The notes under the pieces were generated by a model, which saw only the letters and a list, made by a program, of their open reading frames with translations, was not told the origin of the DNA and ran no database searches. DNA of 64,000 nucleotides. Source: Thermosinus carboxydivorans Nor1. Its GTDB lineage: Bacteria; Bacillota; Negativicutes; Sporomusales; Thermosinaceae. The stretch is taken from contig NZ_AAWL01000007.1 of assembly GCF_000169155.1 (NCBI RefSeq), positions 1 to 64,000 on the forward strand, written 5' to 3'. Made by a program: the position numbers and the translations under genes. Position 1 is the stretch's first letter. Each line of letters opens with the position of its first letter. Positions 1 to 64,000 of this stretch are shown here, in pieces.

Positions 1-327
1 CTGGACAAAAATCAAATCCGGCAAGCGTTATTAAATATTTGCCAAAACGCAATCGAAGCAATGCCTGGCGGCGGTAAGCTAAAGCTCCGGCTGGGTATGG
101 CCCAAGGCGCTGTTTTTGTGGAGGTTACCGATACTGGCTGCGGCATTCCGGCCGAACAGCTGCCAAACCTTGGCGTGCCTTTTTATACTGCTAAAGTTAA
201 CGGTACCGGACTGGGGCTGAGTATCGCTTATTCGATTATTAATGCCCACAATGGCCGGATTGAGGTCAATAGTCAGGTGGGGCAGGGTACCACTTTCCGC
301 ATTCTTATTCCTGCGGTTTCGGCCTAA
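1..327 (+). CDS. Sensor histidine kinase, C-terminal ATPase domain (5' end outside window)
   Basis: Only the last 108 residues are visible; the reading frame is open from base 1. They form a HATPase_c domain: an N box (QNAIEA), a G1 box (DTGCGIP) and a G2 box (NGTGLGLSIAYSII). This is the ATP-binding half of a two-component or sporulation-type kinase. Its closest relative in the window is the Cache-containing kinase at 45129, which shares the same G1-F-G2 layout (FFTTKQDGTGLGLSVCYSI against FYTAKVNGTGLGLSIAYSI). No sensory part can be seen, so signal and partner are unknown. A separate promoter precedes the next gene, smpB. Confidence 0.9.
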   Translation: MDKNQIRQALLNICQNAIEAMPGGGKLKLRLGMAQGAVFVEVTDTGCGIPAEQLPNLGVPFYTAKVNGTGLGLSIAYSIINAHNGRIEVNSQVGQGTTFRILIPAVSA

Positions 328-340
328 GATAATACGTTTA

Positions 341-369
341 TTGACGAAATAGATTTTATCGTGTATCAT
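341..369 (+). promoter_or_regulatory. Probable sigma-A promoter of smpB
   Basis: TTGACG at 341-346 and TATCAT at 364-369 are separated by exactly 17 bases, close to the sigma-A consensus. It lies between the kinase stop and the smpB ribosome binding site, so smpB can be transcribed independently of the kinase. Confidence 0.55.
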
Positions 370-407
370 ATACTTTACGGCTAGATGCTTTACCTGAGGT
401 GGCGCCG

Positions 408-878
408 ATGGACAAAGGGTCGAAAATTAAAATTGTAGCTGAAAACCGCAAGGCTCGGCATGACTATCATATCCATGAGACTTACGAGGCCGGCATTGTA
501 CTGACCGGTACGGAAGTTAAATCGCTGCGGGCCGGTAAAGCCAACTTGAAAGACAGCTATGCCCGCATCGAAAATGCGGAGGTCATGCTGCACAACATGC
601 ATATCAGTCCCTATGAACAGGGTAACCGTTTCAATCACGAGCCACTGCGCACCCGCAAGTTGCTTTTGCACCGGTATGAAATAAACAAGCTTATCGGCAA
701 AACCAAAGAAAAAGGATATACCCTTGTCCCGCTGAAAATTTACTTTACCCGGGGCAAAGCAAAGGTTGAACTGGCGCTTGCCTCCGGTAAAAAGCTTTAT
801 GATAAGCGGGAGGATATGGCCGAACGGGACGCGCGGCGGGAAATGGATCGCGCGCTGCGGGAAAAGCAAAAATATTAA
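408..878 (+). CDS. smpB: SsrA-binding protein SmpB
   Basis: SmpB binds tmRNA and delivers it to stalled ribosomes in trans-translation. The 156-residue protein has the family's usual length, the N-terminal [11 protein letters not shown] segment, the [19 protein letters not shown] core and the basic C-terminal tail ending [16 protein letters not shown]...REKQKY that inserts into the ribosome. An in-frame GTG at 399 exists, but GAGGTGG at 395-401 overlaps it and is ideally spaced for the ATG at 408, which is preferred. Its RNA partner ssrA follows about 90 bases downstream on the same strand, a common Firmicute arrangement. Confidence 0.98.
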
Positions 879-908
879 TTGCTTAAATGCCAGGGAGTAT
901 GTTATAAT
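879..908 (+). promoter_or_regulatory. Probable promoter of ssrA
   Basis: TTGCTT at 879-884 and a consensus TATAAT at 903-908 are 18 bases apart, immediately after the smpB stop codon. The mature tmRNA 5' end would lie about 60 bases downstream and needs 5' processing of the precursor. Confidence 0.45.
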
Positions 909-970
909 TTAATAATAAAATAAATATGCTTACTTTGCGTTTACTGTCGCCATCACCCTCAGCACAGCAC

Positions 971-1320
971 GGGGGCGTACTGGTTTCGACAGGGGTAGTT
1001 GTGGCATGGGTAGCGAGCCGGGGTTCCATCAGCCCGATAATACGGTGGACCTAAAGTAAACGCAAACGAAGAATACGCTTTAGCAGCTTAGTCTGCTAAC
1101 GTCCTGTCTACGCTTGCCCGCGGCGTAGGCTAGGGCGTCAATTAGCGGGATACCTGAGGTCCAATTCTCGGAGGACCGACTGGGAAACTTCATCGAGATA
1201 GCGCCGGCGAAGCCTGTCTGTAGGCGTCAAAGGGGCGAAACTTAAAATACAGACTGCGCTCGGAGAAGCCTGTGTAGCAATGGCCTTTGGACAGGGGTTC
1301 GACTCCCCTCGCCTCCACCA
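971..1320 (+). ncRNA. ssrA: Transfer-messenger RNA (tmRNA)
   Basis: The 5' end GGGGGC pairs with GCCTCC just before a genomically encoded 3' CCA, forming the alanine-accepting tRNA-like stem; a T-arm (GGGGTTCGACTCCCC) precedes it. The reading frame at 1062-1091 encodes the proteolysis tag ANEEYALAA followed by TAG. Length (350 nt) and layout are typical of one-piece tmRNA. The gene sits directly after smpB. Its 3' end is a classic integration target, and mobile-element remnants begin at the next base. Confidence 0.97.
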
Positions 1321-1545
1321 AGCAAAAGACAAATTCAAACTAACGTCGACAGTCTTTGTTGAAACGACTACATTGTCGACAAATGTCTCAACAATGGCCT
1401 TGATTTCGTCGGGGCCTTTTTCTTTTTTCACGAACTGATCGAGAACTGCGATCACTTGGTCCAGCGTCAAACTGTACCCGACAGCGGTCTCGATCCTTTT
1501 TACTTTCGCTTCGGCGTCGGCAATTATTGCCTTATTTCGGCTATG
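1321..1545 (-). pseudogene. Serine recombinase C-terminal remnant abutting ssrA
   Basis: On the minus strand this stretch encodes an open segment resembling the tail of a large serine (resolvase-type) recombinase, including EIKAIVETFVDNVVVS and KTVDVSLNLSF, which matches the last beta-strand region of the family. Everything N-terminal, including the catalytic serine domain, is missing. The frame then runs into the antisense of the tmRNA 3' end, giving the well-known spurious WWRRGESNP string, so it has no real C-terminus of its own. I read it as the end of an element integrated at ssrA. Boundaries are approximate. Confidence 0.6.
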
Positions 1546-1559
1546 CGCTGCTTGACGAA

Positions 1560-1777
1560 GCGTGGGACAAACCTTCTTCACGCATATCAAGAAGCCCTTG
1601 ATGGAGCGCGGTCACATCAGACCAACAACAAACCGGATATTGACAATATTATGAAAATCACTGCAGATGCGCTAAATGGCTTGGCATATCTTGACAACAA
1701 ACAAATTATCTCTTGCACGGTGGGGAAATACTATTCAAACGTCCAGGGGGCAAGTGAAAATCGAGAAAGTGAACTAA
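1560..1777 (+). pseudogene. RusA-type Holliday junction resolvase remnant (truncated, frameshifted)
   Basis: The + strand encodes NKPDIDNIMKITADALNG followed by LAYLDNKQIIS and KYYSNV, the hallmark acidic motif region of phage RusA endonucleases. The N-terminus is missing and replaced by unrelated sequence. After KYYSNV the frame goes wrong near 1741-1750, where a run of five G occurs; the neighbouring frame continues as RGQVKIEKVN and a TAA at 1775-1777, as expected for the natural C-terminus. RusA is carried by phages and their remnants, which fits the adjacent recombinase tail. Confidence 0.6.
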
Positions 1778-1785
1778 GGTGCCCG

Positions 1786-1812
1786 AATAAAAAAGCCCCG
1801 TGGGGAGGGCTT
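1786..1812 (-). terminator. Terminator of the zinc-ribbon gene
   Basis: Read on the minus strand, AAGCCC and GGGCTT form a stem followed directly by TTTTTATT. It lies just past the stop of the minus-strand gene ending at 1827. Confidence 0.6.
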
Positions 1813-1826
1813 GGGATATAAGTCAA

Positions 1827-2246
1827 TCAAAATCGCCGAAAACGGCTAAACCGCCGGAACGGGAAGAAGAAAGGGAAGAAAGGGAAGAACCCGAAACCGC
1901 CGAATCTACGTCTACCAAAGCCACCGAAATTACCAAATCTACGTCCACCGAAGCCACCGAAGCCAGGTGGATCGTTTGGTGGATCGGCCATAGACATAAC
2001 GCCAACTGGCGCACCGCACATTGGACATTCGTCATGCTGTTCGTCATCATACTCATGACCACAGCAAGCACATACTTTGCAAATATCGTATGAGCAGTTC
2101 GCATAAATTCTGTACTGTGTATTATAGGTACCAACATACCTTCTCATACTTTTCTGCGGCATAGGCTCGCATGGTGGCATACACTCATATGATGAAGGGC
2201 AACCATACTGAGGCATATACACATTTCTTGACTTATAGCGCTTCAT
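1827..2246 (-). CDS. Zinc-ribbon protein with Gly/Phe/Arg-rich low-complexity tail
   Basis: I do not recognise a named family. The 139-residue protein has a Tyr/Pro/Cys-rich N-terminus (about 1-55), a probable zinc ribbon (about 57-83, C-x2-C then C-x2-C: CACCGHEY and CPMCGAP) and a C-terminal half built from FGGFG, RRRFG and FFPFF repeats with no acidic residues. A good ribosome binding site (GGAGG, seven to eight bases before ATG) and a terminator support a real gene. It is flanked by phage remnants and biotin regulation. A structural or spore-coat-like role is only a guess; nucleic-acid binding through the Arg/Phe tail is equally possible. Confidence 0.7.
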   Translation of the reverse strand: MKRYKSRNVYMPQYGCPSSYECMPPCEPMPQKSMRRYVGTYNTQYRIYANCSYDICKVCACCGHEYDDEQHDECPMCGAPVGVMSMADPPNDPPGFGGFGGRRFGNFGGFGRRRFGGFGFFPFFPFFFPFRRFSRFRRF

Positions 2247-2261
2247 TCTTGTACCTCCAAT

Positions 2262-2547
2262 AATTCTTTTTGGGATCCCAATGTATTTTATGCATGATTA
2301 TAGCGAGATGTTAAGTTAATTTAAAGGCGGCGATTAATCGTGAAGTGGCAGCATGTCCCACTCCTCCAACCCATTAAGGGTTCGCTATGTTGGCAAAGAC
2401 GCCCGTGTTTGCTTGTCGTCGTGAGAACAAATAGACGTCGGTGGCAATTTTGAGTTTGGGGCCCTTGACGACGGCCGACTTCATGGCCACTAATGTCGCC
2501 CGACAATCTGTTCAAAGGAAGCAAGACCAGACATGGGTGAGCGGCCA
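2262..2547. other. Intergenic stretch without a recognisable gene
   Basis: Between the zinc-ribbon gene and the BirA operators I see no convincing reading frame with a ribosome binding site and no clear RNA fold. Open frames here lack family resemblance. Confidence 0.5.
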
Positions 2548-2579
2548 TGGTTAACCAAATTAATAATATTTGTTTACAA
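2548..2579 (+). promoter_or_regulatory. BirA operator 1 upstream of bioB
   Basis: TGGTTAACC (2548-2556) and TGTTTACAA (2571-2579) are inverted half sites separated by 14 bases, matching the Firmicute BirA operator (TTGTAAACC, spacer, GGTTTACAA) with one mismatch in each half. The right half overlaps a possible -35 (TTTACA); a TAATAT/TATAAT box follows at 2596-2604. Biotinyl-AMP-loaded BirA bound here would block bioB transcription. Confidence 0.7.
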
Positions 2580-2612
2580 AAGGCATATGAAATGATAATA
2601 TAATAACGTGGT

Positions 2613-2644
2613 TGGTAAACATTTAAATTTGAGTTGGTTAACAA
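2613..2644 (+). promoter_or_regulatory. BirA operator 2 upstream of bioB
   Basis: A second pair of half sites, TGGTAAACA (2613-2621) and a perfect GGTTAACAA (2636-2644), also with a 14-base spacer. It lies downstream of the candidate -10 region and about 110 bases before the bioB start. Confidence 0.65.
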
Positions 2645-2754
2645 ATTAGAGAAACGATTGATGTAAGCACACGCATTGGCCGCGACTGCGGTGCGGACTT
2701 TACCGTGGTTCATGCTGCCTGATTGTTACCCGGAAATCGATTGGAGGGAAAACA

Positions 2755-3747
2755 GTGAGTTATGACTTGATATTTGCACTAGGCAAAAAGGTCTTGAGCG
2801 GCGGGCAGCTTACGCCTGATGAAGCCATGCAACTCACTATGATCGACGAGGAAGACATCCCCATTCTGCTGGGTGTCGCCAATAAGGTGCGCATCCAATT
2901 CACTGGCAACCGGGTGGACACATGTGAAATTGTTAACGCCCGCTCCGGTGGATGTTCGGAGGACTGCAAGTTTTGCGCCCAGTCTGTCCATCACGACGCA
3001 AAAATCGATACCTACCCTTTGATGAGCGAAGAGGCGATTCTACAAGCGGCGAAGCAGGCGGAATCCCACGGCGCTTATCGGTTCTGCATTGTTACCGCCG
3101 GCTGTGGCATGAAGAACGACCCAGACTTTGGACGCATCATCAGCATAATTGAACGTATTGGTCGCGACACCAGTCTGGAAAGGTGTTGTTCACTGGGAAT
3201 ACTGGGACCCGAACAGGTCAAGGCGTTGAAGGCGGCGGGGATAACCCGTTATCACCATAATCTGGAGACCAGTAAAAGCTATTTCGCAAATATTTGTACC
3301 ACCCATACATATGACGAGCGTGTTGAAACCATCAGACTGGTCAAAGCGGAAGGGCTGGAAGTCTGTTCTGGCGGCATTATCGGCTTGGGTGAAGGGTGGG
3401 AGCACCGAATTGAGTTGGCCTTTACCCTGAAAGACCTCGATGTTGATTCGGTGCCGATCAATGTATTGAATCCCGTCAAGGGGACCGCTTTGGAAAATCA
3501 GCCACAGTTGAAACCGATGGAGATACTGCAGACTTTTGCTATTTTCAGGCTTATATTGCCGGATAAAATTCTCCGTTATGCTGGCGGCCGCGAAAGGGCA
3601 TTAGGAGAACTGGTGCCGCTGGGTTTTTTGTCCGGGATGAACGGAATGCTCATTGGCAACTATCTCACGACCGCCGGTCGCGGTGCCGCCGCCGATATAA
3701 ATACAATTAAAGGGTTGGGACTGACGCCGATTGGCAGTGCCAGGTAA
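2755..3747 (+). CDS. bioB: Biotin synthase BioB
   Basis: Radical SAM enzyme that inserts sulfur into dethiobiotin, the last step of biotin synthesis, in the cytosol. The CxxxCxxC motif for the SAM-binding 4Fe-4S cluster is C67, C71, C74, followed by FCAQS; the YNHNLET-type motif appears as YHHNLETS and the C-terminus has the usual GNYLTT and GRGAAADINTIKGLGL. Length 330 residues is normal. It starts at GTG with GGAGGG upstream. No other bio gene is adjacent, so earlier steps are elsewhere or dethiobiotin is imported. Two BirA operators indicate repression by biotin. Confidence 0.97.
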   Translation: MSYDLIFALGKKVLSGGQLTPDEAMQLTMIDEEDIPILLGVANKVRIQFTGNRVDTCEIVNARSGGCSEDCKFCAQSVHHDAKIDTYPLMSEEAILQAAKQAESHGAYRFCIVTAGCGMKNDPDFGRIISIIERIGRDTSLERCCSLGILGPEQVKALKAAGITRYHHNLETSKSYFANICTTHTYDERVETIRLVKAEGLEVCSGGIIGLGEGWEHRIELAFTLKDLDVDSVPINVLNPVKGTALENQPQLKPMEILQTFAIFRLILPDKILRYAGGRERALGELVPLGFLSGMNGMLIGNYLTTAGRGAAADINTIKGLGLTPIGSAR

Positions 3748-3952
3748 TGACCAAAGCTAATCCATTTTGGGGCGGCATGATCAAATATTTGATGCTATTT
3801 AAGTTATAGCTAATGTTTATATCATAGCAAACACTATCATACATAAAAGGATTTTTTCGGGCAGCGGATCCCAAGCATGGGCGCTTTGGCTTTTTGTATG
3901 TTTTTATTATGGCTGAGCAGGTTATGCGAATTAGTTTATATATCCGACACCG

Positions 3953-4216
3953 GTGCATCTAAGGTTCGAGCCGGCTTATCAGCATAAATACAAAAAACTG
4001 CCGGCGATGGAACCCATGAGCAAGGCAAGGTTTTGCTGGCAGCATTACGATTTTAAAAAGCTTGAAAAGGTGCAAGAAGTCATAAAGAACCTATTAAAAA
4101 CTGCAGAAACAGCAAGTCGAAAGCGGGCAATTACAGAGGTTTGGCGATACATTCGGAACAATTGGGATGGGATTACTAAATTATCAGCTGCACGCTTTAC
4201 CGGTCTTGACGATTGA
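3953..4216 (+). pseudogene. Possible transposase C-terminal fragment
   Basis: An 87-residue open frame with a basic, helical sequence ending in EVWRYIRNNWDGI. The NNWDGI phrase resembles the end of UPF0236/ISLre2-type transposases, but the usual following region is absent and no ribosome binding site or inverted repeats were found. Family assignment is weak; it may be a remnant or a short unknown gene. Confidence 0.3.
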
Positions 4217-4348
4217 CCAAGAAACTTTTGTATGAGGCACTACAGGAGCTTTCTTTGGCTCTCGCATGGAGATTATGTTAACTCGCCTGAGGATGTGTGT
4301 CTTCTTACAAAATCCTACAATGTCTTGCATCATTTCCATATATCGACA

Positions 4349-4378
4349 TTGACAGTGTTTATATCGGCGTGTTAATAT
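4349..4378 (+). promoter_or_regulatory. Promoter of the SAM-I riboswitch transcript
   Basis: Consensus TTGACA at 4349-4354 and TAATAT at 4373-4378 with an 18-base spacer, about 25 bases before the riboswitch. Confidence 0.6.
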
Positions 4379-4400
4379 CTAAAGTAATTAAATAAGCCAC

Positions 4401-4503
4401 TCTTATCCAGAGAGGTCGAGGGACTGGCCCGATGACACCCGGCAACCAGCGGCAACGCATGGTGCTAATTCCAGCAGGAGCAATCCTGGAAGATGAGAGG
4501 AGA
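4401..4503 (+). promoter_or_regulatory. SAM-I (S-box) riboswitch
   Basis: The conserved S-box elements are present in order: CTTATCCAGAGAGGTCGAGG, GGCCCGATGACACCCGGCAACC, a variable hairpin, GGTGCTAATTCCAGCAGG and GATGAGAGG. High S-adenosylmethionine should favour the terminator at 4518-4543 and switch off the downstream genes. The first downstream frames are three DUF2292 proteins. Confidence 0.97.
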
Positions 4504-4517
4504 GGTATGCTAACATA

Positions 4518-4543
4518 AATCCTTTCCTCGGAAAGGATTTTTT
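4518..4543 (+). terminator. Riboswitch-controlled attenuator
   Basis: AATCCTTTC, loop CTCG, GAAAGGATT, then TTTTTG. It directly follows the SAM-I aptamer and precedes the first DUF2292 gene, the standard off-switch position. Confidence 0.9.
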
Positions 4544-4591
4544 GTTTGCCGCTGACTGATTATTAAAGAGTAAAGTAGGGAGGAAATGGCT

Positions 4592-4756
4592 ATGGCGGTT
4601 AGCAGTAGCATGAATACATCCGACATCCTGCCGCCCCGGGTCTGGGAAAAGATTGAGGCGGCAATCCGCACAGTAGGATACGGTTCAATCACGATCATCG
4701 TTCAGGACGGGAGAGTTATCCAGATCGAAATAAACGAGAAAATAAAGCTGGTCTGA
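4592..4756 (+). CDS. YezD/DUF2292 family small protein, copy 1
   Basis: A 54-residue protein whose core (GYGSITIIVQDGRVIQIE, then EKIKL) matches the YezD/DUF2292 pattern of a short helix followed by a beta hairpin with QDGKVxQIExTEKxR. GGGAGG at 4577-4583 fits ATG 4592 better than the in-frame ATG at 4586. It is the first gene after the SAM-I attenuator. The biochemical function of the family is unknown; members often sit beside sulfur-assimilation genes, which agrees with the riboswitch and the downstream cysK. Confidence 0.75.
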   Translation: MAVSSSMNTSDILPPRVWEKIEAAIRTVGYGSITIIVQDGRVIQIEINEKIKLV

Positions 4757-4774
4757 TGGGAAAGGGGAAGCGAG

Positions 4775-4966
4775 ATGGACGCGAAAACAAATGGGGTCAG
4801 CAACTTTAAGAGCGGGGCTGTCAGGGCGGAAATTCTCAAAGCCCTCAGTGGTCTTCAGTACGGGCAAGTGGTCATTCAAATAAAAGACGGGAAAGTGACC
4901 CAGATCGACAGAACCGAGAAGAGGCGCCTGCCGAGACTGGAAGGTGTGGACGGCGACGGCATTTGA
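4775..4966 (+). CDS. YezD/DUF2292 family small protein, copy 2
   Basis: A 63-residue paralogue and the closest to the family consensus: EILKALSGLQYGQVVIQIK, DGKVTQIDRTEKRRL. It ends in an acidic Gly/Asp tail (GVDGDGI) that recurs in copy 3. AGGGGAAG precedes the ATG. It starts 18 bases after copy 1, so the two are co-transcribed under the SAM-I riboswitch. Confidence 0.8.
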   Translation: MDAKTNGVSNFKSGAVRAEILKALSGLQYGQVVIQIKDGKVTQIDRTEKRRLPRLEGVDGDGI

Positions 4967-5034
4967 TTTCAGGGCAATCATAAAACTGAAGCTGGGGATA
5001 TGTGAGATTAAGATAGGGAACAGAGGTGAGCGAT

Positions 5035-5217
5035 ATGGCTTGCGATGCTGGCGTTACTGATACGGCTGCGCGCGACGCGGCAGTGACAACAACGGCGGAT
5101 AATAAAAGCAGCATCGATTATGAAATTATAATTGTCGTAAGACAGGGCAACGTGGTACGGTTTGAAAATAAAGTCAGGGTGCCACATTTGGAAGGGACTA
5201 ATGGCGATGGTATTTAA
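5035..5217 (+). CDS. YezD/DUF2292 family small protein, copy 3 (divergent)
   Basis: A 60-residue diverged paralogue: the hairpin IDYEIIIVVRQGNVVRFENKVRVP keeps the hydrophobic pattern, and the tail GTNGDGI matches copy 2. An upstream GTG (5026) is in frame, but GAGGTG overlaps it and places ATG 5035 at good distance. The N-terminal helix is Ala/Thr-rich and lacks the family's ILKALxGI phrase, so this copy may have changed role. It is the last of three tandem copies before a strong terminator. Confidence 0.65.
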   Translation: MACDAGVTDTAARDAAVTTTADNKSSIDYEIIIVVRQGNVVRFENKVRVPHLEGTNGDGI

Positions 5218-5307
5218 AAACTGCTAAGTAAAAAAGCCATAGACACCAATAGCTACATGTGTTAAACTAAAATCAAGTAAATAACTCTGAGCTGATCAGT
5301 AAGACTG

Positions 5308-5355
5308 AAGGCTGAGGTAGAGTCCCACTGGGACTTTACTTCAGCTTTATTTTTT
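5308..5355 (+). terminator. Terminator after the DUF2292 trio
   Basis: A near-perfect 18-19 bp stem (GGCTGAGGTAGAGTCCC and GGGACTTTACTTCAGC) with a 4-base loop, followed by TTTATTTTTT. It separates the DUF2292 genes from larE, and might instead act as an attenuator in a larE leader. Confidence 0.85.
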
Positions 5356-5478
5356 GCTCTTAATCACGGGAGGGAGAGTATGCTGAACAAGGACTAACTA
5401 TACCGCTTTTTCGGCAAACTCTGCTGCCAGAGGTCGGAGTGGCTGGCTAGCGCAAGCTCTTGGCGACCAAGATACTAA

Positions 5479-5583
5479 ACATCGGGGTCGGCGGTCTGGT
5501 GGCTGGCGAAGGCCTATACTGACCTTATTGTACATATCGGTGAACAGGCGGGCGAAGAGTATATTTTGATACTGGAGCGGTAA
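5479..5583 (+). other. Short coding-like remnant upstream of larE
   Basis: After a stop at 5476 one frame encodes 34 residues ending LIVHIGEQAGEEYILILER and TAA, without a start codon or ribosome binding site. The composition looks protein-like but I cannot assign a family. It may be the tail of a deleted gene. Confidence 0.25.
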
Positions 5584-5609
5584 CTTCCAGCGGAAGGAGA
5601 AGCGTAACT

Positions 5610-6443
5610 ATGAAAGATACTAACGTCAAACTGCAGCAACTCAACGTGTTGTTGGCCGAACTGGGCAGCGCGGTCATTGGTTTTTCTGGCGGCACTGACA
5701 GCGCCTTCCTGGCAGCGGCGGCTTACCGTGTTCTCGGTGAACGGGCGGTGGCCGTCACTTGCTACTCGGCTACCCTGCCGGAAAGCGAGCGGATGGAAGC
5801 AGCTATCACCGCCCGCCAGATCGGCATCCGGCATGTGCTATTACCACAAAACGAATTGGATAGCGATGACTTCGTGCGTAACGACGCCGACCGTTGTTAC
5901 CATTGTAAGAAGGGGCGTTTTTCGGCTCTGGCGGCCTGGGCTGCGGCCCATGGCTATCATTGGGTGCTGGAGGGGGCCAATGCCGATGATGTCGGCGACT
6001 ATCGGCCGGGACTACGAGCCCTGAGCGAACTTGCCGTCGTGCGCAGCCCCTTGTTGGAGGTCGGTTTAACTAAGGCGGAAATTCGCGAGCTGTCGCGGCA
6101 ATGGGGGCTGCCAACCTGGAACAAGCCTAGCGCCGCCTGTTTGTCGTCGCGGGTGGCCTACGGTCAGCCGATAACGGCGGCCAAACTTGCCCAGATCGAA
6201 AAGGCCGAAGCTATATTAAAGAAATACTGCCAGGGGCAAATTAGGGTCAGACACCACGGTGGGCTGGCCCGTATCGAGGTGGAACCGGCAGAGATAGCCC
6301 GCCTTACCCGCCCGGAAGTGGCTAGGGAGATTGCAGAACAACTGAATGCTTTAGGGTTTACCTATGTTGCGGTGGATCTTTCGGGTTACCGTACCGGTAG
6401 CATGAACCAAGTTCTTGACCTCGAGAATAAACAAAAAGCTTAG
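5610..6443 (+). CDS. larE: ATP-dependent sacrificial sulfur transferase LarE
   Basis: LarE activates a pyridinium carboxylate with ATP and donates sulfur from its own cysteine when building the nickel-pincer nucleotide cofactor. The PP-loop SGGTDS is at residues 26-31, an RCYHCK motif near 95-100, and C177 in KPSAACLSSR corresponds to the known sacrificial cysteine (Cys176 in the Lactiplantibacillus enzyme). Length 277 residues is normal. AAGGAGAAG precedes ATG. larB and larC are not in view, so a general sulfur-transfer role is also possible. cysK follows 12 bases later. Confidence 0.9.
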   Translation: MKDTNVKLQQLNVLLAELGSAVIGFSGGTDSAFLAAAAYRVLGERAVAVTCYSATLPESERMEAAITARQIGIRHVLLPQNELDSDDFVRNDADRCYHCKKGRFSALAAWAAAHGYHWVLEGANADDVGDYRPGLRALSELAVVRSPLLEVGLTKAEIRELSRQWGLPTWNKPSAACLSSRVAYGQPITAAKLAQIEKAEAILKKYCQGQIRVRHHGGLARIEVEPAEIARLTRPEVAREIAEQLNALGFTYVAVDLSGYRTGSMNQVLDLENKQKA

Positions 6444-6455
6444 GAGGGAACAAAA

Positions 6456-7394
6456 ATGGCTAAAATAGCGACGAATTTAACAGATCTCATCGGCAACACC
6501 CCGCTTCTGGAGCTGAGGAATTACAACAGAGCAAAGAGTCTGAACGCCAAGCTCATCGCTAAACTGGAATACTTTAATCCGCTGAGCAGCGTCAAAGACC
6601 GCATCGGTTACGCCATGATCAAGGACGCCGAAGACAAGGGTCTTATCAATAAGGACAGCGTTATTATCGAGCCGACCAGTGGGAACACCGGCATAGCCTT
6701 GGCCTTCGTGGCCGCCGCCAAAGGCTACCGGCTTATCCTTACCATGCCGGAGACGATGAGCATCGAGCGGCGCAATCTGCTCAAGGCGCTGGGTGCGGAA
6801 CTGGTGCTCACGCCAGGGGCGGAAGGAATGAAGGGGGCCATACGTCGGGCCGAGGAACTGGCAGCCGAAATACCCAATTCTTTCATACTCCAGCAGTTTA
6901 AGAATCCTGCCAACCCCGCAATCCATCGCACTACGACTGCGGAAGAAATTTGGAACGACACTGATGGACAAGTAGACATCTTCGTTGGTGGTGTTGGCAC
7001 CGGTGGCACTATCACCGGTGTCGGGGAGGTAATAAAACAGCGTAAACCTTCTTTCAAAGTCGTCGCCGTTGAACCTTTCGACTCGCCCGTTCTCTCCGGC
7101 GGAAAACCCGGTCCTCACAAGATTCAGGGTATTGGTGCCGGCTTCGTGCCTGATGTTCTTAACGTGAAAATAATCGACGAAATCATCAAAGTCAAAAACG
7201 AGGAAGCTTTCGCCACCGCCCGCGAACTGGCAAAGACCGAGGGACTGCTTGTCGGCATATCCAGTGGCGCTGCAGCCTTTGCCGCCACCCAAGTGGCTCA
7301 GCGCCCGGAGAATGCCGGTAAGACCATCGTGGTGTTGCTGCCTGATACGGGGGAAAGGTATCTTTCGACGATGCTTTTCCAGGAAGAACTGTAG
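6456..7394 (+). CDS. cysK: Cysteine synthase A (O-acetylserine sulfhydrylase)
   Basis: PLP enzyme converting O-acetylserine and sulfide to cysteine. K47 in SSVKDR is the PLP Schiff-base lysine; TSGNTG at about 74-79 binds the substrate carboxylate, VGTGGTITG binds the PLP phosphate, and GISSGAAA is near the C-terminus. 312 residues is the normal length. AGGAGGG lies before ATG. The 12-base gap to larE suggests one operon that couples cysteine formation to a sulfur-transfer step; upstream SAM-dependent control of the DUF2292 genes points the same way. Confidence 0.97.
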
Positions 7395-7510
7395 CTAGTC
7401 CTAGAGTAAAAAAATGCGTGCGCAAGGGAGGAACGGAGTCAGCCATTCGCCCCTTCCGCACGATCATTTTAGTGTTCGGACAATGTTCGATGGGAGTGCC
7501 CTAAGAATAG

Positions 7511-7615
7511 AAATACGGTTCGTTTATTGAGTTTGCCAAAGACATGGATTATGACGGTTATTTAGTGGATAAGAAGACGCAGCGAACTGTTGAGAAATGC
7601 CTCGGAAATAATTGA
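7511..7615 (+). pseudogene. HepT/DUF86 remnant
   Basis: A 34-codon open stretch after a stop, FIEFAKDMDYDGYLVDKKTQ then RTVEKCLGNN and TGA, resembles the conserved block of HepT-like (DUF86) toxins, where a Y-x-x-gMdfdeFl-DkkTQdAV pattern precedes the RNase RX4HXY motif. The motif itself and any MNT nucleotidyltransferase partner are missing. Likely the scar of a lost toxin-antitoxin pair in an otherwise empty 400-base interval. Confidence 0.4.
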
Positions 7616-7820
7616 ATTGAGGAATGACTGAGCTTAGGGAGCATAAGGTGTCAAAAACGACATTTTATGCTTCATTTTGTTATGCGACAGTATGCCAGAC
7701 CCTAACAAATTACAGGGTCTTACTCTACTCGAATTATTTTATTTGCCTGGGTTGCAGGTATTGCCAAAGGTTGGATGTAATTTTACATTTTGGATATTTT
7801 TACGATAGGAGGTTAGCAGT

Positions 7821-8549
7821 TTGAATAATGCAAGAACCGCGCAAGTAACGGACTATGGTTTGGCAATGCCGCAATTTTGGCAGGGCGTCAGGGACGCCGG
7901 ACCAATTATGGTAGGTATTATACCTTTTGGCATTACCTGTGGGGTAATGGGATTGACAGCAGGACTAACCCCGCTGGAAACAGTGATGATGTCGCTCTTA
8001 GTGTTTGCCGGAGCTGCCCAGTTTATTGGCATTACCATGATCGGGGCCGGCATTACCGGTTGGGGCATTATTGTGTTTACCACCTTATTGGTTAATTTGC
8101 GCCATTTGCTGATGGGGGCTTCCTTGGCGCCATATCTGGTCGGGCAGCCTTTTTCGCTGCAGGTGCTGCTTTCTTTTTTATTGACCGATGAGTCTTATGC
8201 CATAACTGTCAGCCGCATTTATCAGGCAGGATATAATTCTTCTTATCATCTGGGAGTCAGTCTTTTCATGTATGTCACATGGGGCTTGTCAACGGCGGCA
8301 GGAGTTTTTGTCGGCAGTTACATTCCCGACCCATTGGCATGGGGATTAGATTTTGCGATGCCTGCTACTTTTTTGGTACTGTTGTTTCCGCGGCTAACGG
8401 ACCGGACGAGTGTGGTGGTATGCATAATTGCCGGGGTTATTGCTGTGGCAGGAGCACTGTATCTACCAGGAAAATGGTATATGATCGCGGCCTGCGTGGT
8501 AGCAACGATAATCGGGGGACTAATGGACGGAGGCGGGGAGCGTGCATAG
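7821..8549 (+). CDS. azlC: AzlC family branched-chain amino acid exporter, large subunit
   Basis: AzlC with AzlD forms an inner-membrane exporter of branched-chain amino acids or analogues. The 242 residues contain the family's N-terminal GIIPFGITCGVMG region, FAGAAQFIGITMI, LVNLRHLLMGASLAPYL and six to seven hydrophobic segments. It starts at TTG behind AGGAGG at 7807-7812. The last bases overlap azlD by eight, so the two are translationally coupled. Confidence 0.93.
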   Translation: MNNARTAQVTDYGLAMPQFWQGVRDAGPIMVGIIPFGITCGVMGLTAGLTPLETVMMSLLVFAGAAQFIGITMIGAGITGWGIIVFTTLLVNLRHLLMGASLAPYLVGQPFSLQVLLSFLLTDESYAITVSRIYQAGYNSSYHLGVSLFMYVTWGLSTAAGVFVGSYIPDPLAWGLDFAMPATFLVLLFPRLTDRTSVVVCIIAGVIAVAGALYLPGKWYMIAACVVATIIGGLMDGGGERA

Positions 8550-8865
8550 GGAAATTTTCGCAATAATTGTCGGTATGGCGTTGGTAACATTTGCGACCCG
8601 GTTTAGTTCTGTAGCGTTGTTCAGGCTAACGGGGATTCCCGGTTGGCTGGAGCGCTGGTTAAAACACATTCCCACGGCCATTCTTACGGCATTGATTGTG
8701 CCGTCTTTGGTATTGCCGAAAGGGCAGATCGATATATCTTTCCAAAACCATTACCTGGTCGCGGGTATTGTTGCAGCGATTGTCGCATATAAAAGTCGTA
8801 ATATTATTGCCACGCTGGCCACCGGTATGGGAACCATGCTGGCACTGCGCTGGCTGTTTTTTTAA
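8542..8865 (+). CDS. azlD: AzlD family branched-chain amino acid exporter, small subunit
   Basis: A 107-residue membrane protein with four hydrophobic helices and the AzlD signature near the N-terminus (ALVTFATRFSSVALF, then IPTAILTALIVPSLV). It starts at GTG inside the end of azlC behind GGAGGCGGGGAG. It should form a complex with AzlC. Confidence 0.92.
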   Translation: MHREIFAIIVGMALVTFATRFSSVALFRLTGIPGWLERWLKHIPTAILTALIVPSLVLPKGQIDISFQNHYLVAGIVAAIVAYKSRNIIATLATGMGTMLALRWLFF

Positions 8866-8921
8866 CTTTCAACTTTTTTATAGGCATCATTATTTTATCA
8901 AATGGGAGTTGTACCCGGCTC

Positions 8922-10135
8922 ATGATTTCCATACTAGCGATTATTTGTACGCTCGCCGTTATTGTTATTCTTCTGAACCGAAAGATTAAAATGGGCTATG
9001 CTATGTTGGCCGGTTCGAGCGTTCTCTTTTTTGCATCAGGTCCGCAGCTATCCAAATTGACAACAGCTATAACCGCAACGCTAACGACACATAGCACCTG
9101 GGAAATTATTTTCGCCTTGTATTTTGTGATGTGCCTGGAATATCAGCTTCGCACCAGCGGGACGATTGATGGTTTTATGTCCGTTTCCCGTCAAATTTTC
9201 AAAAGCGACCGTTATCTATTAGCCATGATGCCGGCGTTTCTCGGCTTTCTTCCTTCTTTGGGCGGTGCTATTTTTTCGGCCCCGCTGGTAGAAAACGCCG
9301 GCAAGGCATACGGTCTTTCCGCCGAAACCAAAACGGTCATTAATTATTGGTTCCGGCATGTTTGGGAATTTACCAACCCTATTTTTACCGGGATGTTGCT
9401 GGCCAGCAAGCTTTCCGGTATTCCGCTGGTACGCTGGTTTCGCACATGGCCTGGCTAACAGCATTATCAATAACTATCGGCTGGCTGACCTTTATCTCGC
9501 CGTTAAAAGGCAAATCATCGCCTAATTCTGGCCCGGCCGGTTCCGGCTCCGCTGCTTTCGCTTACCGCTACGTCGCGCTAGCTGTCGGCCCTATTTTAGC
9601 CAATTTGCTTCTGGTTGTTTTTGTTGGACTGGACGCTTCTATATCCATGGCAATAGTTGTAGTCGTCATGAGCTTCATCCTGCGGCAAAGTGCGGCCGCT
9701 GTTCGCGAGATGCTTGTTCATGCTTTTGACCACAATCTGCTGTTTGGCGTCCTTGGTATCCTTTTTTTTCAAAATATGTTGCGGCAAGCGGGCGTAGTTG
9801 ACGATATTGCTGCCCTGTTTCACAGCCTTGCCGTCCCCGCTGCGATTGTCGTAGGGATCATTGCTTTTTTGGGCGGACTCCTTACTGGAACTTCCCAGGG
9901 ATTTGTCGCTATGACCTTCCCCTTTATCGCCATTTTGTCTCCCGGCGACCTGACCTTGGTTACAGTCTGCTTTGTCATGGGCACGGCCGGGCATATGCTG
10001 TCCCCGGCGCATCTTTGTTTACTTGTTACGCTCGACTATTTTAAATCCGATTTCTTTAAGTCGCTTCGCCCCGTACTGGTTTTGGAGATCATTATGGTTG
10101 CGGCGACATATGGCGTCATTAGCCTTTGGGGTTGA
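8922..10135 (+). pseudogene. DUF401 family membrane protein, frameshifted
   Basis: The first frame (8922-9458) encodes the N-terminal half with MPAFLGFLPSLGGAIFSAP and INYWFRHVWEFTNP, typical of DUF401 integral membrane proteins; the second frame continues it to 10135 with further helices. The two join at about 9428, where adding one G (CTGGGTACG instead of CTGGTACG) would give SGIPLGTLVSHMAW and restore about 404 residues. So either a one-base deletion inactivated the gene or the sequence has an error. The substrate is unknown. It may be in an operon with azlCD, 56 bases upstream. Confidence 0.8.
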
Positions 10136-10137
10136 CG

Positions 10138-10171
10138 CCAAACGGCGGTAATGCGCCGTTTGGCCGTTTTT
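10138..10171 (+). terminator. Terminator after the DUF401 gene
   Basis: CCAAACGGCG and CGCCGTTTGG pair perfectly around a six-base loop and are followed by CCGTTTTT. Confidence 0.85.
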
Positions 10172-10201
10172 ACTGTATCGCCCGAAACATTAGAAAAAAG
10201 G

Positions 10202-10237
10202 ACAAGGGGACAGTGCGCTGTCCCCTTGTATATTTTT
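10202..10237. terminator. Bidirectional hairpin with GGGGACAG/CTGTCCCC arms
   Basis: A perfect 12-bp stem, ACAAGGGGACAG and CTGTCCCCTTGT, with loop TGCG. T-rich tracts follow on both strands (ATATTTTT on plus; CCTTTTTT on minus), so it can end both the plus-strand DUF401 transcript and the minus-strand DUF3870 gene. A related hairpin is at 11934. Confidence 0.7.
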
Positions 10238-10265
10238 GCCAGGAGATTAGTACGGAGTGATGATC

Positions 10266-10586
10266 TCAGCGGGTAATATATGCCAGATACTTGTCATATA
10301 TTATACGTATAGCCGTGATAATTGCTTTTTTCGCGCTTCCTTGGTAAAATTTTTCGATGAGTTGAGTAAGATTTTCCGGGCCATTACGCAGACTCTTGCC
10401 GACTAATAGACGCGCAACAAATTGTGCAGACATTGGTGTGGACAGCGTACAGTCAGCATCGACTATTACATCTGTTTGTCGGTCAATTAAAACAACCAAG
10501 GCCATTACTCTATAGATTTGGCCTGAAACAGTTCCTGATGGCAGTCGAGCATATCCGGAAAATAAGATATGATTTTCGTTGACCAT
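10266..10586 (-). CDS. DUF3870 domain protein
   Basis: A 106-residue protein matching DUF3870: SGYARLPSGT near the N-terminus, VIVDADCTLST in the middle, FVARLLVGKSL and a C-terminal GSAKKAIITAIRIIYDKYL. The function of the family is not known. GGAGG precedes the ATG. It lies 55 bases downstream of the CoA-transferase gene and probably shares its transcript, suggesting a link with CoA-thioester metabolism (inference). Confidence 0.88.
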   Translation of the reverse strand: MVNENHILFSGYARLPSGTVSGQIYRVMALVVLIDRQTDVIVDADCTLSTPMSAQFVARLLVGKSLRNGPENLTQLIEKFYQGSAKKAIITAIRIIYDKYLAYITR

Positions 10587-10641
10587 AGTGCCTCCGTATC
10601 AGAGACCTTAAAGAAAATTAGCCTTTACTGAAAATCTAATA

Positions 10642-11820
10642 TCACTTGCCATCGAAAAACTGACTGATTTTTGAATCGTCCCACCCTAATACTTCTCTGA
10701 TAATTTCATAGGTATGCTGTCCTAAAAGCGGGGCTGGAAATTCTACTGAGCCCGGGGTCGCTGACATCTTTATCGGAACTCCTGGCATTTTGAGTTTACC
10801 GGCTACCGGGTGTTCAACTTCGACTATCATCTCTCTTGCTTGTATATGTGGATCATTCACGATCTTATCAATAGTATTGATGGGTGCACACGGAAGTCCG
10901 GCTTCTTCCAAAGCAGTCAACCATTCAGCGATTGTTTTTTCTTTAAATATTTCATTTAGGATTGTAGTTAGTTCTTTTGCATTAGCCGTTCGGCGGGCGT
11001 TCGTGTCGAAACGTTCGTCCTTAATCAGATCAGGACGACCTAAAATATTGCATAAGCGTTCCCACAACCGGTCATTACCGGCGCCTACAATAATGTATCC
11101 GTCTTTCGCCGTAAAAGATGAGAACGGTGTGATGGACGGATGACGGTTTCCTAACGGCCCTGGCACAACGCCAGAAGTCACATAGCGCGCAATTGCATTT
11201 TCCAATATTGCAACTTGGCAGTCGAGCATCCCTACATCTATTTTTTGGCCTTCCCCGGTTCTTTCCCGGTGGAACAGAGCCATCATTATGCCATATGCAG
11301 TGAACATACCGGCGATAATGTCCCCGACTGAAGCGCCAACACGGGTCGGGTCACCGTTTTCAGGACCGGTAATACTCATTATTCCCCCCATGGCTTGTAC
11401 GATTATATCATAGGCCGGTTTATCGCGGTAAGGACCGGTATGTCCGAACCCAGAGCAGGCAGCATATATTAACTTGGGATTAATCTCTTTTAGTTGGTCG
11501 TAGCCAAGCCCAAATTTTTCCATGGTACCGGGACGATAGTTTTCCACAACGACGTCGGCATGTTTTACCATTTCTTTGAATAGATCACGTTCTTCCTGAC
11601 GTTTAAAGTTTAAGGCGATCGAGCGCTTGTTTCTGTTAAGGCTCATAAAATAAGCGCTTTCTTTACCAACAAACGGCCCAAAGGCACGGGAGTCGTCGCC
11701 CACTTCAGGTGGCTCAATCTTGATAACATCAGCGCCATAATCCGCTAGCATCATTGTGCAGTAAGGTCCTGCCAGCACCCGGGTCAAATCTAATACGCGA
11801 ATTCCTTGCAAAGCTTTCAT
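10642..11820 (-). CDS. CaiB/BaiF family (type III) CoA-transferase
   Basis: Transfers CoA between carboxylic acids through an aspartyl-CoA anhydride. The 392 residues begin with LQGIRVLDLTRVLAGPYCTM, carry NRNKRSIALNFK and VVENYRPGTMEKFGLGY, and D167 in GASVGDIIAGMF is the expected catalytic aspartate. AGGAGAGG precedes the start. Substrate cannot be told from sequence; formyl-, oxalyl-, carnitine- or succinyl-CoA transferases share these motifs. It follows a HutP-like regulator on the same strand, with a hairpin terminator in between. Confidence 0.93.
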   Translation of the reverse strand: MKALQGIRVLDLTRVLAGPYCTMMLADYGADVIKIEPPEVGDDSRAFGPFVGKESAYFMSLNRNKRSIALNFKRQEERDLFKEMVKHADVVVENYRPGTMEKFGLGYDQLKEINPKLIYAACSGFGHTGPYRDKPAYDIIVQAMGGIMSITGPENGDPTRVGASVGDIIAGMFTAYGIMMALFHRERTGEGQKIDVGMLDCQVAILENAIARYVTSGVVPGPLGNRHPSITPFSSFTAKDGYIIVGAGNDRLWERLCNILGRPDLIKDERFDTNARRTANAKELTTILNEIFKEKTIAEWLTALEEAGLPCAPINTIDKIVNDPHIQAREMIVEVEHPVAGKLKMPGVPIKMSATPGSVEFPAPLLGQHTYEIIREVLGWDDSKISQFFDGK

Positions 11821-11933
11821 TTTAAACCTCTCCTTTTTTGCAGATAATATTTGAAGGTGGCAATCTAATTACAGACGCTTGCTTCTTTTGGCTATCTACC
11901 TCCTTCTGGCGTGTCTTTACTCATGGAAAAACA

Positions 11934-11979
11934 AAGGGACAGCAGGAGTTGGTCACTCACTCTGTCCCTTTTTCACTAG
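11934..11979. terminator. Hairpin between hutP-like and CoA-transferase genes
   Basis: AAAGGGACAG and CTGTCCCTTT pair around a 20-base loop; T tracts follow on both strands (GTTTTT on minus, TTCAC after CCCTTTT on plus). On the minus strand it lies after the hutP-like gene and before the CoA-transferase gene, a position where an antiterminator could act. Confidence 0.6.
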
Positions 11980-12012
11980 CTTATTATTGAGTTTTGGTTA
12001 CGGAAGACTTAT

Positions 12013-12468
12013 TCATCCGTTTCCTAGATGCATAACACCTAGTCCGGCTCTTTCATGGTTGGTCAGTGGATGGAGTGCTGAGTCACCAAATAAGGCGACT
12101 GCTATCCACGAATCATCTCTGACAATCGCAATCTTCACAGCCAGGCTTACACTGCTGGCAACATTGACCATTATACCACGCTTTGCTTCGTCAGTTGCGT
12201 GGAGCAAAGCATGATAGTTAGTTGCGGATTTGCCAATAATCCCACTGTTTAAGGCTGCGCCGATAACTGCTTTGGTAGTTTTTTCCTGGAACTCCGTTAG
12301 CGACGACTTACCGCCGACTTCGGTTACTACAAAACGGTAACCTTTGTCGGCCAACATTTTTTTTACTGTCTCTTCATCACTGATTGTGCGGGTTAGGGCC
12401 AGCAGCATAGCCGCCGTTGCTACACTACGTATGCTCTGAACCAAAAAAGGCTGATTAAGATCAGTCAT
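12013..12468 (-). CDS. HutP family RNA-binding antiterminator
   Basis: 151 residues matching HutP, the histidine- and Mg-dependent protein that binds NAG triplets in hut mRNA and disrupts a terminator in Bacillus. Seen: AAMLLALTRTISDEE, KAVIGAALNSGII, HALLHATDEAKRG and a C-terminal DSWIAVALFGDSAL with NHERAGLGVMHLG. GAGGG is well spaced for ATG 12468; the ATG at 12474 is too close. No hut catabolic genes are nearby, so its target is likely something else, possibly the CoA-transferase/DUF3870 genes downstream, which follow an intrinsic hairpin. Confidence 0.85.
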   Translation of the reverse strand: MTDLNQPFLVQSIRSVATAAMLLALTRTISDEETVKKMLADKGYRFVVTEVGGKSSLTEFQEKTTKAVIGAALNSGIIGKSATNYHALLHATDEAKRGIMVNVASSVSLAVKIAIVRDDSWIAVALFGDSALHPLTNHERAGLGVMHLGNG

Positions 12469-12489
12469 TCTCATTCCCTCTATCTCTAT

Positions 12490-12760
12490 ATAAAAAATTC
12501 TATCACTTTTTGGTTTTTTTCGTCAAGTTATGCGAGCGTTACTTATAAGCTGTGGTGGTTAAGCTATCTACCTTAGTATGTTTCACGCTCATTGATCGTT
12601 TCCGGTCGTTCATCTGAAGTGGCGGATGAGTATCTGTGGGATTTGCCCGGGCCTATTTAACCCGCCAAAACAAGCGTAGTAAGCTATGGCGGGCTTGTTT
12701 TTAGCGTTATAAAACCGAAGGAATATATAGTTTTATGTCGAATATGACAGGCAACAGTGA
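12490..12760 (+). other. Long untranslated region before the chemoreceptor
   Basis: No gene is visible. Several inverted repeats occur, for example CATCTGAAGTGGCGGATG near 12610 and CCCGCC ... GGCGGG spanning about 12660-12695 followed by CTTGTTTTTAGC, which could be a terminator or a structured leader. I do not recognise a known riboswitch. Confidence 0.4.
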
Positions 12761-12775
12761 AGAGGGGTGAACTCG

Positions 12776-14743
12776 TTGTTTAAAGACCGCAGCTTAAAAT
12801 TTAAATTAGTTGTACTGTTTCTGTTGTTTGCACTGGTTCCTGTCAGCATAGGCGGGATTGTCAGCACCTATTTAAATGCCGTTTCGGCTAAAGAAGCTGT
12901 TTCGCAAGCCAACCTGAACACGGCTCGGCAAATCGCCGCGCAAATTGAACGGCTGCTTGACGACTCCCGCGGTCTTGTTGAAACACTGGCGGCAACGCCT
13001 ACTGCCCAATCGATGGACGTAAACGCCATGCGGCAAATGATCTTGGCGGCCAAGGAGAAAAATCCCCAGTTTGAACTTGTTTTTGTAATGAATACCAAAG
13101 GGATGCAGGTCGTCAAGACAAGCGGTAAACTGCTGGACCGCAGCGAAAAGACATATTTTAAGGAAGCCATGAAAGGCTATACATATATTACGGAAACCTA
13201 TATTTCGGCAGGTACAAATGCGCCTACCGTGACCATATCCACGCCAATCAAAGACCAATACGGGGCGATCGTGGGGGTTTTGGCTGCTGACATCAGCCTC
13301 AAGGCGATTTGGGATATTACCGATAATACTCATGTAGGCAATACGGGCTATATTGATATCGTTGATAACAAGGGCGTGGTAATCGCGCACCCGGATAAGG
13401 AACGGGTAAAGAAAATGGAAAGTTTCACCGGCCATGAATATGTCACGGATGCGATTTCCGGTCAGCTGGGCGCGGTTGAAGCCTTCTCCACCCGCGGCGA
13501 GAGAGCGCTGACGGTCTTTGCACCGGTAGGAAAGTACAAATGGGGTGTCATTATTTATGAGCCGATTAAGGAAGTGTTTGGCGTCCTGGTCAAGACGACC
13601 ATTATCATGGCGGTTGTTATCCTGGCTGCGGTTGCCGCCGCCGTTTGGCTGGCGTTTAGGATTTCGCGGGGCATTGTTAGTCCTTTGCGCGAACTGATTG
13701 ATGCCGCCGGTAAGGTGGCCGAAGGCAACTTAACCCAGAATATTGCGGTTAACGGTGTGCGCGAGGTCAATGAGCTGGCGGCGGAGTTTAGCGCCATGAC
13801 GGCTGCGCTACGCCAGATCATCGCCAAAACACTGGCTACCGCCCAGTCTGTTGCAGCCACTTCCCAGGAATTAGCGGCATCCGCCAGCGAAGTGGGTAAA
13901 GCGTCGGGAGAAGTAGCGACAACTATTCAGCATGTTGCCGAAGGGGCTACCAACCAAGTGAATCTCGCCGATAGATCGGCCCATGTTATTGCGCAAATGG
14001 TCAGCTCCATCGCCGATACTACTCAAGCGGCAAATGCTGTCGCCGCTGCTTCTAAGCAAAGCGAGCGTGCGGCCGAACACGGCGCAAGTCAGGTTAAGCT
14101 GGCTATTGACAAAATGAATGAAATTCAGCGGGACGTTAACAGCACGGCGCAGACCATTCATTCCCTCGGCGAGCGCTCACGACAAATCGGTCAAATTGTC
14201 GACGTCATAACCGGTATTGCCGGCCAGACCAATCTCCTGGCCTTAAACGCCGCAATCGAGGCGGCCCGGGCCGGCGAACAGGGGCGCGGGTTTGCAGTAG
14301 TAGCTGATGAGGTGCGCAAGCTCGCTGAGCAGTCCGAGGCCGCGGCCAAAGAAATTGCCGCCATCATTGGCGATATTCAGCGCCAGACCGCGGAAGCGGT
14401 TAAGGCGATGGATAAAGGCAGCCAGGAAGTCGCCGGCGGTGTGCAGGTTGTTGCCGCATCCGGAAAGGCTTTTGAGGAAATTTATCAGGCGATCAAAAAC
14501 ATGCATCAGGAAGTCGAACGAATTGTGGCCCTGGCGGATAGACAGCAGCAGGGCAGCGGCGAGGTAGAGCAGGCGATCCGCACTATCGCCGATGCGGCCC
14601 GCGCCAATGCCGCTAATGCTGAACAAGTAGCCGCCGCCAGCGAACAGCAAAACGCCGCTGTCGAAGAGATAGCCGCATCTACGGCCAGTTTGGCCAAAAT
14701 GGCGGCGGAACTTCAGGAAGCTGTCGCTAAATTTAAAGTGTAA
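12776..14743 (+). CDS. Methyl-accepting chemotaxis protein with dCache sensor
   Basis: Transmembrane chemoreceptor. A first membrane helix (about 12-32), a periplasmic double-Cache domain (about 40-270) with the [17 protein letters not shown] phrase, a second helix (about 275-298), HAMP, and the long signalling coiled coil with the conserved tip ([40 protein letters not shown]) near residue 485. It ends [11 protein letters not shown] without a pentapeptide tether. GAGGGG at 12762 favours TTG 12776 over the overlapping GTG 12767. Ligand unknown. A C-terminal relic of another receptor lies at 54389. Confidence 0.95.
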
Positions 14744-14783
14744 AAAAGCACGGGCGGAGGATGTTACTCCGCCCGTGCTTGTT
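14744..14783 (-). terminator. Terminator of the rluA-type gene
   Basis: AAGCACGGGCGGAG and CTCCGCCCGTGCTT form a 14-bp stem; on the minus strand it is followed by TTTTTTA. Part of the stem is the end of the coding region. Confidence 0.85.
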
Positions 14784-15666
14784 CAATGGCATGGGTAAAA
14801 TCGGCCGGCAGCGGTGCGTGAACCGTAAGCTCGCGTTGGTCTTGTAGATGTTGAAAACTTACGGAGACGGCGTGCAAAGCCTGTCGGCCAATCCATGGCG
14901 AGCGTACGCCATACATGCCGTCGCCGACTATCGGGTAACCGAGATGGGCTAAATGAACCCGGATCTGGTGGGTGCGGCCGGTGTCCAGTATCAGTTCAAG
15001 CAGGGTGGCATCAGGGAAGCTTCTGATCGTTTGGTAATGGGTTATTGCCGGGTCGCCATGTGCGGTTACCGCCCGCCGGTTAGCAAAGTGCGGGTGGGGA
15101 CCAATGGGAGCATCAATCGTCCCGGCCGGGGGCGAAACACTTCCTTTAACTAACGCCCAATAAGTGCGTTTAAGCGTCCGCGCGGCTAGTTGCTGTTCCA
15201 GAAGGAATTGGCTGTGGGCATCTTTGGCAAAGATTATGCAACCTGAAGTTTCCCGGTCGAGCCGGTGTACGGCGCGAATCGTACAGATGATTCCCCGCTG
15301 CTCGAGATGATATGCCAAATAATTGGCCAGTGTGCCGCTTGTTGTGCTGCCGGTAGGATGCACCAGCTGATATGCTGGCTTATTTATGACCAGCAAGTAA
15401 TCGTCTTCGTAAAGTATTTCGACCGGTCCTTGCTCCGGCTGAACCCCGTAGGCACTATCACCGCTTATAAGGACCCGCAAAGTGTCATCCGCTTTTACCT
15501 TCTTCTGCAGGTAAACCGTTTTACCGTTGAGGAGGATGCCCTTGTGGCGGGTTAGTTTTTGGATTTGCCGCCCTGAGTACTGTAAGACCTGTTTTAAATA
15601 ATTCTCAACCGTTAAGCCCGCATGTTCCCTGCTTACTTTGTACGTCTTGAATGATTTTGGTTTCAA
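14764..15666 (-). CDS. RluA family 23S rRNA pseudouridine synthase
   Basis: Isomerises uridine to pseudouridine in RNA. 300 residues: an S4-like N-terminal part (GLTVENYLKQVL...SGRQIQKLTRHKGILLNG), then the catalytic core with AVHRLDRETSG in which D137 is the catalytic aspartate, and RTHQIRVHLAHLGYPIVGD near the C-terminus. It belongs to the RluA/RluD/YlyB-like group; the exact uridine target is not deducible. It is transcribed toward the chemoreceptor and shares a terminator region with it. Confidence 0.95.
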   Translation of the reverse strand: MKPKSFKTYKVSREHAGLTVENYLKQVLQYSGRQIQKLTRHKGILLNGKTVYLQKKVKADDTLRVLISGDSAYGVQPEQGPVEILYEDDYLLVINKPAYQLVHPTGSTTSGTLANYLAYHLEQRGIICTIRAVHRLDRETSGCIIFAKDAHSQFLLEQQLAARTLKRTYWALVKGSVSPPAGTIDAPIGPHPHFANRRAVTAHGDPAITHYQTIRSFPDATLLELILDTGRTHQIRVHLAHLGYPIVGDGMYGVRSPWIGRQALHAVSVSFQHLQDQRELTVHAPLPADFTHAIEQARAE

Positions 15667-15738
15667 CCATTTTCCCTCCTGCCCATACCTGGCAAGCGAC
15701 CGTTTCCCTCAGCATGCGGGGAAACGGTCGCTTGGTGT

Positions 15739-15975
15739 TTAATCAGGTATTCTTACAAGAAAGCGTAAGGTGGGACCGGTTTTTTGGGGCGGTTCTACCA
15801 TTTCATAGCCGGCCTTCACTAATTCTTCCGGAACGGAAGTAAAACTTTGTGGGCAGTCGGCGAGAATTTCCACGACGGTTCCTTTCTCCAGCTTGCTAAG
15901 TGTTTCCAACGAAAACACTACGGGATAAGGTCAGGCCTCGCCGCGTAAGTCCAGTAAATATCTTTTATCTGGCAT
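15739..15975 (-). CDS. TusA/SirA family protein with predicted selenocysteine (UPYP)
   Basis: A small sulfur- or selenium-carrier protein of 78 residues. The frame reads MPDKRYLLDLRGEA, then TGA (codon 15, 15931-15933), then PYPVVFSLETLSKLEKGTVV and on to a TAA at 15739. TusA proteins have LDLRGExCPxP at this place, so TGA replaces the active-site Cys codon. AGGAGG sits seven bases before the ATG. A hairpin follows the TGA within 12 bases (15899-15919). The start overlaps the end of the YedE-like gene. Conservation on both sides of TGA argues against a pseudogene. A Cys-to-stop mutation remains the alternative. Confidence 0.8.
15899..15919 (-). promoter_or_regulatory. Candidate bacterial SECIS hairpin
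   Basis: On the minus strand AGTGTTT and AAACACT form a 7-bp stem around TCGTTGG, extendable by a U-G pair. The stem begins 11 bases after the in-frame TGA, within the window where bacterial SECIS elements bind SelB, and the loop contains guanines. It lies inside the TusA coding sequence. Confidence 0.6.
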
Positions 15976-17186
15976 CTGGGGACCTCCTTAAAAGTATTCC
16001 TTTTTTTGATGTTTGATACCAATCAGCCCAGATATACAAGCTGAGGAGCATTATCAGCGTTAAGCCGATCGCTCCGGCCAATCCGAACTGCTTGGCCAAA
16101 TCAATCCGTGGAAAGGGGGCAGCGAACAAAGGATATATGATTGGGTCCCAGGCAAGGGTAAGGAGCGTAGCGCCTATAATATTGCCCAGGCCTACGAACC
16201 AGAAGTGAATTTGCCCTTCCATTGCCCGGTACATCCAGCCTGTCTCACAGCCGCCGGCGATGACGATACCGATGCCAAACAAGAGACCGCCAAGGAGCGC
16301 ACCCGGTCCGGCCCACCAGATAACATTCGGCTGCATGCCTTTGCTTAAAAATACGGCGGTAATCAGGGTTTGCACGGCGATTGCCCACACGAGAGCGTGA
16401 GCCGTGTTCGACCGACCGACCAGCCAAAGGTCACGGAAGGCGGAAGTAAAGCAGACTTGTCCTTTCTGAATGAGAAAGCCGAAGCAAAAGCCGAAAATGG
16501 ACGCCAGTAGCAGCTTTTGCGGATAGGCGCCGGCGGCTTGGTTAACAAGGTAAAGGATAAATAAATAAAGCGAGGGCTAAGAAGCCGATATACGGCTGAA
16601 GACGATAGTATGCCTCATTTTCTTTGTTCTCACCGGCCTTGTGTACGGCTACCAGCTTAGGTTTTCCCGCCAGCCAGGGATGCATGCTAATTTTCAGGCC
16701 GAAATATGTTCCCATGATCGTGCCTAAGGTGAAAAGCCAGGTATGAAGCGAAAACTGGGGGATGCCGGTAAATAAGGCGGCTAAGTTGCAGCCCATGGCC
16801 ATTCTGGTACCGAACCCGGCGATAATTCCGCCGATAAGCGCTTGGAGGATGCGTTTGCCGGTAGGAATTCTGATTTTAAAATTTTGCCCGAACAGGGCGC
16901 TGATAAAGGCGCCGACGAACATGCCGAGCACCAAAACGCCATCAATCCGGGTTAGCGGCGTGCCGGTAAAGTTGACCAATTTCAGGTAGCTGTAAGCAGT
17001 AGTATTAACGCCAATTAGCTGGAGAATATGTCCACCCCACCGGGTAAATTCGCCGGTTACCGCCCAAGCGATGCCGATAACCCCGAAATACAGCGCACTT
17101 AAAATGCCGAGCGCAATAATCGTCTGTTTTTGGTTCCAAAAACCGGTAATAATATTAGTATAATAGCGTTTTAGCAGCGAATTCAT
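15965..17186 (-). pseudogene. yedE: YeeE/YedE family membrane transporter, frameshifted in a TTTA repeat
   Basis: YedE-type proteins are inner-membrane transporters associated with selenium or thiosulfate-type sulfur uptake and usually paired with TusA/YedF. The first part (17186-16542) ends after GFLALALFIYPLPC; the continuation in another frame reads ILYLVNQAAG, FLIQKGQVCFTSAFRDLWLV, and later GGCETGWMYRA to a stop at 15965. Minus-strand sequence at the break is TTTATTTATTTA; removing one TTTA unit gives GFLALALFILYLVNQAAG and one frame of about 405 residues. AGGGG fits ATG 17186. The stop overlaps the selenoprotein start. Confidence 0.8.
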
Positions 17187-17326
17187 CCTGACGGCCCCTT
17201 TCATATAATATATTAAATCTATGACACTCATAAATTTTATTACAGTTTGCTGAAGTCGTCAAATCCCCCAAAATACCGCTTGCCAATCCCTGGAATTCAT
17301 GCTACGATGGAGACAAAACAGAATAT

Positions 17327-17429
17327 GTTTGGAGCTAGGGGAGCCGGGAGGCCGGCTGAGATACAGAACCGCTAATTTCTGTGACCCTTAAACCTGAACT
17401 GGGTAATGCCAGCGTAGGGAAGCTTAAAC
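17327..17429 (+). promoter_or_regulatory. TPP (THI-box) riboswitch
   Basis: The conserved elements are present: AGGGGAGCC, GGCTGAGATACAGAACC, GACCCTTAAACCTGAACTGG and GTAATGCCAGCGTAGGGAAG. The outer arms GTTT..AGCT and AGCTTAAAC can pair. Thiamine pyrophosphate binding should promote the terminator at 17450 and switch off thiD, thiM and thiW. Confidence 0.97.
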
Positions 17430-17449
17430 GATTGGTTTAAGGTCAGTAA

Positions 17450-17484
17450 AAGCGCATCCTTACGGGAGAGGCGCTTATTTTATT
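17450..17484 (+). terminator. TPP-controlled attenuator
   Basis: AAGCGC and GCGCTT enclose CTTACGGGAG-type sequence and are followed by ATTTTATT. CTTAAAC at 17423 and GTTTAAG at 17435 offer an alternative pairing. Confidence 0.75.
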
Positions 17485-17504
17485 ATGGGCGAGGTGGGCT
17501 AACC

Positions 17505-18314
17505 ATGAAAAAAGCATTGACGATTGCCGGTTCGGATTCGTCCGGCGGTGCCGGTATCCAGGCCGATTTAAAGGCTTTTGCCGCCAACGGGGTTTTTGGC
17601 ATGAGCGTTATTACGGCCGTAACGGCGCAAAATACCCAGGGTGTCTTTGCGGTTCAGGATATTGACCCGGCGGTTATCGCCAAACAGATCGAAGCCGTCT
17701 TTGAAGACATTGAAGTCGATGCGGTCAAAATTGGCATGGTTTCCCGGATTGAAACCATCGAGACGATTGCGGCCGGGCTCAAAAAGTACCGGGCCCGTAA
17801 CGTTGTCGTCGACCCAGTGATGGTATCGAAAAGTGGGTATCATTTGCTCAACCCGGCGGCTGAGAGCAAACTGACCGCTTTGCTGTTGCCGCTGGCGACG
17901 GTAGTGACGCCCAATATTCCGGAAGCGGAAGTTATTACCGGCATGAAAATTACCAGTTTGCAGGATATGGAAGAAGCCGCCAAAATGATTCACTGCTTTG
18001 GGCCGCAAAATGTGTTGCTGAAAGGCGGCCACCGAACTGACGATGCCACCGACATTTTGTTTGACGGCAATACTTTTCGGTATTTTTCATCGCCGCGTAT
18101 TGCCACCACGAATACTCATGGCACCGGCTGCACACTGTCGGCAGCCATTGCGGCCAACTTGGCCAGGGGGTATGCGGTGTACGACGCCGTAGCGCTGGCC
18201 AAGGAATATATCACTACCGCCATTGCGCACGCGCTAGCCATTGGCAAAGGCGTCGGCCCAACGCATCATTTTTATGATTTATATAAAAGAGCAGGGGTGT
18301 TTATTGATGAGTAA
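17505..18314 (+). CDS. thiD: Hydroxymethylpyrimidine/phosphomethylpyrimidine kinase ThiD
   Basis: Ribokinase-fold enzyme phosphorylating HMP and HMP-P in thiamine synthesis. 269 residues: [20 protein letters not shown] at the N-terminus, [15 protein letters not shown] for substrate binding, [15 protein letters not shown] and the anion hole [19 protein letters not shown] near the C-terminus. First gene after the TPP riboswitch; its stop overlaps the thiM start by eight bases. Confidence 0.97.
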
Positions 18315-19146
18315 CGGGCAAACTGACCTGTTGGCTAAAATCGCTGACATTCTTACCCGTGTAAAGCAGCAAAGACCGTTGGTCCACCATATCACCAACT
18401 ATGTGACGGTTAATGATTGCGCCAATATCACGCTCGCGCTCGGCGCTTCGCCGGTTATGGCGAGCGATATTGCGGAAGTGGAGGAAATGGTTTCTCATGC
18501 CGCGGCGCTGGTGCTCAATATCGGTACATTGAGTTCTGAAGCGGTGACGGCGATGGTTGCCGCGGGCAAAAAGGCTAATAGCTTAGGGGTGCCGGTTATT
18601 TTCGATCCGGTGGGCGTAGGCGCCACCGCCTTGCGGACCGCAGCGGCCGAACAAATAATCCGCGAGGTGCGGCTGGCCGTTATCCGGGGCAATATGTCCG
18701 AGATTAAGGTATTAGCCGGTCTGAATACGGGCATAAAAGGAGTAGACTCAATCGCAGACGAGCAGGGCGGCGTACAGGCAGCCCAAAACCTTGCCAAGCA
18801 ACTGGGGTGCACGGTGGCCATTACCGGTAAGACCGACATAGTGGTCCGCGGCGCCGACCTCTGTCTGATCAATAACGGGCACCCGCTGCTGACGGCGGTA
18901 ACCGGCACGGGGTGTATGGCGACGTCCCTGATCGGGTGCTGCTGCGGCGCGACCGACGAATATTTTGCCGGGGCGGCGGCCGGTATTGCCGTTATGGGCA
19001 TCGCCGGGGAACTAGCGCAGCGGGCCCTAAAACCCGAAGACGGGATCGGCACTTTCCGGATGCGCCTTTTTGATGCGGTGTTCACGATGACGCCGGCCAT
19101 CATCCGTGAGTATGGCCGGATTGAATACCACGGCAGGGAGCGATAA
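18307..19146 (+). CDS. thiM: Hydroxyethylthiazole kinase ThiM
   Basis: Phosphorylates hydroxyethylthiazole for thiamine salvage. 279 residues with VHHITNYVTVNDCANITLALGASPVM at the N-terminus (split here: VHHITNYVTVNDCAN, then LALGASPVMA), FDPVGVGAT, RGNMSEI and VTGTGCMATSLIG with the catalytic cysteine. AGGGGTG precedes ATG 18307, which lies inside the end of thiD. With thiD and thiW but without thiE or thiC nearby, the operon serves salvage of precursors. Confidence 0.97.
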   Translation: MSNGQTDLLAKIADILTRVKQQRPLVHHITNYVTVNDCANITLALGASPVMASDIAEVEEMVSHAAALVLNIGTLSSEAVTAMVAAGKKANSLGVPVIFDPVGVGATALRTAAAEQIIREVRLAVIRGNMSEIKVLAGLNTGIKGVDSIADEQGGVQAAQNLAKQLGCTVAITGKTDIVVRGADLCLINNGHPLLTAVTGTGCMATSLIGCCCGATDEYFAGAAAGIAVMGIAGELAQRALKPEDGIGTFRMRLFDAVFTMTPAIIREYGRIEYHGRER

Positions 19147-19148
19147 GC

Positions 19149-19649
19149 GTGAGGCTGAAAAAACTGACGTTTACGGCCTTATTTATGGCTATTGGCGTTT
19201 TGTCCGCCCACGTGGTGTATATTCCGGTTGGTGTGGCCAAATGTTTTCCTGTCCAGCATGCCATCAACGTCTTATTAGCGGTGCTGCTGGGCACCCGCTA
19301 TTCGGTCAGCGCCGCTTTCGGGATTTCGCTTTTGCGCAATATCCTTGGCACCGGTTCGCTCCTCGCCTTCCCCGGCAGCATGATCGGCGCGGCCCTGGCC
19401 GGAATTTTGTACCAAAGGACAGGGCATATCCTCGGTGCGGTGGTGGGCGAAGTCATCGGCACCGGCATCATCGGCGCCCTAGTGGCGTTCCCGGTGGCCA
19501 AATATCTTATTGGTTCTAAGGTTGGCGCGTTCTTCTTTGTTATTCCCTTTTTCGTTAGCACTGCTGGCGGTAGTATTATTGCCTATTTGTTGTACCATAC
19601 GCCGGTAGTTAAATTTTTCCAAGAAAAACTGGGAAGCAGAGCGGCCTAG
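19149..19649 (+). CDS. thiW: ECF transporter S component ThiW
   Basis: Predicted membrane substrate-binding component for uptake of the thiazole precursor through a shared ECF module. 166 residues, five to six hydrophobic helices, with the ThiW phrases YIPVGVAKCFPVQHAIN and SLLRNILGTGSLLAFPGSMI. Starts at GTG two bases after thiM. TPP riboswitch control and pairing with ThiM agree with thiazole import. Confidence 0.93.
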   Translation: MRLKKLTFTALFMAIGVLSAHVVYIPVGVAKCFPVQHAINVLLAVLLGTRYSVSAAFGISLLRNILGTGSLLAFPGSMIGAALAGILYQRTGHILGAVVGEVIGTGIIGALVAFPVAKYLIGSKVGAFFFVIPFFVSTAGGSIIAYLLYHTPVVKFFQEKLGSRAA

Positions 19650-19664
19650 ATAGGTGGTGTTGGC

Positions 19665-20054
19665 ATGTTCCCAAAAAGCGGCTTGCTGCGCTGGTGGGGA
19701 TGGTTGAAGGTGCTCAAAGATGATGCCGTAATCCTATATTTTGCCTGGAAACATCCCCAGACGCCTATTTTTATTAAAGGTATGCTTCTTACATTGCTTG
19801 TCTATGTCCTTAGCCCAGTGGACGTACTGCCTGATTACCTGCCGCTCTTTGGGATCGTTGATGACGCCGTATTAGTGCCGGCGGCAATACTTTACCTGAC
19901 GAACCTTTTGCCGGGAGCAGTCCGGGCAGAATGTCAAAGGCAAAGTGAAAGCATGAAACGGCGGGCACTCCTGCTTCTCGGGGTGATTGTTCTGTTTGTA
20001 ATCGGCTGGTTTACTCTAATCATCGTCGGGGTTAAATATTTGTTGTCGTTATAG
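19665..20054 (+). CDS. YkvA family (DUF1232) membrane protein
   Basis: 129 residues. The DUF1232 core LSPVDVLPDYLPLFGIVDDA lies at about 48-68, followed by a basic segment and a C-terminal hydrophobic helix (about 104-125) that anchors it in the membrane. Function of the family is unknown. It is 15 bases after thiW and may be read from the same transcript. Confidence 0.85.
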   Translation: MFPKSGLLRWWGWLKVLKDDAVILYFAWKHPQTPIFIKGMLLTLLVYVLSPVDVLPDYLPLFGIVDDAVLVPAAILYLTNLLPGAVRAECQRQSESMKRRALLLLGVIVLFVIGWFTLIIVGVKYLLSL

Positions 20055-20057
20055 TCC

Positions 20058-20102
20058 AAAAGCTGCCAGCCCGGCCGAAGAGCCGGAGCTGGCAGCTTTT
20101 TA
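20058..20102. terminator. Bidirectional terminator between ykvA-like gene and gap
   Basis: AAAGCTGCCAGC and GCTGGCAGCTTT pair around a loop with a second GGC/GCC pairing, ending TTTTTAC. The facing genes ykvA-like (+) and gap (-) converge here. Confidence 0.8.
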
Positions 20103-20128
20103 CTTATTCGTCGCGCCGATTGTGGTTG

Positions 20129-21178
20129 TTAATAACCTACTGCTTTTTGGCAGGCCTGTTGGTTTTCTGTTTGTGTCAATCTTTGACCAATGTAAAGGGC
20201 TAGATCAATTACCCGGCAGGAATAACCCCATTCGTTGTCGTACCAGGCTAAAATTTTGGCGGTCCGGTGGCCGACAATCATGGTGGAAAGCGCATCGACA
20301 ATTGCCGAATGGCTGTTACCGAGGAAGTCAGCGGAGACAAGCGGTTCGTCGCAATACTCGATGATGCCTTTCATCGGACCGTTGGCCGCGCTGCACAGTG
20401 CATTATTGATATCTTCCACCGTAACATCGCAACTGAGTTCGACTACTAAGTCGGTTAGCGACACATTCGGAACCGGAACGCGAATTGCAATACCGTTCAA
20501 CTTGCCTTTCAACTCGGGGATAACAAGGCCGATGGCTTTGGCGGCGCCGGTTGTCGTCGGAACGATTGATTGGACGCAGCTTCTGGCGCGGCGAGGATCT
20601 TTGTGGCTGTTATCAAGGCTGCGCTGGTCGGTAGTAAAGGCGTGAACGGTTGACATAAGACCAGTGACAATCCCAAAGTTATCGTTAATTACTTTGACGA
20701 TCGGCGCTAAACAATTGGTAGTGCAGGACGCATTGGACACAATGTGATGAACTTCGGGAAGGTACGAGGTTTGGTTAACCCCCATGACAAACGTGGGGAC
20801 ATTATCTTTGGCCGGTGCGGTGATGATGACCTTTTTTGCTCCGTTCTTGAGATGGATTTCACAGTCTTTGCCGGAATTAAATTTGCCGGTGGCTTCGATG
20901 ACGATGTCGACGCCCAGCTTGCCCCACGGCAAGTTGGCGGGGTTGCGGTCAGATATTACCTTGATGGGACGGCCGTCAATCACGATTTCGCTGTCGGTGG
21001 CCTCAACCGTGTTAGTAAGCTTGCCGTGGACCGAGTCGTATTTTAACAGGTGAGCCGACGCTTGGGGGCTGGACGTGCTGTTAATCGCGACAACTTCCAT
21101 GTCTTTGTTGCGTAGCGCCGCTCTTACACACATTCGCCCTATGCGACCAAACCCGTTAATCCCTATCCTTATTGGCAT
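20129..21178 (-). CDS. gap: Glyceraldehyde-3-phosphate dehydrogenase, type I
   Basis: Glycolytic NAD-dependent oxidation of glyceraldehyde 3-phosphate. 349 residues: Rossmann start RIGINGFGRIGRMCVRAAL, active-site C152 in SNASCTTNCLAP, then HAFTTDQRSLD and WYDNEWGYSCRVIDL. GGGGGAAG precedes ATG 21178; an upstream in-frame extension to 21277 lacks such a site and is rejected. It stands alone rather than with pgk and tpi. Confidence 0.97.
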   Translation of the reverse strand: MPIRIGINGFGRIGRMCVRAALRNKDMEVVAINSTSSPQASAHLLKYDSVHGKLTNTVEATDSEIVIDGRPIKVISDRNPANLPWGKLGVDIVIEATGKFNSGKDCEIHLKNGAKKVIITAPAKDNVPTFVMGVNQTSYLPEVHHIVSNASCTTNCLAPIVKVINDNFGIVTGLMSTVHAFTTDQRSLDNSHKDPRRARSCVQSIVPTTTGAAKAIGLVIPELKGKLNGIAIRVPVPNVSLTDLVVELSCDVTVEDINNALCSAANGPMKGIIEYCDEPLVSADFLGNSHSAIVDALSTMIVGHRTAKILAWYDNEWGYSCRVIDLALYIGQRLTQTENQQACQKAVGY

Positions 21179-21245
21179 CGTTCTTCCCCCTCTGTCAATA
21201 GTGCTAAAGCAAGAAATACAGAAATATGATGAATAATACGTAATT

Positions 21246-21273
21246 AGTATAGCATATTTCGAATAAATAACAA
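21246..21273 (-). promoter_or_regulatory. Promoter of gap
   Basis: On the minus strand TTGTTA (21273-21268), 16 bases, TATACT (21251-21246). The remaining interval up to 21554 shows no gene that I can support. Confidence 0.45.
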
Positions 21274-21554
21274 ACATAAATTCCCCTAAATATTATTGAA
21301 TACGGCCTTATTTGGCTGTTTTTGCTTGGATTTGTATATTTTTCTAAAGGGAAATTGGTAAAAAAGTACCGGCCGCACGCATACCTTAACGTGCATAAAT
21401 AGGTGACTGAAGCTATTTAACAAGTAATTCTGTCGGCCGAGCGAAGCGAGAGGAAAAATAAATAAGACCTTCAGCCCAAATGGATTATTTTGGCAGGAAT
21501 TAACTTACCGCTTGCCGAAACACAAACTAGCTGCAATATCAGGGAGGGATAGGC

Positions 21555-21926
21555 GTGACTACATGCTCGGGGAAGATTTTGGTAAAAGCGTTTCGCTTTA
21601 ACCCTGCCACCGACGCCGCCGGGCGGCTGGAAGAATACACGGTTGAAAGCAGCGAGCCCTTGTCTGTTATGGCACTACTTGCGAAAATTCATGACCTTGA
21701 TCCCACCTTTGCCTGCCGGACGTCAACCTGTTTTAAAGGAAAATGCGGCTCTTGCCTGGTCAGGGTGAATGGCCAGGATGTGCTAGGCTGCACGACGCTG
21801 GTGCGGCCGGGCGAAACGGTGGTTGTCGAGCCCCATTCTCGCTTTAAGCTATTGCGCGATGTGGCGGTGGATTTTACGCAGCCGCTGCCGGCGGAACAAG
21901 ATAAGGCAGAGGAGGGACAAAGATGA
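21555..21926 (+). CDS. 2Fe-2S subunit related to fumarate reductase/succinate dehydrogenase iron-sulfur protein
   Basis: 123 residues forming only the N-terminal ferredoxin domain of the SdhB/FrdB family. C59, C64, C67 and C79 follow the Cx4Cx2Cx11C spacing that holds a 2Fe-2S cluster, with C54 as an extra. The C-terminal part of SdhB with the 4Fe-4S and 3Fe-4S clusters is absent. GTG start behind GGGAGGG. It overlaps the flavoprotein gene by four bases, so the two likely form a soluble two-subunit oxidoreductase. Confidence 0.85.
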   Translation: MTTCSGKILVKAFRFNPATDAAGRLEEYTVESSEPLSVMALLAKIHDLDPTFACRTSTCFKGKCGSCLVRVNGQDVLGCTTLVRPGETVVVEPHSRFKLLRDVAVDFTQPLPAEQDKAEEGQR

Positions 21927-23602
21927 AGGTCAGCAAACAAATTGTAACAGATGTGCTAGTCATTGGCGGCGGCGCCGCCGGGATGAGGGCCGCCCTGGCG
22001 GCGGCTGAGGCGGGGTCAGCGGTACTGCTGGTCAATAAGGGACCGGTGGCCAGGTCGGGAATTACCCTGACGGCGGCCGGCGGCATGCAGGCGCCGTTCC
22101 ATCCTGATGACAGTCCTGAGTTATTTTTTCAGGATACGGTTAAGTTCGGCTACGAGTTAGGGGACCAAAATCTCATCAAGGTTCTGGCCGAGGACGCCTG
22201 TGCCAGGGCGTTGGACGCTGAGCGCTTTGGTGCCCGGATTGTGCGGGACACAGCGGGAAATTTTGCCATCGGCCGGTTCCCAGGCCAGTGTCGGCCGCGT
22301 AATATCTTTTTCCAGGGTGGCGGCGTCGGCTTGGCGAGTGCCTTGGCCCGGGCCTGCCGTAACCATCCGCACATCGAGCTTAAGGACGACTTTTTTGTAA
22401 CCGGACTGATTAAAGGAAGCGACGGGCAGCCGGCCGTAGCCGGCGCGGTCGGACTGGACCTGCGCACCGGGGAATTCACGCTGCTTAAGGCCAAGGCGGT
22501 TGTTTTGGCGACCGGCGGCTGTCAGTGGCTGTGGGAAGTCAATGACTGTCCTACTGATGCGACGGGCGACGGCATAATTTACGCCTACCGGGCCGGGGGC
22601 GAATTGGTGGACATGGAGATGGTGCTGTTTTATCCGTCAGTCATTGTTTGGCCGCCCTCGCTGAAAGGCGCCTTTGTCCATTACGAGTTTCTTGATGCCG
22701 CCATTTTGGACGGCAATGTTTATGATAAGGACGGTAATGCCGTCTTGCCCAAGCCCCTGCCTGTGCGGGACGAGGCGATGCGCTTGATGGCCCTGGCCAT
22801 TCGCGAAGGGCGAGGAACAGCGCGGGGCGGGCTGCTATGGTATGTCGGCGACTCACCCAAAGGGGAGGAAGCTGTCCGCAAACGGCTCAGCACCGCCCAG
22901 TACCAGTATCTCCAGGCCCATGGCGTCGACCCGGCTAAGGAAAAGGTGGAGGTTGCTCCCGGCGCCCATTATCTAATGGGCGGCATTTTCATCGACGAGC
23001 AGTGCCGCACCACCATTGCCGGTCTGTTTGCCACTCCCGAGTGCGCCGGCAATTTTGACGGTGCTAACCGCCTGGCCGGCAGCGGACTTACGGCTACCCA
23101 GGTGTTTGGCGCAAAAGCGGGTGAGGCGGCTCATGCTTGGGCGGCAGCGATGGAAGGGGTAGACGTTGACCCCGCCTCGCTTGAAGCTGAGACGGCGCGG
23201 GTAGCCTGCCGGATTGGGGCTTGCTCGCCACAGTCAAGAATAGCGGACCTGCGAGATAGGCTGCGCCACGCCGTCCAGCAGTATGCCGGGGTAGCCCGGG
23301 AGGCGGCCGGGCTAAAGCGACTGCTGTCGGTCGTGGATGAAGTGGAGGATGAATTGGCCCAGGTACGCGTACCGGATATAGTCGTATTTAACCAGCCGCT
23401 TATGGATGTGCTGCAACTGGCGAATATGTGCGAAATTGCCAGGCTTGTCGCCGGCAGCGCACTTATGCGGGAAGAATCGCGCGGCCACCATTTCCGCAGC
23501 GATTTTCCGCGCCAGGACGATGCCAACTGGCTTAAACATACGGTAGCGGTCAAGGGTGAAACGGGGCCGCGGTTTGGGGTTAGACCGGTGATCCGGCTTT
23601 AA
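21923..23602 (+). CDS. FAD-dependent oxidoreductase, fumarate reductase/aspartate oxidase-like flavoprotein
   Basis: 559 residues. The dinucleotide-binding GGGAAG is at 15-20, followed by an ARSGITLTAAGG segment where succinate dehydrogenases carry the FAD-linking histidine; none is present, so FAD should be non-covalent. ATPECAGNFDGANRLAGSGL closes the FAD domain and a helical C-terminal domain follows. Related to SdhA, NadB and adenylylsulfate reductase alpha; the substrate cannot be inferred. Pairs with the overlapping 2Fe-2S gene; no membrane anchor is encoded nearby. Confidence 0.88.
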   Translation: MKVSKQIVTDVLVIGGGAAGMRAALAAAEAGSAVLLVNKGPVARSGITLTAAGGMQAPFHPDDSPELFFQDTVKFGYELGDQNLIKVLAEDACARALDAERFGARIVRDTAGNFAIGRFPGQCRPRNIFFQGGGVGLASALARACRNHPHIELKDDFFVTGLIKGSDGQPAVAGAVGLDLRTGEFTLLKAKAVVLATGGCQWLWEVNDCPTDATGDGIIYAYRAGGELVDMEMVLFYPSVIVWPPSLKGAFVHYEFLDAAILDGNVYDKDGNAVLPKPLPVRDEAMRLMALAIREGRGTARGGLLWYVGDSPKGEEAVRKRLSTAQYQYLQAHGVDPAKEKVEVAPGAHYLMGGIFIDEQCRTTIAGLFATPECAGNFDGANRLAGSGLTATQVFGAKAGEAAHAWAAAMEGVDVDPASLEAETARVACRIGACSPQSRIADLRDRLRHAVQQYAGVAREAAGLKRLLSVVDEVEDELAQVRVPDIVVFNQPLMDVLQLANMCEIARLVAGSALMREESRGHHFRSDFPRQDDANWLKHTVAVKGETGPRFGVRPVIRL

Positions 23603-23625
23603 AAGAACATAATGGTGGATAACCG

Positions 23626-23670
23626 ACAGCGGTGATTTGGATACGGGTTCCCTTAATTACCGCTGTTTTT
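23626..23670 (+). terminator. Terminator after the flavoprotein gene
   Basis: ACAGCGGT and ACCGCTGT enclose a 25-base loop and are followed by TTTTTGTCG. Confidence 0.6.
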
Positions 23671-23741
23671 GTCGTTTTTCAGTTTTTTTTCAGAATCGGG
23701 TCGTATACTAGACTTGCTACGGACCGTGGTGTCCGGGACAA

Positions 23742-24626
23742 ATGTTTTTCGGTGGACAGGTGGTGATCCTGATTAAACGCTTAATTGTCAATGCCGATGA
23801 TTTTGGGCTTCATGAAAGCATCAATAATGCCATTATTGCCAGTCATCGCGAAGGCTGTGTGACCAGTGCATCCCTTATGGCCGGCGGTAATGCTTTCGAC
23901 CATGCTGTCGCCTTGGCCCGGCAGCATCCACGGCTGAGTGTGGGCGTGCACCTCACATTAGTGGGGGCGCGGCCGGTGGCGCGGGGCAACATTCACACCC
24001 TACTGACTGACGACGGCAAGCTGCTGCCTGACTACGGCGCTTTTGCGCGTCGCTATTTTCGCGGGGCCATTGCCAAAGAACATATCGAGTATGAACTGCG
24101 CTGCCAAATGCAAAAAGTGGTCGGCAGCGGCATCATTATCAGCCATATCGACAGTCATCAGCACTTGCATGCTATGCCGGGCATGGCGGCGATTGTGGCC
24201 AAAATCGCCCGTGAATTCCAGGTGACCAAAATCCGCATTCCGGCCGAGCCACTGTCCTTTTTTCCAAAGCAATATACGGTTAGCCGCGTGCTGGCGCGGA
24301 CGGCGTTAACGGTTTGCGCCGCCTGGGCCCGGCGCCAGTATGCTCGCAGCGGTTTAAAAAGTCCGCAGTACTTTTTTGGAATGCTAACCGGCGGGACCAT
24401 GCATGCCGCCAACCTCAAAGCGGTGATTGAGAACCTGCCTGAGGGGCTATCGGAAATCATGGTCCATCCAGGTATGGACAATAAGGTTCTTGATGCGGCA
24501 TACGGCTGGAGGTATCAGTGGCAGGAGGAATTGGCGGCGCTGCGCAGTGCGGAAATTTTAGGGGCGCTGCGTCGCCATAAAATTAAACTTATCAACTACT
24601 GGGAGTTGGATGATGAAACAAGCTAA
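23742..24626 (+). CDS. ChbG/HpnK (YdjC) family carbohydrate deacetylase
   Basis: Metal-dependent deacetylase of N-acetylated sugars. LIVNADDFGLHESINNAI carries the metal-binding aspartates; HIDSHQHLHAMPG and the C-terminal EIMVHPGMDN supply the metal histidines. ATG 23742 gives 294 residues, but GGTGG at 23751 would fit the in-frame GTG 23763 (287 residues), so the start is open. First gene of a tightly packed set with a membrane protein, an epimerase and two glycosyltransferases; relatives act on hopanoid or glycan sugars, so deacetylation of a lipid-linked sugar is plausible. Confidence 0.9.
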   Translation: MFFGGQVVILIKRLIVNADDFGLHESINNAIIASHREGCVTSASLMAGGNAFDHAVALARQHPRLSVGVHLTLVGARPVARGNIHTLLTDDGKLLPDYGAFARRYFRGAIAKEHIEYELRCQMQKVVGSGIIISHIDSHQHLHAMPGMAAIVAKIAREFQVTKIRIPAEPLSFFPKQYTVSRVLARTALTVCAAWARRQYARSGLKSPQYFFGMLTGGTMHAANLKAVIENLPEGLSEIMVHPGMDNKVLDAAYGWRYQWQEELAALRSAEILGALRRHKIKLINYWELDDETS

Positions 24627-25626
24627 TTTGCGACTGGTTGCCAGCCTTGGTCTGCTGCTGGCGGTAACGGCGGCAGTAGTTTTTGCCACTTTTGACGCTC
24701 AGATGTTTATCTACCTGCGGGCGCTGCGTCTGTGGGCCGTGCTGCTTGTCCTGGGGCTCGTGGCAACCGGTCTTTACTTTGACGCCTATCGCCTAAAACG
24801 CATGGCCGAGCTCGCCGGGACGGCCGTTACGCTTAAACAATGCGTGCCGGTAATTCTGGGCAATTACTTTTTTGCTTTGCTAACCCCTGGCGCTACCGGC
24901 GGGCCGGTTGCGCAGGTAGCACTGCTTCGCAAGGCCGGCGTTCCCGTGGGCAAAGCAACGGTTCTGGCGGTTGTCCGTACGCTTTTGTCGCTGTTCGTCT
25001 TGGTTCTTTGCCTGCCGGTAGTCGTCTATTTGGACGACGGGATCGCGGCGTGGCTCCCCAAGCATTTAGCGGTAGGCGCGGCAATGGCTGTTGTCGCCGC
25101 CGGCTGCGGAATGCTAAAACTAATGCAGGTGCGGCGGTTTGCCTTGCTGTTTAAACGGGTGGCCTGTCGGTTGCTGCCGGGTAAGGCCCGCCAGTTACTG
25201 CGCTTTTTCCGGGATCTTGAGGCGGCGTTGACGCTGCTTGGCCAAAGCGGCCGCGGTATGGCCGAAGCCTTTGTGTATACGGTTTTTAGTTTGTTTGCCC
25301 TGTATAGCATTGTGCCGGTCCTGTTCGCCGGCATGGGTGCGCCGGTGGCATGGGGGACGGTTCTCGGTCGGGTCGTTTTGCTCAATTTTGTGCTGTATTT
25401 CGCACCGACGCCTGGCGGCGCGGGTGTCGCCGAAGGCGGTTTTGTCTTACTGTTTAGCACGCTCTATCCCGCCAGCATGGTCGGAATTGCCGCGCTTTTG
25501 TGGCGGTTATTCAGCGAGTACCTACCTTTTATGCTCGGCTTTATTGCCATGGTTCGTGTTTTTGGTTATCATTTCCTGAAAAACAGCCAATTGCTGGCGG
25601 CTGACGAAGGAGGTAAGTGCGGATGA
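24610..25626 (+). CDS. UPF0104/lysylphosphatidylglycerol synthase-type flippase-like membrane protein
   Basis: 338 residues with about eight hydrophobic segments and the family phrases YFFALLTPGATGGPVAQVALL and FAPTPGGAGVAEGGF. Such proteins are the membrane half of MprF or stand-alone AglD-like proteins and are linked to movement of lipids or lipid-linked sugars; here there is no synthase domain. Its start lies within the end of the deacetylase gene and its stop overlaps the epimerase start. Confidence 0.85.
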   Translation: MMKQANLRLVASLGLLLAVTAAVVFATFDAQMFIYLRALRLWAVLLVLGLVATGLYFDAYRLKRMAELAGTAVTLKQCVPVILGNYFFALLTPGATGGPVAQVALLRKAGVPVGKATVLAVVRTLLSLFVLVLCLPVVVYLDDGIAAWLPKHLAVGAAMAVVAAGCGMLKLMQVRRFALLFKRVACRLLPGKARQLLRFFRDLEAALTLLGQSGRGMAEAFVYTVFSLFALYSIVPVLFAGMGAPVAWGTVLGRVVLLNFVLYFAPTPGGAGVAEGGFVLLFSTLYPASMVGIAALLWRLFSEYLPFMLGFIAMVRVFGYHFLKNSQLLAADEGGKCG

Positions 25627-26543
25627 AAGTGCTGGTTACCGGGGGAGCGGGCTTTATCGGTTCCCATATCGTCGACCGGCTTATTGAAGCCGGCTTTCAG
25701 ACCGTCGTTTTGGACAATCTCAGTGCCGGCTGCCTGGCTAATGTAAACCCTGCGGCGCGTTTTATGCAGAAGGATGTCCGGGACCGGGACCTTGCTGACT
25801 TATTGCGTGCTGAGCCGTTTGATTTCGTCGTCCACCAGGCGGCTCAGACCACCGTTCCTAAATCGCTGACCGACCCGTATTACGACTGCGATGTTAATAT
25901 CATGGGACTGGTCAATGTCCTGGAGGCCTGCCGCTCTTCGGGCGTGAAACGGATTGTCTTTGCCTCCAGTGCGGCGGTGTACGGCGACCCGGCGGATTTA
26001 CCGCTCAGTGAGGAAGCCGACAAGCAGCCAACATCCTTTTACGGCCTGAGTAAACTTGTTGCCGAAAAATATCTGGAGTTGTATTATAAAAATTTTGGTC
26101 TTGAGTATGTAGCCCTGCGCTATGCTAACGTCTACGGCGAGCGGCAGACGGATAGCGGTGAAGGTGGCGTCATTAGCATCTTTTTGACGAAGGCGCTGGT
26201 TGACGAGCCGCTTACGGTCTTTGGCGACGGCACCCAAACGCGGGATTTTATTTATGTCCGCGATGTGGCTGAGGCCAACTACCGCGCGCTGTTTACCGCT
26301 AACGCCAACCGCAGCTACAATATTAGTACCGGTCAGGAAATATCTGTTAATGAACTTATTGGCCTGATGCAGCAGTTGGTGGAGAAACCACTGATAACGC
26401 AGTATGCGCCGCCGCGGGCGGGCGACATTTACCGGTCGGTGCTAAATAATGCCGCCGCCCGCGCCATGCTGGGCTGGCAGCCGAACTATTCGCTGGCCGA
26501 GGGCCTGGGCCGGACGCTGGCAAGCTTGCGCCAGAGAGGTTAG
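25623..26543 (+). CDS. NAD-dependent epimerase/dehydratase (GalE-like)
   Basis: 306 residues of the extended SDR family acting on nucleotide sugars. TGGAGFIGSHIVDRL binds NAD, FASSAAVYGD and YGLSKLVAEKYLELY supply the catalytic Ser/Tyr/Lys, and RYANVYGERQ follows. AGGAGG is eight bases before ATG 25623. Could be a UDP-glucose/galactose or uronic acid epimerase; it probably makes the activated sugar used by the neighbouring glycosyltransferases. Confidence 0.9.
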   Translation: MKVLVTGGAGFIGSHIVDRLIEAGFQTVVLDNLSAGCLANVNPAARFMQKDVRDRDLADLLRAEPFDFVVHQAAQTTVPKSLTDPYYDCDVNIMGLVNVLEACRSSGVKRIVFASSAAVYGDPADLPLSEEADKQPTSFYGLSKLVAEKYLELYYKNFGLEYVALRYANVYGERQTDSGEGGVISIFLTKALVDEPLTVFGDGTQTRDFIYVRDVAEANYRALFTANANRSYNISTGQEISVNELIGLMQQLVEKPLITQYAPPRAGDIYRSVLNNAAARAMLGWQPNYSLAEGLGRTLASLRQRG

Positions 26544-26602
26544 AGTCATCCGGTCAGAACTGCGGCCGGCGCATGGGGCAGATAAAATTTTCAGGAGGGA
26601 AT

Positions 26603-28159
26603 ATGAGCAGTAAGCCTTGGTTTCGCCTGCTGGCAATTATCTGCATAGCGGCGTTTGTCATGTTTTTCCGTCTGGGCAGCTTGCCGCTGTTTGATCCCGA
26701 TGAACCCGTCTATGCCGAAACAGCGCGGGAGATGCTACAGTATGGCGACTTCATATCGCCCCGCATTTACGGCGATTTTTGGTATGACAAGCCCCCTATG
26801 TACTATTGGCTGGTTGCCGCAAGCATCAGCCTGTTTGGCGATAGCGAGTTTAGCGCCCGCTTTCCCTCGGCTTTGCTGGCTCTTGGCGGCGTCGTGACCG
26901 TTTATTTTGCCGGGGCGCGGTTGTTTAGCAACCGCGCGGGCGCGATTGCCGCGCTGGTGCTGGCAACGAGCTTTGAGTATTTCTATCTCGGCAAGGCGGC
27001 AGTTACCGATATAACCCTGACTTTCTTCCTTACCGTATCACTCCTAAGTTTTTTTGAGGGCCGTTACTACCTGGCCTACGCCAGCGCCGCCCTGGCGGTG
27101 GTAACCAAAGGGCCCATCGGTATTGTTTTCCCCGCCATGATTCTTGGCCTATATTATATCTTGACTCGCAATTGGGGAATTTGGCGCCGGCTGCGGCTGG
27201 TAAGCGGCGCGCTGGTATTCGCGGTCATCGCTCTCCCCTGGTATGGGGCGATGTACGCCTATCACGGCCTGGATTTTATCAACACTTTTCTAGGCTTTCA
27301 TAACGTGACACGCTTTCTCCAGCCCGAGCATCCCGAAGGTAAACTCTGGTATTACTACTTCCCCGTTTTGCTAGTCGGCTTTTTCCCGTGGACAGCCTTC
27401 CTCGTCCAGGCTGGTCGTGCAGCTTGGCGCGAACGGCATAGCGCCGATGGCGCTGCGCTATCTTTTTTGCTGATATGGGCCGGCGTAGTGTTCGGTTTTT
27501 TCACCATGTCCCAGACCAAGCTTGTTTCATACATTTTACCCATGTATCCACCGCTGGCGCTGCTGGTCGGCTGGTATATCGACCGGGCGCTAACGGCTAA
27601 TCACCGCCGGGCGTTCCATATCGCCGCTGCTCTTCTGACGCTGTTGGCCGGCGCGTTGGCGGCGGCCTTGTGGCTGGCCGGCGCGAAATTGGCTCCGGCC
27701 TTGATGCCCGGAGTGGCGGCAGTATGTACTGCTTTAGCGACAATGGTGACGATGGTTTGGTGGAGCGCCGTCCGTAATGGCGGCCGCGGGACGGTGGTTT
27801 CACTGACGGTCGGCATGATGTTGTTTGTCGCTTCGCTGATGACTGCCCTTTTGCCGGCCGCAGCCCCTGCTTTTTCTATGAAAGATTTTGCCGCGGCTTT
27901 TGAGGCCCGTTATGACGGTCAGGCGCCTGTCTATGTGGCTAAGTTTTACCGCCCTGGTTTCATGTACTATACAGGCAGGCCGGGGATTGAAATCAAAGCG
28001 CCTGAACAAATCGCGAATGTTATTGCCGGCACGGCGGGCAAAGCCTACTTCATTATGAGTGAAAACGCCTACCGCAAGCTCCCGGCTTCTTTGCAGGGCG
28101 GCCTGCAGCCGCTTTACCGGCAAGAGGATAAAGTTTTGCTATTGAAAGACACGGAATGA
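26603..28159 (+). CDS. GT39 family membrane glycosyltransferase (ArnT-like)
   Basis: 518 residues. After one membrane helix the sequence has LFDPDEPVYAETAREML, the acidic GT-C motif of ArnT/PMT enzymes, then FWYDKPPMYYWL and DSEFSARFPSALLAL, and about ten further hydrophobic helices. ArnT moves an amino sugar from undecaprenyl phosphate to lipid A; members also glycosylate other envelope lipids or proteins. AGGAGGG precedes ATG 26603. The following gene encodes the GT2 that would charge the lipid carrier. Confidence 0.9.
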   Translation: MSSKPWFRLLAIICIAAFVMFFRLGSLPLFDPDEPVYAETAREMLQYGDFISPRIYGDFWYDKPPMYYWLVAASISLFGDSEFSARFPSALLALGGVVTVYFAGARLFSNRAGAIAALVLATSFEYFYLGKAAVTDITLTFFLTVSLLSFFEGRYYLAYASAALAVVTKGPIGIVFPAMILGLYYILTRNWGIWRRLRLVSGALVFAVIALPWYGAMYAYHGLDFINTFLGFHNVTRFLQPEHPEGKLWYYYFPVLLVGFFPWTAFLVQAGRAAWRERHSADGAALSFLLIWAGVVFGFFTMSQTKLVSYILPMYPPLALLVGWYIDRALTANHRRAFHIAAALLTLLAGALAAALWLAGAKLAPALMPGVAAVCTALATMVTMVWWSAVRNGGRGTVVSLTVGMMLFVASLMTALLPAAAPAFSMKDFAAAFEARYDGQAPVYVAKFYRPGFMYYTGRPGIEIKAPEQIANVIAGTAGKAYFIMSENAYRKLPASLQGGLQPLYRQEDKVLLLKDTE

Positions 28160-28174
28160 TTGGAGGCAACCAAC

Positions 28175-28918
28175 ATGAAAAAACCGTCCAGCCTGTCGTT
28201 TGTTTTTCCTATGTACAATGAAATTGACAATATCGAGCCTTGTGTGCACGGCGCGATGGCTATCGGTAATAAGCTAGGCATCGACTATGAGATTGTTGTC
28301 GTCGACGATGCCAGCACCGACGGGAGCGGAGCGCTGGCTGACCAATTGGCCCAGCGCTATCCTGTAATCCGGGTTGTTCACCATGAAGTCAACCGGAAAT
28401 TGGGTGGTGCTTTGAAGACCGGCTTTGCCCACGCTACTAAAGACTATATTTTATATATGGATTCCGATTTGCCGCTGGATTTCGATGATGTCAAAAACGC
28501 CATCCCGCAAATCGGCGACGCCGACATGCTCATCGGCTACCGCCTGACCCGGGATGAACCGCTACGGCGGAAAGTTATCTCCAAAGTGTACAACCTGATG
28601 ATCCGCCTGATTTTCGGACTTAAGGTCCGGGACGTCAATTTCTCGTTTAAGCTGTTCAAACGGGAAATTTACCAGAATATTGTCTTAAAGTCAGAAGGGT
28701 CGTTTATTGACGCCGAACTACTGCTTGAGGCTCACCGGCGGGGCTATACCATCCGGGAAATCGGCTTTGTTTATCACCCGCGCGTTGCCGGGCAGTCTAC
28801 CCTGGCCAGCACGTCGGTCATAAAAAAAGTTTTCGTGGAAATGTGGCGGTACTATAAGGAGCGGAGTTCGTGGCAGAATAAGCATACTGAGGCCGTAGCG
28901 TCCCGCCACTTGAGTTAG
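28175..28918 (+). CDS. GT2 family polyprenyl-phosphate glycosyltransferase (DPM1/ArnC-like)
   Basis: 247 residues, cytosolic. SFVFPMYNEIDNIEPCV starts the GT-A fold, VVDDASTDGSG and YILYMDSDLPLDFDDV supply the nucleotide- and metal-binding aspartates. No C-terminal membrane helices are present, unlike ArnC, so it resembles DPM1-type synthases. GGAGG precedes ATG 28175, 15 bases after the GT39 stop. It likely loads a sugar on polyprenyl phosphate for the GT39 enzyme. Confidence 0.9.
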   Translation: MKKPSSLSFVFPMYNEIDNIEPCVHGAMAIGNKLGIDYEIVVVDDASTDGSGALADQLAQRYPVIRVVHHEVNRKLGGALKTGFAHATKDYILYMDSDLPLDFDDVKNAIPQIGDADMLIGYRLTRDEPLRRKVISKVYNLMIRLIFGLKVRDVNFSFKLFKREIYQNIVLKSEGSFIDAELLLEAHRRGYTIREIGFVYHPRVAGQSTLASTSVIKKVFVEMWRYYKERSSWQNKHTEAVASRHLS

Positions 28919-28972
28919 AAGGGGAAAAGAGAGCAGTGGCTAGTGGCTAAAGGGAAATAGCAGGTGATGAAG

Positions 28973-29644
28973 ATGCGGATTTTGCTGGCAGAGGATGACT
29001 CCCGCCTGGGCAAGCTTATTAAGCATATGCTGGAAAAAGAAAAAATGCAGGTTGACTGGGTGACTGAAGGTAACGCCGCGCTGGAATATGCCTTGTATTC
29101 GCCTTATGACGTGGTCATTCTGGACTGGATGATGCCAGGGCTAAGCGGGCTGGAAGTATGCGACAGGCTACGCAAGCGAAGGTATCAGGGCGCCATTTTG
29201 ATGCTGACTGCCCGGGATGCCGTCGATGATAAAGTCTTAGGGCTGGACACCGGCGCCGACGATTATCTGGTCAAGCCTTTCGAGTTTTCCGAGCTTATGG
29301 CGCGGATCCGTGCCTTATCTCGCCGCAGTGCTGTTGTCCTCAAAGAAGATATCGTCCAGGTAGGCGACTTGGTGCTTAACCGCACAACGCGGGTAGTACG
29401 GCGGGGCGACCGCGAAATCCAGCTGACCGGGCGGGAGTTTCAGATGCTTGACCTGCTGGTGCAAAACCGGGGCAAAGTCGTGCCGCGGGAAGTAATTTTA
29501 GACCGCGTCTGGGGCCTGGAGTCAGAGGTATCTTCCAATAACCTTGATGCCTATGTCCGCCTGTTGCGCAAAAAAATTGATTTCCCCGGCGAGGAGAAGC
29601 TGATTCACAATATACGGGGAATCGGGTATAAGCTGGGGGAATAA
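28973..29644 (+). CDS. OmpR family response regulator
   Basis: Receiver domain (about 1-115) with acidic pocket E7-D9, phosphorylation site D51 in VVILDWMMPG, and K in DDYLVKPFEF; C-terminal winged-helix DNA-binding domain (about 125-223) with ELTGREF-type start (IQLTGREFQMLDLL) and NLDAYVRLLRKKI. In-frame starts at 28964, 28967 and 28973 exist; CAGGTGA fits the last. It overlaps nothing but lies one base before its kinase. It follows the envelope glycosyltransferase genes, as PmrA follows arn genes in function. Confidence 0.95.
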   Translation: MRILLAEDDSRLGKLIKHMLEKEKMQVDWVTEGNAALEYALYSPYDVVILDWMMPGLSGLEVCDRLRKRRYQGAILMLTARDAVDDKVLGLDTGADDYLVKPFEFSELMARIRALSRRSAVVLKEDIVQVGDLVLNRTTRVVRRGDREIQLTGREFQMLDLLVQNRGKVVPREVILDRVWGLESEVSSNNLDAYVRLLRKKIDFPGEEKLIHNIRGIGYKLGE

Positions 29645-29645
29645 A

Positions 29646-30947
29646 ATGTTCAGCAAGATTCGGAGACGGCTAACGCTGTTTTATACCGGTCTGATGGTGG
29701 CTTTTCTCCTGACGTTCGTTGGGGTTATTTATATTGGCATGACCTGGGCCATTTATTCCGAGGGAAAACAGGAAGTGCGCCTGTTTGCCGAAGAAGAAGC
29801 CAGGGAGCATTTGGTGATTTTCAAACACAAGGACCTGCTGCCGAATATGTTGCAGGAAAATTACCGCGACGGCAGCGGCCGGATGTTTTTTTTCGCGTTT
29901 GATGCTTATGGGAGTTTAATTAATGCGGCCGAACCGTATTCTGCCCTGCGCGAGCCGGTGCTGGCCAAAATCCGGAGCTGGAGCAGCGCTGACGGCGATG
30001 TGGAGTTGGCGACCATTGTCCTCTCTAGCGGCGATGAGGCCATTCTTATGCTTTCCGCCCAGCGGGTGTATGATGGCGATATGTTTTTAGGAACGGTATA
30101 CGTCGGCCGGGACATTACCCCTTATTATCAGGTCTTAAAAAACTTCCTGGTGGTCACGACCGTGGTGTCCTTCGCTTTTCTCATTCTCGTTTCATTGGCG
30201 GGATACATCATGGCCGGCCGGGCAATGACGCCAATTCGGGAGTCATTCCGCCGTCAGCGTGAGTTTGTGGCCGACGCGTCCCATGAGCTGCGCACCCCCC
30301 TCAGTGTGCTACTCACATCAGTGGACGCCGTCCAAAGCGATGACGGGAGTAGCATGTCGCCGTTCGCGCAGCAGGTATTGTCCGACATGAAGGATGAAAT
30401 TAGAAAGATGTCGAAAATTGTAAGCGACCTGTTGACCTTGGCCCGAGGGGACGCGGGGGCGTTCAACCTGATAAAGGAGCAGTTCAACTTAAAGGCGGTT
30501 GCCGAGCAAGTCGTCCGTTCGCTCCAGCCGTTGGCTGGCGAAAAAGGAATTGAACTAAGTCTGCAAAGCCCCGATCCGGTAACTGTTTATGCCGACCGGG
30601 AACGGCTCAGCCAATTGCTCCTGATTTTGCTGGACAACGGAATAAAATATACGCCGCCGGGCGGACAGGTTAAGGCCATCCTGGAGCCGCCGGCCAAAAA
30701 CAGAGCCGAACTTCGGATTATCGTGCAGGATACCGGCATTGGCATTGCCCCCGAACACCAGGCACTAATTTTTGAACGGTTTTACCGGATAGACAAAGCC
30801 CGCTCCCGGGAACTGGGCGGGACCGGGCTGGGACTAGCTATTGCCCGTTGGATTGCCGAGAGCCATGGCGGCGCGATTACGGTTATGAGCAGGCCTGGCC
30901 AGGGCAGTACCTTCACGGTAACGCTGCCGCAGCCTGTCGGCGGTTAG
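29646..30947 (+). CDS. Sensor histidine kinase partner
   Basis: 433 residues. Membrane helix at about 12-32, extracytoplasmic region to about 160, second helix at about 165-188, HAMP-like linker, then ADASHELRTPLSVLL with phospho-acceptor H213, and an ATPase with N box DNGIKYTPPGG, DTGIGIAPEHQ and GTGLGLAIARWIAESHGG. The stimulus is unknown; its small extracytoplasmic domain resembles envelope-stress sensors. One base separates it from the regulator gene. Confidence 0.95.
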   Translation: MFSKIRRRLTLFYTGLMVAFLLTFVGVIYIGMTWAIYSEGKQEVRLFAEEEAREHLVIFKHKDLLPNMLQENYRDGSGRMFFFAFDAYGSLINAAEPYSALREPVLAKIRSWSSADGDVELATIVLSSGDEAILMLSAQRVYDGDMFLGTVYVGRDITPYYQVLKNFLVVTTVVSFAFLILVSLAGYIMAGRAMTPIRESFRRQREFVADASHELRTPLSVLLTSVDAVQSDDGSSMSPFAQQVLSDMKDEIRKMSKIVSDLLTLARGDAGAFNLIKEQFNLKAVAEQVVRSLQPLAGEKGIELSLQSPDPVTVYADRERLSQLLLILLDNGIKYTPPGGQVKAILEPPAKNRAELRIIVQDTGIGIAPEHQALIFERFYRIDKARSRELGGTGLGLAIARWIAESHGGAITVMSRPGQGSTFTVTLPQPVGG

Positions 30948-30992
30948 GGCGGTGCGGCGACAGTCGGTTGGCCGGCGGTGAGAGCTTTTTTT

Positions 30993-31034
30993 GCGGATAC
31001 TTCCCATGGTTAAGTAGTAGGTATCCGCTTTTTT
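30993..31034 (+). terminator. Terminator of the envelope cassette
   Basis: GCGGATAC and GTATCCGC pair around a 20-base loop with additional AT pairs and are followed by TTTTTT. Confidence 0.75.
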
Positions 31035-31120
31035 ACTTTTAACCGCAAAATATTATTTTGGCGCGACATGCGTCGCGGCCAGTATACCCTGTGCGGTCTT
31101 AGCGCACTTTGTGATTTTTT

Positions 31121-31147
31121 AAAAAGCGCGGTGCGCTTTATTTTTTT
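31121..31147 (+). terminator. Short hairpin and T tract upstream of the tungstate-binding gene
   Basis: AAAGCGC, GGT, GCGCTTT followed by ATTTTTTT. It lies downstream of the cassette terminator, so it may be an attenuator in the leader of the next gene. I do not recognise a Moco/Tuco riboswitch upstream. Confidence 0.55.
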
Positions 31148-31210
31148 GGTACAGGAGTTTAACCATGGAAAGAGAATTATTTTCTAAATATTTGCAGGAG
31201 GTGGGGGTTT

Positions 31211-31327
31211 TTGCTTATCTTCGAACCCGGCGGCCAGCAAACCGGCGAAGGTTATGGCGCCGGATTGCTAGGTATGCCGGAAAACGGGCATGCCTTCTAT
31301 TGTGGAAAGAAGAGCGAGGAGGGATAA
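31211..31327 (+). CDS. Candidate 38-residue protein before tupA
   Basis: A TTG start seven bases after AGGAGGTG opens a frame with well-behaved codon use: LIFEPGGQQTGEGYGAG, then LLGMPENGHAFYCGKK and TAA, seven bases before the next gene. A second frame begins at ATG 31165 behind AGGAG (MERELFSKYLQEVGV) and runs into the same region; the frames join across a GGGGGTTTTT run, so the true product may be a 53-55 residue protein with a frameshift. No family recognised. Confidence 0.35.
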   Translation: MLIFEPGGQQTGEGYGAGLLGMPENGHAFYCGKKSEEG

Positions 31328-31333
31328 CAAGCG

Positions 31334-32212
31334 GTGCAAAACAAAAAAATGTTACTGATGCCGGTTTTAGTTGTTCTGCTGCTGATGCTGGCAGGATGCG
31401 GCGCACCGGCGCAGCAAGCGGTGCAGCAGCAGCCGGCGAAACCGGCTAGGCCGGACATTATTCTTGCAACTACGACCAGTACGCAGGACAGCGGTTTGTT
31501 GGACGTCTTAATCCCAGCTTTTGAGAAAAAAACCGGCTACCGGGTGAAGACGGTGGCCGTCGGTTCGGGCCAGGCCATTGCCATGGGAGAAAAAGGCGAG
31601 GCTGATGTGCTGCTTACGCATGCGCCGGACGCGGAAAAGAAGATCGTGGCCGCCGGCGCCGTGAGTAGCCGCCGCCTGGTAATGCATAATGACTTTATCA
31701 TTATCGGACCGGCCAGCGACCAGGCGAAGATAAAAGGCAAGCGTGCCGTAGAAGCCCTAGCGGCCATCGCCGCCAGCCAGGCAGGTTTCGTTTCCCGCGG
31801 CGACAATTCCGGTACCCACCAATTGGAAAAGAAATTATGGGCACAGGCGGCGATCAAGCCTGCCGGCGCCTGGTACTATGAAGCCGGCGCCGGCATGGGC
31901 CAGACCCTGAGCATTGCTAATGAAAAGAAAGGGTATACCATAACTGACCGGGCTACCTACCTGGCCCAGCGGAAGAATATTTCCCTGGAAATTTTGGTCG
32001 AAGGCGACGCCAAGCTGCTCAACATCTACCATGTTATGGAAGTAAATGGGGATAAGTTCAACAAGGTCAACCGCGAGGGCGCCAAGGCGTTTGCCGATTT
32101 TCTTCTGTCGGCTGAGGGGCAGCAGCTAATTGGTAGTTTTGGCAAGGATAAATTTGGCCAGCCTCTTTTCTTTGCCGATGGCGGGAAGACGGAAAAAGAT
32201 TTGGGGTTATGA
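31334..32212 (+). CDS. Tungstate-binding lipoprotein, TupA-like
   Basis: 292 residues. A lipoprotein signal ends LMLAGCG with C22 as the lipidated cysteine, then a Gln/Pro-rich linker and the domain start ILATTTSTQDSGLLDVLIPA, FEKKTGY, GSGQAIAMGEKGEADVLLTH and SRGDNSGTHQLEK. The TTTST segment contacts the oxyanion in TupA. GTG start behind GAGGAGGG. The usual tupB and tupC permease genes are not next to it: the next gene is on the other strand. Confidence 0.88.
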   Translation: MQNKKMLLMPVLVVLLLMLAGCGAPAQQAVQQQPAKPARPDIILATTTSTQDSGLLDVLIPAFEKKTGYRVKTVAVGSGQAIAMGEKGEADVLLTHAPDAEKKIVAAGAVSSRRLVMHNDFIIIGPASDQAKIKGKRAVEALAAIAASQAGFVSRGDNSGTHQLEKKLWAQAAIKPAGAWYYEAGAGMGQTLSIANEKKGYTITDRATYLAQRKNISLEILVEGDAKLLNIYHVMEVNGDKFNKVNREGAKAFADFLLSAEGQQLIGSFGKDKFGQPLFFADGGKTEKDLGL

Positions 32213-32225
32213 ACAAACGTTAGGC

Positions 32226-33209
32226 TTAGGGGCGAAGCCCGGTGATGGTGGCGAAAATTCCCCAGACGTTGACGGTTCGGAGACTGCGAAAACCGTGTTG
32301 CGCCAGGAAGGCAAGCCACTCGGCCTGGCGCAACATTTCTTTGCCGCCCCGGGTCAGCCAGACCAGCCGGGCGAGGGCGCTTTGCAGGCTGCCCACTCCG
32401 TCGGCGACGCGGCACTTGACGATAAGCTGACCGCCGGGGCGGAGGGCGGCAAATACTTTGGGCAGCACCGTGTCACGCTTATCGCCGTGCAGGATGTTGG
32501 CACAAAGCACGGCGTCATACCCTGTCCCGATGTCGTCGGTGAGAAAATTGCCTGCCACGCAAGTTATCCGGTCGGCAAGGCCAAACCGGTCCACCAGCTC
32601 ACGGGCGAGCGAAGCGGCCGGCGGCAGGTCAAACAAGGTAACGCGCAGCTCGGGATATTTCTGGGCCAAGGCGATGCTGTAAAACCCATGACCGCCGCCG
32701 AGGTCAAGGAGCGAACTTACGCCGGCAAGGTCTACGCTGGCTACCGTCGCCTGCAGGGAGCCGTTTAAGCCCATGACGCCGATTTGGCGGAGCCGTTCCG
32801 CATTCCAGTCCGGTTCATGCCGCCCCCGACTTTGAAAATCGGCCGCCAGGCACTGCCTCAGTTGCCAGGCCAGCGAGCCCGGTCGTTCCTGATTCTCGAA
32901 CAAGTGGTTAAGGCGCCACAGGCTATTAGGATGTAGATAAGTAGCGGCGGCAGCGGTGGCACTATAGAAGCCGTCAATGTTTTGGACAAGACCGGCAAAA
33001 AAGAGCACATCCAGTAAACACTCGGTGGCGTAGGTTTCCCAGTGCTTTTCCCGTGCCAGTTCGACGGCGCTTTTCGGCTCAGCGAGCGCGGCAAATAGGT
33101 CGCTCTGAACCGCCACGGACACGACTTCGTAAAGTTGCTGGTGTTCGGCCAGGGTCAGGATACCGGCCATGGAGACCGGCAGGGGTTGGTATAAAAGGGG
33201 TGCTTCCAT
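32226..33209 (-). CDS. SAM-dependent methyltransferase, O-methyltransferase family 2-like
   Basis: 327 residues. N-terminal winged-helix dimerisation-like region (about 15-110), then a class I methyltransferase fold with SSLLDLGGGHGFYSIALA as SAM-binding motif I, VTLFDLPPA as motif II and YDAVLCANILHGD as motif IV. It resembles acetylserotonin or plant/antibiotic O-methyltransferases; the substrate is unknown. GGAGGT fits ATG 33209; the in-frame ATGs at 33221 and 33224 overlap that site. It stands alone and faces tupA. Confidence 0.85.
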   Translation of the reverse strand: MEAPLLYQPLPVSMAGILTLAEHQQLYEVVSVAVQSDLFAALAEPKSAVELAREKHWETYATECLLDVLFFAGLVQNIDGFYSATAAAATYLHPNSLWRLNHLFENQERPGSLAWQLRQCLAADFQSRGRHEPDWNAERLRQIGVMGLNGSLQATVASVDLAGVSSLLDLGGGHGFYSIALAQKYPELRVTLFDLPPAASLARELVDRFGLADRITCVAGNFLTDDIGTGYDAVLCANILHGDKRDTVLPKVFAALRPGGQLIVKCRVADGVGSLQSALARLVWLTRGGKEMLRQAEWLAFLAQHGFRSLRTVNVWGIFATITGLRP

Positions 33210-33305
33210 TTCTACCTCCATCAACCTTAATAGTTTTTTAGTTGTTATCCATAAATATTTTTTTCGTAGTTTTTGTAAATTAACCTTTCCACTCTCCTCC
33301 GATTT

Positions 33306-33328
33306 CTATTTTCTACTTATCACTTTCC
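33306..33328 (-). repeat. Dispersed purine-rich 23-mer, copy 1
   Basis: Minus strand GGAAAGTGATAAGTAGAAAA followed by TAG. It matches copies at 43531 (minus) and 44904 (plus) at most positions. Confidence 0.5.
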
Positions 33329-33369
33329 CATTTCCCCTTTCCATTTTCAAAAAAATGAGTATAATATAT

Positions 33370-33387
33370 ATTGAGCATATGCTCAAT
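33370..33387 (+). promoter_or_regulatory. Perfect palindrome in the DUF134 promoter
   Basis: ATTGAGCATATGCTCAAT is an 18-base perfect palindrome directly after an AT-rich TATAATATATAT segment (-10-like) and five bases before the ribosome binding site. It is ideally placed for repression, most simply by the HTH protein encoded next. Confidence 0.6.
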
Positions 33388-33401
33388 TGGAGGTTGAGAC
33401 C

Positions 33402-33881
33402 ATGCCCCGCAAACGATGCTGCGGACTAGTTGACCGGGAGCCGTGTTGCCGGCGGTTTATGCCTGAGGGGCCGGTGCTTGATACAACCGAGCTATATGTG
33501 GAAGAACTGGAAGCTATCCGTCTAAAGGATTTGGAAGGACACGATCAGTTAGCTTGTGCAGAGGCCATGGGTTTGACCCGCCCTACATTTCAGCGTATTT
33601 TGCAGTCGGCTCGGCGAAAAATCGCGGCGGCGTTAGTGGAAGGGCATGCAATTAAAATTAAAGGGGGGAATTACATGGTGAAAAACCGGGTGTTCGAATG
33701 CCGCGACTGCGGCCATCAGTGGGAAGAGCAGCCCTGTTCGGCGGGCGGCAAACACGGCTACGAAATTGCCTGCCCAGAGTGCGGCAGCATGAGCAAAATG
33801 AAAATCGGCGCTGACGGCGCCAAACAGGTGTGCGGCGGCCACCGCCACAGCCATGGCCACGGCTGCTGTGGTAGTCACTAG
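33402..33881 (+). CDS. DUF134 (UPF0251) HTH protein with C-terminal zinc-ribbon and His/Cys tail
   Basis: 159 residues. The N-terminal DUF134 domain has RKRCCGLVDREPCCRRFMP, LDTTELYVEELEAIRLKDLE and a sigma-like HTH CAEAMGLTRPTFQRILQSAR; then a region with CRDCGHQWEE and CPECGSM forming a likely zinc ribbon, and a C-terminal HRHSHGHGCCGSH metal-binding tail. GGAGG precedes ATG 33402. DUF134 proteins are presumed regulators often found near NifX/NifB-like iron-molybdenum proteins; the second ribbon is an added feature. A strong palindrome in its promoter suggests autoregulation. Confidence 0.88.
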   Translation: MPRKRCCGLVDREPCCRRFMPEGPVLDTTELYVEELEAIRLKDLEGHDQLACAEAMGLTRPTFQRILQSARRKIAAALVEGHAIKIKGGNYMVKNRVFECRDCGHQWEEQPCSAGGKHGYEIACPECGSMSKMKIGADGAKQVCGGHRHSHGHGCCGSH

Positions 33882-33898
33882 GCAAGGAGGAGCTGGGT

Positions 33899-33942
33899 AA
33901 CACAGTACCCCCATCAGTCAAAGTTGATGGGGGTACTGTGTT
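33899..33942. terminator. Bidirectional terminator between DUF134 and TSCPD genes
   Basis: An 18-bp perfect stem (AACACAGTACCCCCATCA and its complement) around an 8-base loop, between converging genes. T-tracts are short, but the stem is very stable. Confidence 0.7.
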
Positions 33943-34183
33943 ATTCGGCGAATTGTTCCAACGCCCGGGCCAATTGGTCGGCGCAAGACGTCTGGTTGTC
34001 TTCGCAAGGGATGCCGCGAAGCTTTTGGATAACTTCTTTAACCGGCATGCCTTGCACGAGTTTACTAATGGCGGTCAGGTTTCCCTGACAACCGCCGCTA
34101 AACCGGACTTCCTTAATGATGCCGCTTTCGATAGCGAATTGGATTTCCGTGGCGCATACGCCTGACGTTATGTACGTAATCAT
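33941..34183 (-). CDS. TSCPD domain protein
   Basis: 80 residues matching the short TSCPD family related to the C-terminal extension of class II ribonucleotide reductases: YITSGVCATEIQFAIESG, FSGGCQGNLTAISKLVQG, and CEDNQTSCADQLARAL, with three conserved cysteines likely to bind metal. GGGAG is well placed for ATG 34183; in-frame ATGs at 34189 and 34198 overlap it. Function unknown. It converges on the DUF134 gene. Confidence 0.85.
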   Translation of the reverse strand: MITYITSGVCATEIQFAIESGIIKEVRFSGGCQGNLTAISKLVQGMPVKEVIQKLRGIPCEDNQTSCADQLARALEQFAE

Positions 34184-34251
34184 GGACATCTCTCCCATAA
34201 CCAGTTCACGTTTACAGTATTACCTTATCACGCTTTTTGGCCGGCGTCAAT

Positions 34252-34342
34252 AAAATGCCTCCCCGCCGGATAGGGGGGCAGGGCGAATGAGATTAAGGAA
34301 GATAAAGACAAAAAAATGCCACCGCCGGATAGGGGGCGGGGC
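34252..34342. repeat. Two GC-rich direct repeats in an intergenic gap
   Basis: Two copies of an AAAATGCCxCCxCCGGATAG-type unit followed by GGGGG(C) occur at 34252-34283 and 34312-34342, about 60 bases apart. Each can fold into a small GCC...GGC hairpin with GGATA in the loop. No gene is visible from 34184 to 34437. Confidence 0.55.
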
Positions 34343-34437
34343 AGCGAGAAAATTGTATATCGCCTTTAAGCCGCTGATGACATATTTGATGATAGCATAA
34401 TATTTTAATTATGTAAACTTAACTCCAGAAAAAAGTA

Positions 34438-34468
34438 AATCCCCATAGCTTCTTCAGCAATGGGGATT
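34438..34468 (-). terminator. Terminator of the 76-residue unknown gene
   Basis: On the minus strand AATCCCCAT and ATGGGGATT pair around a 13-base loop and are followed by TACTTTTTT. Confidence 0.8.
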
Positions 34469-34473
34469 AAAGG

Positions 34474-34704
34474 TTAACAGGAGCGGTAGCCAAGTCGCGG
34501 GTGGCGGACTGGTTTAAGGCTCAGGCGCAGTACCAGTTCGACAGCTTCGTCCAGGCTGACGTCCCGGCGCCCCTGCGGTGTTTCAAGGATGCAAACCGGG
34601 CTGGCCATTCCTACTTCGCCGGCCGGCATATAGACATATTCTCCGGCGGCAATGTCGCCGAAAATATAACCTGCTTTTAACTGGGAAGCGGTAATCGCGC
34701 TCAT
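34474..34704 (-). CDS. Small protein of unknown function
   Basis: 76 residues, not assigned to a family. MSAITASQLKAGYIFGDIAA and VYMPAGEVGMASPVCILET suggest a small beta-rich fold, followed by a helix (SLDEAVELVLRLSL) and a basic tail. GGAAGGAG precedes ATG 34704 by four to five bases, and a terminator follows. Transcribed divergently from the IclR gene, so both may share a control region. Confidence 0.7.
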   Translation of the reverse strand: MSAITASQLKAGYIFGDIAAGEYVYMPAGEVGMASPVCILETPQGRRDVSLDEAVELVLRLSLKPVRHPRLGYRSC

Positions 34705-34839
34705 GTTCTCCTTCCTTTCCTGCGCTATGCAGACAATTATACCACAACCGGCCAAATATCGCGCCTATTTATGTTATAATGGGAAAGAATAGAAGAAAGT
34801 TATCGAAATAATGGCTGTGCTTTGACGGAGGGGTATAAA

Positions 34840-35613
34840 ATGGCGAAAGACAAAGAAATCATTCACGCTATCGACCGGGCGCTCGACATTTTGCTTTTAC
34901 TGCAGCAGGAAGGGAAGGAGATGGGGGTAACCCAAATCGGGGAAGCTTTGGGAATGTATAAGAGTACTGTTTACCGGACGCTGACTACCTTAGAAAACAA
35001 GGGCTTTGTTCAACAAAATCCCGAAACCGGGCGGTACTGGCTGGGGTTTAGATTGTACTCGCTCGGTATGCTCGTCCGCGAAAAAATGCCCCTGTCGAAA
35101 ATCGCTTATCCTCATGCCAAGGCTCTGTCCGAGCGGTTTAATGAAGTGGTTCACATTTCGGTCTTGGACAAAAGCGCTGACCTCTATCCCAAACATATCA
35201 TTGTCGAGAAAATTCAGAGCCAGCAGGTGCTTAGCTTAACACCGCCGGTAGGCTCCAGCTCGCCCAGCCACTGCTCGGCGGTCGGTAAATGCCTGCTGGC
35301 CTTTAGTCCGGGTGAATATACAAATCGGTTTATTGGCCGGGAGCTTCCCCGCTTTACGCCGAAAACCATTACCGATTGGGACAAGCTGCTCGCCGAACTG
35401 GCCGCCATTCGTGAGCGAGGCTATGCGCTCGACGACGAGGAGCTGGAATTGGGACTGACCTGTGTGGCGGCGCCCATTCTCGGCCGGGACGGGGAGATCA
35501 TTGCTGCCCTTAGCTTATCCGGTCCCACGTCGCGGATAAAGTCGGACCAGTTTGCCGAAATCGTGGAGCAGGTAAAGCAGACTACGGCAACCATATCTTC
35601 CTTACTGAAATAA
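34840..35613 (+). CDS. IclR family transcriptional regulator
   Basis: 257 residues. Winged-helix N-terminus (AIDRALDILLLLQQEGKEMG, QIGEALGMYKSTVYRTLTTL) and an IclR effector domain with PPVGSSSPSHCSAVGKCLLA and GYALDDEELELGLTCVAAPI. GGAGGGG precedes ATG 34840; TATAAT at 34775 marks its promoter. It lies just upstream of the 2-oxoacid oxidoreductase genes, whose promoter region holds GGAAC/GTTCC repeats, so it probably controls them in response to a keto acid or related metabolite. Confidence 0.93.
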   Translation: MAKDKEIIHAIDRALDILLLLQQEGKEMGVTQIGEALGMYKSTVYRTLTTLENKGFVQQNPETGRYWLGFRLYSLGMLVREKMPLSKIAYPHAKALSERFNEVVHISVLDKSADLYPKHIIVEKIQSQQVLSLTPPVGSSSPSHCSAVGKCLLAFSPGEYTNRFIGRELPRFTPKTITDWDKLLAELAAIRERGYALDDEELELGLTCVAAPILGRDGEIIAALSLSGPTSRIKSDQFAEIVEQVKQTTATISSLLK

Positions 35614-35706
35614 CTAGCGCGGCATGTTAAAAATTTTTGCAAATCGCCAGGGGAAAAGAAGCTCTTGACGAATATAATTGAATATAAATTAGTGCGTAGC
35701 ATTTGT

Positions 35707-35731
35707 GGAACGATGTTCCTGTAAACGGAAC
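35707..35731 (+). promoter_or_regulatory. Candidate IclR-type operator before the oxidoreductase genes
   Basis: GGAAC (35707-35711), GTTCC (35715-35719) and GGAAC (35727-35731) make two overlapping inverted repeats with spacers of 3 and 7 bases, just upstream of the ribosome binding site of the first subunit gene. Confidence 0.45.
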
Positions 35732-35751
35732 AAAATAAGGGGGTGAATCCC

Positions 35752-35955
35752 GTGGCAAAAGTGGTTGTTTTGCCCGAATACTGCAAAAGCTGCGGTCTCT
35801 GTGTGAATATTTGTCCCAAGAAAATTCTGGCCATTGGCGACAAAGCCAATCAGAAAGGGTACTATACCGTAGTTGTCACCGATCCGGAAAAGTGCATCGG
35901 TTGCGCGCTCTGCGGCGCCATCTGTCCGGATATGGCCCTGGAAGTATATCGCTAG
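35752..35955 (+). CDS. 2-oxoacid:ferredoxin oxidoreductase, delta (ferredoxin-like) subunit
   Basis: 67 residues with two 4Fe-4S motifs, CKSCGLCVNICP and CIGCALCGAICP. It passes electrons from the TPP subunit to ferredoxin. AAGGGGGTGA is placed for GTG 35752; the in-frame GTG at 35743 overlaps it. First gene of a delta-alpha-beta-gamma set in the order typical of VOR/KOR enzymes of anaerobic Firmicutes. Confidence 0.93.
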   Translation: MAKVVVLPEYCKSCGLCVNICPKKILAIGDKANQKGYYTVVVTDPEKCIGCALCGAICPDMALEVYR

Positions 35956-35979
35956 TCTGCGGGAAAGGGGAAAAAAGCC

Positions 35980-37050
35980 ATGAGCAAACAGTTGATGAAA
36001 GGCAATGAAGCAATTGCCGAGGCTGCCATTCGTGCCGGGTGCAAATTGTTTTTCGGCTATCCCATCACGCCCTCGACCGAGATTGTCGAATATCTGGCCA
36101 AACATTTGCCTAAGGCAGGCGGCACGGTACTGCAGGGTGAGGATGAAATTGCCTCGATTAATATGTGCTACGGCGCGGCTGCAACGGGGACGCGGGTAAT
36201 GACGGCCTCGTCCAGCCCTGGTTTTAGTCTCAAACAGGAGGGGCTGTCCTATCTGGCAGCCGTTGAACTGCCAGTGGTGGTCGTCAACGTTAACCGCGCC
36301 GGCCCTGGCCTTGGCGGTCTGGGCCCGTCGCAGGCCGACTATTTTCAATGCACCAAGGGCGGCGGACATGGCGACTACCGCCTGATTGTGCTAGCGCCTT
36401 CCAAGGGCCAGGAACTCTACGACTTTACCATGGAAGCCTTTGATTTGGCAGACAAATACCGTAATCCGGTTCTGATCATGGCCGATGGTTTCCTGGGCCA
36501 GATGATGGAGCCGGTAGAACTGAAAGAGCGGCCGCGGCAACCGTTGCCGCCGAAAGACTGGGCGGTAGGGGGGTGCCGTGGCCGGGCGAAACGCAAAATC
36601 GCCAGTTATAGTCTGACCAACGAAATTGGCGAAGCCAACTGTCTGCATTGGCAGGCCAAGTACGAACAAATCCGCGCGCTAGAGCAGCGGTGGGAAGCTT
36701 TTTACGCCGATGATGCCGAGTATCTGTTGGTAGGCTATGGCACTTGCGGCCGCATTGCCAAGAGCGTGGTGCAAAGCGCCCGCCGGCAGGGACTAAAAGT
36801 GGGCCTTATCCGGCCCATTACTTTGTGGCCTTTCCCGGAAAAAGCCTTTATTCGCGTCAAAGACCGGGTCAAAGGCATTCTGACGGTTGAGCTCAATGCC
36901 GGCCAGATGATCGAGGACATCAAACTCGCCGTAGAATGCCGCGTACCTGTCCATCTTTACAACCGTCAGGGCGGCATGTTGCCTACGGAGCACGAAATTC
37001 TTACCCACCTGGCGAAGGTATTTCAATTGTCGCTGGCGGAGGAGGGGTAA
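35980..37050 (+). CDS. 2-oxoacid:ferredoxin oxidoreductase, alpha subunit (VorB/KorA-like)
   Basis: 356 residues. KGNEAIAEAAIRAGCKLFFG and YPITPSTEIVEYLAKHLPK open the pyrimidine-binding domain; VMTASSSPGFSLKQEGLSYL and NVNRAGPGLGGLGPSQADYF are conserved family segments. Oxidatively decarboxylates branched-chain or 2-oxoglutarate-type keto acids to acyl-CoA; the exact substrate cannot be fixed. Cofactor-binding TPP is in the beta subunit. Confidence 0.93.
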   Translation: MSKQLMKGNEAIAEAAIRAGCKLFFGYPITPSTEIVEYLAKHLPKAGGTVLQGEDEIASINMCYGAAATGTRVMTASSSPGFSLKQEGLSYLAAVELPVVVVNVNRAGPGLGGLGPSQADYFQCTKGGGHGDYRLIVLAPSKGQELYDFTMEAFDLADKYRNPVLIMADGFLGQMMEPVELKERPRQPLPPKDWAVGGCRGRAKRKIASYSLTNEIGEANCLHWQAKYEQIRALEQRWEAFYADDAEYLLVGYGTCGRIAKSVVQSARRQGLKVGLIRPITLWPFPEKAFIRVKDRVKGILTVELNAGQMIEDIKLAVECRVPVHLYNRQGGMLPTEHEILTHLAKVFQLSLAEEG

Positions 37051-37052
37051 TC

Positions 37053-37805
37053 ATGCAAAAAGTTTTTGGCCGACCGCAAGGCCTGACTGATTTACCGTTT
37101 CATTACTGCCCAGGGTGCACGCACGGCATTATTCACCGTTTGATCGGCGAGGTGCTTGAGGAACTTGACATTATCGGCGATACGATTGGCGTGGCACCGG
37201 TTGGCTGCGCGGGCTTTTCGCTCGACTTTTTCGCCTGTGACTTTGTCGGCGCCGCTCACGGCCGGGCCCAGGCGGTAGCTACCGGCATCAAGCGCGCTTT
37301 GCCGGATAAAATTGTTTTTACCTACCAGGGTGATGGTGATATTGTCGCCATTGGCACGTCCCATGCTATTCATGTTGCCGCCCGGGGCGAAAAAATTACC
37401 TCCATCATGGTTAACAACGCTGTATTTGGGATGACCGGCGGACAGATGGCGCCCACGACGCTGGCCGGCCAAGTAACGACTACCAGTCCCTACGGCCGTG
37501 ATAAGAGTCTGTTTGGCGCACCGATCGATCTTCCCAAAATTATCGCCACCATGGACGGCGCCGCTTATGTGGCCGCCGTGTCGGTAGATTCGCCCAAGAA
37601 CATTCACTTGGCCAAACAGGCGCTGAAAAAAGCATTCAAGGTACAGCAGGCCGGATTAGGTTTCGCTTTTGTCAGTATTTTATCCACCTGCCCGACCAAC
37701 TGGGGGATGAGTCCGGTGGACAGCTTAAAATGGCTGCAGGAGAACATGATGCCCATTTACCAGATGGGCGAGCTGAAAGTGGCGGAGGGGGTCAAAGCCC
37801 TATGA
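37053..37805 (+). CDS. 2-oxoacid:ferredoxin oxidoreductase, beta (TPP-binding) subunit
   Basis: 250 residues. FHYCPGCTHGIIHRLIGEVL carries the first cluster- or TPP-related Cys pair; TYQGDGDIVAIGTSHAIHVA is the TPP-Mg motif (GDGD ... N), with VNNAVFGMTGGQMAPTT completing it. GGAGGAGGGG precedes ATG 37053, two bases after the alpha stop, and its own stop overlaps the gamma start. Confidence 0.94.
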   Translation: MQKVFGRPQGLTDLPFHYCPGCTHGIIHRLIGEVLEELDIIGDTIGVAPVGCAGFSLDFFACDFVGAAHGRAQAVATGIKRALPDKIVFTYQGDGDIVAIGTSHAIHVAARGEKITSIMVNNAVFGMTGGQMAPTTLAGQVTTTSPYGRDKSLFGAPIDLPKIIATMDGAAYVAAVSVDSPKNIHLAKQALKKAFKVQQAGLGFAFVSILSTCPTNWGMSPVDSLKWLQENMMPIYQMGELKVAEGVKAL

Positions 37806-38341
37806 TGGATAAGGTGTTGTTAGCCGGCTTCGGCGGCCAGGGCGTCATGTTCATTGGCAAGGTGCTGGCCTATGCCGGCATGCTCAGTGACCTGGAGGTG
37901 TGCTGGATTCCTTCTTACGGTCCGGAAATGCGCGGCGGTACTGCCAACTGCTCGGTTATTACCGCCGATACGGAGATAAATTCGCCAGTTATTGATTTGG
38001 CCGACGGTGGCATTGTTTTAAATCAGCCATCCTATGGTAAATTTTTGCCCCGCATCAAACCGGGCGGCACGCTAGTGGTCAACAGCTCCATCGTCCAATT
38101 GGCCAACAAGCGGGACGATATCGACATCATTGCTCTGCCGGCTACCGATATGGCCAATGAACTCGGCAATCCCGGCCTGGCCAACATGGTGTGTTTAGGC
38201 GCGCTTTTGCCTAAGCTTAAGTTAACGAGTCTTGCGAGTGTGGAAAAAGCCATCGATGCCGTGGTTGGCAAGAACAAGCCCGCGATGTATGAATTAAATC
38301 TGGCGGCTATCCGGAAAGGCTTAGAATTTGTCAGAGCATAA
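37802..38341 (+). CDS. 2-oxoacid:ferredoxin oxidoreductase, gamma subunit
   Basis: 179 residues. LLAGFGGQGVMFIGKVLAYA, WIPSYGPEMRGGTANCSVI and NPGLANMVCLGALL are the gamma-domain landmarks that bind the CoA substrate region. Start overlaps the beta stop (ATGATGG); ATG 37805 is an alternative. It closes the four-gene operon and is followed by a strong terminator. Confidence 0.94.
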   Translation: MMDKVLLAGFGGQGVMFIGKVLAYAGMLSDLEVCWIPSYGPEMRGGTANCSVITADTEINSPVIDLADGGIVLNQPSYGKFLPRIKPGGTLVVNSSIVQLANKRDDIDIIALPATDMANELGNPGLANMVCLGALLPKLKLTSLASVEKAIDAVVGKNKPAMYELNLAAIRKGLEFVRA

Positions 38342-38345
38342 ATAT

Positions 38346-38386
38346 GAAGCCAAAAGCTGCCGTGCAATGCGGCAGCTTTTGGCTTC
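38346..38386. terminator. Strong hairpin terminator
   Basis: A 17-bp perfect stem (GAAGCCAAAAGCTGCCG and its complement) with a 7-base loop, followed by ACTTTTTTTC on the plus strand. It ends the oxidoreductase operon and overlaps the end of a small minus-strand frame. Confidence 0.88.
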
Positions 38387-38510
38387 ACTTTTTTTCACTA
38401 ATTTTTCGGGGGGCAAGGGCTAATTTTTCGTAAGGGATGACATCGGTCATAGCATCTTGAACTGGGTAGACGCGGGGGTGAGCGGTTTCTTCATATTCTT
38501 CAGGCAGCAT
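38385..38510 (-). CDS. Candidate 41-residue protein
   Basis: MLPEEYEETAHPRVYPVQDA then MTDVIPYEKLALAPRKISEKK. GAGGTGA lies five bases before the ATG and the hairpin at 38346 would serve as terminator. Too short for ordinary gene callers. Acidic N-terminus, basic C-terminus, no membrane segment. No family recognised. Confidence 0.45.
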   Translation of the reverse strand: MLPEEYEETAHPRVYPVQDAMTDVIPYEKLALAPRKISEKK

Positions 38511-38711
38511 GGTATCACCTCAGTTTTTAGAATTTCCCGTTTGGGGTACTAGCATGCACCAACCGGTTATCGGGCTATAAATTTGTTCTATGAGTTTGTG
38601 ATGATTTACACATAGGAAGCCGGTCAACAGTCTGCTAAAATGAAGGTGTGAAAATTATGGCGAAAGGCGGGAGAAGTTTGCTGCGTCGATATTCGTGGAG
38701 GAGGGATTGCC

Positions 38712-39707
38712 GTGCTTAGTTGGCTGATTTCCGGTCCGTTTATGTATTTGGCAATATTAGTATTTATTCTTGTTACCGCCCGAAAAGTCTGGTCTATTGC
38801 TCAAATGCCCCGCCATCTGCGGTGGGACCTGTATCCGATTGCCCATGATGGCCCGCAGGGGTCGCCGTACCAGGAAGTGGATTTTTGGCAAAAGCCGCGG
38901 CGGGTGTCGCTCGCGCACGAGCTGGCCGAAATGGCCGAAGAAATTCTGCTCCTGAAACGAACTTTTCTGTACAACCGCAAAATGTGGTTCTTTTCCTTCC
39001 CGATGCACTTTGCCTTCTACCTGATTATTGCCTGGCTGGTTTTGCTTGTCGCCGGGGCGGCCCTGGAACTGGCCACTGGTCTTAGAATTTCCGGGAACTC
39101 GACGGTCGGGTGGGCTATGCTCTTTAACCTTGCCACGGTGGCAGCTGGAGTAGCCGGGTTGGTTCTCGGCGTATTCGGTACGGCCGGTCTCTTATGGCTG
39201 CGGCATACCGATGACAATCTGAAAGATTTTTCTGCGCCCATTACTTACTTTAATTTGTATTTGTTGCTGGCCTTGTTCGGAGTCGGTCTGGCCGCCTGGT
39301 GGACTAACGATTCGTCGTTTGAACTGGCCCGCGCCTATGTGCGGTCTTTGCTTAGCTTTAGCCCCATGGCTTTGCCGCATCCGCTGATGGTGCTGGAGGC
39401 GCTGCTTTTCGGACTCTTCCTTATTTATCTGCCCTTTAGCCGCATGCTTCATTTTGCCGCCAAGTACTTCTTTTACCATAACATCATGTGGGACGACGAA
39501 CCGGTTAGCCGTGGCAGCACCCTGGAAAAAAGCATTGCCGGTTATCTCCATTACCAGATAGAATGGTCGGCTCAGCATATCATGCCTAACGGCTCCTGGC
39601 TTCAGCAAGCCACGGCCAATCCGACTGCGGAGGTGAAGAAAGCCAATGAAACAAAGAGTCAGGATAAAGGATTTGGCCAAACCGGCGGACATACTTTCTC
39701 CGCTTGA
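38712..39707 (+). CDS. DsrM/NarI-like membrane cytochrome subunit
   Basis: 331 residues. An N-terminal helix, a cytoplasmic loop, then four hydrophobic helices between about 95 and 250 with histidines (FPMHFAFYLIIAW, PHPLMVLEALLFGLF) suited to haem b binding, as in NarI, DsrM and HmeC. The C-terminal tail is hydrophilic. GTG or ATG start near 38712 behind GGAGGAGGG-type sequence. It overlaps the iron-sulfur partner by 62 bases. Likely exchanges electrons with menaquinone. Confidence 0.85.
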   Translation: MLSWLISGPFMYLAILVFILVTARKVWSIAQMPRHLRWDLYPIAHDGPQGSPYQEVDFWQKPRRVSLAHELAEMAEEILLLKRTFLYNRKMWFFSFPMHFAFYLIIAWLVLLVAGAALELATGLRISGNSTVGWAMLFNLATVAAGVAGLVLGVFGTAGLLWLRHTDDNLKDFSAPITYFNLYLLLALFGVGLAAWWTNDSSFELARAYVRSLLSFSPMALPHPLMVLEALLFGLFLIYLPFSRMLHFAAKYFFYHNIMWDDEPVSRGSTLEKSIAGYLHYQIEWSAQHIMPNGSWLQQATANPTAEVKKANETKSQDKGFGQTGGHTFSA

Positions 39708-41250
39708 TGTTAATGAACTGCAACCGGTGCCTGGACATGAAGAAAAACCGTTCAAGCCGGTTAAACAGGAGTGGAAGGAAAAATACGACTTCTCTCTGGA
39801 CGGCTTTTCGGCCCTCGGCCTGCCCAAGCCGCAGAGCAAAGAGGAAGAAGACGCCCTGGTCAACAAGTTCCTGCGGGGCCTGGAAAAGCTGTTTAAGAAG
39901 GAAAATAACTGGACATTCCTCATGCCGGCGTTGCTCAGCACCGAATACTGCGTCCGCTGCAACACCTGTAACGAAGCCTGTCCGGTGTATACCTGCAGTG
40001 GCCGGCAGGACATCTACCGTCCCAACTACCGTTCGGAAGTGCTGCGAAAAATTTACCGCAAATACTTTACGACCAGTGGCCGGTTGCTCAGCAGTTTCGT
40101 TGGCGCCGACATCGACCTTAACTGGCAGGTAATCTACCGCCTGGCCGAGCTGTCCTACCGCTGTTCAATTTGTCGCCGCTGCGCATCCACCTGTCCTATC
40201 GGCGTCGACAATGGCCTGCTCACCCGCGAACTGCGCAAGATTTTCAGCCAAGAACTCGGCATCGCCCCGGAAGCAGTCCATAAAAACGGAACCATGCGCC
40301 ATCTGCAGACTGGCTCGTCCACCGGCATGACACCGGCGGCCTTCCTTGACACCATTGAATTTATCGAAGACGACATCGAGGAAAAAATCGGCCGTCGCAT
40401 CAAAATTCCCGTTGATAAAAAAGGCGCCGACATCCTGCTGATTCATAACGCCGGTGAATATGTCGCCTGGCCGGAAAACCCGGCGGCGTTCGCCATCCTA
40501 TTTGAAGCGGCCGGCCTTAACTGGACGTTGTCCAGTGAAGTGATGGGCTACGAAGGTGTTAACTACGGCGTCTGGTATGACGATGTCCAGTATTCCCGCA
40601 TCGCCGTGGCCCAGGTGCAGGCCGCCAAGAAATTAGGGGTGAAGAAGATTGTCGTCGGCGAATGCGGCCACGCCACTAAAGCGCTCGTGGAAATTGCTGA
40701 CCGCGTTTGCATAGGCGATTTGGCCATTCCCCGCGAGAGCTGCCTGCCCTTATTAGAGCAGATTGTAACCAGCGGCGCCATCAAGTTCGACCCGGCGCGC
40801 AACAACTTCCCGGTTACCCTCCATGACCCCTGCAATATGGTACGCCTGATGGGCATTGTTAACCCGCAACGCAACATCATTAAACGCATCGTTGCTCCCG
40901 GCCAGTTTCGCGAAATGCCGCACGCCGGCACGCAAAATTACTGCTGCGGCGGCGGCAGCGGCTTTGCCATCATGAACTCCTACAATTTCCCTGAGTGGCG
41001 CAACAACGTTATTGGCCGGGCGAAAGCGCTGCAGGTACTGGAAGCGTTCAAAGACTGCCTTGATCCATCCATTCCCAAATACTACTGCGCTCCCTGCTCG
41101 AACTGCAAGGGAGCGGCCCGCGACATACTCCAAGAACATTACGAGTTTAAAGAGAAATACAACATTATCTACGGCGGTCTGGTAGAACTCATGGTCAACG
41201 CCATGGTTGATCTCCCCGAGCCCTTTATCAAGTGGGAAGATGAATTTTAA
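39646..41250 (+). CDS. DsrK/HdrD-like iron-sulfur protein
   Basis: 534 residues. Two 4Fe-4S motifs, YCVRCNTCNEACPVYTC and CSICRRCASTCPIG, are followed by two CCG-type domains typical of heterodisulfide reductase (HDPCNMVRLMG, YCCGGGSGFAI, and a final CAPCSNCKG). These hold the special cluster that reduces disulfides. With the preceding DsrM-like cytochrome it forms a membrane complex linking quinone to a cytoplasmic thiol/disulfide carrier. No dsrC, dsrAB or hmc genes are in view, so its partner is unknown. Confidence 0.88.
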   Translation: MKQRVRIKDLAKPADILSPLDVNELQPVPGHEEKPFKPVKQEWKEKYDFSLDGFSALGLPKPQSKEEEDALVNKFLRGLEKLFKKENNWTFLMPALLSTEYCVRCNTCNEACPVYTCSGRQDIYRPNYRSEVLRKIYRKYFTTSGRLLSSFVGADIDLNWQVIYRLAELSYRCSICRRCASTCPIGVDNGLLTRELRKIFSQELGIAPEAVHKNGTMRHLQTGSSTGMTPAAFLDTIEFIEDDIEEKIGRRIKIPVDKKGADILLIHNAGEYVAWPENPAAFAILFEAAGLNWTLSSEVMGYEGVNYGVWYDDVQYSRIAVAQVQAAKKLGVKKIVVGECGHATKALVEIADRVCIGDLAIPRESCLPLLEQIVTSGAIKFDPARNNFPVTLHDPCNMVRLMGIVNPQRNIIKRIVAPGQFREMPHAGTQNYCCGGGSGFAIMNSYNFPEWRNNVIGRAKALQVLEAFKDCLDPSIPKYYCAPCSNCKGAARDILQEHYEFKEKYNIIYGGLVELMVNAMVDLPEPFIKWEDEF

Positions 41251-41256
41251 GTCTCG

Positions 41257-41290
41257 CGGCCTCGCCCGGTTGGTGCGAGGCCGTAATTTT
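41257..41290 (+). terminator. Terminator after the DsrMK-like pair
   Basis: CGGCCTCGC and GCGAGGCCG pair around a 9-base loop, then TAATTTT. Confidence 0.8.
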
Positions 41291-41403
41291 CCGCTGCCAT
41301 CTTTTCACATGGTAATATTTATGATAAAATTCGATACTGTGAGATTGTGCATAGGCAGGTAAACTTGTGGTTTATAATAACACCGATTAGGAGGAGATGA
41401 CAG

Positions 41404-42237
41404 ATGGAGTTGTGGATTACCGAATGGCAGACCAAGAACCTGGGACTGACCTGCCGGGTGAAAGAAGCGCTGTTTACCGGTCGGTCGGAATTTCAGGAAG
41501 TTGTCGTTGTTGATACCGATGAGTTTGGCCGGATGCTGGTTTTGGACGGAGTATTTCAGACCTCCATCTTTGACGAGTTTGTTTATCACGAAATGATTGC
41601 CCATGTGCCCCTCTTTACCCATCCCAATCCGAAAAACGTTCTAGTCATTGGCGGCGGCGACGGCGGCACCATCCGTGAAGTGGTTAAGCATCCTTCGGTC
41701 GAGCGGGCCGAAATGGTGGAAATCGACGGGCTGGTCGTTGAGGTCTGCAAAAAGTATCTGCCAGAAATCAGCGAGGCGTTAATCAATAACCATCCGAAAG
41801 TGCATCTGAAGATTGATGATGGCATCAAACACATGAAAGAAGCGGAAAACTTCTATGATGTCATTATTGTCGACTGTTCCGACCCTATTGGTCCTGGCGA
41901 AGGCTTGTTCACTTACGAATTCTACAAAGATGTCTACAAGGCGCTCAAGGCCGACGGCCTGTTTGTGCAGCAGACTGAATCGCCTTTCTTCCATCAACCC
42001 CTGGTCAAGCGCTTGTGGAAGGATATTTCCTCGCTGTTCCCCATTACCCGCATGTACCTGGCGCAGATCCCCCTCTATCCCGGCGGTACGCATTGCTTCA
42101 CCATCGGCTCCAAGCAGTATGATCCGCTCAATGTTGATACCGCCAAACTGCCAAAACTGAATACCCGGTATTACAACCGCGATATTCAGAAAAGCTGTTT
42201 TGTGCTGCCCAACTTCATCCAAGAACTGCTTAAGTAA
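41404..42237 (+). CDS. speE: Spermidine synthase (polyamine aminopropyltransferase)
   Basis: Transfers an aminopropyl group from decarboxylated SAM to putrescine. 277 residues: GGGDGG at 83-88 binds decarboxylated SAM and D157 in VIIVDCSDPIGPGEGLFT is the catalytic aspartate; YHEMIAHVPLFTHPNPK precedes. AGGAGGAG lies before ATG. No speA/speD follows in this window; a terminator closes the unit. Confidence 0.97.
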   Translation: MELWITEWQTKNLGLTCRVKEALFTGRSEFQEVVVVDTDEFGRMLVLDGVFQTSIFDEFVYHEMIAHVPLFTHPNPKNVLVIGGGDGGTIREVVKHPSVERAEMVEIDGLVVEVCKKYLPEISEALINNHPKVHLKIDDGIKHMKEAENFYDVIIVDCSDPIGPGEGLFTYEFYKDVYKALKADGLFVQQTESPFFHQPLVKRLWKDISSLFPITRMYLAQIPLYPGGTHCFTIGSKQYDPLNVDTAKLPKLNTRYYNRDIQKSCFVLPNFIQELLK

Positions 42238-42275
42238 AAAAAGCGCCTTCGCGCATTAAGCGCGCAGGCGCTTTT
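42236..42275. terminator. Bidirectional terminator between speE and the aminopeptidase gene
   Basis: AAAAAGCGCC and GGCGCTTTTT with an inner GCGC pairing; T tracts on both strands between converging genes. Confidence 0.88.
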
Positions 42276-42281
42276 TACACG

Positions 42282-43394
42282 TTATACCAGATTTTCCGGA
42301 TTTAGGCCGGAGAGTTCAGGCAGGACAAACCGCCCGTCTTTGCGCACCAGCCGGTCGTCAAACCAAATTTCGCCGCCGCCATACTCCGGATTTTGAATAC
42401 ATACCAAATCCCAGTGAATAGCCGAACGGTTGCCGTTGAAGGTCTTGTCGTAAGCGTTGCCGGGCGTGAAGTGAAAGCTGCCTTTAATCTTTTCATCAAA
42501 TAGGGTATCTTTCATCGGTTTTTCAATATAGGGATTAACGCCCAGCGCGAACTCGCCGATATACCGGGCGCCTTCGTCAGTGTCAAGAACCTTATTAATT
42601 TTTTCGGTATCATTGGCGGTGGCGCGGACAATTTTGCCTTCCTGGAACTCAAAGCGGATATTTTCGTAAGTGACGCCCTGGTAGACGGCAGGCGTGTTGT
42701 AGGAAAGGACGCCGTTGACCGAATTGCGGACAGGTGCCGTATACACTTCGCCGTCGGGGATGTTGCGAAGGCCGCAGCACTTGACGGCGCCGATGCCCTT
42801 AATCGAAAAGGTGAGATCCGTGCCGGGACCGATGATGCGTACTTTGTCCGTCTTTTCCAGGAGGGCGACGAGAGGATCCATCGCCCGGCCCATGCGGGCA
42901 TAATCAAGGTTGCAGACATTAAAATAAAAGTCTTCAAAGGCCTCGGTACTCATGTTGGCCAGTTGGGCCATTGCGGCGTTGGGGTAGCGCAGGACACACC
43001 ATTTGGTGAAGGGGACGCGGATGTCGGTATGGACAGGTTTGGACCAGTGCTGCTGATAAAGCTGCAGCTTCTCCGGCGGCACGTCGGACAGTTCACTCAC
43101 ATTGTCGCTGGCCCGAATGCCGATATAGGCGTCCATTGCCTTCATGCGTTCGCTTTCCCACTGGCCAATCAGCTTAAGCTGTTCGGCGGTGGCGCCGCGC
43201 AATAGCGCCCGCTGCAGGGTGTTGTTTTTGAGGGTGACAAAAGGCAGGGCGCCGGCGGCATAAGCCTCATCGACAAGCGCCTTGGCCAGCGGCAGGGCAT
43301 TGTCGAAGACTTCAATGAGAAGTTTTTCGCCAGGTTTCAGGTCGGTAGAATAGGTAATGAGGTTATGGGCTAGCGTCGCAATGCGCGGATCCAA
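42282..43394 (-). CDS. M29 family metallo-aminopeptidase
   Basis: 370 residues matching thermophilic aminopeptidases (AmpS/PepS/aminopeptidase T). N-terminal DPRIATLAHNLITYSTDLKP, GEKLLIEVFD, then the metal-binding C-terminal part: FEFQEGKIVRATAN, RYIGEFALGVNP, and SAIHWDLVCIQNPEYGGGEI with conserved His/Asp/Glu. TTG start behind AAAGGAGG. Cytosolic, broad-specificity. Monocistronic. Confidence 0.93.
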   Translation of the reverse strand: MDPRIATLAHNLITYSTDLKPGEKLLIEVFDNALPLAKALVDEAYAAGALPFVTLKNNTLQRALLRGATAEQLKLIGQWESERMKAMDAYIGIRASDNVSELSDVPPEKLQLYQQHWSKPVHTDIRVPFTKWCVLRYPNAAMAQLANMSTEAFEDFYFNVCNLDYARMGRAMDPLVALLEKTDKVRIIGPGTDLTFSIKGIGAVKCCGLRNIPDGEVYTAPVRNSVNGVLSYNTPAVYQGVTYENIRFEFQEGKIVRATANDTEKINKVLDTDEGARYIGEFALGVNPYIEKPMKDTLFDEKIKGSFHFTPGNAYDKTFNGNRSAIHWDLVCIQNPEYGGGEIWFDDRLVRKDGRFVLPELSGLNPENLV

Positions 43395-43530
43395 TAGAGG
43401 TTCCTCCTTTACATGGCAAATATATTTCCTGTAATATAATCTTTACCATTAGGCTAAATTATTCCTGTTCTGGATTCTAACAGGAAAAAGCGGCCTTTAC
43501 CCGAATAATATGAAATACATCTACTACTTA

Positions 43531-43553
43531 CTACTTTCCGCTTACCACTTTCA
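43531..43553 (-). repeat. Dispersed purine-rich 23-mer, copy 2
   Basis: Minus strand TGAAAGTGGTAAGCGGAAAG followed by TAG, just before the ribosome binding site of the hydroxyacid dehydrogenase. Confidence 0.5.
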
Positions 43554-43565
43554 GGAGGTGACTGT

Positions 43566-44549
43566 ATGGCCCAATTTAATGTCTATGTGACCCGCCGGAT
43601 TCCGGATACGGCGCTGGACGTTTTGCGCCAGCGCTGTAACGTGGAAGTCAATCCCGAGGACCGCGTCCTAACGCGCGACGAATTATTAGCCAAGGTCACC
43701 GGCCGGGACGCAGTGCTATGTCTGCTTACCGATACGATTGATGACGCCGTGCTGGCTGCGGCCGGCAAACAATGCCGCATTTTTGCCAATTATGCCGTCG
43801 GTTACAATAACATTGACGTGGCGGCCGCCACTAAGCGGGGCATTTTCATCAGCAACACCCCCGATGTGCTTACCGCTGCCACGGCTGACATGGCCTGGGC
43901 GCTCCTTTTTGCCGTAGCGCGGCGGGTCGTGGAGGGCGACAAGTTTACCCGGGCCGGCAAATTCCACGGCTGGGGGCCGCTCTTGATGCTTGGACAGGAG
44001 GTAACAGGCAAGACGGTGGGCATTATTGGCGCTGGTCGTATTGGTGCCGCTTTTGCCCGGCGGGCCAAAGGGTTTGACATGAAAATTTTGTACACTGGTC
44101 GCTCCCGTAAGCCGGACTTCGAAAGGGAAACAGGCGCGACTTACGTTGATTTTGATACGCTGCTGCGGGAAGCCGATTTTATCTCGCTCCATGTGCCGCT
44201 CACGCCAGAAACGTACCATTTGATCGGCGAGCGGGAGCTCAAGCTGATGAAGCCTACGGCCATCCTTATCAATACGGCAAGGGGACCGGTGGTTGACGAA
44301 AAAGCGCTGGTAGCGGCGCTGCGACGTGGTGAGATTTGGGGAGCCGGTCTTGACGTCTTTGAAAACGAACCTGCATTGGCGGAGGGCCTGGCCGAGCTCG
44401 ACAATGTCGTCATTCCGCCGCATTTAGGCAGTGCTACTTTGGAGACGCGTACCAAGATGGGACTTGTCGCGGTGGAAAACATTCTTGCCGCCCTGGACGG
44501 CCGGATGCCGCCCAACTGTCTTAATCCCGAAGCAAGAAATTTCCAGTAA
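43566..44549 (+). CDS. 2-hydroxyacid dehydrogenase (D-glycerate/glyoxylate reductase-like)
   Basis: 327 residues. Catalytic domain NYAVGYNNIDVAAATKRGI and NTPDVLTAATADMAWAL, NAD(P)-binding GKTVGIIGAGRIGAAFARRA followed by TGRSRKP (basic, suggesting NADPH), catalytic R in NTARGPVVDEKALV, E in VFENEP and H in PHLGSATLETR. Typical of glycerate dehydrogenase/GhrB. AGGAGGTG precedes ATG. Confidence 0.93.
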   Translation: MAQFNVYVTRRIPDTALDVLRQRCNVEVNPEDRVLTRDELLAKVTGRDAVLCLLTDTIDDAVLAAAGKQCRIFANYAVGYNNIDVAAATKRGIFISNTPDVLTAATADMAWALLFAVARRVVEGDKFTRAGKFHGWGPLLMLGQEVTGKTVGIIGAGRIGAAFARRAKGFDMKILYTGRSRKPDFERETGATYVDFDTLLREADFISLHVPLTPETYHLIGERELKLMKPTAILINTARGPVVDEKALVAALRRGEIWGAGLDVFENEPALAEGLAELDNVVIPPHLGSATLETRTKMGLVAVENILAALDGRMPPNCLNPEARNFQ

Positions 44550-44612
44550 AAATTTTTTCCTCCTCCTCTTGCATTTTTTGAGGAGATGTCCTATAATTCA
44601 TTATGTCGTTGT

Positions 44613-44687
44613 TCCTCGATAGCTCAATGGTAGAGCACTCGGCTGTTAACCGAGTGGTTGCAGGTTCGAGTCCTGCTCGAGGAGCCA
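44613..44687 (+). tRNA. tRNA-Asn (GUU)
   Basis: Acceptor TCCTCGA pairs with TCGAGGA, discriminator G and encoded CCA. The anticodon stem CTCGG-CTGTTAA-CCGAG shows GTT at 44645-44647. First of three clustered tRNA genes. Confidence 0.97.
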
Positions 44688-44692
44688 ATTGT

Positions 44693-44767
44693 GGCCCGTT
44701 GGTCAAGTGGTTAAGACACCGCCCTTTCACGGCGGTATCAGGGGTTCGAATCCCCTACGGGTCACCA
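44693..44767 (+). tRNA. tRNA-Glu (UUC)
   Basis: Acceptor GGCCCGT pairs with ACGGGTC, discriminator A, encoded CCA. Anticodon stem CCGCC-CTTTCAC-GGCGG shows TTC. T-loop GGTTCGAATCC. Confidence 0.97.
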
Positions 44768-44773
44768 TTATAT

Positions 44774-44849
<76 letters not shown>

Positions 44850-44851
44850 CG

Positions 44852-44884
44852 AAAAAGCGCTGGATTTACGTCCAGCGCTTTTTT
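44852..44884 (+). terminator. Terminator of the tRNA cluster
   Basis: AAAAAGCGCTGGA and TCCAGCGCTTTTTT around a short loop, directly after tRNA-Val. Confidence 0.88.
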
Positions 44885-44903
44885 CTTTACTATAGGACTA
44901 TAT

Positions 44904-44926
44904 GGAAAGTGGTAGGCAGAAAGTGG
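44904..44926 (+). repeat. Dispersed purine-rich 23-mer, copy 3
   Basis: Plus strand GGAAAGTGGTAGGCAGAAAG followed by TGG, after the tRNA cluster. The rest of the 44885-45128 gap shows no gene. Confidence 0.5.
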
Positions 44927-45128
44927 CGGATGTAACCCTTTGCGTATCTGGCGCCAGTGACGGTTTCATTAAAAGGCGTGCTAGCGCTTTTGTTTCTCTA
45001 ACGTACCGGCTTTGGTTGCGCGAGTGTTTTTTATGTCCATAAAAAACACTATTGCGAAAAGCTGCGGCATGAAAGGAGTTTGAAATTTTTTGACGAATTA
45101 TGTCAAATAAAGGAAGTGCTTAACTGCC

Positions 45129-46757
45129 ATGAATATCCGCTCCTGGGATTTTTGGGCTCGCATATTGATGGTTTTGGCCGTCGCCGCAATTATCGTCGGC
45201 ATGGGCGCCGCCTATTTTACCGCCAAGTACCGGGCGTTGGTGGCCGAGCAGCGCAGCAGCACGCGGCAGGTGGCGAATGATTTAGAACTCCACTTCAATG
45301 GCCGCTTGCTGGCGCTCAAACTGTTGGCAACCGATCCCGACATCCGCAGCCTGGATCCGGATCGGGCCCAGCCTAAGCTGGCTCAGGCGATGAAGGTGCT
45401 CGACTGTTATCGCATAGCTATTGCGGATCCGCAGGGGAATGTGGTTGTTAATGGGCGCGATGAGCCGGCCCAAGTGCATGACCTGGACAGCTTTTTCGCT
45501 GCTGCCCGGGGCAGGCCCGTCATTTCCGACCGCATTATTTTCGCCGGGTTGAGTGATGCTTTCGTCAGTCTGCGTGTTCCGGTTTATGATGATCATGACA
45601 AAGTAATAGCCGTTTTACTGGCCGGCGTCTCGTTGGATGAAGTGGCTAAAACCGCAGGGGCGGTGCCGGTTAAAGCCAAACATTATATTTTTGTCATTGA
45701 CAGTGTAGGCCGACTTCTTTGCCATCCCCGCATCAACGAAATTTATCCGGAAAAGCCCGATTTTACCGTCAATGGCAAACTGGTTTTTGCGCCAGACGAC
45801 GGTTATGTCATTACCCAATCTTATTTAGATGGTATAGAAAAGTTATTTGTCTTTACGAATGTAAAAAATACCGGCTGGCGGGTCGTTATGGCTACCCCCA
45901 TTATGGATGTATACGCGGCTATCCTGCGGGATTCACTGCCAGATATCGGGTTATTTGGTTTGATTATGTTGTCATTGGGCCTGGGTTACGGCCGCCTGCG
46001 GCAGGCGCGGCGTTACCGGGAACTGGTGGAGGCGGTGCGACTGGAGCGCCTAGCCAGTGTCGGCCAGCTCGCGGCCGGTATTGCCCATGAAATCCGCAAC
46101 CCGCTTACGTCGGTTAAGGGCTTTATCCAGTTGATTATGGCCAGGGGTGACCGGCCTGTCCCGCGGGATTATTTGGAAATTATTCTTACCGAGATTGAAC
46201 GCATCGAAAAACTGATCCGGGAATTTCACCTTCTGGCCCGGCCCCCGCAGACGCCGCAATTTGCATTATTAAATCTGCGGGTCGTTTTGCATGACGTTGT
46301 ACTGCTGATGGAGAGCCAGGCCTTGAGTAAAAATGTCGCTCTGGAGTTTATGCCGGGTGAGGATGTAACAGTTTGCGGCGATGTGTCGCAGCTTAAGCAA
46401 GTGTGGATTAACCTTTTGCGCAACGCAATCGAGGCGGCGCCCCAAGGCGGCAGTGTCGATATCGCCCTCCGCGCTGACGGAAACTGGGCCGTCGTTACCG
46501 TGACCGACAATGGTCCTGGTATTCCGGAAGATATTTTGCCACATCTCGGCACGCCCTTTTTTACCACGAAACAGGATGGCACCGGCTTAGGTCTGTCGGT
46601 ATGCTACTCCATTGTCCAAAACCACGGCGGGAATATCCGGGTCAACAGCCGGCCAGGCGAAGGCGCTACTTTCACCGTGCAGCTGCCGCTCGCTGACAAT
46701 ACTGCCCACATATCAGCCACGACCGGCAGGAAAACTAAGGGCGGTCTGGCGAAATAA
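45129..46757 (+). CDS. Cache-domain sensor histidine kinase
   Basis: 542 residues. Membrane helix at about 10-30, an extracytoplasmic Cache-type sensor (about 35-265, with FVSLRVPVYDDHDKVIAVLL and HYIFVIDSVGRLLCHPRINE), a second helix at about 272-292, then LASVGQLAAGIAHEIRNPLT with the phospho-acceptor His, and an ATPase with RNAIEAAPQGG, DNGPGIPEDILP and DGTGLGLSVCYSIVQNHGG. The architecture is that of sporulation/DctB-like orphan kinases; no response regulator is adjacent. Confidence 0.94.
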   Translation: MNIRSWDFWARILMVLAVAAIIVGMGAAYFTAKYRALVAEQRSSTRQVANDLELHFNGRLLALKLLATDPDIRSLDPDRAQPKLAQAMKVLDCYRIAIADPQGNVVVNGRDEPAQVHDLDSFFAAARGRPVISDRIIFAGLSDAFVSLRVPVYDDHDKVIAVLLAGVSLDEVAKTAGAVPVKAKHYIFVIDSVGRLLCHPRINEIYPEKPDFTVNGKLVFAPDDGYVITQSYLDGIEKLFVFTNVKNTGWRVVMATPIMDVYAAILRDSLPDIGLFGLIMLSLGLGYGRLRQARRYRELVEAVRLERLASVGQLAAGIAHEIRNPLTSVKGFIQLIMARGDRPVPRDYLEIILTEIERIEKLIREFHLLARPPQTPQFALLNLRVVLHDVVLLMESQALSKNVALEFMPGEDVTVCGDVSQLKQVWINLLRNAIEAAPQGGSVDIALRADGNWAVVTVTDNGPGIPEDILPHLGTPFFTTKQDGTGLGLSVCYSIVQNHGGNIRVNSRPGEGATFTVQLPLADNTAHISATTGRKTKGGLAK

Positions 46758-46787
46758 AAAAACCGCACGGCAAGCGTGCGGTTTTTT
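46757..46787. terminator. Bidirectional terminator
   Basis: AAAAAACCGCACG and CGTGCGGTTTTTT around a 5-base loop, between the kinase and the convergent LUD gene. Confidence 0.9.
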
Positions 46788-46793
46788 CGTGCT

Positions 46794-47435
46794 TTAGAAC
46801 CCGAGCTCTTCGCCGATGATGACGATGTTGATGTCAGTGAGACTTGGTTTTTTGCGCAGCACGGTAGTAATATTGCAGATGCGGGTCGGGCCTTGGCAGT
46901 CCATGCACATACCGGTTTGGACGCAGGGATTGGGCCGGTTGAGACGCTTATTGTTAGGCGGAGCGGCGTAAAGTTTGATTCGGCTTTCCGCCTCTTGCAC
47001 GTCACGGACGATTTTGTTTACGCCGGCGACGACGATGACTTTTTTGGGACCAAACATCATGGCGGCTACGCGGTTGCCAGTGCCGTCTACATTGACAAGT
47101 TGGCCGTCCAGGGTCAGCGCGTTGGTGCTTGTAAAGAAGACATCGCATGTCAGTTCTTTACGTCTGAGTTCCAGCGCTACTTCCGGGCTGAGGCCGGGCT
47201 TATTGTGATTATAGACGGTATGGCCGCGCTGTTCCAGCATGTTGTCAAGGCCCAATTCCTGGATTGTCCAGGAGCCGCCGATACCGACGGTGGCTTCGGC
47301 CGGCACGAGGGACAGAATGTAGTCGATGGCTTCCTGCCGGTTGGGAAAATAAACGGCATTGAAGTTATTCTTTTTGAGGGCTTCCACTACCCTGGCCGCC
47401 AGGGTGCCGTAGTGCCAGGCTTTGAACTCTTTCAT
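46794..47435 (-). CDS. LUD domain protein (lactate utilization protein-like)
   Basis: 213 residues of the DUF162/LutC-YkgG family. TVGIGGSWTIQELGLDNML, DVFFTSTNALTLDGQLVNVD, GTGNRVAAMMFGPKKVIVVA and a C-terminal CVQTGMCMDCQGPTRICN cysteine cluster that is frequent in stand-alone members of anaerobes. Related LutC supports lactate oxidation, but lutA and lutB are absent here, so the role is open. Forward strand shows the spaced AGGAGG site before ATG 47435. Confidence 0.9.
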   Translation of the reverse strand: MKEFKAWHYGTLAARVVEALKKNNFNAVYFPNRQEAIDYILSLVPAEATVGIGGSWTIQELGLDNMLEQRGHTVYNHNKPGLSPEVALELRRKELTCDVFFTSTNALTLDGQLVNVDGTGNRVAAMMFGPKKVIVVAGVNKIVRDVQEAESRIKLYAAPPNNKRLNRPNPCVQTGMCMDCQGPTRICNITTVLRKKPSLTDINIVIIGEELGF

Positions 47436-47529
47436 TTGGTCTTACCTCCTTAATGGTTTTATATATAATCAATAATTTTCTTCGACGCAGACTAAATTTT
47501 ACCTTTTTGTTAGGGATGAGGTGACGGCG

Positions 47530-48045
47530 ATGGATGCAAAAACGCGGCGGGAGAAATTATTGGCCGTGCTAAAGGAGGCCGGGGGGCCAGTGACGGGGAC
47601 GACTCTGGCAAGAGAGCTCGGCGTCAGCCGGCAGGTAATCGTGGGGGATATTGCCATTTTACGCGCCGCGGGGCAGGAGATTTACGCTACGCCACAGGGA
47701 TATCTTGTACCTGCGGCTAAAGTGCGGCCGGCGGTGACGGCCAAGCTGGCCTGTCGGCACGGCCGGGATAACCTGGCAGAGGAACTGGCCACCATCATCG
47801 ACCACGGTGGCAAGGTGCTAGATGTTATCGTCGAACATCCTTTGTATGGAGAGATTCGGGCGAATCTGATGCTGGCGTCGCGGCGCGATTTGGCAGAGTT
47901 TTTGCGGAAATTGGAGGAAAGCGGCGCCAAGCCGCTTTCGGTGGTGACCGGCGGCGTGCATCTGCATACGATTGAGGCGCCCTCGCCCCAGGTGCTGGCG
48001 GAGATTGAGGCCGCTCTCCGGCAGCAGGGAATATTGCTGAGTTAG
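47530..48045 (+). CDS. niaR: NiaR (NadR) transcriptional repressor of niacin/NAD genes
   Basis: 171 residues: an N-terminal HTH (TGTTLARELGVSRQVIVGDI) and a C-terminal 3H domain with three conserved histidines (ACRHGRDNL, VIVEHPLYGE, GGVHLHTIEAP) that binds metal and nicotinate. GAGGTGA fits ATG 47530; the GTG at 47521 overlaps it. A NiaR-like palindrome lies upstream of niaP, 1.5 kb downstream, its likely target. The DMT exporter gene follows by 17 bases. Confidence 0.93.
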   Translation: MDAKTRREKLLAVLKEAGGPVTGTTLARELGVSRQVIVGDIAILRAAGQEIYATPQGYLVPAAKVRPAVTAKLACRHGRDNLAEELATIIDHGGKVLDVIVEHPLYGEIRANLMLASRRDLAEFLRKLEESGAKPLSVVTGGVHLHTIEAPSPQVLAEIEAALRQQGILLS

Positions 48046-48062
48046 GAAGGAGAATGCCTTTT

Positions 48063-48941
48063 ATGGAGCCGGAACCAATGGCGCAGGCCGGTGGCGTCAG
48101 CAGGCGCGTAGTAGCCGACCTGTCGCTGCTTTTTGTTACTTTGATCTGGGGAACTACTTTTGTCGTGGTAAAGAACGCGCTAGCCGATATCGGCCCCTAT
48201 TGGTTTGTGGGCATCCGGTTCGGCCTGGCTTTTTTGTTTTTGGCGGTGCTGTATCACCGGCGGCTGGTGGCCGCCTGGCGGGGCCATGTCCGCCTCGCCG
48301 GTCTTATCGGTTTGGTCCTGTTTAGCGGTTTTTCATTGCAGACGATTGGTCTAAAGTACACGACAGCAGCCAATTCCGGCTTTATTACCGGCCTTTCCGT
48401 CGTTCTTGTTCCCGTTATCGGCCGCTTCTGGGGGCAAAAGGGCCCTGGGCCGGCGACCGTGGCGGGGATTATAAGTGCTGTTATCGGTCTTGGATTGCTC
48501 ACGCTCAGCAATGATTTCCGGCTAAATACCGGTGACGTTCTTACTTTGTTGGCCGCCGTGGCATTCGGCACCCACATCGTCATGGTCGGGCAATATGCCT
48601 CGAAGGGTGATGCCGTTGTTTTGGCCATTCTTCAAATCGGTGCCGTTGCTGTCGCCGGGCTGGTCGGCGGTTTGGCCTTCGAGCCGACGCCGACTAATTT
48701 TAGTCGCGAGGTCTGGATTGCCCTGGCGGTGACCGCCATCCCGGCTACAGCGGTAGCGCTTGTTGTGCAGAATACCATGCAGCGTTTTACCACCGCTACG
48801 CGGACGGCGATTATTTTTGCCATGGAGCCTGTTTTCGCCGGCTTGGCGGCCTATCTGCTACTCGGAGAAATACTGACGGTGAAGCAATTAATCGGCTGCG
48901 CGCTCATCGTAGCTGGCATGCTTATCAGTGAATTAGGTTAG
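48063..48941 (+). CDS. DMT superfamily (EamA) transporter
   Basis: 292 residues with ten predicted membrane helices in two EamA repeats (LSLLFVTLIWGTTFVVVKNA in the first, LLAAVAFGTHIVMVGQYAS in the second, MEPVFAGLAAYLLLGE near the end). Metabolite exporter or importer; the substrate is unknown, though co-transcription with niaR suggests a possible NAD-related role. GGAAGGAGA fits ATG 48063 better than ATG 48054. Confidence 0.9.
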   Translation: MEPEPMAQAGGVSRRVVADLSLLFVTLIWGTTFVVVKNALADIGPYWFVGIRFGLAFLFLAVLYHRRLVAAWRGHVRLAGLIGLVLFSGFSLQTIGLKYTTAANSGFITGLSVVLVPVIGRFWGQKGPGPATVAGIISAVIGLGLLTLSNDFRLNTGDVLTLLAAVAFGTHIVMVGQYASKGDAVVLAILQIGAVAVAGLVGGLAFEPTPTNFSREVWIALAVTAIPATAVALVVQNTMQRFTTATRTAIIFAMEPVFAGLAAYLLLGEILTVKQLIGCALIVAGMLISELG

Positions 48942-48948
48942 GCGGGTT

Positions 48949-48978
48949 AAGCGGGAATGCCATCCCGCTTTTAATTTT
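48949..48978 (+). terminator. Terminator after the DMT transporter gene
   Basis: AAGCGGGA and TCCCGCTT around a 6-base loop, followed by TTAATTTT. Confidence 0.8.
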
Positions 48979-49008
48979 AGTGCAAATACTAGGGATGTTT
49001 TAGTCCAC

Positions 49009-49057
49009 TTGTCACTTTATGGAATAAAAGTTATAATATAGATAACTGTCAAGACAG
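49009..49057 (+). promoter_or_regulatory. niaP promoter with NiaR-like operator
   Basis: TTGTCA (49009-49014), 17 bases, TATAAT (49032-49037). Eight bases later the perfect palindrome CTGTCAAGACAG (49046-49057) matches the core of known NiaR sites (CTGTCTTGACAG on the other strand). Binding there would block initiation of niaP. Confidence 0.75.
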
Positions 49058-49083
49058 ATGTAATTACAAATGGAGGGGTTGCT

Positions 49084-50403
49084 GTGGATATTGTGAGCCG
49101 TTTGGAACAAGTGCCTGTTAGCAAGTTTCATTATAAGCTGCTGGTAGCGACCGGCCTTGGCTGGATGTTCGACGCCATGGATACCGGCCTTATCGCTTTT
49201 GTCTTGCCGGCGCTCGCTAAGGCCTGGGGGCTGTCGCCCGCCCAGATGGGGTATATCGGCAGCGCCGGACTTGTCGGCATGGCGGTGGGGGCGGTATTGT
49301 CCGGGTTTGCCGCCGACCGGTTTGGCCGGAAGAAAGTTTTTGCCGCAACGCTGCTGCTTTATAGTATTGCCACCGGGCTGTGCGGTTTGGCCTGGGATTT
49401 TGCATCACTACTGGTTTTCCGTTTTTTGGTTGGGTTTGGCCTGGGCGGTGAATTGCCGGTAGCGGCGACGTTGATGACCGAATACTCGCCGCCGGCGGCG
49501 CGGGGTAAGTTTATCGTTTTACTGGAAAGTTTCTGGGGACTCGGGTGGCTGGCGGCGGCCCTCATCGCCTATCTGTTTATTCCCTATTACGGTTGGCAGG
49601 CCGCTTTCTTCATTGGCGCTTTGCCCGCCTTGTATGTTTTTGTCATCCGGTTAGCGGTGCCGGAATCGGTGCGGTATCTTCTGGACAAAGGACGGCTGGA
49701 CGAAGCCCATACAATCGTCAGCAGCCTTGAAGCGGCGGCCGGCGTGACAGCGTCCTTTGTCCCGACGGCACCGAAAGTGCGGACGGTTCGGCAAGTAATG
49801 TTTGCCGAACTGTGGGCGCCGCCTTTCTTACGGCGTACTGCCATGCTTTGGCTGCTGTGGTTCGGCATTGTTTACTCTTACTATGGCATTTTTACCTGGC
49901 TGCCATCGCTGATGACGGCCCAGGGATTTACCATTATCAAAAGTTTTGAGTATGTGCTGATAATGACCATGGCTCAGCTGCCTGGCTATTTCAGCGCCGC
50001 TTATTTGGTTGATCGTATCGGCCGCAAGGCGACACTGGCGCTATTTCTGGCAGCCAGCGCCGCCGCCGCTTTTGGTTTCGGCTATGCCAATGCCCCCTGG
50101 GCACTAATCGTGTGGGGGAGCCTGATGTCTTTCTTCAATTTGGGCGCATGGGGAGTAGTATATACTTATACACCGGAGCTTTATCCAACCCGCATTCGCG
50201 CTTTTGGCTCGGGCTGGGCGGCGGCCGTCGGCCGGTTTGGCGGCATCCTGGCGCCCGCCATTGTCGGCTATATGCTGGGGGGAGGCGCCGCTTTCGCCGG
50301 AGTTTTCACGATGTTCACGGCTACCATGCTGTTTATTGCCGCTATTGTTTTAGTGTTGGGCGAAGAAACCCGCCAGAAATCGCTTGATGAGATTAGTGAT
50401 TAG
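49084..50403 (+). CDS. niaP: MFS transporter, probable niacin permease NiaP
   Basis: 439 residues, 12 membrane helices. VATGLGWMFDAMDTGLIAFV, ADRFGRKKVFAATLLLY and FLVGFGLGGELPVAATLMTE are typical of the sugar/aromatic-acid MFS branch that contains NiaP; TYTPELYPTRIRAFGSGWA lies in the second half. The NiaR-like operator in its promoter and niaR nearby are the main reasons for assigning niacin. GTG start behind GGAGGGG. Confidence 0.85.
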   Translation: MDIVSRLEQVPVSKFHYKLLVATGLGWMFDAMDTGLIAFVLPALAKAWGLSPAQMGYIGSAGLVGMAVGAVLSGFAADRFGRKKVFAATLLLYSIATGLCGLAWDFASLLVFRFLVGFGLGGELPVAATLMTEYSPPAARGKFIVLLESFWGLGWLAAALIAYLFIPYYGWQAAFFIGALPALYVFVIRLAVPESVRYLLDKGRLDEAHTIVSSLEAAAGVTASFVPTAPKVRTVRQVMFAELWAPPFLRRTAMLWLLWFGIVYSYYGIFTWLPSLMTAQGFTIIKSFEYVLIMTMAQLPGYFSAAYLVDRIGRKATLALFLAASAAAAFGFGYANAPWALIVWGSLMSFFNLGAWGVVYTYTPELYPTRIRAFGSGWAAAVGRFGGILAPAIVGYMLGGGAAFAGVFTMFTATMLFIAAIVLVLGEETRQKSLDEISD

Positions 50404-50474
50404 AAAAAATCAAAATTTGCATCTATTATTAGGAACAAGTAATAAAATTATGGATAATTCCCAATTTTTTTTAC

Positions 50475-50503
50475 TTGAAATTATCTTTAAATTCTGATAA
50501 GAT
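50475..50503 (+). promoter_or_regulatory. Promoter of the 30-residue membrane protein
   Basis: TTGAAA (50475-50480), 17 bases, TAAGAT (50498-50503), about 35 bases before the start codon. Confidence 0.5.
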
Positions 50504-50538
50504 AAAACCACAAATGATGTGAGAGGGTGGTGCAAATC

Positions 50539-50631
50539 ATGAATGTAACGATCAAAGATGTGGGGAATTTGCTGATTTACAGTATCGGCACCGCCTTGGT
50601 GCTAACCCTGGCCGTTATAAGCCTACACTAA
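50539..50631 (+). CDS. Candidate 30-residue single-span membrane protein
   Basis: MNVTIKDVGNLLIYSIGTAL then VLTLAVISLH. A short N-terminal polar part followed by one hydrophobic helix (about 10-28). GAGAGGGTGG is nine bases before the ATG and a promoter lies upstream, so expression is likely. No family recognised. Confidence 0.5.
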   Translation: MNVTIKDVGNLLIYSIGTALVLTLAVISLH

Positions 50632-50752
50632 AACAACGCTTGCTGGTGGCCGCGTCGCTGGACGTGGCTTTTCTATTGAAGCGTGTTTATTGATTTTGTC
50701 TGGCTGGAAATGATATAATGGTGATGTATCTACTCCGAAAGGGGTCGTTTGC

Positions 50753-51145
50753 GTGATTACAACTATTTCGTTTATCATCGGTTTTATTGCTGCTTACTGG
50801 GTATATAATGACGCCAGAAGTCGCGGGCATGAACTGGGCACGGCTTTGCTATGGTCCCTGGGAACGCTGGCCATGCTTATTGTTTTCCTCCCGTTGTACC
50901 TGCTCATCGGTCGAAAGCAAGCCATGAAAAATACTAAGCGCCAAGAGCCGGTTATTGATGTGGAGGCTACGCCGGTAAACGACCAGATCCATTGCCCGAT
51001 GTGCGGCGCCAAGGTCAAGGAAGATTATAAGGTTTGTCCTTACTGCGGTTATACGCTCAAGCCCAAGTGTGAAGCATGCGGCCGTGAACTCAGCCGTGAA
51101 TGGCGCACTTGCCCCTACTGCCAGACGCCGGCTGCCCCCAAGTGA
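50753..51145 (+). CDS. Membrane-anchored double zinc-ribbon protein
   Basis: 130 residues. Two hydrophobic helices (about 4-20 and 32-50), a linker, then two zinc ribbons: CPMCGAKVKEDYKVCPYCG and CEACGRELSREWRTCPYC. GTG start behind AAAGGGG. No function is known for this common architecture; it places a metal-binding cytoplasmic domain at the membrane. Confidence 0.82.
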   Translation: MITTISFIIGFIAAYWVYNDARSRGHELGTALLWSLGTLAMLIVFLPLYLLIGRKQAMKNTKRQEPVIDVEATPVNDQIHCPMCGAKVKEDYKVCPYCGYTLKPKCEACGRELSREWRTCPYCQTPAAPK

Positions 51146-51242
51146 GTAATTCCCAAAAGTTTACACAAAAAAGTTACAAAAAAACATTAGACATTACCGC
51201 CTATTTATGATATAATCATTTCTGTCGCTGAACACACGCCAT

Positions 51243-51317
<75 letters not shown>

Positions 51318-51323
51318 GAAAGC

Positions 51324-51371
51324 GCATAAATACTGGGTTGGAAGGCATTCCAACTCGGTATTTATGTTTTT
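51324..51371 (+). terminator. Terminator of tRNA-Arg
   Basis: CATAAATAC-TGGGTTGGAA pairs with TTCCAACTCGGTATTTATG and is followed by TTTTTG. From here to 51577 I see no gene. Confidence 0.85.
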
Positions 51372-51577
51372 GAAGAGAACCAGCTTCCGTGCATTACGCT
51401 TTATAATTCATGACTGGACTGCGGCAGTAGCTAAAAGCAGCGGCCAATTCGCATCAGTGCCAGGAAGCCTTGTTTCCGACATTAGATAATGCACCTCGTT
51501 CTTCATAGTGACATTTTATCGCGTTAATCTACACGGTGACATTATCACAAGTTAAACACATTTTGACAATCCGGCTA

Positions 51578-51606
51578 TTGACATTTGTTTCAATATATCA
51601 TATAAT
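51578..51606 (+). promoter_or_regulatory. Consensus promoter of metYX
   Basis: TTGACA (51578-51583), 17 bases, TATAAT (51601-51606): a perfect sigma-A consensus, 30 bases before the SAM-I riboswitch. Confidence 0.85.
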
Positions 51607-51635
51607 CTGCTCAACACAAAAATATAAGGCATACA

Positions 51636-53107
<1,472 letters not shown>

Positions 53108-53160
53108 ATGGGGAGAGTTTGCTCTATCCTTATAGTTGGCGGTAGGAGGTGGATGGTGTT

Positions 53161-54321
53161 TTGCGTCCATTTCTTAAGTATGCGAAAGTGGCTGACCCTG
53201 ACAATCCTCTCGTACTGACCATGGGTGGAACACTAACCGATGTTACCGTGGCTTATGAAACTTACGGGACACTATCGCCTAACCGGGACAACGTAATTTT
53301 GGTGACCCACGCCCTTACTGGCGACAGCCATGTGGCGGCCCACGACGACAAGGACGAAAAAGGTTGGTGGGATGCATTGGTAGGACCGGGACGGCCGATA
53401 GACACCAACCGTTTCTTCGTTATTTGTTCCAATGTTCTGGGCGGATGCCGGGGAACGACGGGGCCGTCCTCGCCGGACCCGGCGACCGGGCGGCCGTACG
53501 GCATGCGGTTTCCCGTCATTACCATACGGGACATGGTCCATGTCCAGAAACGGCTGTTGGAGCAACTTGGCATTTACCGGCTGGTCTTGGTAATCGGAGG
53601 ATCCATGGGCGGAATGCAGGCTTTGGAATGGGGGGTCACTTATCCCGAGTTTATGGATGGTATAATAGCCATTGCGGCTCCCGGTTATTCTTCCGCCCAG
53701 TCCATAGCTTACAATAAAGTGGCGAGGGAAGCGGTGATGCTCGACCCGGCCTGGCGGCAGGGTGATTATTATGGTGGTCCCGGTCCGCAAACCGGCCTGT
53801 CGATCGCCCGCGGCCTGGGGATGATTACCTACCAAAGCGAGCCGTCAATGGCCGCTAAGTTTGGCAGGAGAATGCGTGGCGGTCAGTTCGAAGTGGAAAA
53901 CTACCTTGACTACCAAGGGATTAGCTTGGTACGTCGGTTTGACGCCAACTCCTACCTTTATTTGCTCAGAGCCCTTGACCTTCATGACCTTGGTGCCGGT
54001 TATGCGTCTTATGAGGCAGCCCTGGCCAGGATTGAAGCTCGTGTTTTAATCGTAGGGGTGAGTTCCGACATTTTGTATCCGGCTTATCAGCAACAGGAGC
54101 TGGTTGAAGTCCTGCGCCGCCTCGGCAAGGCGGCGCGGTATGCCCAGATTGACAGTCCCCACGGACATGACGGGTTTTTGATTGATTTTGATGCGTTAAG
54201 CCCTGTTTTGTCGGACTTTATCAATACGATAGCGCCGCCGGTCCGCTTGCCCTGGGCACAGTCTTTTTTCAGGGCATCAAGTCTGGCCTATTTTGGCGCC
54301 CGGCTGGTTCCCGAGTTTTAA
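53161..54321 (+). CDS. metX: Homoserine O-acetyltransferase MetX
   Basis: Alpha/beta-hydrolase-fold enzyme that acetylates homoserine. TLTDVTVAYETYGTLSPNRD near the N-terminus, nucleophile serine in VIGGSMGGMQALEWG, then a catalytic Asp in GVSSDILYPAYQQ and His in DSPHGHDGFLIDF. AGGAGG at 53145-53150 overlaps the GTG at 53149, so TTG 53161 (386 residues) is more likely the start. It provides the substrate for MetY, encoded just upstream. Confidence 0.94.
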   Translation: MRPFLKYAKVADPDNPLVLTMGGTLTDVTVAYETYGTLSPNRDNVILVTHALTGDSHVAAHDDKDEKGWWDALVGPGRPIDTNRFFVICSNVLGGCRGTTGPSSPDPATGRPYGMRFPVITIRDMVHVQKRLLEQLGIYRLVLVIGGSMGGMQALEWGVTYPEFMDGIIAIAAPGYSSAQSIAYNKVAREAVMLDPAWRQGDYYGGPGPQTGLSIARGLGMITYQSEPSMAAKFGRRMRGGQFEVENYLDYQGISLVRRFDANSYLYLLRALDLHDLGAGYASYEAALARIEARVLIVGVSSDILYPAYQQQELVEVLRRLGKAARYAQIDSPHGHDGFLIDFDALSPVLSDFINTIAPPVRLPWAQSFFRASSLAYFGARLVPEF

Positions 54322-54388
54322 ATTCCTAAAAATTATAGAATTGCTTTAAACTGCTCGATTAATAATTCTATTCTTTTTTCAGTATTAA

Positions 54389-54481
54389 GAACAAGCGGCG
54401 GCCATGCAAGACGTGGCTTCGGCCAGTAGCACTCTGGCGCAAATGGCGTAAGAATTGCAGCAAGCGGTACGGGGAAGATAG
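54389..54481 (+). pseudogene. C-terminal relic of a methyl-accepting chemotaxis protein
   Basis: One frame reads EQAAAMQDVASASSTLAQMA, stop, ELQQAVRGR, stop: the last residues of a chemoreceptor signalling domain with an internal TAA in place of a Glu codon. The corresponding part of the intact receptor at 12776 is [20 protein letters not shown]. Everything upstream is lost. Confidence 0.6.
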
Positions 54482-54485
54482 GAGA

Positions 54486-54530
54486 CGGCAGATTGGTCGG
54501 CCCTGTAATCGGGGGTTGGCCAATCTGCCG
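54486..54530 (+). terminator. Hairpin after the chemoreceptor relic
   Basis: CGGCAGATTGG and CCAATCTGCCG with inner pairing, then CTTTGCTTTG. Probably the terminator of the lost receptor gene. Confidence 0.55.
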
Positions 54531-54556
54531 CTTTGCTTTGGGGTGCCCGGCAAGGA

Positions 54557-54585
54557 TAAAAAATAGCCGTACCGGTAAGTACGGC
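54557..54585 (-). terminator. Terminator of hsp20
   Basis: On the minus strand GCCGTAC and GTACGGC pair around a 6-base loop and are followed by TATTTTTTATCC. Confidence 0.8.
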
Positions 54586-54591
54586 CGATAT

Positions 54592-55041
54592 TTACTGAAT
54601 TGGGATGTTGCTCCTTTTTCTTTCGTTCTTGTCTTTCTTAGGCAGGGTAATGGTAAGGACACCGTCGGTAAATTTAGCGTTTATTTGGTCTTCAATTACA
54701 TTATCGACATAGAAGCTCCGCTGGAGCTGTCCAAACCGTCGTTCTTTCCGCACATAGTTTTCTTCTTTTACTTCCTGGGTTTCATTGCGTTGGGCCGCGA
54801 TGGTCAAATAATTATTTTCATAACGCAGGGTAATATCTTCCTTCTTAACCCCCGGTAAGTCCGCTTCGATAATATATTCGTTATCCGTTTCCCGAAGGTC
54901 GACGCGAAAAGAGCCTGTCATGGCAGCAATGTTTTCAAAAGGTGCTAAAAAGTCGTGGTCAAAGAAGCTCCGCATAATTTGATTAAAATAGTCGCGTGGG
55001 GTGGCAGGCAAATTGCCATTGCGGTGCGGTAACAAAAACAT
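54592..55041 (-). CDS. Hsp20/alpha-crystallin small heat-shock protein
   Basis: 149 residues. N-terminal arm (RDYFNQIMRSFFDHDFLAPF), alpha-crystallin domain at about 45-140 (FRVDLRETDNEYIIEADLPG, VKKEDITLRYENNYLTIAAQ, ERRFGQLQRSFYV) with the AxLxxGVLTITLPK-type end (AKFTDGVLTITLPKKD) and a short basic tail. Holdase chaperone. AAAGGAG lies before ATG. No CIRCE element was seen upstream. Confidence 0.94.
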   Translation of the reverse strand: MFLLPHRNGNLPATPRDYFNQIMRSFFDHDFLAPFENIAAMTGSFRVDLRETDNEYIIEADLPGVKKEDITLRYENNYLTIAAQRNETQEVKEENYVRKERRFGQLQRSFYVDNVIEDQINAKFTDGVLTITLPKKDKNERKRSNIPIQ

Positions 55042-55254
55042 AGCTTTATCTCCTTTCGTTAGATTTTACTATTTTAAGGATGTACACCGGCCGGCAATTT
55101 TAAACATAATTAATTATCTGTTCTGGCATAGGTATGGGAGGATGTCTGGCTGCGCCGGCGTGTAAATACGCCGAAAATGTTGCCGATAAAAGGGTAAACC
55201 GGCACTAAGGGTAAAGAAAGTAGAAAAATGATGTGTCAGAAATGGAGGTTAGTT

Positions 55255-55283
55255 TTGACAAAAAGACAAAAGAAAAGTACAAT
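55255..55283 (+). promoter_or_regulatory. Promoter of the MFS gene
   Basis: TTGACA (55255-55260), 17 bases, TACAAT (55278-55283), 32 bases before the start codon. Confidence 0.65.
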
Positions 55284-55315
55284 AAATTAGAGCATTACAG
55301 GCATGTTAAGAGCGC

Positions 55316-56707
55316 ATGCCGCAAAACGCTTTTACGGTGATTGCCTTGGATAATGCGGAATGGGCGGCTCAGGTACGGCAGGTTAAGCGACGCCGCTGGA
55401 TTATTTGGGCGCCATTGGCTTTGGCCTTTTTAATCGTATATTTTCACCGGGTGGCGACAGGCGTCGTTTCCGACAGCTTGATGCGCGATTTTAATATTGC
55501 CCGCGCGTCAGAGCTGGGCGTGCTTTCGTCCATCTATTTTTATACTTATGCGGCACTGCAGGTACCGGCCGGAATTGCGGCAGACCGTTTCGGTCCACGC
55601 CGGACAATTACCATTTCGGCGGCGGTAATGGCTTGTGGCGCTTTTGCTTTTGGCTGGGCACCCGACCTGCCTTTTTTATATGCTGCCCGGTTTATAATCG
55701 GGTTAGGCGTTTCGTTTGTTTATATAAATATTGTAAAGATTTACGCCGATTGGTTTCTAACCCGCGAATTCGGCACCATGTCCGGGCTGTCGGCCTTTAT
55801 CGGCATGGCCGGTTCGCTATTGGCCGCGACGCCGCTGGCCATCATGGTGGAAGCGGTAGGGTGGCGAATTTCCTTTTATATTATTGGCGTCGCTACCGCC
55901 GTAGTAGCCGTTTACTGTTGGTTAGTGGTGCGGGACCGGCCCACGGACCTGGGGTGGCCGTCGATTGCTGAGATCGAAAGCCGCGAAGGTACGGTGATGC
56001 CGGCGGATGGCGAGTCTTGTGCCAGCATTACCGATAGTCTGCGGACGGTGTGGGCTAATTGGTATACTTGGCCACCGTTTCTGGCCTCGGCCTGCATGTA
56101 TGGCGTTTTTATGGCGCTGGCCGGCGTATGGGGCGTCCCTTATTTTATGCAAGTTTATGGCATGACGCGAATAGCAGCCGCCAATTATGCAGCTGCCCTG
56201 TCCTTAGGTTATATGCTGATCGGACCGCTGCTCGGCTACCTGTCCGACCGGAGCCGCTGCCGCCGCTGGCCTTATGTGCTCGGCGCGGTTCTTATTTTAG
56301 CAGGCTGTCTGGCGATTGCCGTCTGGAACGGTGGCCACCCGCCCGGATGGGCCCTCTTTTCCATCCTGTTCATCATCGGCGCCGGCGCTTCCGCCGTCAG
56401 TCTGACCTTAGCCTGCGCCAAAGAAGTTAATCCGCCGGCTATGACGGGAATGGCGACCGGCACGGCTAACGTCGGGGCCTTTGTCGGGGCGGCGCTAATT
56501 CAGCCGCTGTTTGGCTGGATGCTTGACCGGCGCTGGCAGGGAATTATCGAGGATGGCGTAAAAGTATATCCCCTCGAAGCCTATCAGGGCGCTTTGTGGC
56601 TCTGTGCCGCCGTATTGGCCGCCGGTCTGGTTTTCGCGGTTTTGATCAAAGAAACGCACTGCGCCAATATTGCCCATCGGGTCATTGCCAGGCGCAGTGA
56701 TATATAG
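55316..56707 (+). CDS. MFS transporter
   Basis: 463 residues, 12 membrane helices after a 30-residue hydrophilic N-terminus. FLIVYFHRVATGVVSDSLMR, IYFYTYAALQVPAGIAADRF and GPRRTITISAAVMA are typical of the anion:cation symporter/ hexuronate-like MFS branch; GLSAFIGMAGSLLAATPLAI follows. The ribosome binding site is weak. Substrate unknown. It ends 13 bases before the DUF3842 start. Confidence 0.9.
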   Translation: MPQNAFTVIALDNAEWAAQVRQVKRRRWIIWAPLALAFLIVYFHRVATGVVSDSLMRDFNIARASELGVLSSIYFYTYAALQVPAGIAADRFGPRRTITISAAVMACGAFAFGWAPDLPFLYAARFIIGLGVSFVYINIVKIYADWFLTREFGTMSGLSAFIGMAGSLLAATPLAIMVEAVGWRISFYIIGVATAVVAVYCWLVVRDRPTDLGWPSIAEIESREGTVMPADGESCASITDSLRTVWANWYTWPPFLASACMYGVFMALAGVWGVPYFMQVYGMTRIAAANYAAALSLGYMLIGPLLGYLSDRSRCRRWPYVLGAVLILAGCLAIAVWNGGHPPGWALFSILFIIGAGASAVSLTLACAKEVNPPAMTGMATGTANVGAFVGAALIQPLFGWMLDRRWQGIIEDGVKVYPLEAYQGALWLCAAVLAAGLVFAVLIKETHCANIAHRVIARRSDI

Positions 56708-56720
56708 AAAGGAGATGAGT

Positions 56721-57146
56721 ATGCGTATAGCGGTAGTAGACGGCATGGGCGGCGGCCTTGGCGTCCAGCTTGTCACGCAGATTATATCCCAGCTGGGGGA
56801 TAAAGCGGAAGTAATTGCCCTTGGCACTAATGCCATGGCTACCAACAACATGGTACGGGCCGGCGCAGCCCGCGGGGCAACCGGCGAAAATGCGGTCAGG
56901 GTTACCTTGCGCAAGGCCGATATTGTCGTCGGGCCGATTGGGATTGTTATTCCCAATGCTCTTATGGGGGAAATAACTCCCGGTATCGCCGAAGCGGTCG
57001 CATCCTGCGATGCGCGTAAAATTTTAATCCCCGTTAGTCAAAACCACTTTGATATCGTCGGCCTGGAAAACCGTCCGCTGGTAATCCTGATTAAAGAAGC
57101 GGCGGCCAAGGTGTGCGAATTGGTACAGGAGAAAGAGGAAGCCTGA
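56721..57146 (+). CDS. DUF3842 protein
   Basis: 141 residues. A Rossmann-like start MRIAVVDGMGGGLGVQLVTQ, ALGTNAMATNNMVRAGAARG, ADIVVGPIGIVIPNALMGEI and PVSQNHFDIVGLENRPL identify the DUF3842 family, whose function is unknown; the GMGGG loop suggests nucleotide binding. GGAGATGAGT fits ATG 56721. Its stop overlaps the thioesterase start. Confidence 0.88.
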   Translation: MRIAVVDGMGGGLGVQLVTQIISQLGDKAEVIALGTNAMATNNMVRAGAARGATGENAVRVTLRKADIVVGPIGIVIPNALMGEITPGIAEAVASCDARKILIPVSQNHFDIVGLENRPLVILIKEAAAKVCELVQEKEEA

Positions 57147-57559
57147 TGGTTACGGTAAGAGATAAGGTACGGTTTGTGGAAACAGATATGATGGGAGTTG
57201 TCCACCACTCGAACTATTTTCGCTGGTTTGAGATGGGACGGGTGGAATATCTGCGGCAGGCGGGTATTTACCTGCTTGATCTCATGGACCAAGGTATCCT
57301 GTTTCCGATTACCGATGTCAGTTGTCAATACCGTGCCTCGGCCCGGTTTGACGATTACATACTTATTGAAACAGAGCTAGTCGAGGTTTCCCGCGTCAAG
57401 ATGGTATTTGCGTATCGTGTCGTGCGCGAAGCAGACGGGGTGCTGCTGGCGACTGGCCGTACGCAAAACGTTTTTACCGACCAAAACGGCAAAATTATCC
57501 GTCTGCCACAGGCGATTTACGCCAAATTGGCGCAAGCGGCTCAGCGCCACATAGAATAA
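57146..57559 (+). CDS. Acyl-CoA thioesterase, 4-hydroxybenzoyl-CoA thioesterase/YbgC family
   Basis: 137 residues forming a single hotdog fold. VRFVETDMMGVVHHSNYFRW carries the catalytic aspartate region (ETDxxGVVHHxNY), then FEMGRVEYLRQAGI. Hydrolyses acyl- or aryl-CoA esters; substrate unknown. GAGGAAG precedes ATG 57146, which overlaps the DUF3842 stop (TGATGG). Confidence 0.9.
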   Translation: MVTVRDKVRFVETDMMGVVHHSNYFRWFEMGRVEYLRQAGIYLLDLMDQGILFPITDVSCQYRASARFDDYILIETELVEVSRVKMVFAYRVVREADGVLLATGRTQNVFTDQNGKIIRLPQAIYAKLAQAAQRHIE

Positions 57560-57606
57560 TATAAATTGCGGAGAGAATATTGCTGATAGTGTAAGGAGGC
57601 GGCGCT

Positions 57607-58416
57607 ATGGGCGACAATTGGCCGATTGGCGTATGTGATTCTGGAATTGGCGGGCTGACGGTAGTCAAAGAGTTATTGGAACTGATGCCTGACGAGCACT
57701 TTATCTATTTCGGCGATACGGCCCGCATACCCTACGGTGATCGTCCGCCGGCGGAAATCTTGACCTTTATGCGACAAATTTTGCGGTTTTTTACGGAACA
57801 AAAGGTAAAGATGGTAGTAGTAGCCTGCAATACTATGACCGCGGTTGGCCTCGATATGGCTTGGCGCGAGTTTCCCTTTCCGGTGGTGGGGGTCAATACC
57901 GGCATACGGTCGGCGTTGGCGGCCAGCCGGAGCGGACGGATCGGCGTCATCGCCACCCAAGCGACGGTGGCCAGTGGCCTGCACGAGCGGACGGCCAAGG
58001 CCATTGATGCCAAGGCCGTTGTCGCTCTTCAAGCCTGTCCCAAGCTGGTGCCGTTAATCGAACGGGAACAACTGGAAGGTCCGGCAGTGGAAGCGGCAGT
58101 GGCCGAGTATCTTCGGCCGCTCCGGGATGCAGGCGTGGATGCGCTTATTCTTGGCTGTACCCATTATCCGTTTATTAGCCCCGTTATTAGCCGTTATCTG
58201 GGACCGGCGGTAACCATTGTCAATCCGGCTCGGGAAACGGCTCTCGATGCTGTCAGCCTGCTGGCTGAGTATGACCTACGAGGCAATGGACCAGGTTCGG
58301 TGCGGTTTTGTTTTTCCGCTGACCTGGAACGGGCCAGACGGCTGGCGGCCCGCATTATCCCCGGGCCGCTTCCTGCCTTTGAAAAAGTTGACATGGCGAC
58401 TATGCCTGACGTCTAA
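57607..58416 (+). CDS. murI: Glutamate racemase MurI
   Basis: Makes D-glutamate for peptidoglycan. 269 residues: GVCDSGIGGLTVVKEL with the first acidic residue, YFGDTARIPYGDRP, catalytic C74 in VVACNTMTA and C184 in LGCTHYPFI. AAGGAGG lies before ATG. The distance to rph and rdgB downstream (about 4.5 kb) is larger than usual, because several other genes are interposed. Confidence 0.96.
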   Translation: MGDNWPIGVCDSGIGGLTVVKELLELMPDEHFIYFGDTARIPYGDRPPAEILTFMRQILRFFTEQKVKMVVVACNTMTAVGLDMAWREFPFPVVGVNTGIRSALAASRSGRIGVIATQATVASGLHERTAKAIDAKAVVALQACPKLVPLIEREQLEGPAVEAAVAEYLRPLRDAGVDALILGCTHYPFISPVISRYLGPAVTIVNPARETALDAVSLLAEYDLRGNGPGSVRFCFSADLERARRLAARIIPGPLPAFEKVDMATMPDV

Positions 58417-58460
58417 ACAGCAGCAGGCTGTGGCAACAATGGTAATGACCTTTTTGCTTG

Positions 58461-58490
58461 GCACTCCGCCGCCGGCGGGCGGCGGAGTGC
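58461..58490. repeat. GC-rich perfect hairpin without T tract
   Basis: GCACTCCGCCGCC, loop GGCG, GGCGGCGGAGTGC: a 13-bp perfect stem between murI and the next gene, ending 11 bases before the latter's ribosome binding site. No T tract follows, so it is not a standard terminator. Confidence 0.7.
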
Positions 58491-58516
58491 AATATTGGAA
58501 GATGGAGGAGTAACAA

Positions 58517-59050
58517 GTGGAGTTTCTCACCTGGCTTTTGGTTATAGCCGGTATCGTTATCCTCGCCGTGTGGCTATATATTGTCCGGCAGGGCGATGCG
58601 GAGTTTGAGTTCCTCGTTGACCAGCGCACTGATTTTGTTTTAGACAAGCTTAGCACCGACAAGGCTGTTTTTTCCTGCAAAGTTCCTTTTGTCAACAAAG
58701 GAACGCAGGACGGCACCATTATGGATGCTTATCCCCGGCATTTGCTGCCCTATGAGCAGTACGACCTGGCGGAGGTTCAATCACGGCTGACCCTTGAGGC
58801 CAATCCCCGCACCGACGGCTACTGGGAGGCCATTATCATTCCCAAGACGACCGGCGGCACAATAATTCTCACCGTGCAGTTCACGGCTAAACATGGGGAC
58901 ATCCGGGATGCCCTCAGGCAGATGGTAGACATGCCTATTGACATTGTCTACCAGGTAGTGGCCCGTTCTGACTGGTATATCCAGAAAGCGCGGCTGGTAA
59001 TGACGGCCGACGAAATCCAGCGGGCCCTGGCGGCAGGCGCGGCAGCATAG
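58517..59050 (+). CDS. Membrane-anchored protein of unknown function
   Basis: 177 residues. One N-terminal membrane helix ([20 protein letters not shown], about 3-23) followed by a soluble, beta-rich domain ([40 protein letters not shown]) and a helical end. I do not recognise the family. GTG start behind GGAGGAG. It is 11 bases from the CofE-like gene, suggesting a shared function. Confidence 0.75.
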
Positions 59051-59061
59051 GAGGTAGTGTT

Positions 59062-59730
59062 ATGGCGGAACTAAAATTGGAGCCGGTGCGCACGCGCATT
59101 TTGACTCCCAAAGACAATATTGTGGATATCATTGAAGAATATGCTAAAGACCGGGTAGGACCGGGCGATGTTGTTTCTGTGGCCGAAAGCGTCGTCGCCA
59201 TTACCCAAGGGCGTATCACCCGTCCGGAAGAACTCAACCCAGGTTTTTTGGCGCGGATTATGTGCCGGTTTGTGCCGCAGAAAGGAAGCCTGTCCAGTAT
59301 TTATGGCATGCAGGCAGCCATGAACCATGAGGGTGAGTGGCGCGTATTTTTCGCCATGATTATCGGCATGCTGGCCAAACTGGTCGGCAAGAGCGGCGTG
59401 TTTTACCAACTGGCCGGTGAGCAGGCGGCGCTGATTGATGATGTAACCGGGACGATGCCGCCATTTGACAAACATATTGTGTATGGGCCGGCCAATCCGA
59501 GCGGGGTAGCGGAAGAGATTAAAAAGCGGCTGGGCTGCTATGGCGCAGCAGTGGCCGATGTCAACGACCTGAAACGCGCGGCCGTGCTGGGCGTTACCGA
59601 AGGGCTTGACCCCAAGCGCCTGGCGCAGATCCTTATTGATAATCCCTTTGGCAATGCGTCAGAGCAGACACCGATCGTGATTATCAAGAACTATGCCGAG
59701 GTGGAGGCTCGCACGCCGGCGGCAGGTTAA
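59062..59730 (+). CDS. F420-0:gamma-glutamyl ligase (CofE-like) family protein
   Basis: 222 residues. [40 protein letters not shown] and [34 protein letters not shown] match the CofE-like family. True CofE adds glutamates to coenzyme F420; many anaerobic Firmicutes have this homologue without F420 genes, so another amide ligase role is likely. AGGAGG precedes ATG. Confidence 0.88.
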
Positions 59731-59741
59731 AGCCATCCAGG

Positions 59742-59772
59742 GGAGGATAGACTACAACTATCCTCCTTTTTT
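59742..59772 (+). terminator. Terminator after the CofE-like gene
   Basis: GGAGGATAG and CTATCCTCC around a 7-base loop, then TTTTTT. Confidence 0.9.
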
Positions 59773-59912
59773 GTCTGTGTCGGACTTTTTCAGATCGGTG
59801 GCCAAGCCCGCTACCAGACCGCTTTGTATAAGATTTCCAGACCTTAGGGAGGATTGCCTGCGCCCATGGTGAATATTGAAAAAAGCGCAGTTGCAGGAAG
59901 AAGGGATGACGT

Positions 59913-61580
59913 ATGTTACTGGGGATTGATGTGGGCGGTACGTTTACGGACGCCGTTATCGTCTGCGGCGGCCAGGTCGTTGCCCAAGCCAAACGCCCTA
60001 CCACTCATGGCGAACTTTTAGCCGGAATTCTCGCCGCGATGGATGCCGCTTTGACTGGGTTTACGGCCGACAGCATCGAACGGGTGGCGCTGTCGACAAC
60101 GATTGTTACCAACGCCCTGGTCGAGAATAAGACCGACCAAGTCGGGCTTATAATCATTCCCGGTCCAGGGCTGGACATCGCCGGTATGGTGCCGGAAGAG
60201 CCGGTAGTGCTGTCTGGCTATATTGATCACCGGGGACGGGAAGTGGCGGCGCCCAGACCAGAGGAGGCAGCCGCTGCCTGTCGCCGGCTGGCCGGCCGGC
60301 GCGTTTTTGCCGTCTCCGGCAAATTTGCCGTGCGCAATCCGGCTCATGAGCTGACAGTGGCCCAGTGGGTCGAACAGACGGCCCAGCCGGAACATATTAC
60401 GTTGGCTTCCCAAGTTTGCGGTTCGCTCAACTTTTGGCGGCGGACCAATTCGGCCTACTATAACGCCGCCGTGTGGCGCCGGTTTGCCGGCTTTGCCGAT
60501 GCGGTCGAACGGGCGCTAGCCGAGCGCGGTATTACCGCGCCGGTATATATTCTCAAAGCCGACGGCGGGACACTGCCCCTGCCAGCTGCCAGGCGCCAGC
60601 CCGTGGAAGCCGTGTTCACCGGCCCGGCGGCCAGCGTACTGGGCATCATGGCTTTGACCGACGTTGCTGATGAGGCTGTATCGCTGGATATTGGCGGCAC
60701 CACTACCGATATTGCTCTATGGCGGAGCGGCACGCCGCTCTTTGCCGTTCGGGGCGCCAGCATCAACGGCTATCCGACGGCGGTAAGGGCTTTTTGGCTT
60801 AAGTCGGTAGGGGTTGGCGGCGACAGTTTCGTGCGTCGGGAAGGAGGCGCCATCGTCGTTGGCCCTGAGCGGCGCGGCCCGGCCATGGCCACCGGCGGCC
60901 CTGTGCCGACGGTGGCGGATGCCATGATTGTCGCCGGTATAGCCAGTTTCGGCGACCGCGAACGGGCGCTGGCGGCAATGCACCGGCTCGATCCGGCTAG
61001 GCATGCGGAGGAAACGGCCCGCGCCGTTTTGGACGCGGCCGCCGCGACGATTTGTCAGGCCATTGCCGGTATGTTGGCTGAACATCATAACCGGCCGGTT
61101 TATAAAGTGGATGACATTGTCCACAGCCTACGGTTTAGTCCCCGCCGCATCGTTGCCGTCGGCGGCGCCGCCGCCCTCGCGACGGTAGTGGCGACTAAAT
61201 TAGGCGTGCCGGTGCATGTCCCTGACCGGGCAGTAGTGGCTAACGCCGTCGGCGCGGCTGTTGCCCGGCCGACGCTGACGGTAACGGTACGGGCTGATAC
61301 TGCCCAGGGGTATTATACGGTTGCGGAACAGTCCTTACGCGCGCCACTCACGCGGCGGCAGATCCGACTGGCTGACATTCGCGACCTGGCTGGTCGCCAC
61401 TTGGCCGAGCGGGCGGCGCAGTTTGGCATTCCGGTCGGCGAAGCGGAAACGGTTTATGAGGAAGAGTTTAACTTGGTGCGCGGTTTTAGTACGACCGGCA
61501 AAATTTTGACCTGTCAGCAGCAAATCCGGCCAGGTGTTGTTGCCGCCTGGCGCGAAGGGAGGGACAGCGATGCAAGGTAA
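59913..61580 (+). CDS. Hydantoinase/oxoprolinase family protein
   Basis: 555 residues with the ASKHA actin-like fold. GIDVGGTFTDAVIVCGGQVV at the N-terminus, LSTTIVTNALVENKTDQVGL, and SLDIGGTTTDIALW in the second half are ATP-binding loops of the HyuA family. Related enzymes hydrolyse hydantoins, 5-oxoproline or carboxylate acetone; no HyuB partner is present, so activity is unknown. Its last bases overlap the following gene by 11. Confidence 0.9.
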   Translation: MLLGIDVGGTFTDAVIVCGGQVVAQAKRPTTHGELLAGILAAMDAALTGFTADSIERVALSTTIVTNALVENKTDQVGLIIIPGPGLDIAGMVPEEPVVLSGYIDHRGREVAAPRPEEAAAACRRLAGRRVFAVSGKFAVRNPAHELTVAQWVEQTAQPEHITLASQVCGSLNFWRRTNSAYYNAAVWRRFAGFADAVERALAERGITAPVYILKADGGTLPLPAARRQPVEAVFTGPAASVLGIMALTDVADEAVSLDIGGTTTDIALWRSGTPLFAVRGASINGYPTAVRAFWLKSVGVGGDSFVRREGGAIVVGPERRGPAMATGGPVPTVADAMIVAGIASFGDRERALAAMHRLDPARHAEETARAVLDAAAATICQAIAGMLAEHHNRPVYKVDDIVHSLRFSPRRIVAVGGAAALATVVATKLGVPVHVPDRAVVANAVGAAVARPTLTVTVRADTAQGYYTVAEQSLRAPLTRRQIRLADIRDLAGRHLAERAAQFGIPVGEAETVYEEEFNLVRGFSTTGKILTCQQQIRPGVVAAWREGRDSDAR

Positions 61581-62892
61581 AGGGTTGGGCTTAGTCTTTT
61601 TTCCGGCTTTTGACTGGGCAATCACGCCGACCCATCCCGAACGGGAGGAGCGGCTACTTTATACCCGCGACCAAATTGTCGAGGAAGGCATCCTTGATCT
61701 GGCTAATATCCGCGAGTATAAGCCGCGTCTGGCGTCAATACGTGACGTCGAGGCCGTTCATATTGGCGTGCCGGATATCGCTTCCCTGATTACCGATGCC
61801 CACCTTGTCTCGGCCGGCGGCGCCATGACGGCCGCCGACGCCGTTATGACCGGGGAAGTGGCGCGGGCCTTTGCGCTTGTGCGGCCTCCCGGACATCATG
61901 CCATGCGTGTTGTTCATGGGACCAGGGGATTCTGCACTATCAACATTGAGGCCATTATGGTAGAATATTTGCGCCGCCGCTATGGGGTGCGCCGGGTGGC
62001 CATTGTTGATACCGATGTGCACCACGGCGATGGAACGCAGGATATTTTTTATCATGACCCCGACACCTTGTTTATTTCCTTTCATCAGGACGGGCGCACT
62101 CTGTATCCAGGCACCGGGTTTACGGACGAGATGGGCAGCCCGGGAGCACTTGCTACAACCATGAATCTGCCGCTGCCGCCGGGGACGACCGACGAAGGTC
62201 TGCACTATGTGCTGGACAACTTGATTTTGCCGGTTTTGGAAGAGTTTCGGCCTGACATAGTGATCAACTCGGCCGGGCAGGATAATCATTATAGCGACCC
62301 GCTGGCCAACATGGCGATTACCGCCCAGGGCTACGCCCGGTTGGCGGACAAACTAAAGGCCCATATTGCTGTTCTGGAAGGCGGCTATTCAATTGAGGAC
62401 GCATTGCCCTATGTCAATACCGGGATTATTTTGGCAATGGCCGGTTTGGACTACAGCAAGGTCGTTGAGCCTGATTTCGACCCGTCTGTCCGCCAACAAT
62501 CCGCGGCGACTACGGCCTATATTCGCCGTCTGGTGCAGGACTGGCGGGAAACATGGGCGCGACGGGATGAACTGCGCCGCCGGGCGGTGGCGCAGGCCGG
62601 CGATTTCTGGCAGCGCCGGCGGGGAATTTATTATGACGACAGTGGCATCCGCGAGCACCAGGTGGAAACAGTGCGGCAGTGTCCGAGCTGTCATGGCTAT
62701 ATAACGATCGCGACCGAAGCCGAAGGGTACGGGTTCGGCTACAAATCTGCTTTTATCAGTATCATCCCTCGAAACAGCTGCTTACGCTGCCGGCAGGGTG
62801 CGGTCGAAGCCGTACAGGCCGCCGCCAAGCAAGGCAAGTTCCAGCATTATTTCTTGCAAGACCAGGAGCAGTATACTTTAACCAGAGTTTAG
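61570..62892 (+). CDS. Histone deacetylase-like amidohydrolase with C-terminal zinc ribbon
   Basis: 440 residues. The arginase/deacetylase fold shows [40 protein letters not shown] with zinc-binding Asp/His, and [20 protein letters not shown] with the second zinc aspartate. Active on acetyl-amines, acetoin-related compounds or acetyl-lysine. A C-terminal extension carries CPSCHGY and, 30 residues later, CLRC, a likely zinc ribbon that ordinary AcuC proteins lack. GGGAGGGACAG fits ATG 61570, inside the end of the hydantoinase-like gene. Confidence 0.9.
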
Positions 62893-62903
62893 GAGGCATT
62901 TGC

Positions 62904-63644
62904 ATGAGAATTGACGGTCGGCAGGCTGCTGACCTGCGTCCAATCTCGATTACCCGCCATTATTTAAAACACGCCGAAGGTTCGGTTTTTATTGAGGTCG
63001 GTGACACCAAAGTCATATGCGCCGCCACGCTTGAAGACAAGGTACCGCCCTTTCTCAAAGGCACCGGCGAGGGCTGGATTACGGCCGAATATTCACTGCT
63101 ACCCCGCTCTACCCAGACGCGTAATATCCGGGAAGCGGCCAAAGGCCGCTTGACCGGTCGGACTCATGAAATTCAGCGGCTTATCGGGCGGGCGCTGCGC
63201 AGCGTTGTAGACCTCAAGGCTTTGGGGGAACGAACGATTTGGATCGACTGCGACGTCATCCAGGCTGACGGTGGCACCCGCACCGCTTCTATTACCGGGG
63301 CGTTCGTCGCCCTGGTAGACGCCGTCAACACTATTTATACTGACCCTGAAAAGCCCTTTCCGGTTAAAGATTTTCTCGCCGCCGTCAGCGTGGGCGTCGT
63401 TGATGGGGCAGCCGTGCTCGACTTGTGTTACGCCGAGGATTCAGCCGCCGTTGTGGATATGAATATCGTTATGACCGGCAACGGCGATTTGGTGGAAGTG
63501 CAGGGCACCGGGGAAAAACATCCCTTTACCAAGGCACAGCTCGCCGAGATGCTGGCGCTTGGTGAACGGGGCATTGCCGAACTGATCGACTATCAAAAAG
63601 AAGTATTGGGTGAATTGTCGTGGAAAGTGGGGCGGGTGCCGTGA
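62904..63644 (+). CDS. rph: Ribonuclease PH
   Basis: Phosphorolytic 3'-5' exoribonuclease trimming tRNA 3' ends. 246 residues: [60 protein letters not shown] and [20 protein letters not shown] with the phosphate- and Mg-binding residues. AGGAGG precedes ATG 62904. Its stop overlaps the rdgB start by four bases, as in many Firmicutes. Confidence 0.97.
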
Positions 63645-64000
63645 AAGAGATTGTCGTAGCTACCCGCAATGCCGGCAAAGTTGCGGAAATTACCGCCGCC
63701 CTGGCGGACTTGCCTGTTACTTTGCGGTCACTGCGCGACTTTGGCGCGGTCCCCGACGCCGTGGAAGACGGCGATACTTTCGAAGCCAATGCCGTATTAA
63801 AGGCCAAACATTATGCCCGCTATACCGGTATGGCCTGTTTAGCCGACGATTCGGGGCTGGAAGTAGATGCTTTAGGCGGCGCACCCGGCGTTTTTTCTGC
63901 CCGCTATGCCGGAGAGGGGGCGGGCGATGCAGCCAACAACGCCAAGCTGCTGCGCGAACTGGCTGGCGTACCGGCTCACCGGCGGTCGGCGCGTTTCCGC
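63641..64000 (+). CDS. rdgB: XTP/dITP diphosphatase RdgB/HAM1 (3' end outside window)
   Basis: Removes non-canonical purine nucleoside triphosphates. The first 120 residues are visible: [15 protein letters not shown] at the N-terminus, [20 protein letters not shown] and [29 protein letters not shown], all hallmarks of the family. GTG start overlapping the rph stop. The gene runs off the window at base 64000. Confidence 0.95.

Follow-up and report, generated by a model that had tools for sequence, protein, structure and literature searches.

A probable regulatory RNA upstream of sulfur genes in Negativicutes and its co-occurrence with DUF2292 proteins

We found an RNA element in Thermosinus carboxydivorans and its relatives that occurs in multiple copies and appears to be a new, previously unlisted regulatory RNA. 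Its novelty is provisional and is judged against Rfam 15 and open-access text. The element consists of a promoter, a 22-nt hairpin core (GCUGAUCAG-N4-ACUGAAGGC) and then a terminator that overlaps the hairpin. Its distribution tracks that of the small DUF2292 proteins. We regard it as very probable that the element is a real regulatory RNA, and as likely that it works by a terminator-antiterminator mechanism.

Results and discussion

The larE-cysK locus

The window, i.e., the whole 64,000-nucleotide stretch of DNA that we analyzed, belongs to a Negativicutes-type genome of 2.89 Mb in 49 contigs (G000). The features of the locus are listed in Table 1. An S-box with attenuator had been proposed in the initial annotation, and the aptamer indeed scores well above the gathering threshold of the SAM-I model. 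It is a standard member of that family, to which the element at 5290-5355 is unrelated. By analogy, the riboswitch would tie the expression of c1 and c2 (plus c3) to low SAM. The genes after the terminator were correctly named as larE and cysK. The terminator before them is as strong as was claimed, but it is not a standalone signal. It belongs to a conserved RNA element, of which it forms the 3′ half, and promoter, hairpin and terminator together make up one conserved unit (5240-5355). Because this unit has its own promoter, larE and cysK could be expressed independently of the S-box transcript.

Table 1 Features of the locus (positions in the window)
Feature	Position	Strand	Evidence or remark
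Promoter-like site TTGACA-18-TAATAT, for S-box transcript	4349..4378	+	Consensus match only
SAM-I (S-box) riboswitch aptamer	4400..4499	+	Rfam RF00162, 86.6 bits (gathering threshold 44.4 bits)
Intrinsic terminator, S-box attenuator	4517..4547 (narrower span 4517-4540)	+	
c1: DUF2292 N-type unit, 56 aa, without tail	4586..4756	+	PF10055, 58.7 bits
c2: DUF2292 C-type unit, 63 aa, C-terminal LEGVDGDGI	4775..4966	+	PF10055, 53.3 bits
c3: degenerate DUF2292 C-type unit, 59 aa, LEGTNGDGI tail kept	5038..5217	+	BLASTP to c2, E = 4e-8
Promoter TAGACA-17-TAAACT, second transcript	5240..5268	+	TTGACA-17-TAAACT in G001
RNA-element hairpin, antiterminator candidate: AGCUGAUCAG-UAAG-ACUGAAGGCU	5290..5313	+	Covariation; model R1, 40.0 bits
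Intrinsic terminator (19 pairs at 5308-5348), overlaps 3′ strand of hairpin	5308..5355	+	
larE, ATP-dependent sacrificial sulfur transferase	5610..6443	+	TIGR00268, 308.5 bits
cysK, cysteine synthase A	6456..7394	+	TIGR01139, 483.4 bits

The terminator and larE are about 250 bases apart (5356-5609), and this interval holds no clear gene. It includes, at about 5380, a five-codon frame (ATG CTG AAC AAG GAC TAA) with a good ribosome site before it. Between bioB and the S-box lies an ORF (3953-4216) with a weak, sub-cut-off likeness to UPF0236, possibly a transposase remnant. Elsewhere in the window, we noticed a second SAM-I riboswitch (51637-51739), followed by metY- and metX-type genes (51749-54321), and a TPP riboswitch (17327-17437).

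Sequence and structure of the RNA element

The pattern CTGATCAG-N4-ACTGAAGGC, allowing at most one mismatch, has about 140 matches in 39 of 60 relatives, compared with one match for the reversed pattern. Genomes contain up to about 25 copies; G000 has two, each behind a DUF2292 pair. Across 96 instances, the core from G(-1) to C(+20) is near-invariant apart from a loop of 4-5 nt; the invariant core is about 18 nt. The hairpin comprises P2 (UCAG/CUGA), an internal loop (UGA/AG) and P1 (RGC/GCY). One pattern match, in G388, is an ordinary long palindromic terminator.

Covariation supports the hairpin. In 39 diverse instances, 96% of the cells pair and five of the seven pairs have two-sided changes, among them C-G to U-A, A-U to G-C and G-C to A-U. 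None of 500 shuffles reached this level, and the signal is lost when the partner is shifted by 1-3 columns. Instances for the alignment were gathered partly with the pattern and partly by relaxed matching together with a promoter and a terminator, such that divergent members are under-represented. A covariance-model match in G214, outside the training set, again shows compensated changes in P1 and P2.

The 3′ strand of P1 is also the 5′ arm of the terminator (an overlap of 5308-5313 in the window), and hairpin and terminator are therefore mutually exclusive. When the folds are computed alone, the terminator of the window reaches -29.8 kcal/mol and the hairpin -4.9 kcal/mol; the medians over the elements are -23.7 and -4.7 kcal/mol. 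Given that the terminator is energetically favored, a stabilizing factor would be needed for read-through. A near-consensus promoter precedes most of 95 elements, with the end of its -10 box some 20-30 nt before the element, and 65 of the 95 reach a promoter score of at least 10.5 out of 12.5, versus two in shuffled sequence.

These properties bear on another explanation of the locus, namely an ordinary sulfur-starvation operon in which a SAM-I-controlled, OscA-type DUF2292 protein has some housekeeping role and 5290-5355 is only a conserved terminator. The terminator is strong when alone, and OscA does have a link to sulfur starvation (PMC2996968). However, a plain terminator needs neither an invariant, covarying 22-nt hairpin upstream nor a promoter about 20-30 nt ahead, nor repeated siting before sulfur genes. 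We consider this explanation very improbable, and prefer a regulatory RNA.

No Rfam 15 family, including SAM and T-box, matches 5290-5355 at its gathering threshold, and relaxed E-values yield only matches of the microRNA-hairpin type and chance matches. Nor did the open-access text that we searched, including surveys of bacterial RNAs and of attenuation, contain a match to the element. The gltD and ldh2 motifs that such surveys report from the same class are described as lying before gltD and Ldh_2 genes.

BglG/LicT RAT sequences and HutP leaders are known cases of protein-dependent antitermination. The element is like these leaders in that a short hairpin lies over an intrinsic terminator with a promoter before it, the folds exclude each other and several copies serve a regulon. 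Its conserved sequence differs, and its binder is here a candidate.

Genes downstream of the element

Among 77 instances, the first gene downstream is most often cysK (12), followed by genes for an MtaA/URO-D-type methyltransferase (8), a cystine-type ABC permease (8), metN (5), a PatB C-S lyase (5), DUF2292 itself (4), sulfite/nitrite reductase (3) and larE (3). Rarer are metY, metQ, ssuA, LarA, DUF2325, nif genes and a gene for a sulfate-binding protein. The genes under the element are thus a sulfur-acquisition regulon with a nitrogenase branch.

In two genomes, G010 and G013, a SAM-I aptamer is followed by an element 60-70 bases on (L048, 2824-2924 and 2985; L052, 2804-2904 and 2974). Judging from this arrangement, the two RNAs may act in series on the methionine transport genes there. 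In G332 (L242, 6556-6581), the element overlaps the end of a fused DUF2292 gene; its core codes for the final residues of the protein, ..KLIRKAEG, and the GDGI tail is lost.

Co-distribution of the element with DUF2292

We compared the element, as detected by covariance model, with DUF2292 in 220 Negativicutes genomes that are at least 90% complete. It occurs in 52 of the 82 genomes with DUF2292 and in none of the 138 without (Fisher p = 2e-29, a value that ignores shared ancestry and, because the genomes are related, overstates their independence). In view of the G388 match, one or two of the 52 may be false positives, which leaves the zero untouched. DUF2325, another small neighbor and the one other gene that we compared with the element, was rejected as its partner, as its distribution does not track the element.

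Comparisons within genera agree with this. Of the sampled members of genus g3, only G010, G013 and G016 carry both; G003 and G020 (87% complete) carry neither. Among the sampled members of g16, G332 alone has element and DUF2292, and in g35 the two are present in G058 and missing from G048. In G332 and some other genomes, the element could have been inherited together with the adjoining DUF2292 gene.

Outside the class, the element is clear in G104, G134 and G301 and weaker in G089 and G159; each of these five genomes carries DUF2292. Its position is directly behind the DUF2292 genes in G134 and G089. In G301, G089 and G159, it accompanies a tail-less, single-unit DUF2292, so the GDGI tail discussed below is not required for the element. 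One assembly that is 58% complete (G026) contains a real element and no DUF2292. Three DUF2292-less genomes of the phylum sample (G090, G231 and G244) gave weak model matches (E-values 4e-4 to 0.01). These matches, like those in G162 and G229 and a pattern match in G047, are chance-like: they lack a terminator, are coding or have no sulfur gene.

Given that the element is found, within the class, only in DUF2292 genomes, we suggest that the stabilizing factor is, or requires, a DUF2292 protein. That DUF2292 takes part in control of the element is, from these distributions, plausible to a degree just under an even chance. A serious possibility, of only slightly lower probability, is that the element acts as a riboswitch of very small size or is bound by another protein, and that DUF2292 is merely a member of the sulfur regulon within a shared accessory program. 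Co-distribution does not name the binder, and elements stand before sulfur genes of many kinds, sometimes before DUF2292 itself. Moreover, no element was recognized in 30 of the 82 DUF2292-containing genomes; DUF2292 may therefore have other targets or roles, or variants of the element were missed. On the other hand, a riboswitch or an unrelated binder does not readily account for the complete absence of the element from the 138 class genomes without DUF2292, although nearly all DUF2292-less relatives keep S-boxes. In our judgement, a core of about 18 nt is also small for a metabolite aptamer.

DUF2292 proteins in Negativicutes

The domain of c1 and c2 is shared with YezD/DUF2292 (PF10055) and OscA (NF033785). 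DUF2292 had been described as lacking an assigned activity. This is correct in that no activity is known, and incomplete in that OscA is a studied relative, which in Pseudomonas corrugata is tied to chromate resistance as well as to sulfur starvation (Viti 2009, as cited in PMC2996968) and is linked to a sulfate-transport cluster (PMC2996968, PMC3596284). With 26.7 and 32.8 bits, c1 and c2 stay far below the curated 85-bit OscA cut-off. The single-unit YezD-type proteins that we read lack GDGI, whereas the Negativicutes form has two units and a tail.

Sixty relatives were sampled for DUF2292 loci. Exactly two units, 138-237 bp apart, are present at 62 of 66 loci, mostly in one open frame of about 115-165 codons that encodes a protein of about 120 aa. 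The split form occurs in G000, G001, G005, G010, G013, G016, G035/G052 and G040. The c1-type unit stops soon after EKIRL, while the c2-type unit runs on into ..LEG..GDGI; c1 and c2 are the first and second units of the fused relatives, here split. On these sequences, the norm is two units, mostly fused, and not a trio.

The window was said to contain three DUF2292 paralogues, two of which have the same GDGI tail. The tail is indeed common to c2 and c3 and absent from c1. As to paralogy, c1 and c2 pass the 22-bit cut-off of PF10055, but c3 has no Pfam match and is recognizable only by its pairwise likeness to c2 (38% over 39 residues, ..LEG..GDGI tail included). It lacks a recognizable N-terminal helix region. 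An AlphaFold2 model of c2 (pLDDT 65) has a helix (13-25), a hairpin (30-48) and a disordered, low-confidence tail. This predicted fold is compatible with the scheme proposed below and says nothing about RNA. No DUF2292 relative was found by sequence among solved structures.

A second c1-c2 pair with an element is located on contig C26 of the same genome (L007, 3295-4080, minus strand), before a nitrite/sulfite reductase gene. It is 94-95% identical to the copy in the window in two blocks, one of 433 bp (c1-c2, 95%) and one of 114 bp (terminator region), and is a duplication inside this genome. It has no c3, and there is no SAM-I match in the 20 kb that we read there. G001, of the same genus, has the S-box, c1, c2, the terminator and cysK, but not c3, and among the relatives c3 was not found beyond the locus in the window. 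Because c3 is missing from G001 and from the C26 copy, it is most likely, on sequence grounds, a duplicate of c2 that arose locally and decayed but retained the tail.

These results do not favor the earlier view of the triplication as specialized subunits. That three specialized subunits form a hetero-oligomer, or that the proteins carry sulfur, would fit with three adjacent homologues, each with a ribosome site, and with the conservation of the pair as two units. Yet the third copy is degenerate and found only at this locus. A carrier role lacks specific support because cysteine is absent from c2, and a ThiS-type GG tail from both c2 and c3. Subunits or carriers thus seem a very unlikely explanation.

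By contrast, we are nearly certain that the DUF2292 locus is a sulfur-limitation module, as had been suggested. At 46 of the 62 double-unit loci (34 of 42 genomes), the same strand carries a sulfur gene no more than 3 kb away. At least 21 of 68 loci have a same-strand S-box upstream, and in at least nine of them it is within 500 bp. S-boxes are also carried by nearly all relatives without DUF2292. In a label-free clustering of neighbors, cysK is the commonest (29 genomes), metY-type enzymes are second (28), and methionine ABC transport, larE, BioB/HydE-like radical SAM proteins and sulfite reductase come next. Single genes without sulfur neighbors, which would have spoken against the module, are not the pattern in Negativicutes.

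In relatives, nif clusters (e.g., L054, L056, L074 and L084) contain another DUF2292 subtype (..KMERTEKFIFSSKNKSGYI..), whose tail is likewise GDGI. At such loci, elements precede several nif genes, a link between sulfur and nitrogenase.

The GDGI tail and CysK

All 62 C-units end in G[D/E/S]GI-COOH (47 GDGI, 14 GEGI and one GSGI). Both glycines and the last isoleucine are invariant, making the tail more conserved than most of the domain. It was not found in c1-type units or in the single-unit proteins read from the phylum sample.

E. coli CysE ends in NHTFEYGDGI, of which the last four residues are the same as in the c2 tail. Insertion into CysK requires the C-terminal isoleucine of CysE (PMC12895370; PMC4961446), which contributes about 80% of the binding energy (PMC12895370). 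Other proteins with a C-terminal isoleucine, namely CdiA-CT (GYGI), EGL-9 and CymR, are reported as partners of CysK homologues (PMC12895370; PMC4961446). The C-units share the terminal isoleucine with these proteins, but we saw no sequence relation beyond the tail. The residues of the CysE-peptide site in CysK (as listed in PMC12895370) that include TSGNTG and LQQF are conserved in the CysK of the window when aligned with that of E. coli.

Whether the C-unit tail docks into CysK is, to our estimation, evenly balanced: the idea is well motivated by these likenesses, and conserved tails can serve otherwise. A related explanation is that DUF2292 is purely a post-translational partner of CysK, which it would block, retune or move to MetY, LarE or Nif, with the element controlled by other means. 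In addition to the tail being identical to that of CysE, cysK adjoins DUF2292 (within 3 kb) in 26 of 42 genomes and the peptide site of CysK is intact. CysE itself lacks a C-terminal isoleucine in nearly all relatives read: CysE-type proteins are Ile-ended at one of 30 loci, and that of G000 ends in valine. However, a role limited to CysK leaves unexplained both the co-occurrence with the RNA element and the tail-less single-unit relatives, and we judge it rather unlikely.

A possible two-stage mechanism

We propose that the locus is a two-stage sulfur-limitation module. In the first stage, low SAM would induce the split DUF2292 pair via the SAM-I riboswitch. In the second, transcripts from the larE-cysK promoter would run into the hairpin and terminator, where a trans-acting factor would stabilize the hairpin and permit read-through. 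The GDGI tail of the C-unit would dock in the active site of CysK in the manner of the CysE tail. In this way CysK, an enzyme that binds O-acetylserine and sulfide, would report the cysteine status to DUF2292, and DUF2292, perhaps with CysK, would let the polymerase pass the attenuators of the elements.

CymR is an Rrf2-type DNA-binding repressor. The proposed logic is shared with CymR-CysK in Bacillus, where a regulator of sulfur genes has CysK bound to it as the sensor of sulfur. Unlike CymR, DUF2292 is a tiny helix-hairpin protein, and its proposed target is RNA, not DNA.

The two-stage model as a whole is tentative, with a probability that we put a little below one half. In its most specific form, the double-unit DUF2292 would be a new RNA-binding antiterminator that acts on the GCUGAUCAG...CUGAAGGC hairpin, with CysK gating it via the tail and SAM-I setting its supply. 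Argued from sequence, this form is doubtful.

Conclusions

DUF2292/YezD/OscA proteins, so far without a known activity, gain two testable hypotheses, one from the RNA element that they track and one from a tail identical to that of CysE. As a regulatory RNA of Negativicutes and some other Bacillota, the element would apply to sulfur uptake, cysteine and methionine synthesis and part of nitrogen fixation, and much of the sulfur regulon in these bacteria could be read directly from sequence.
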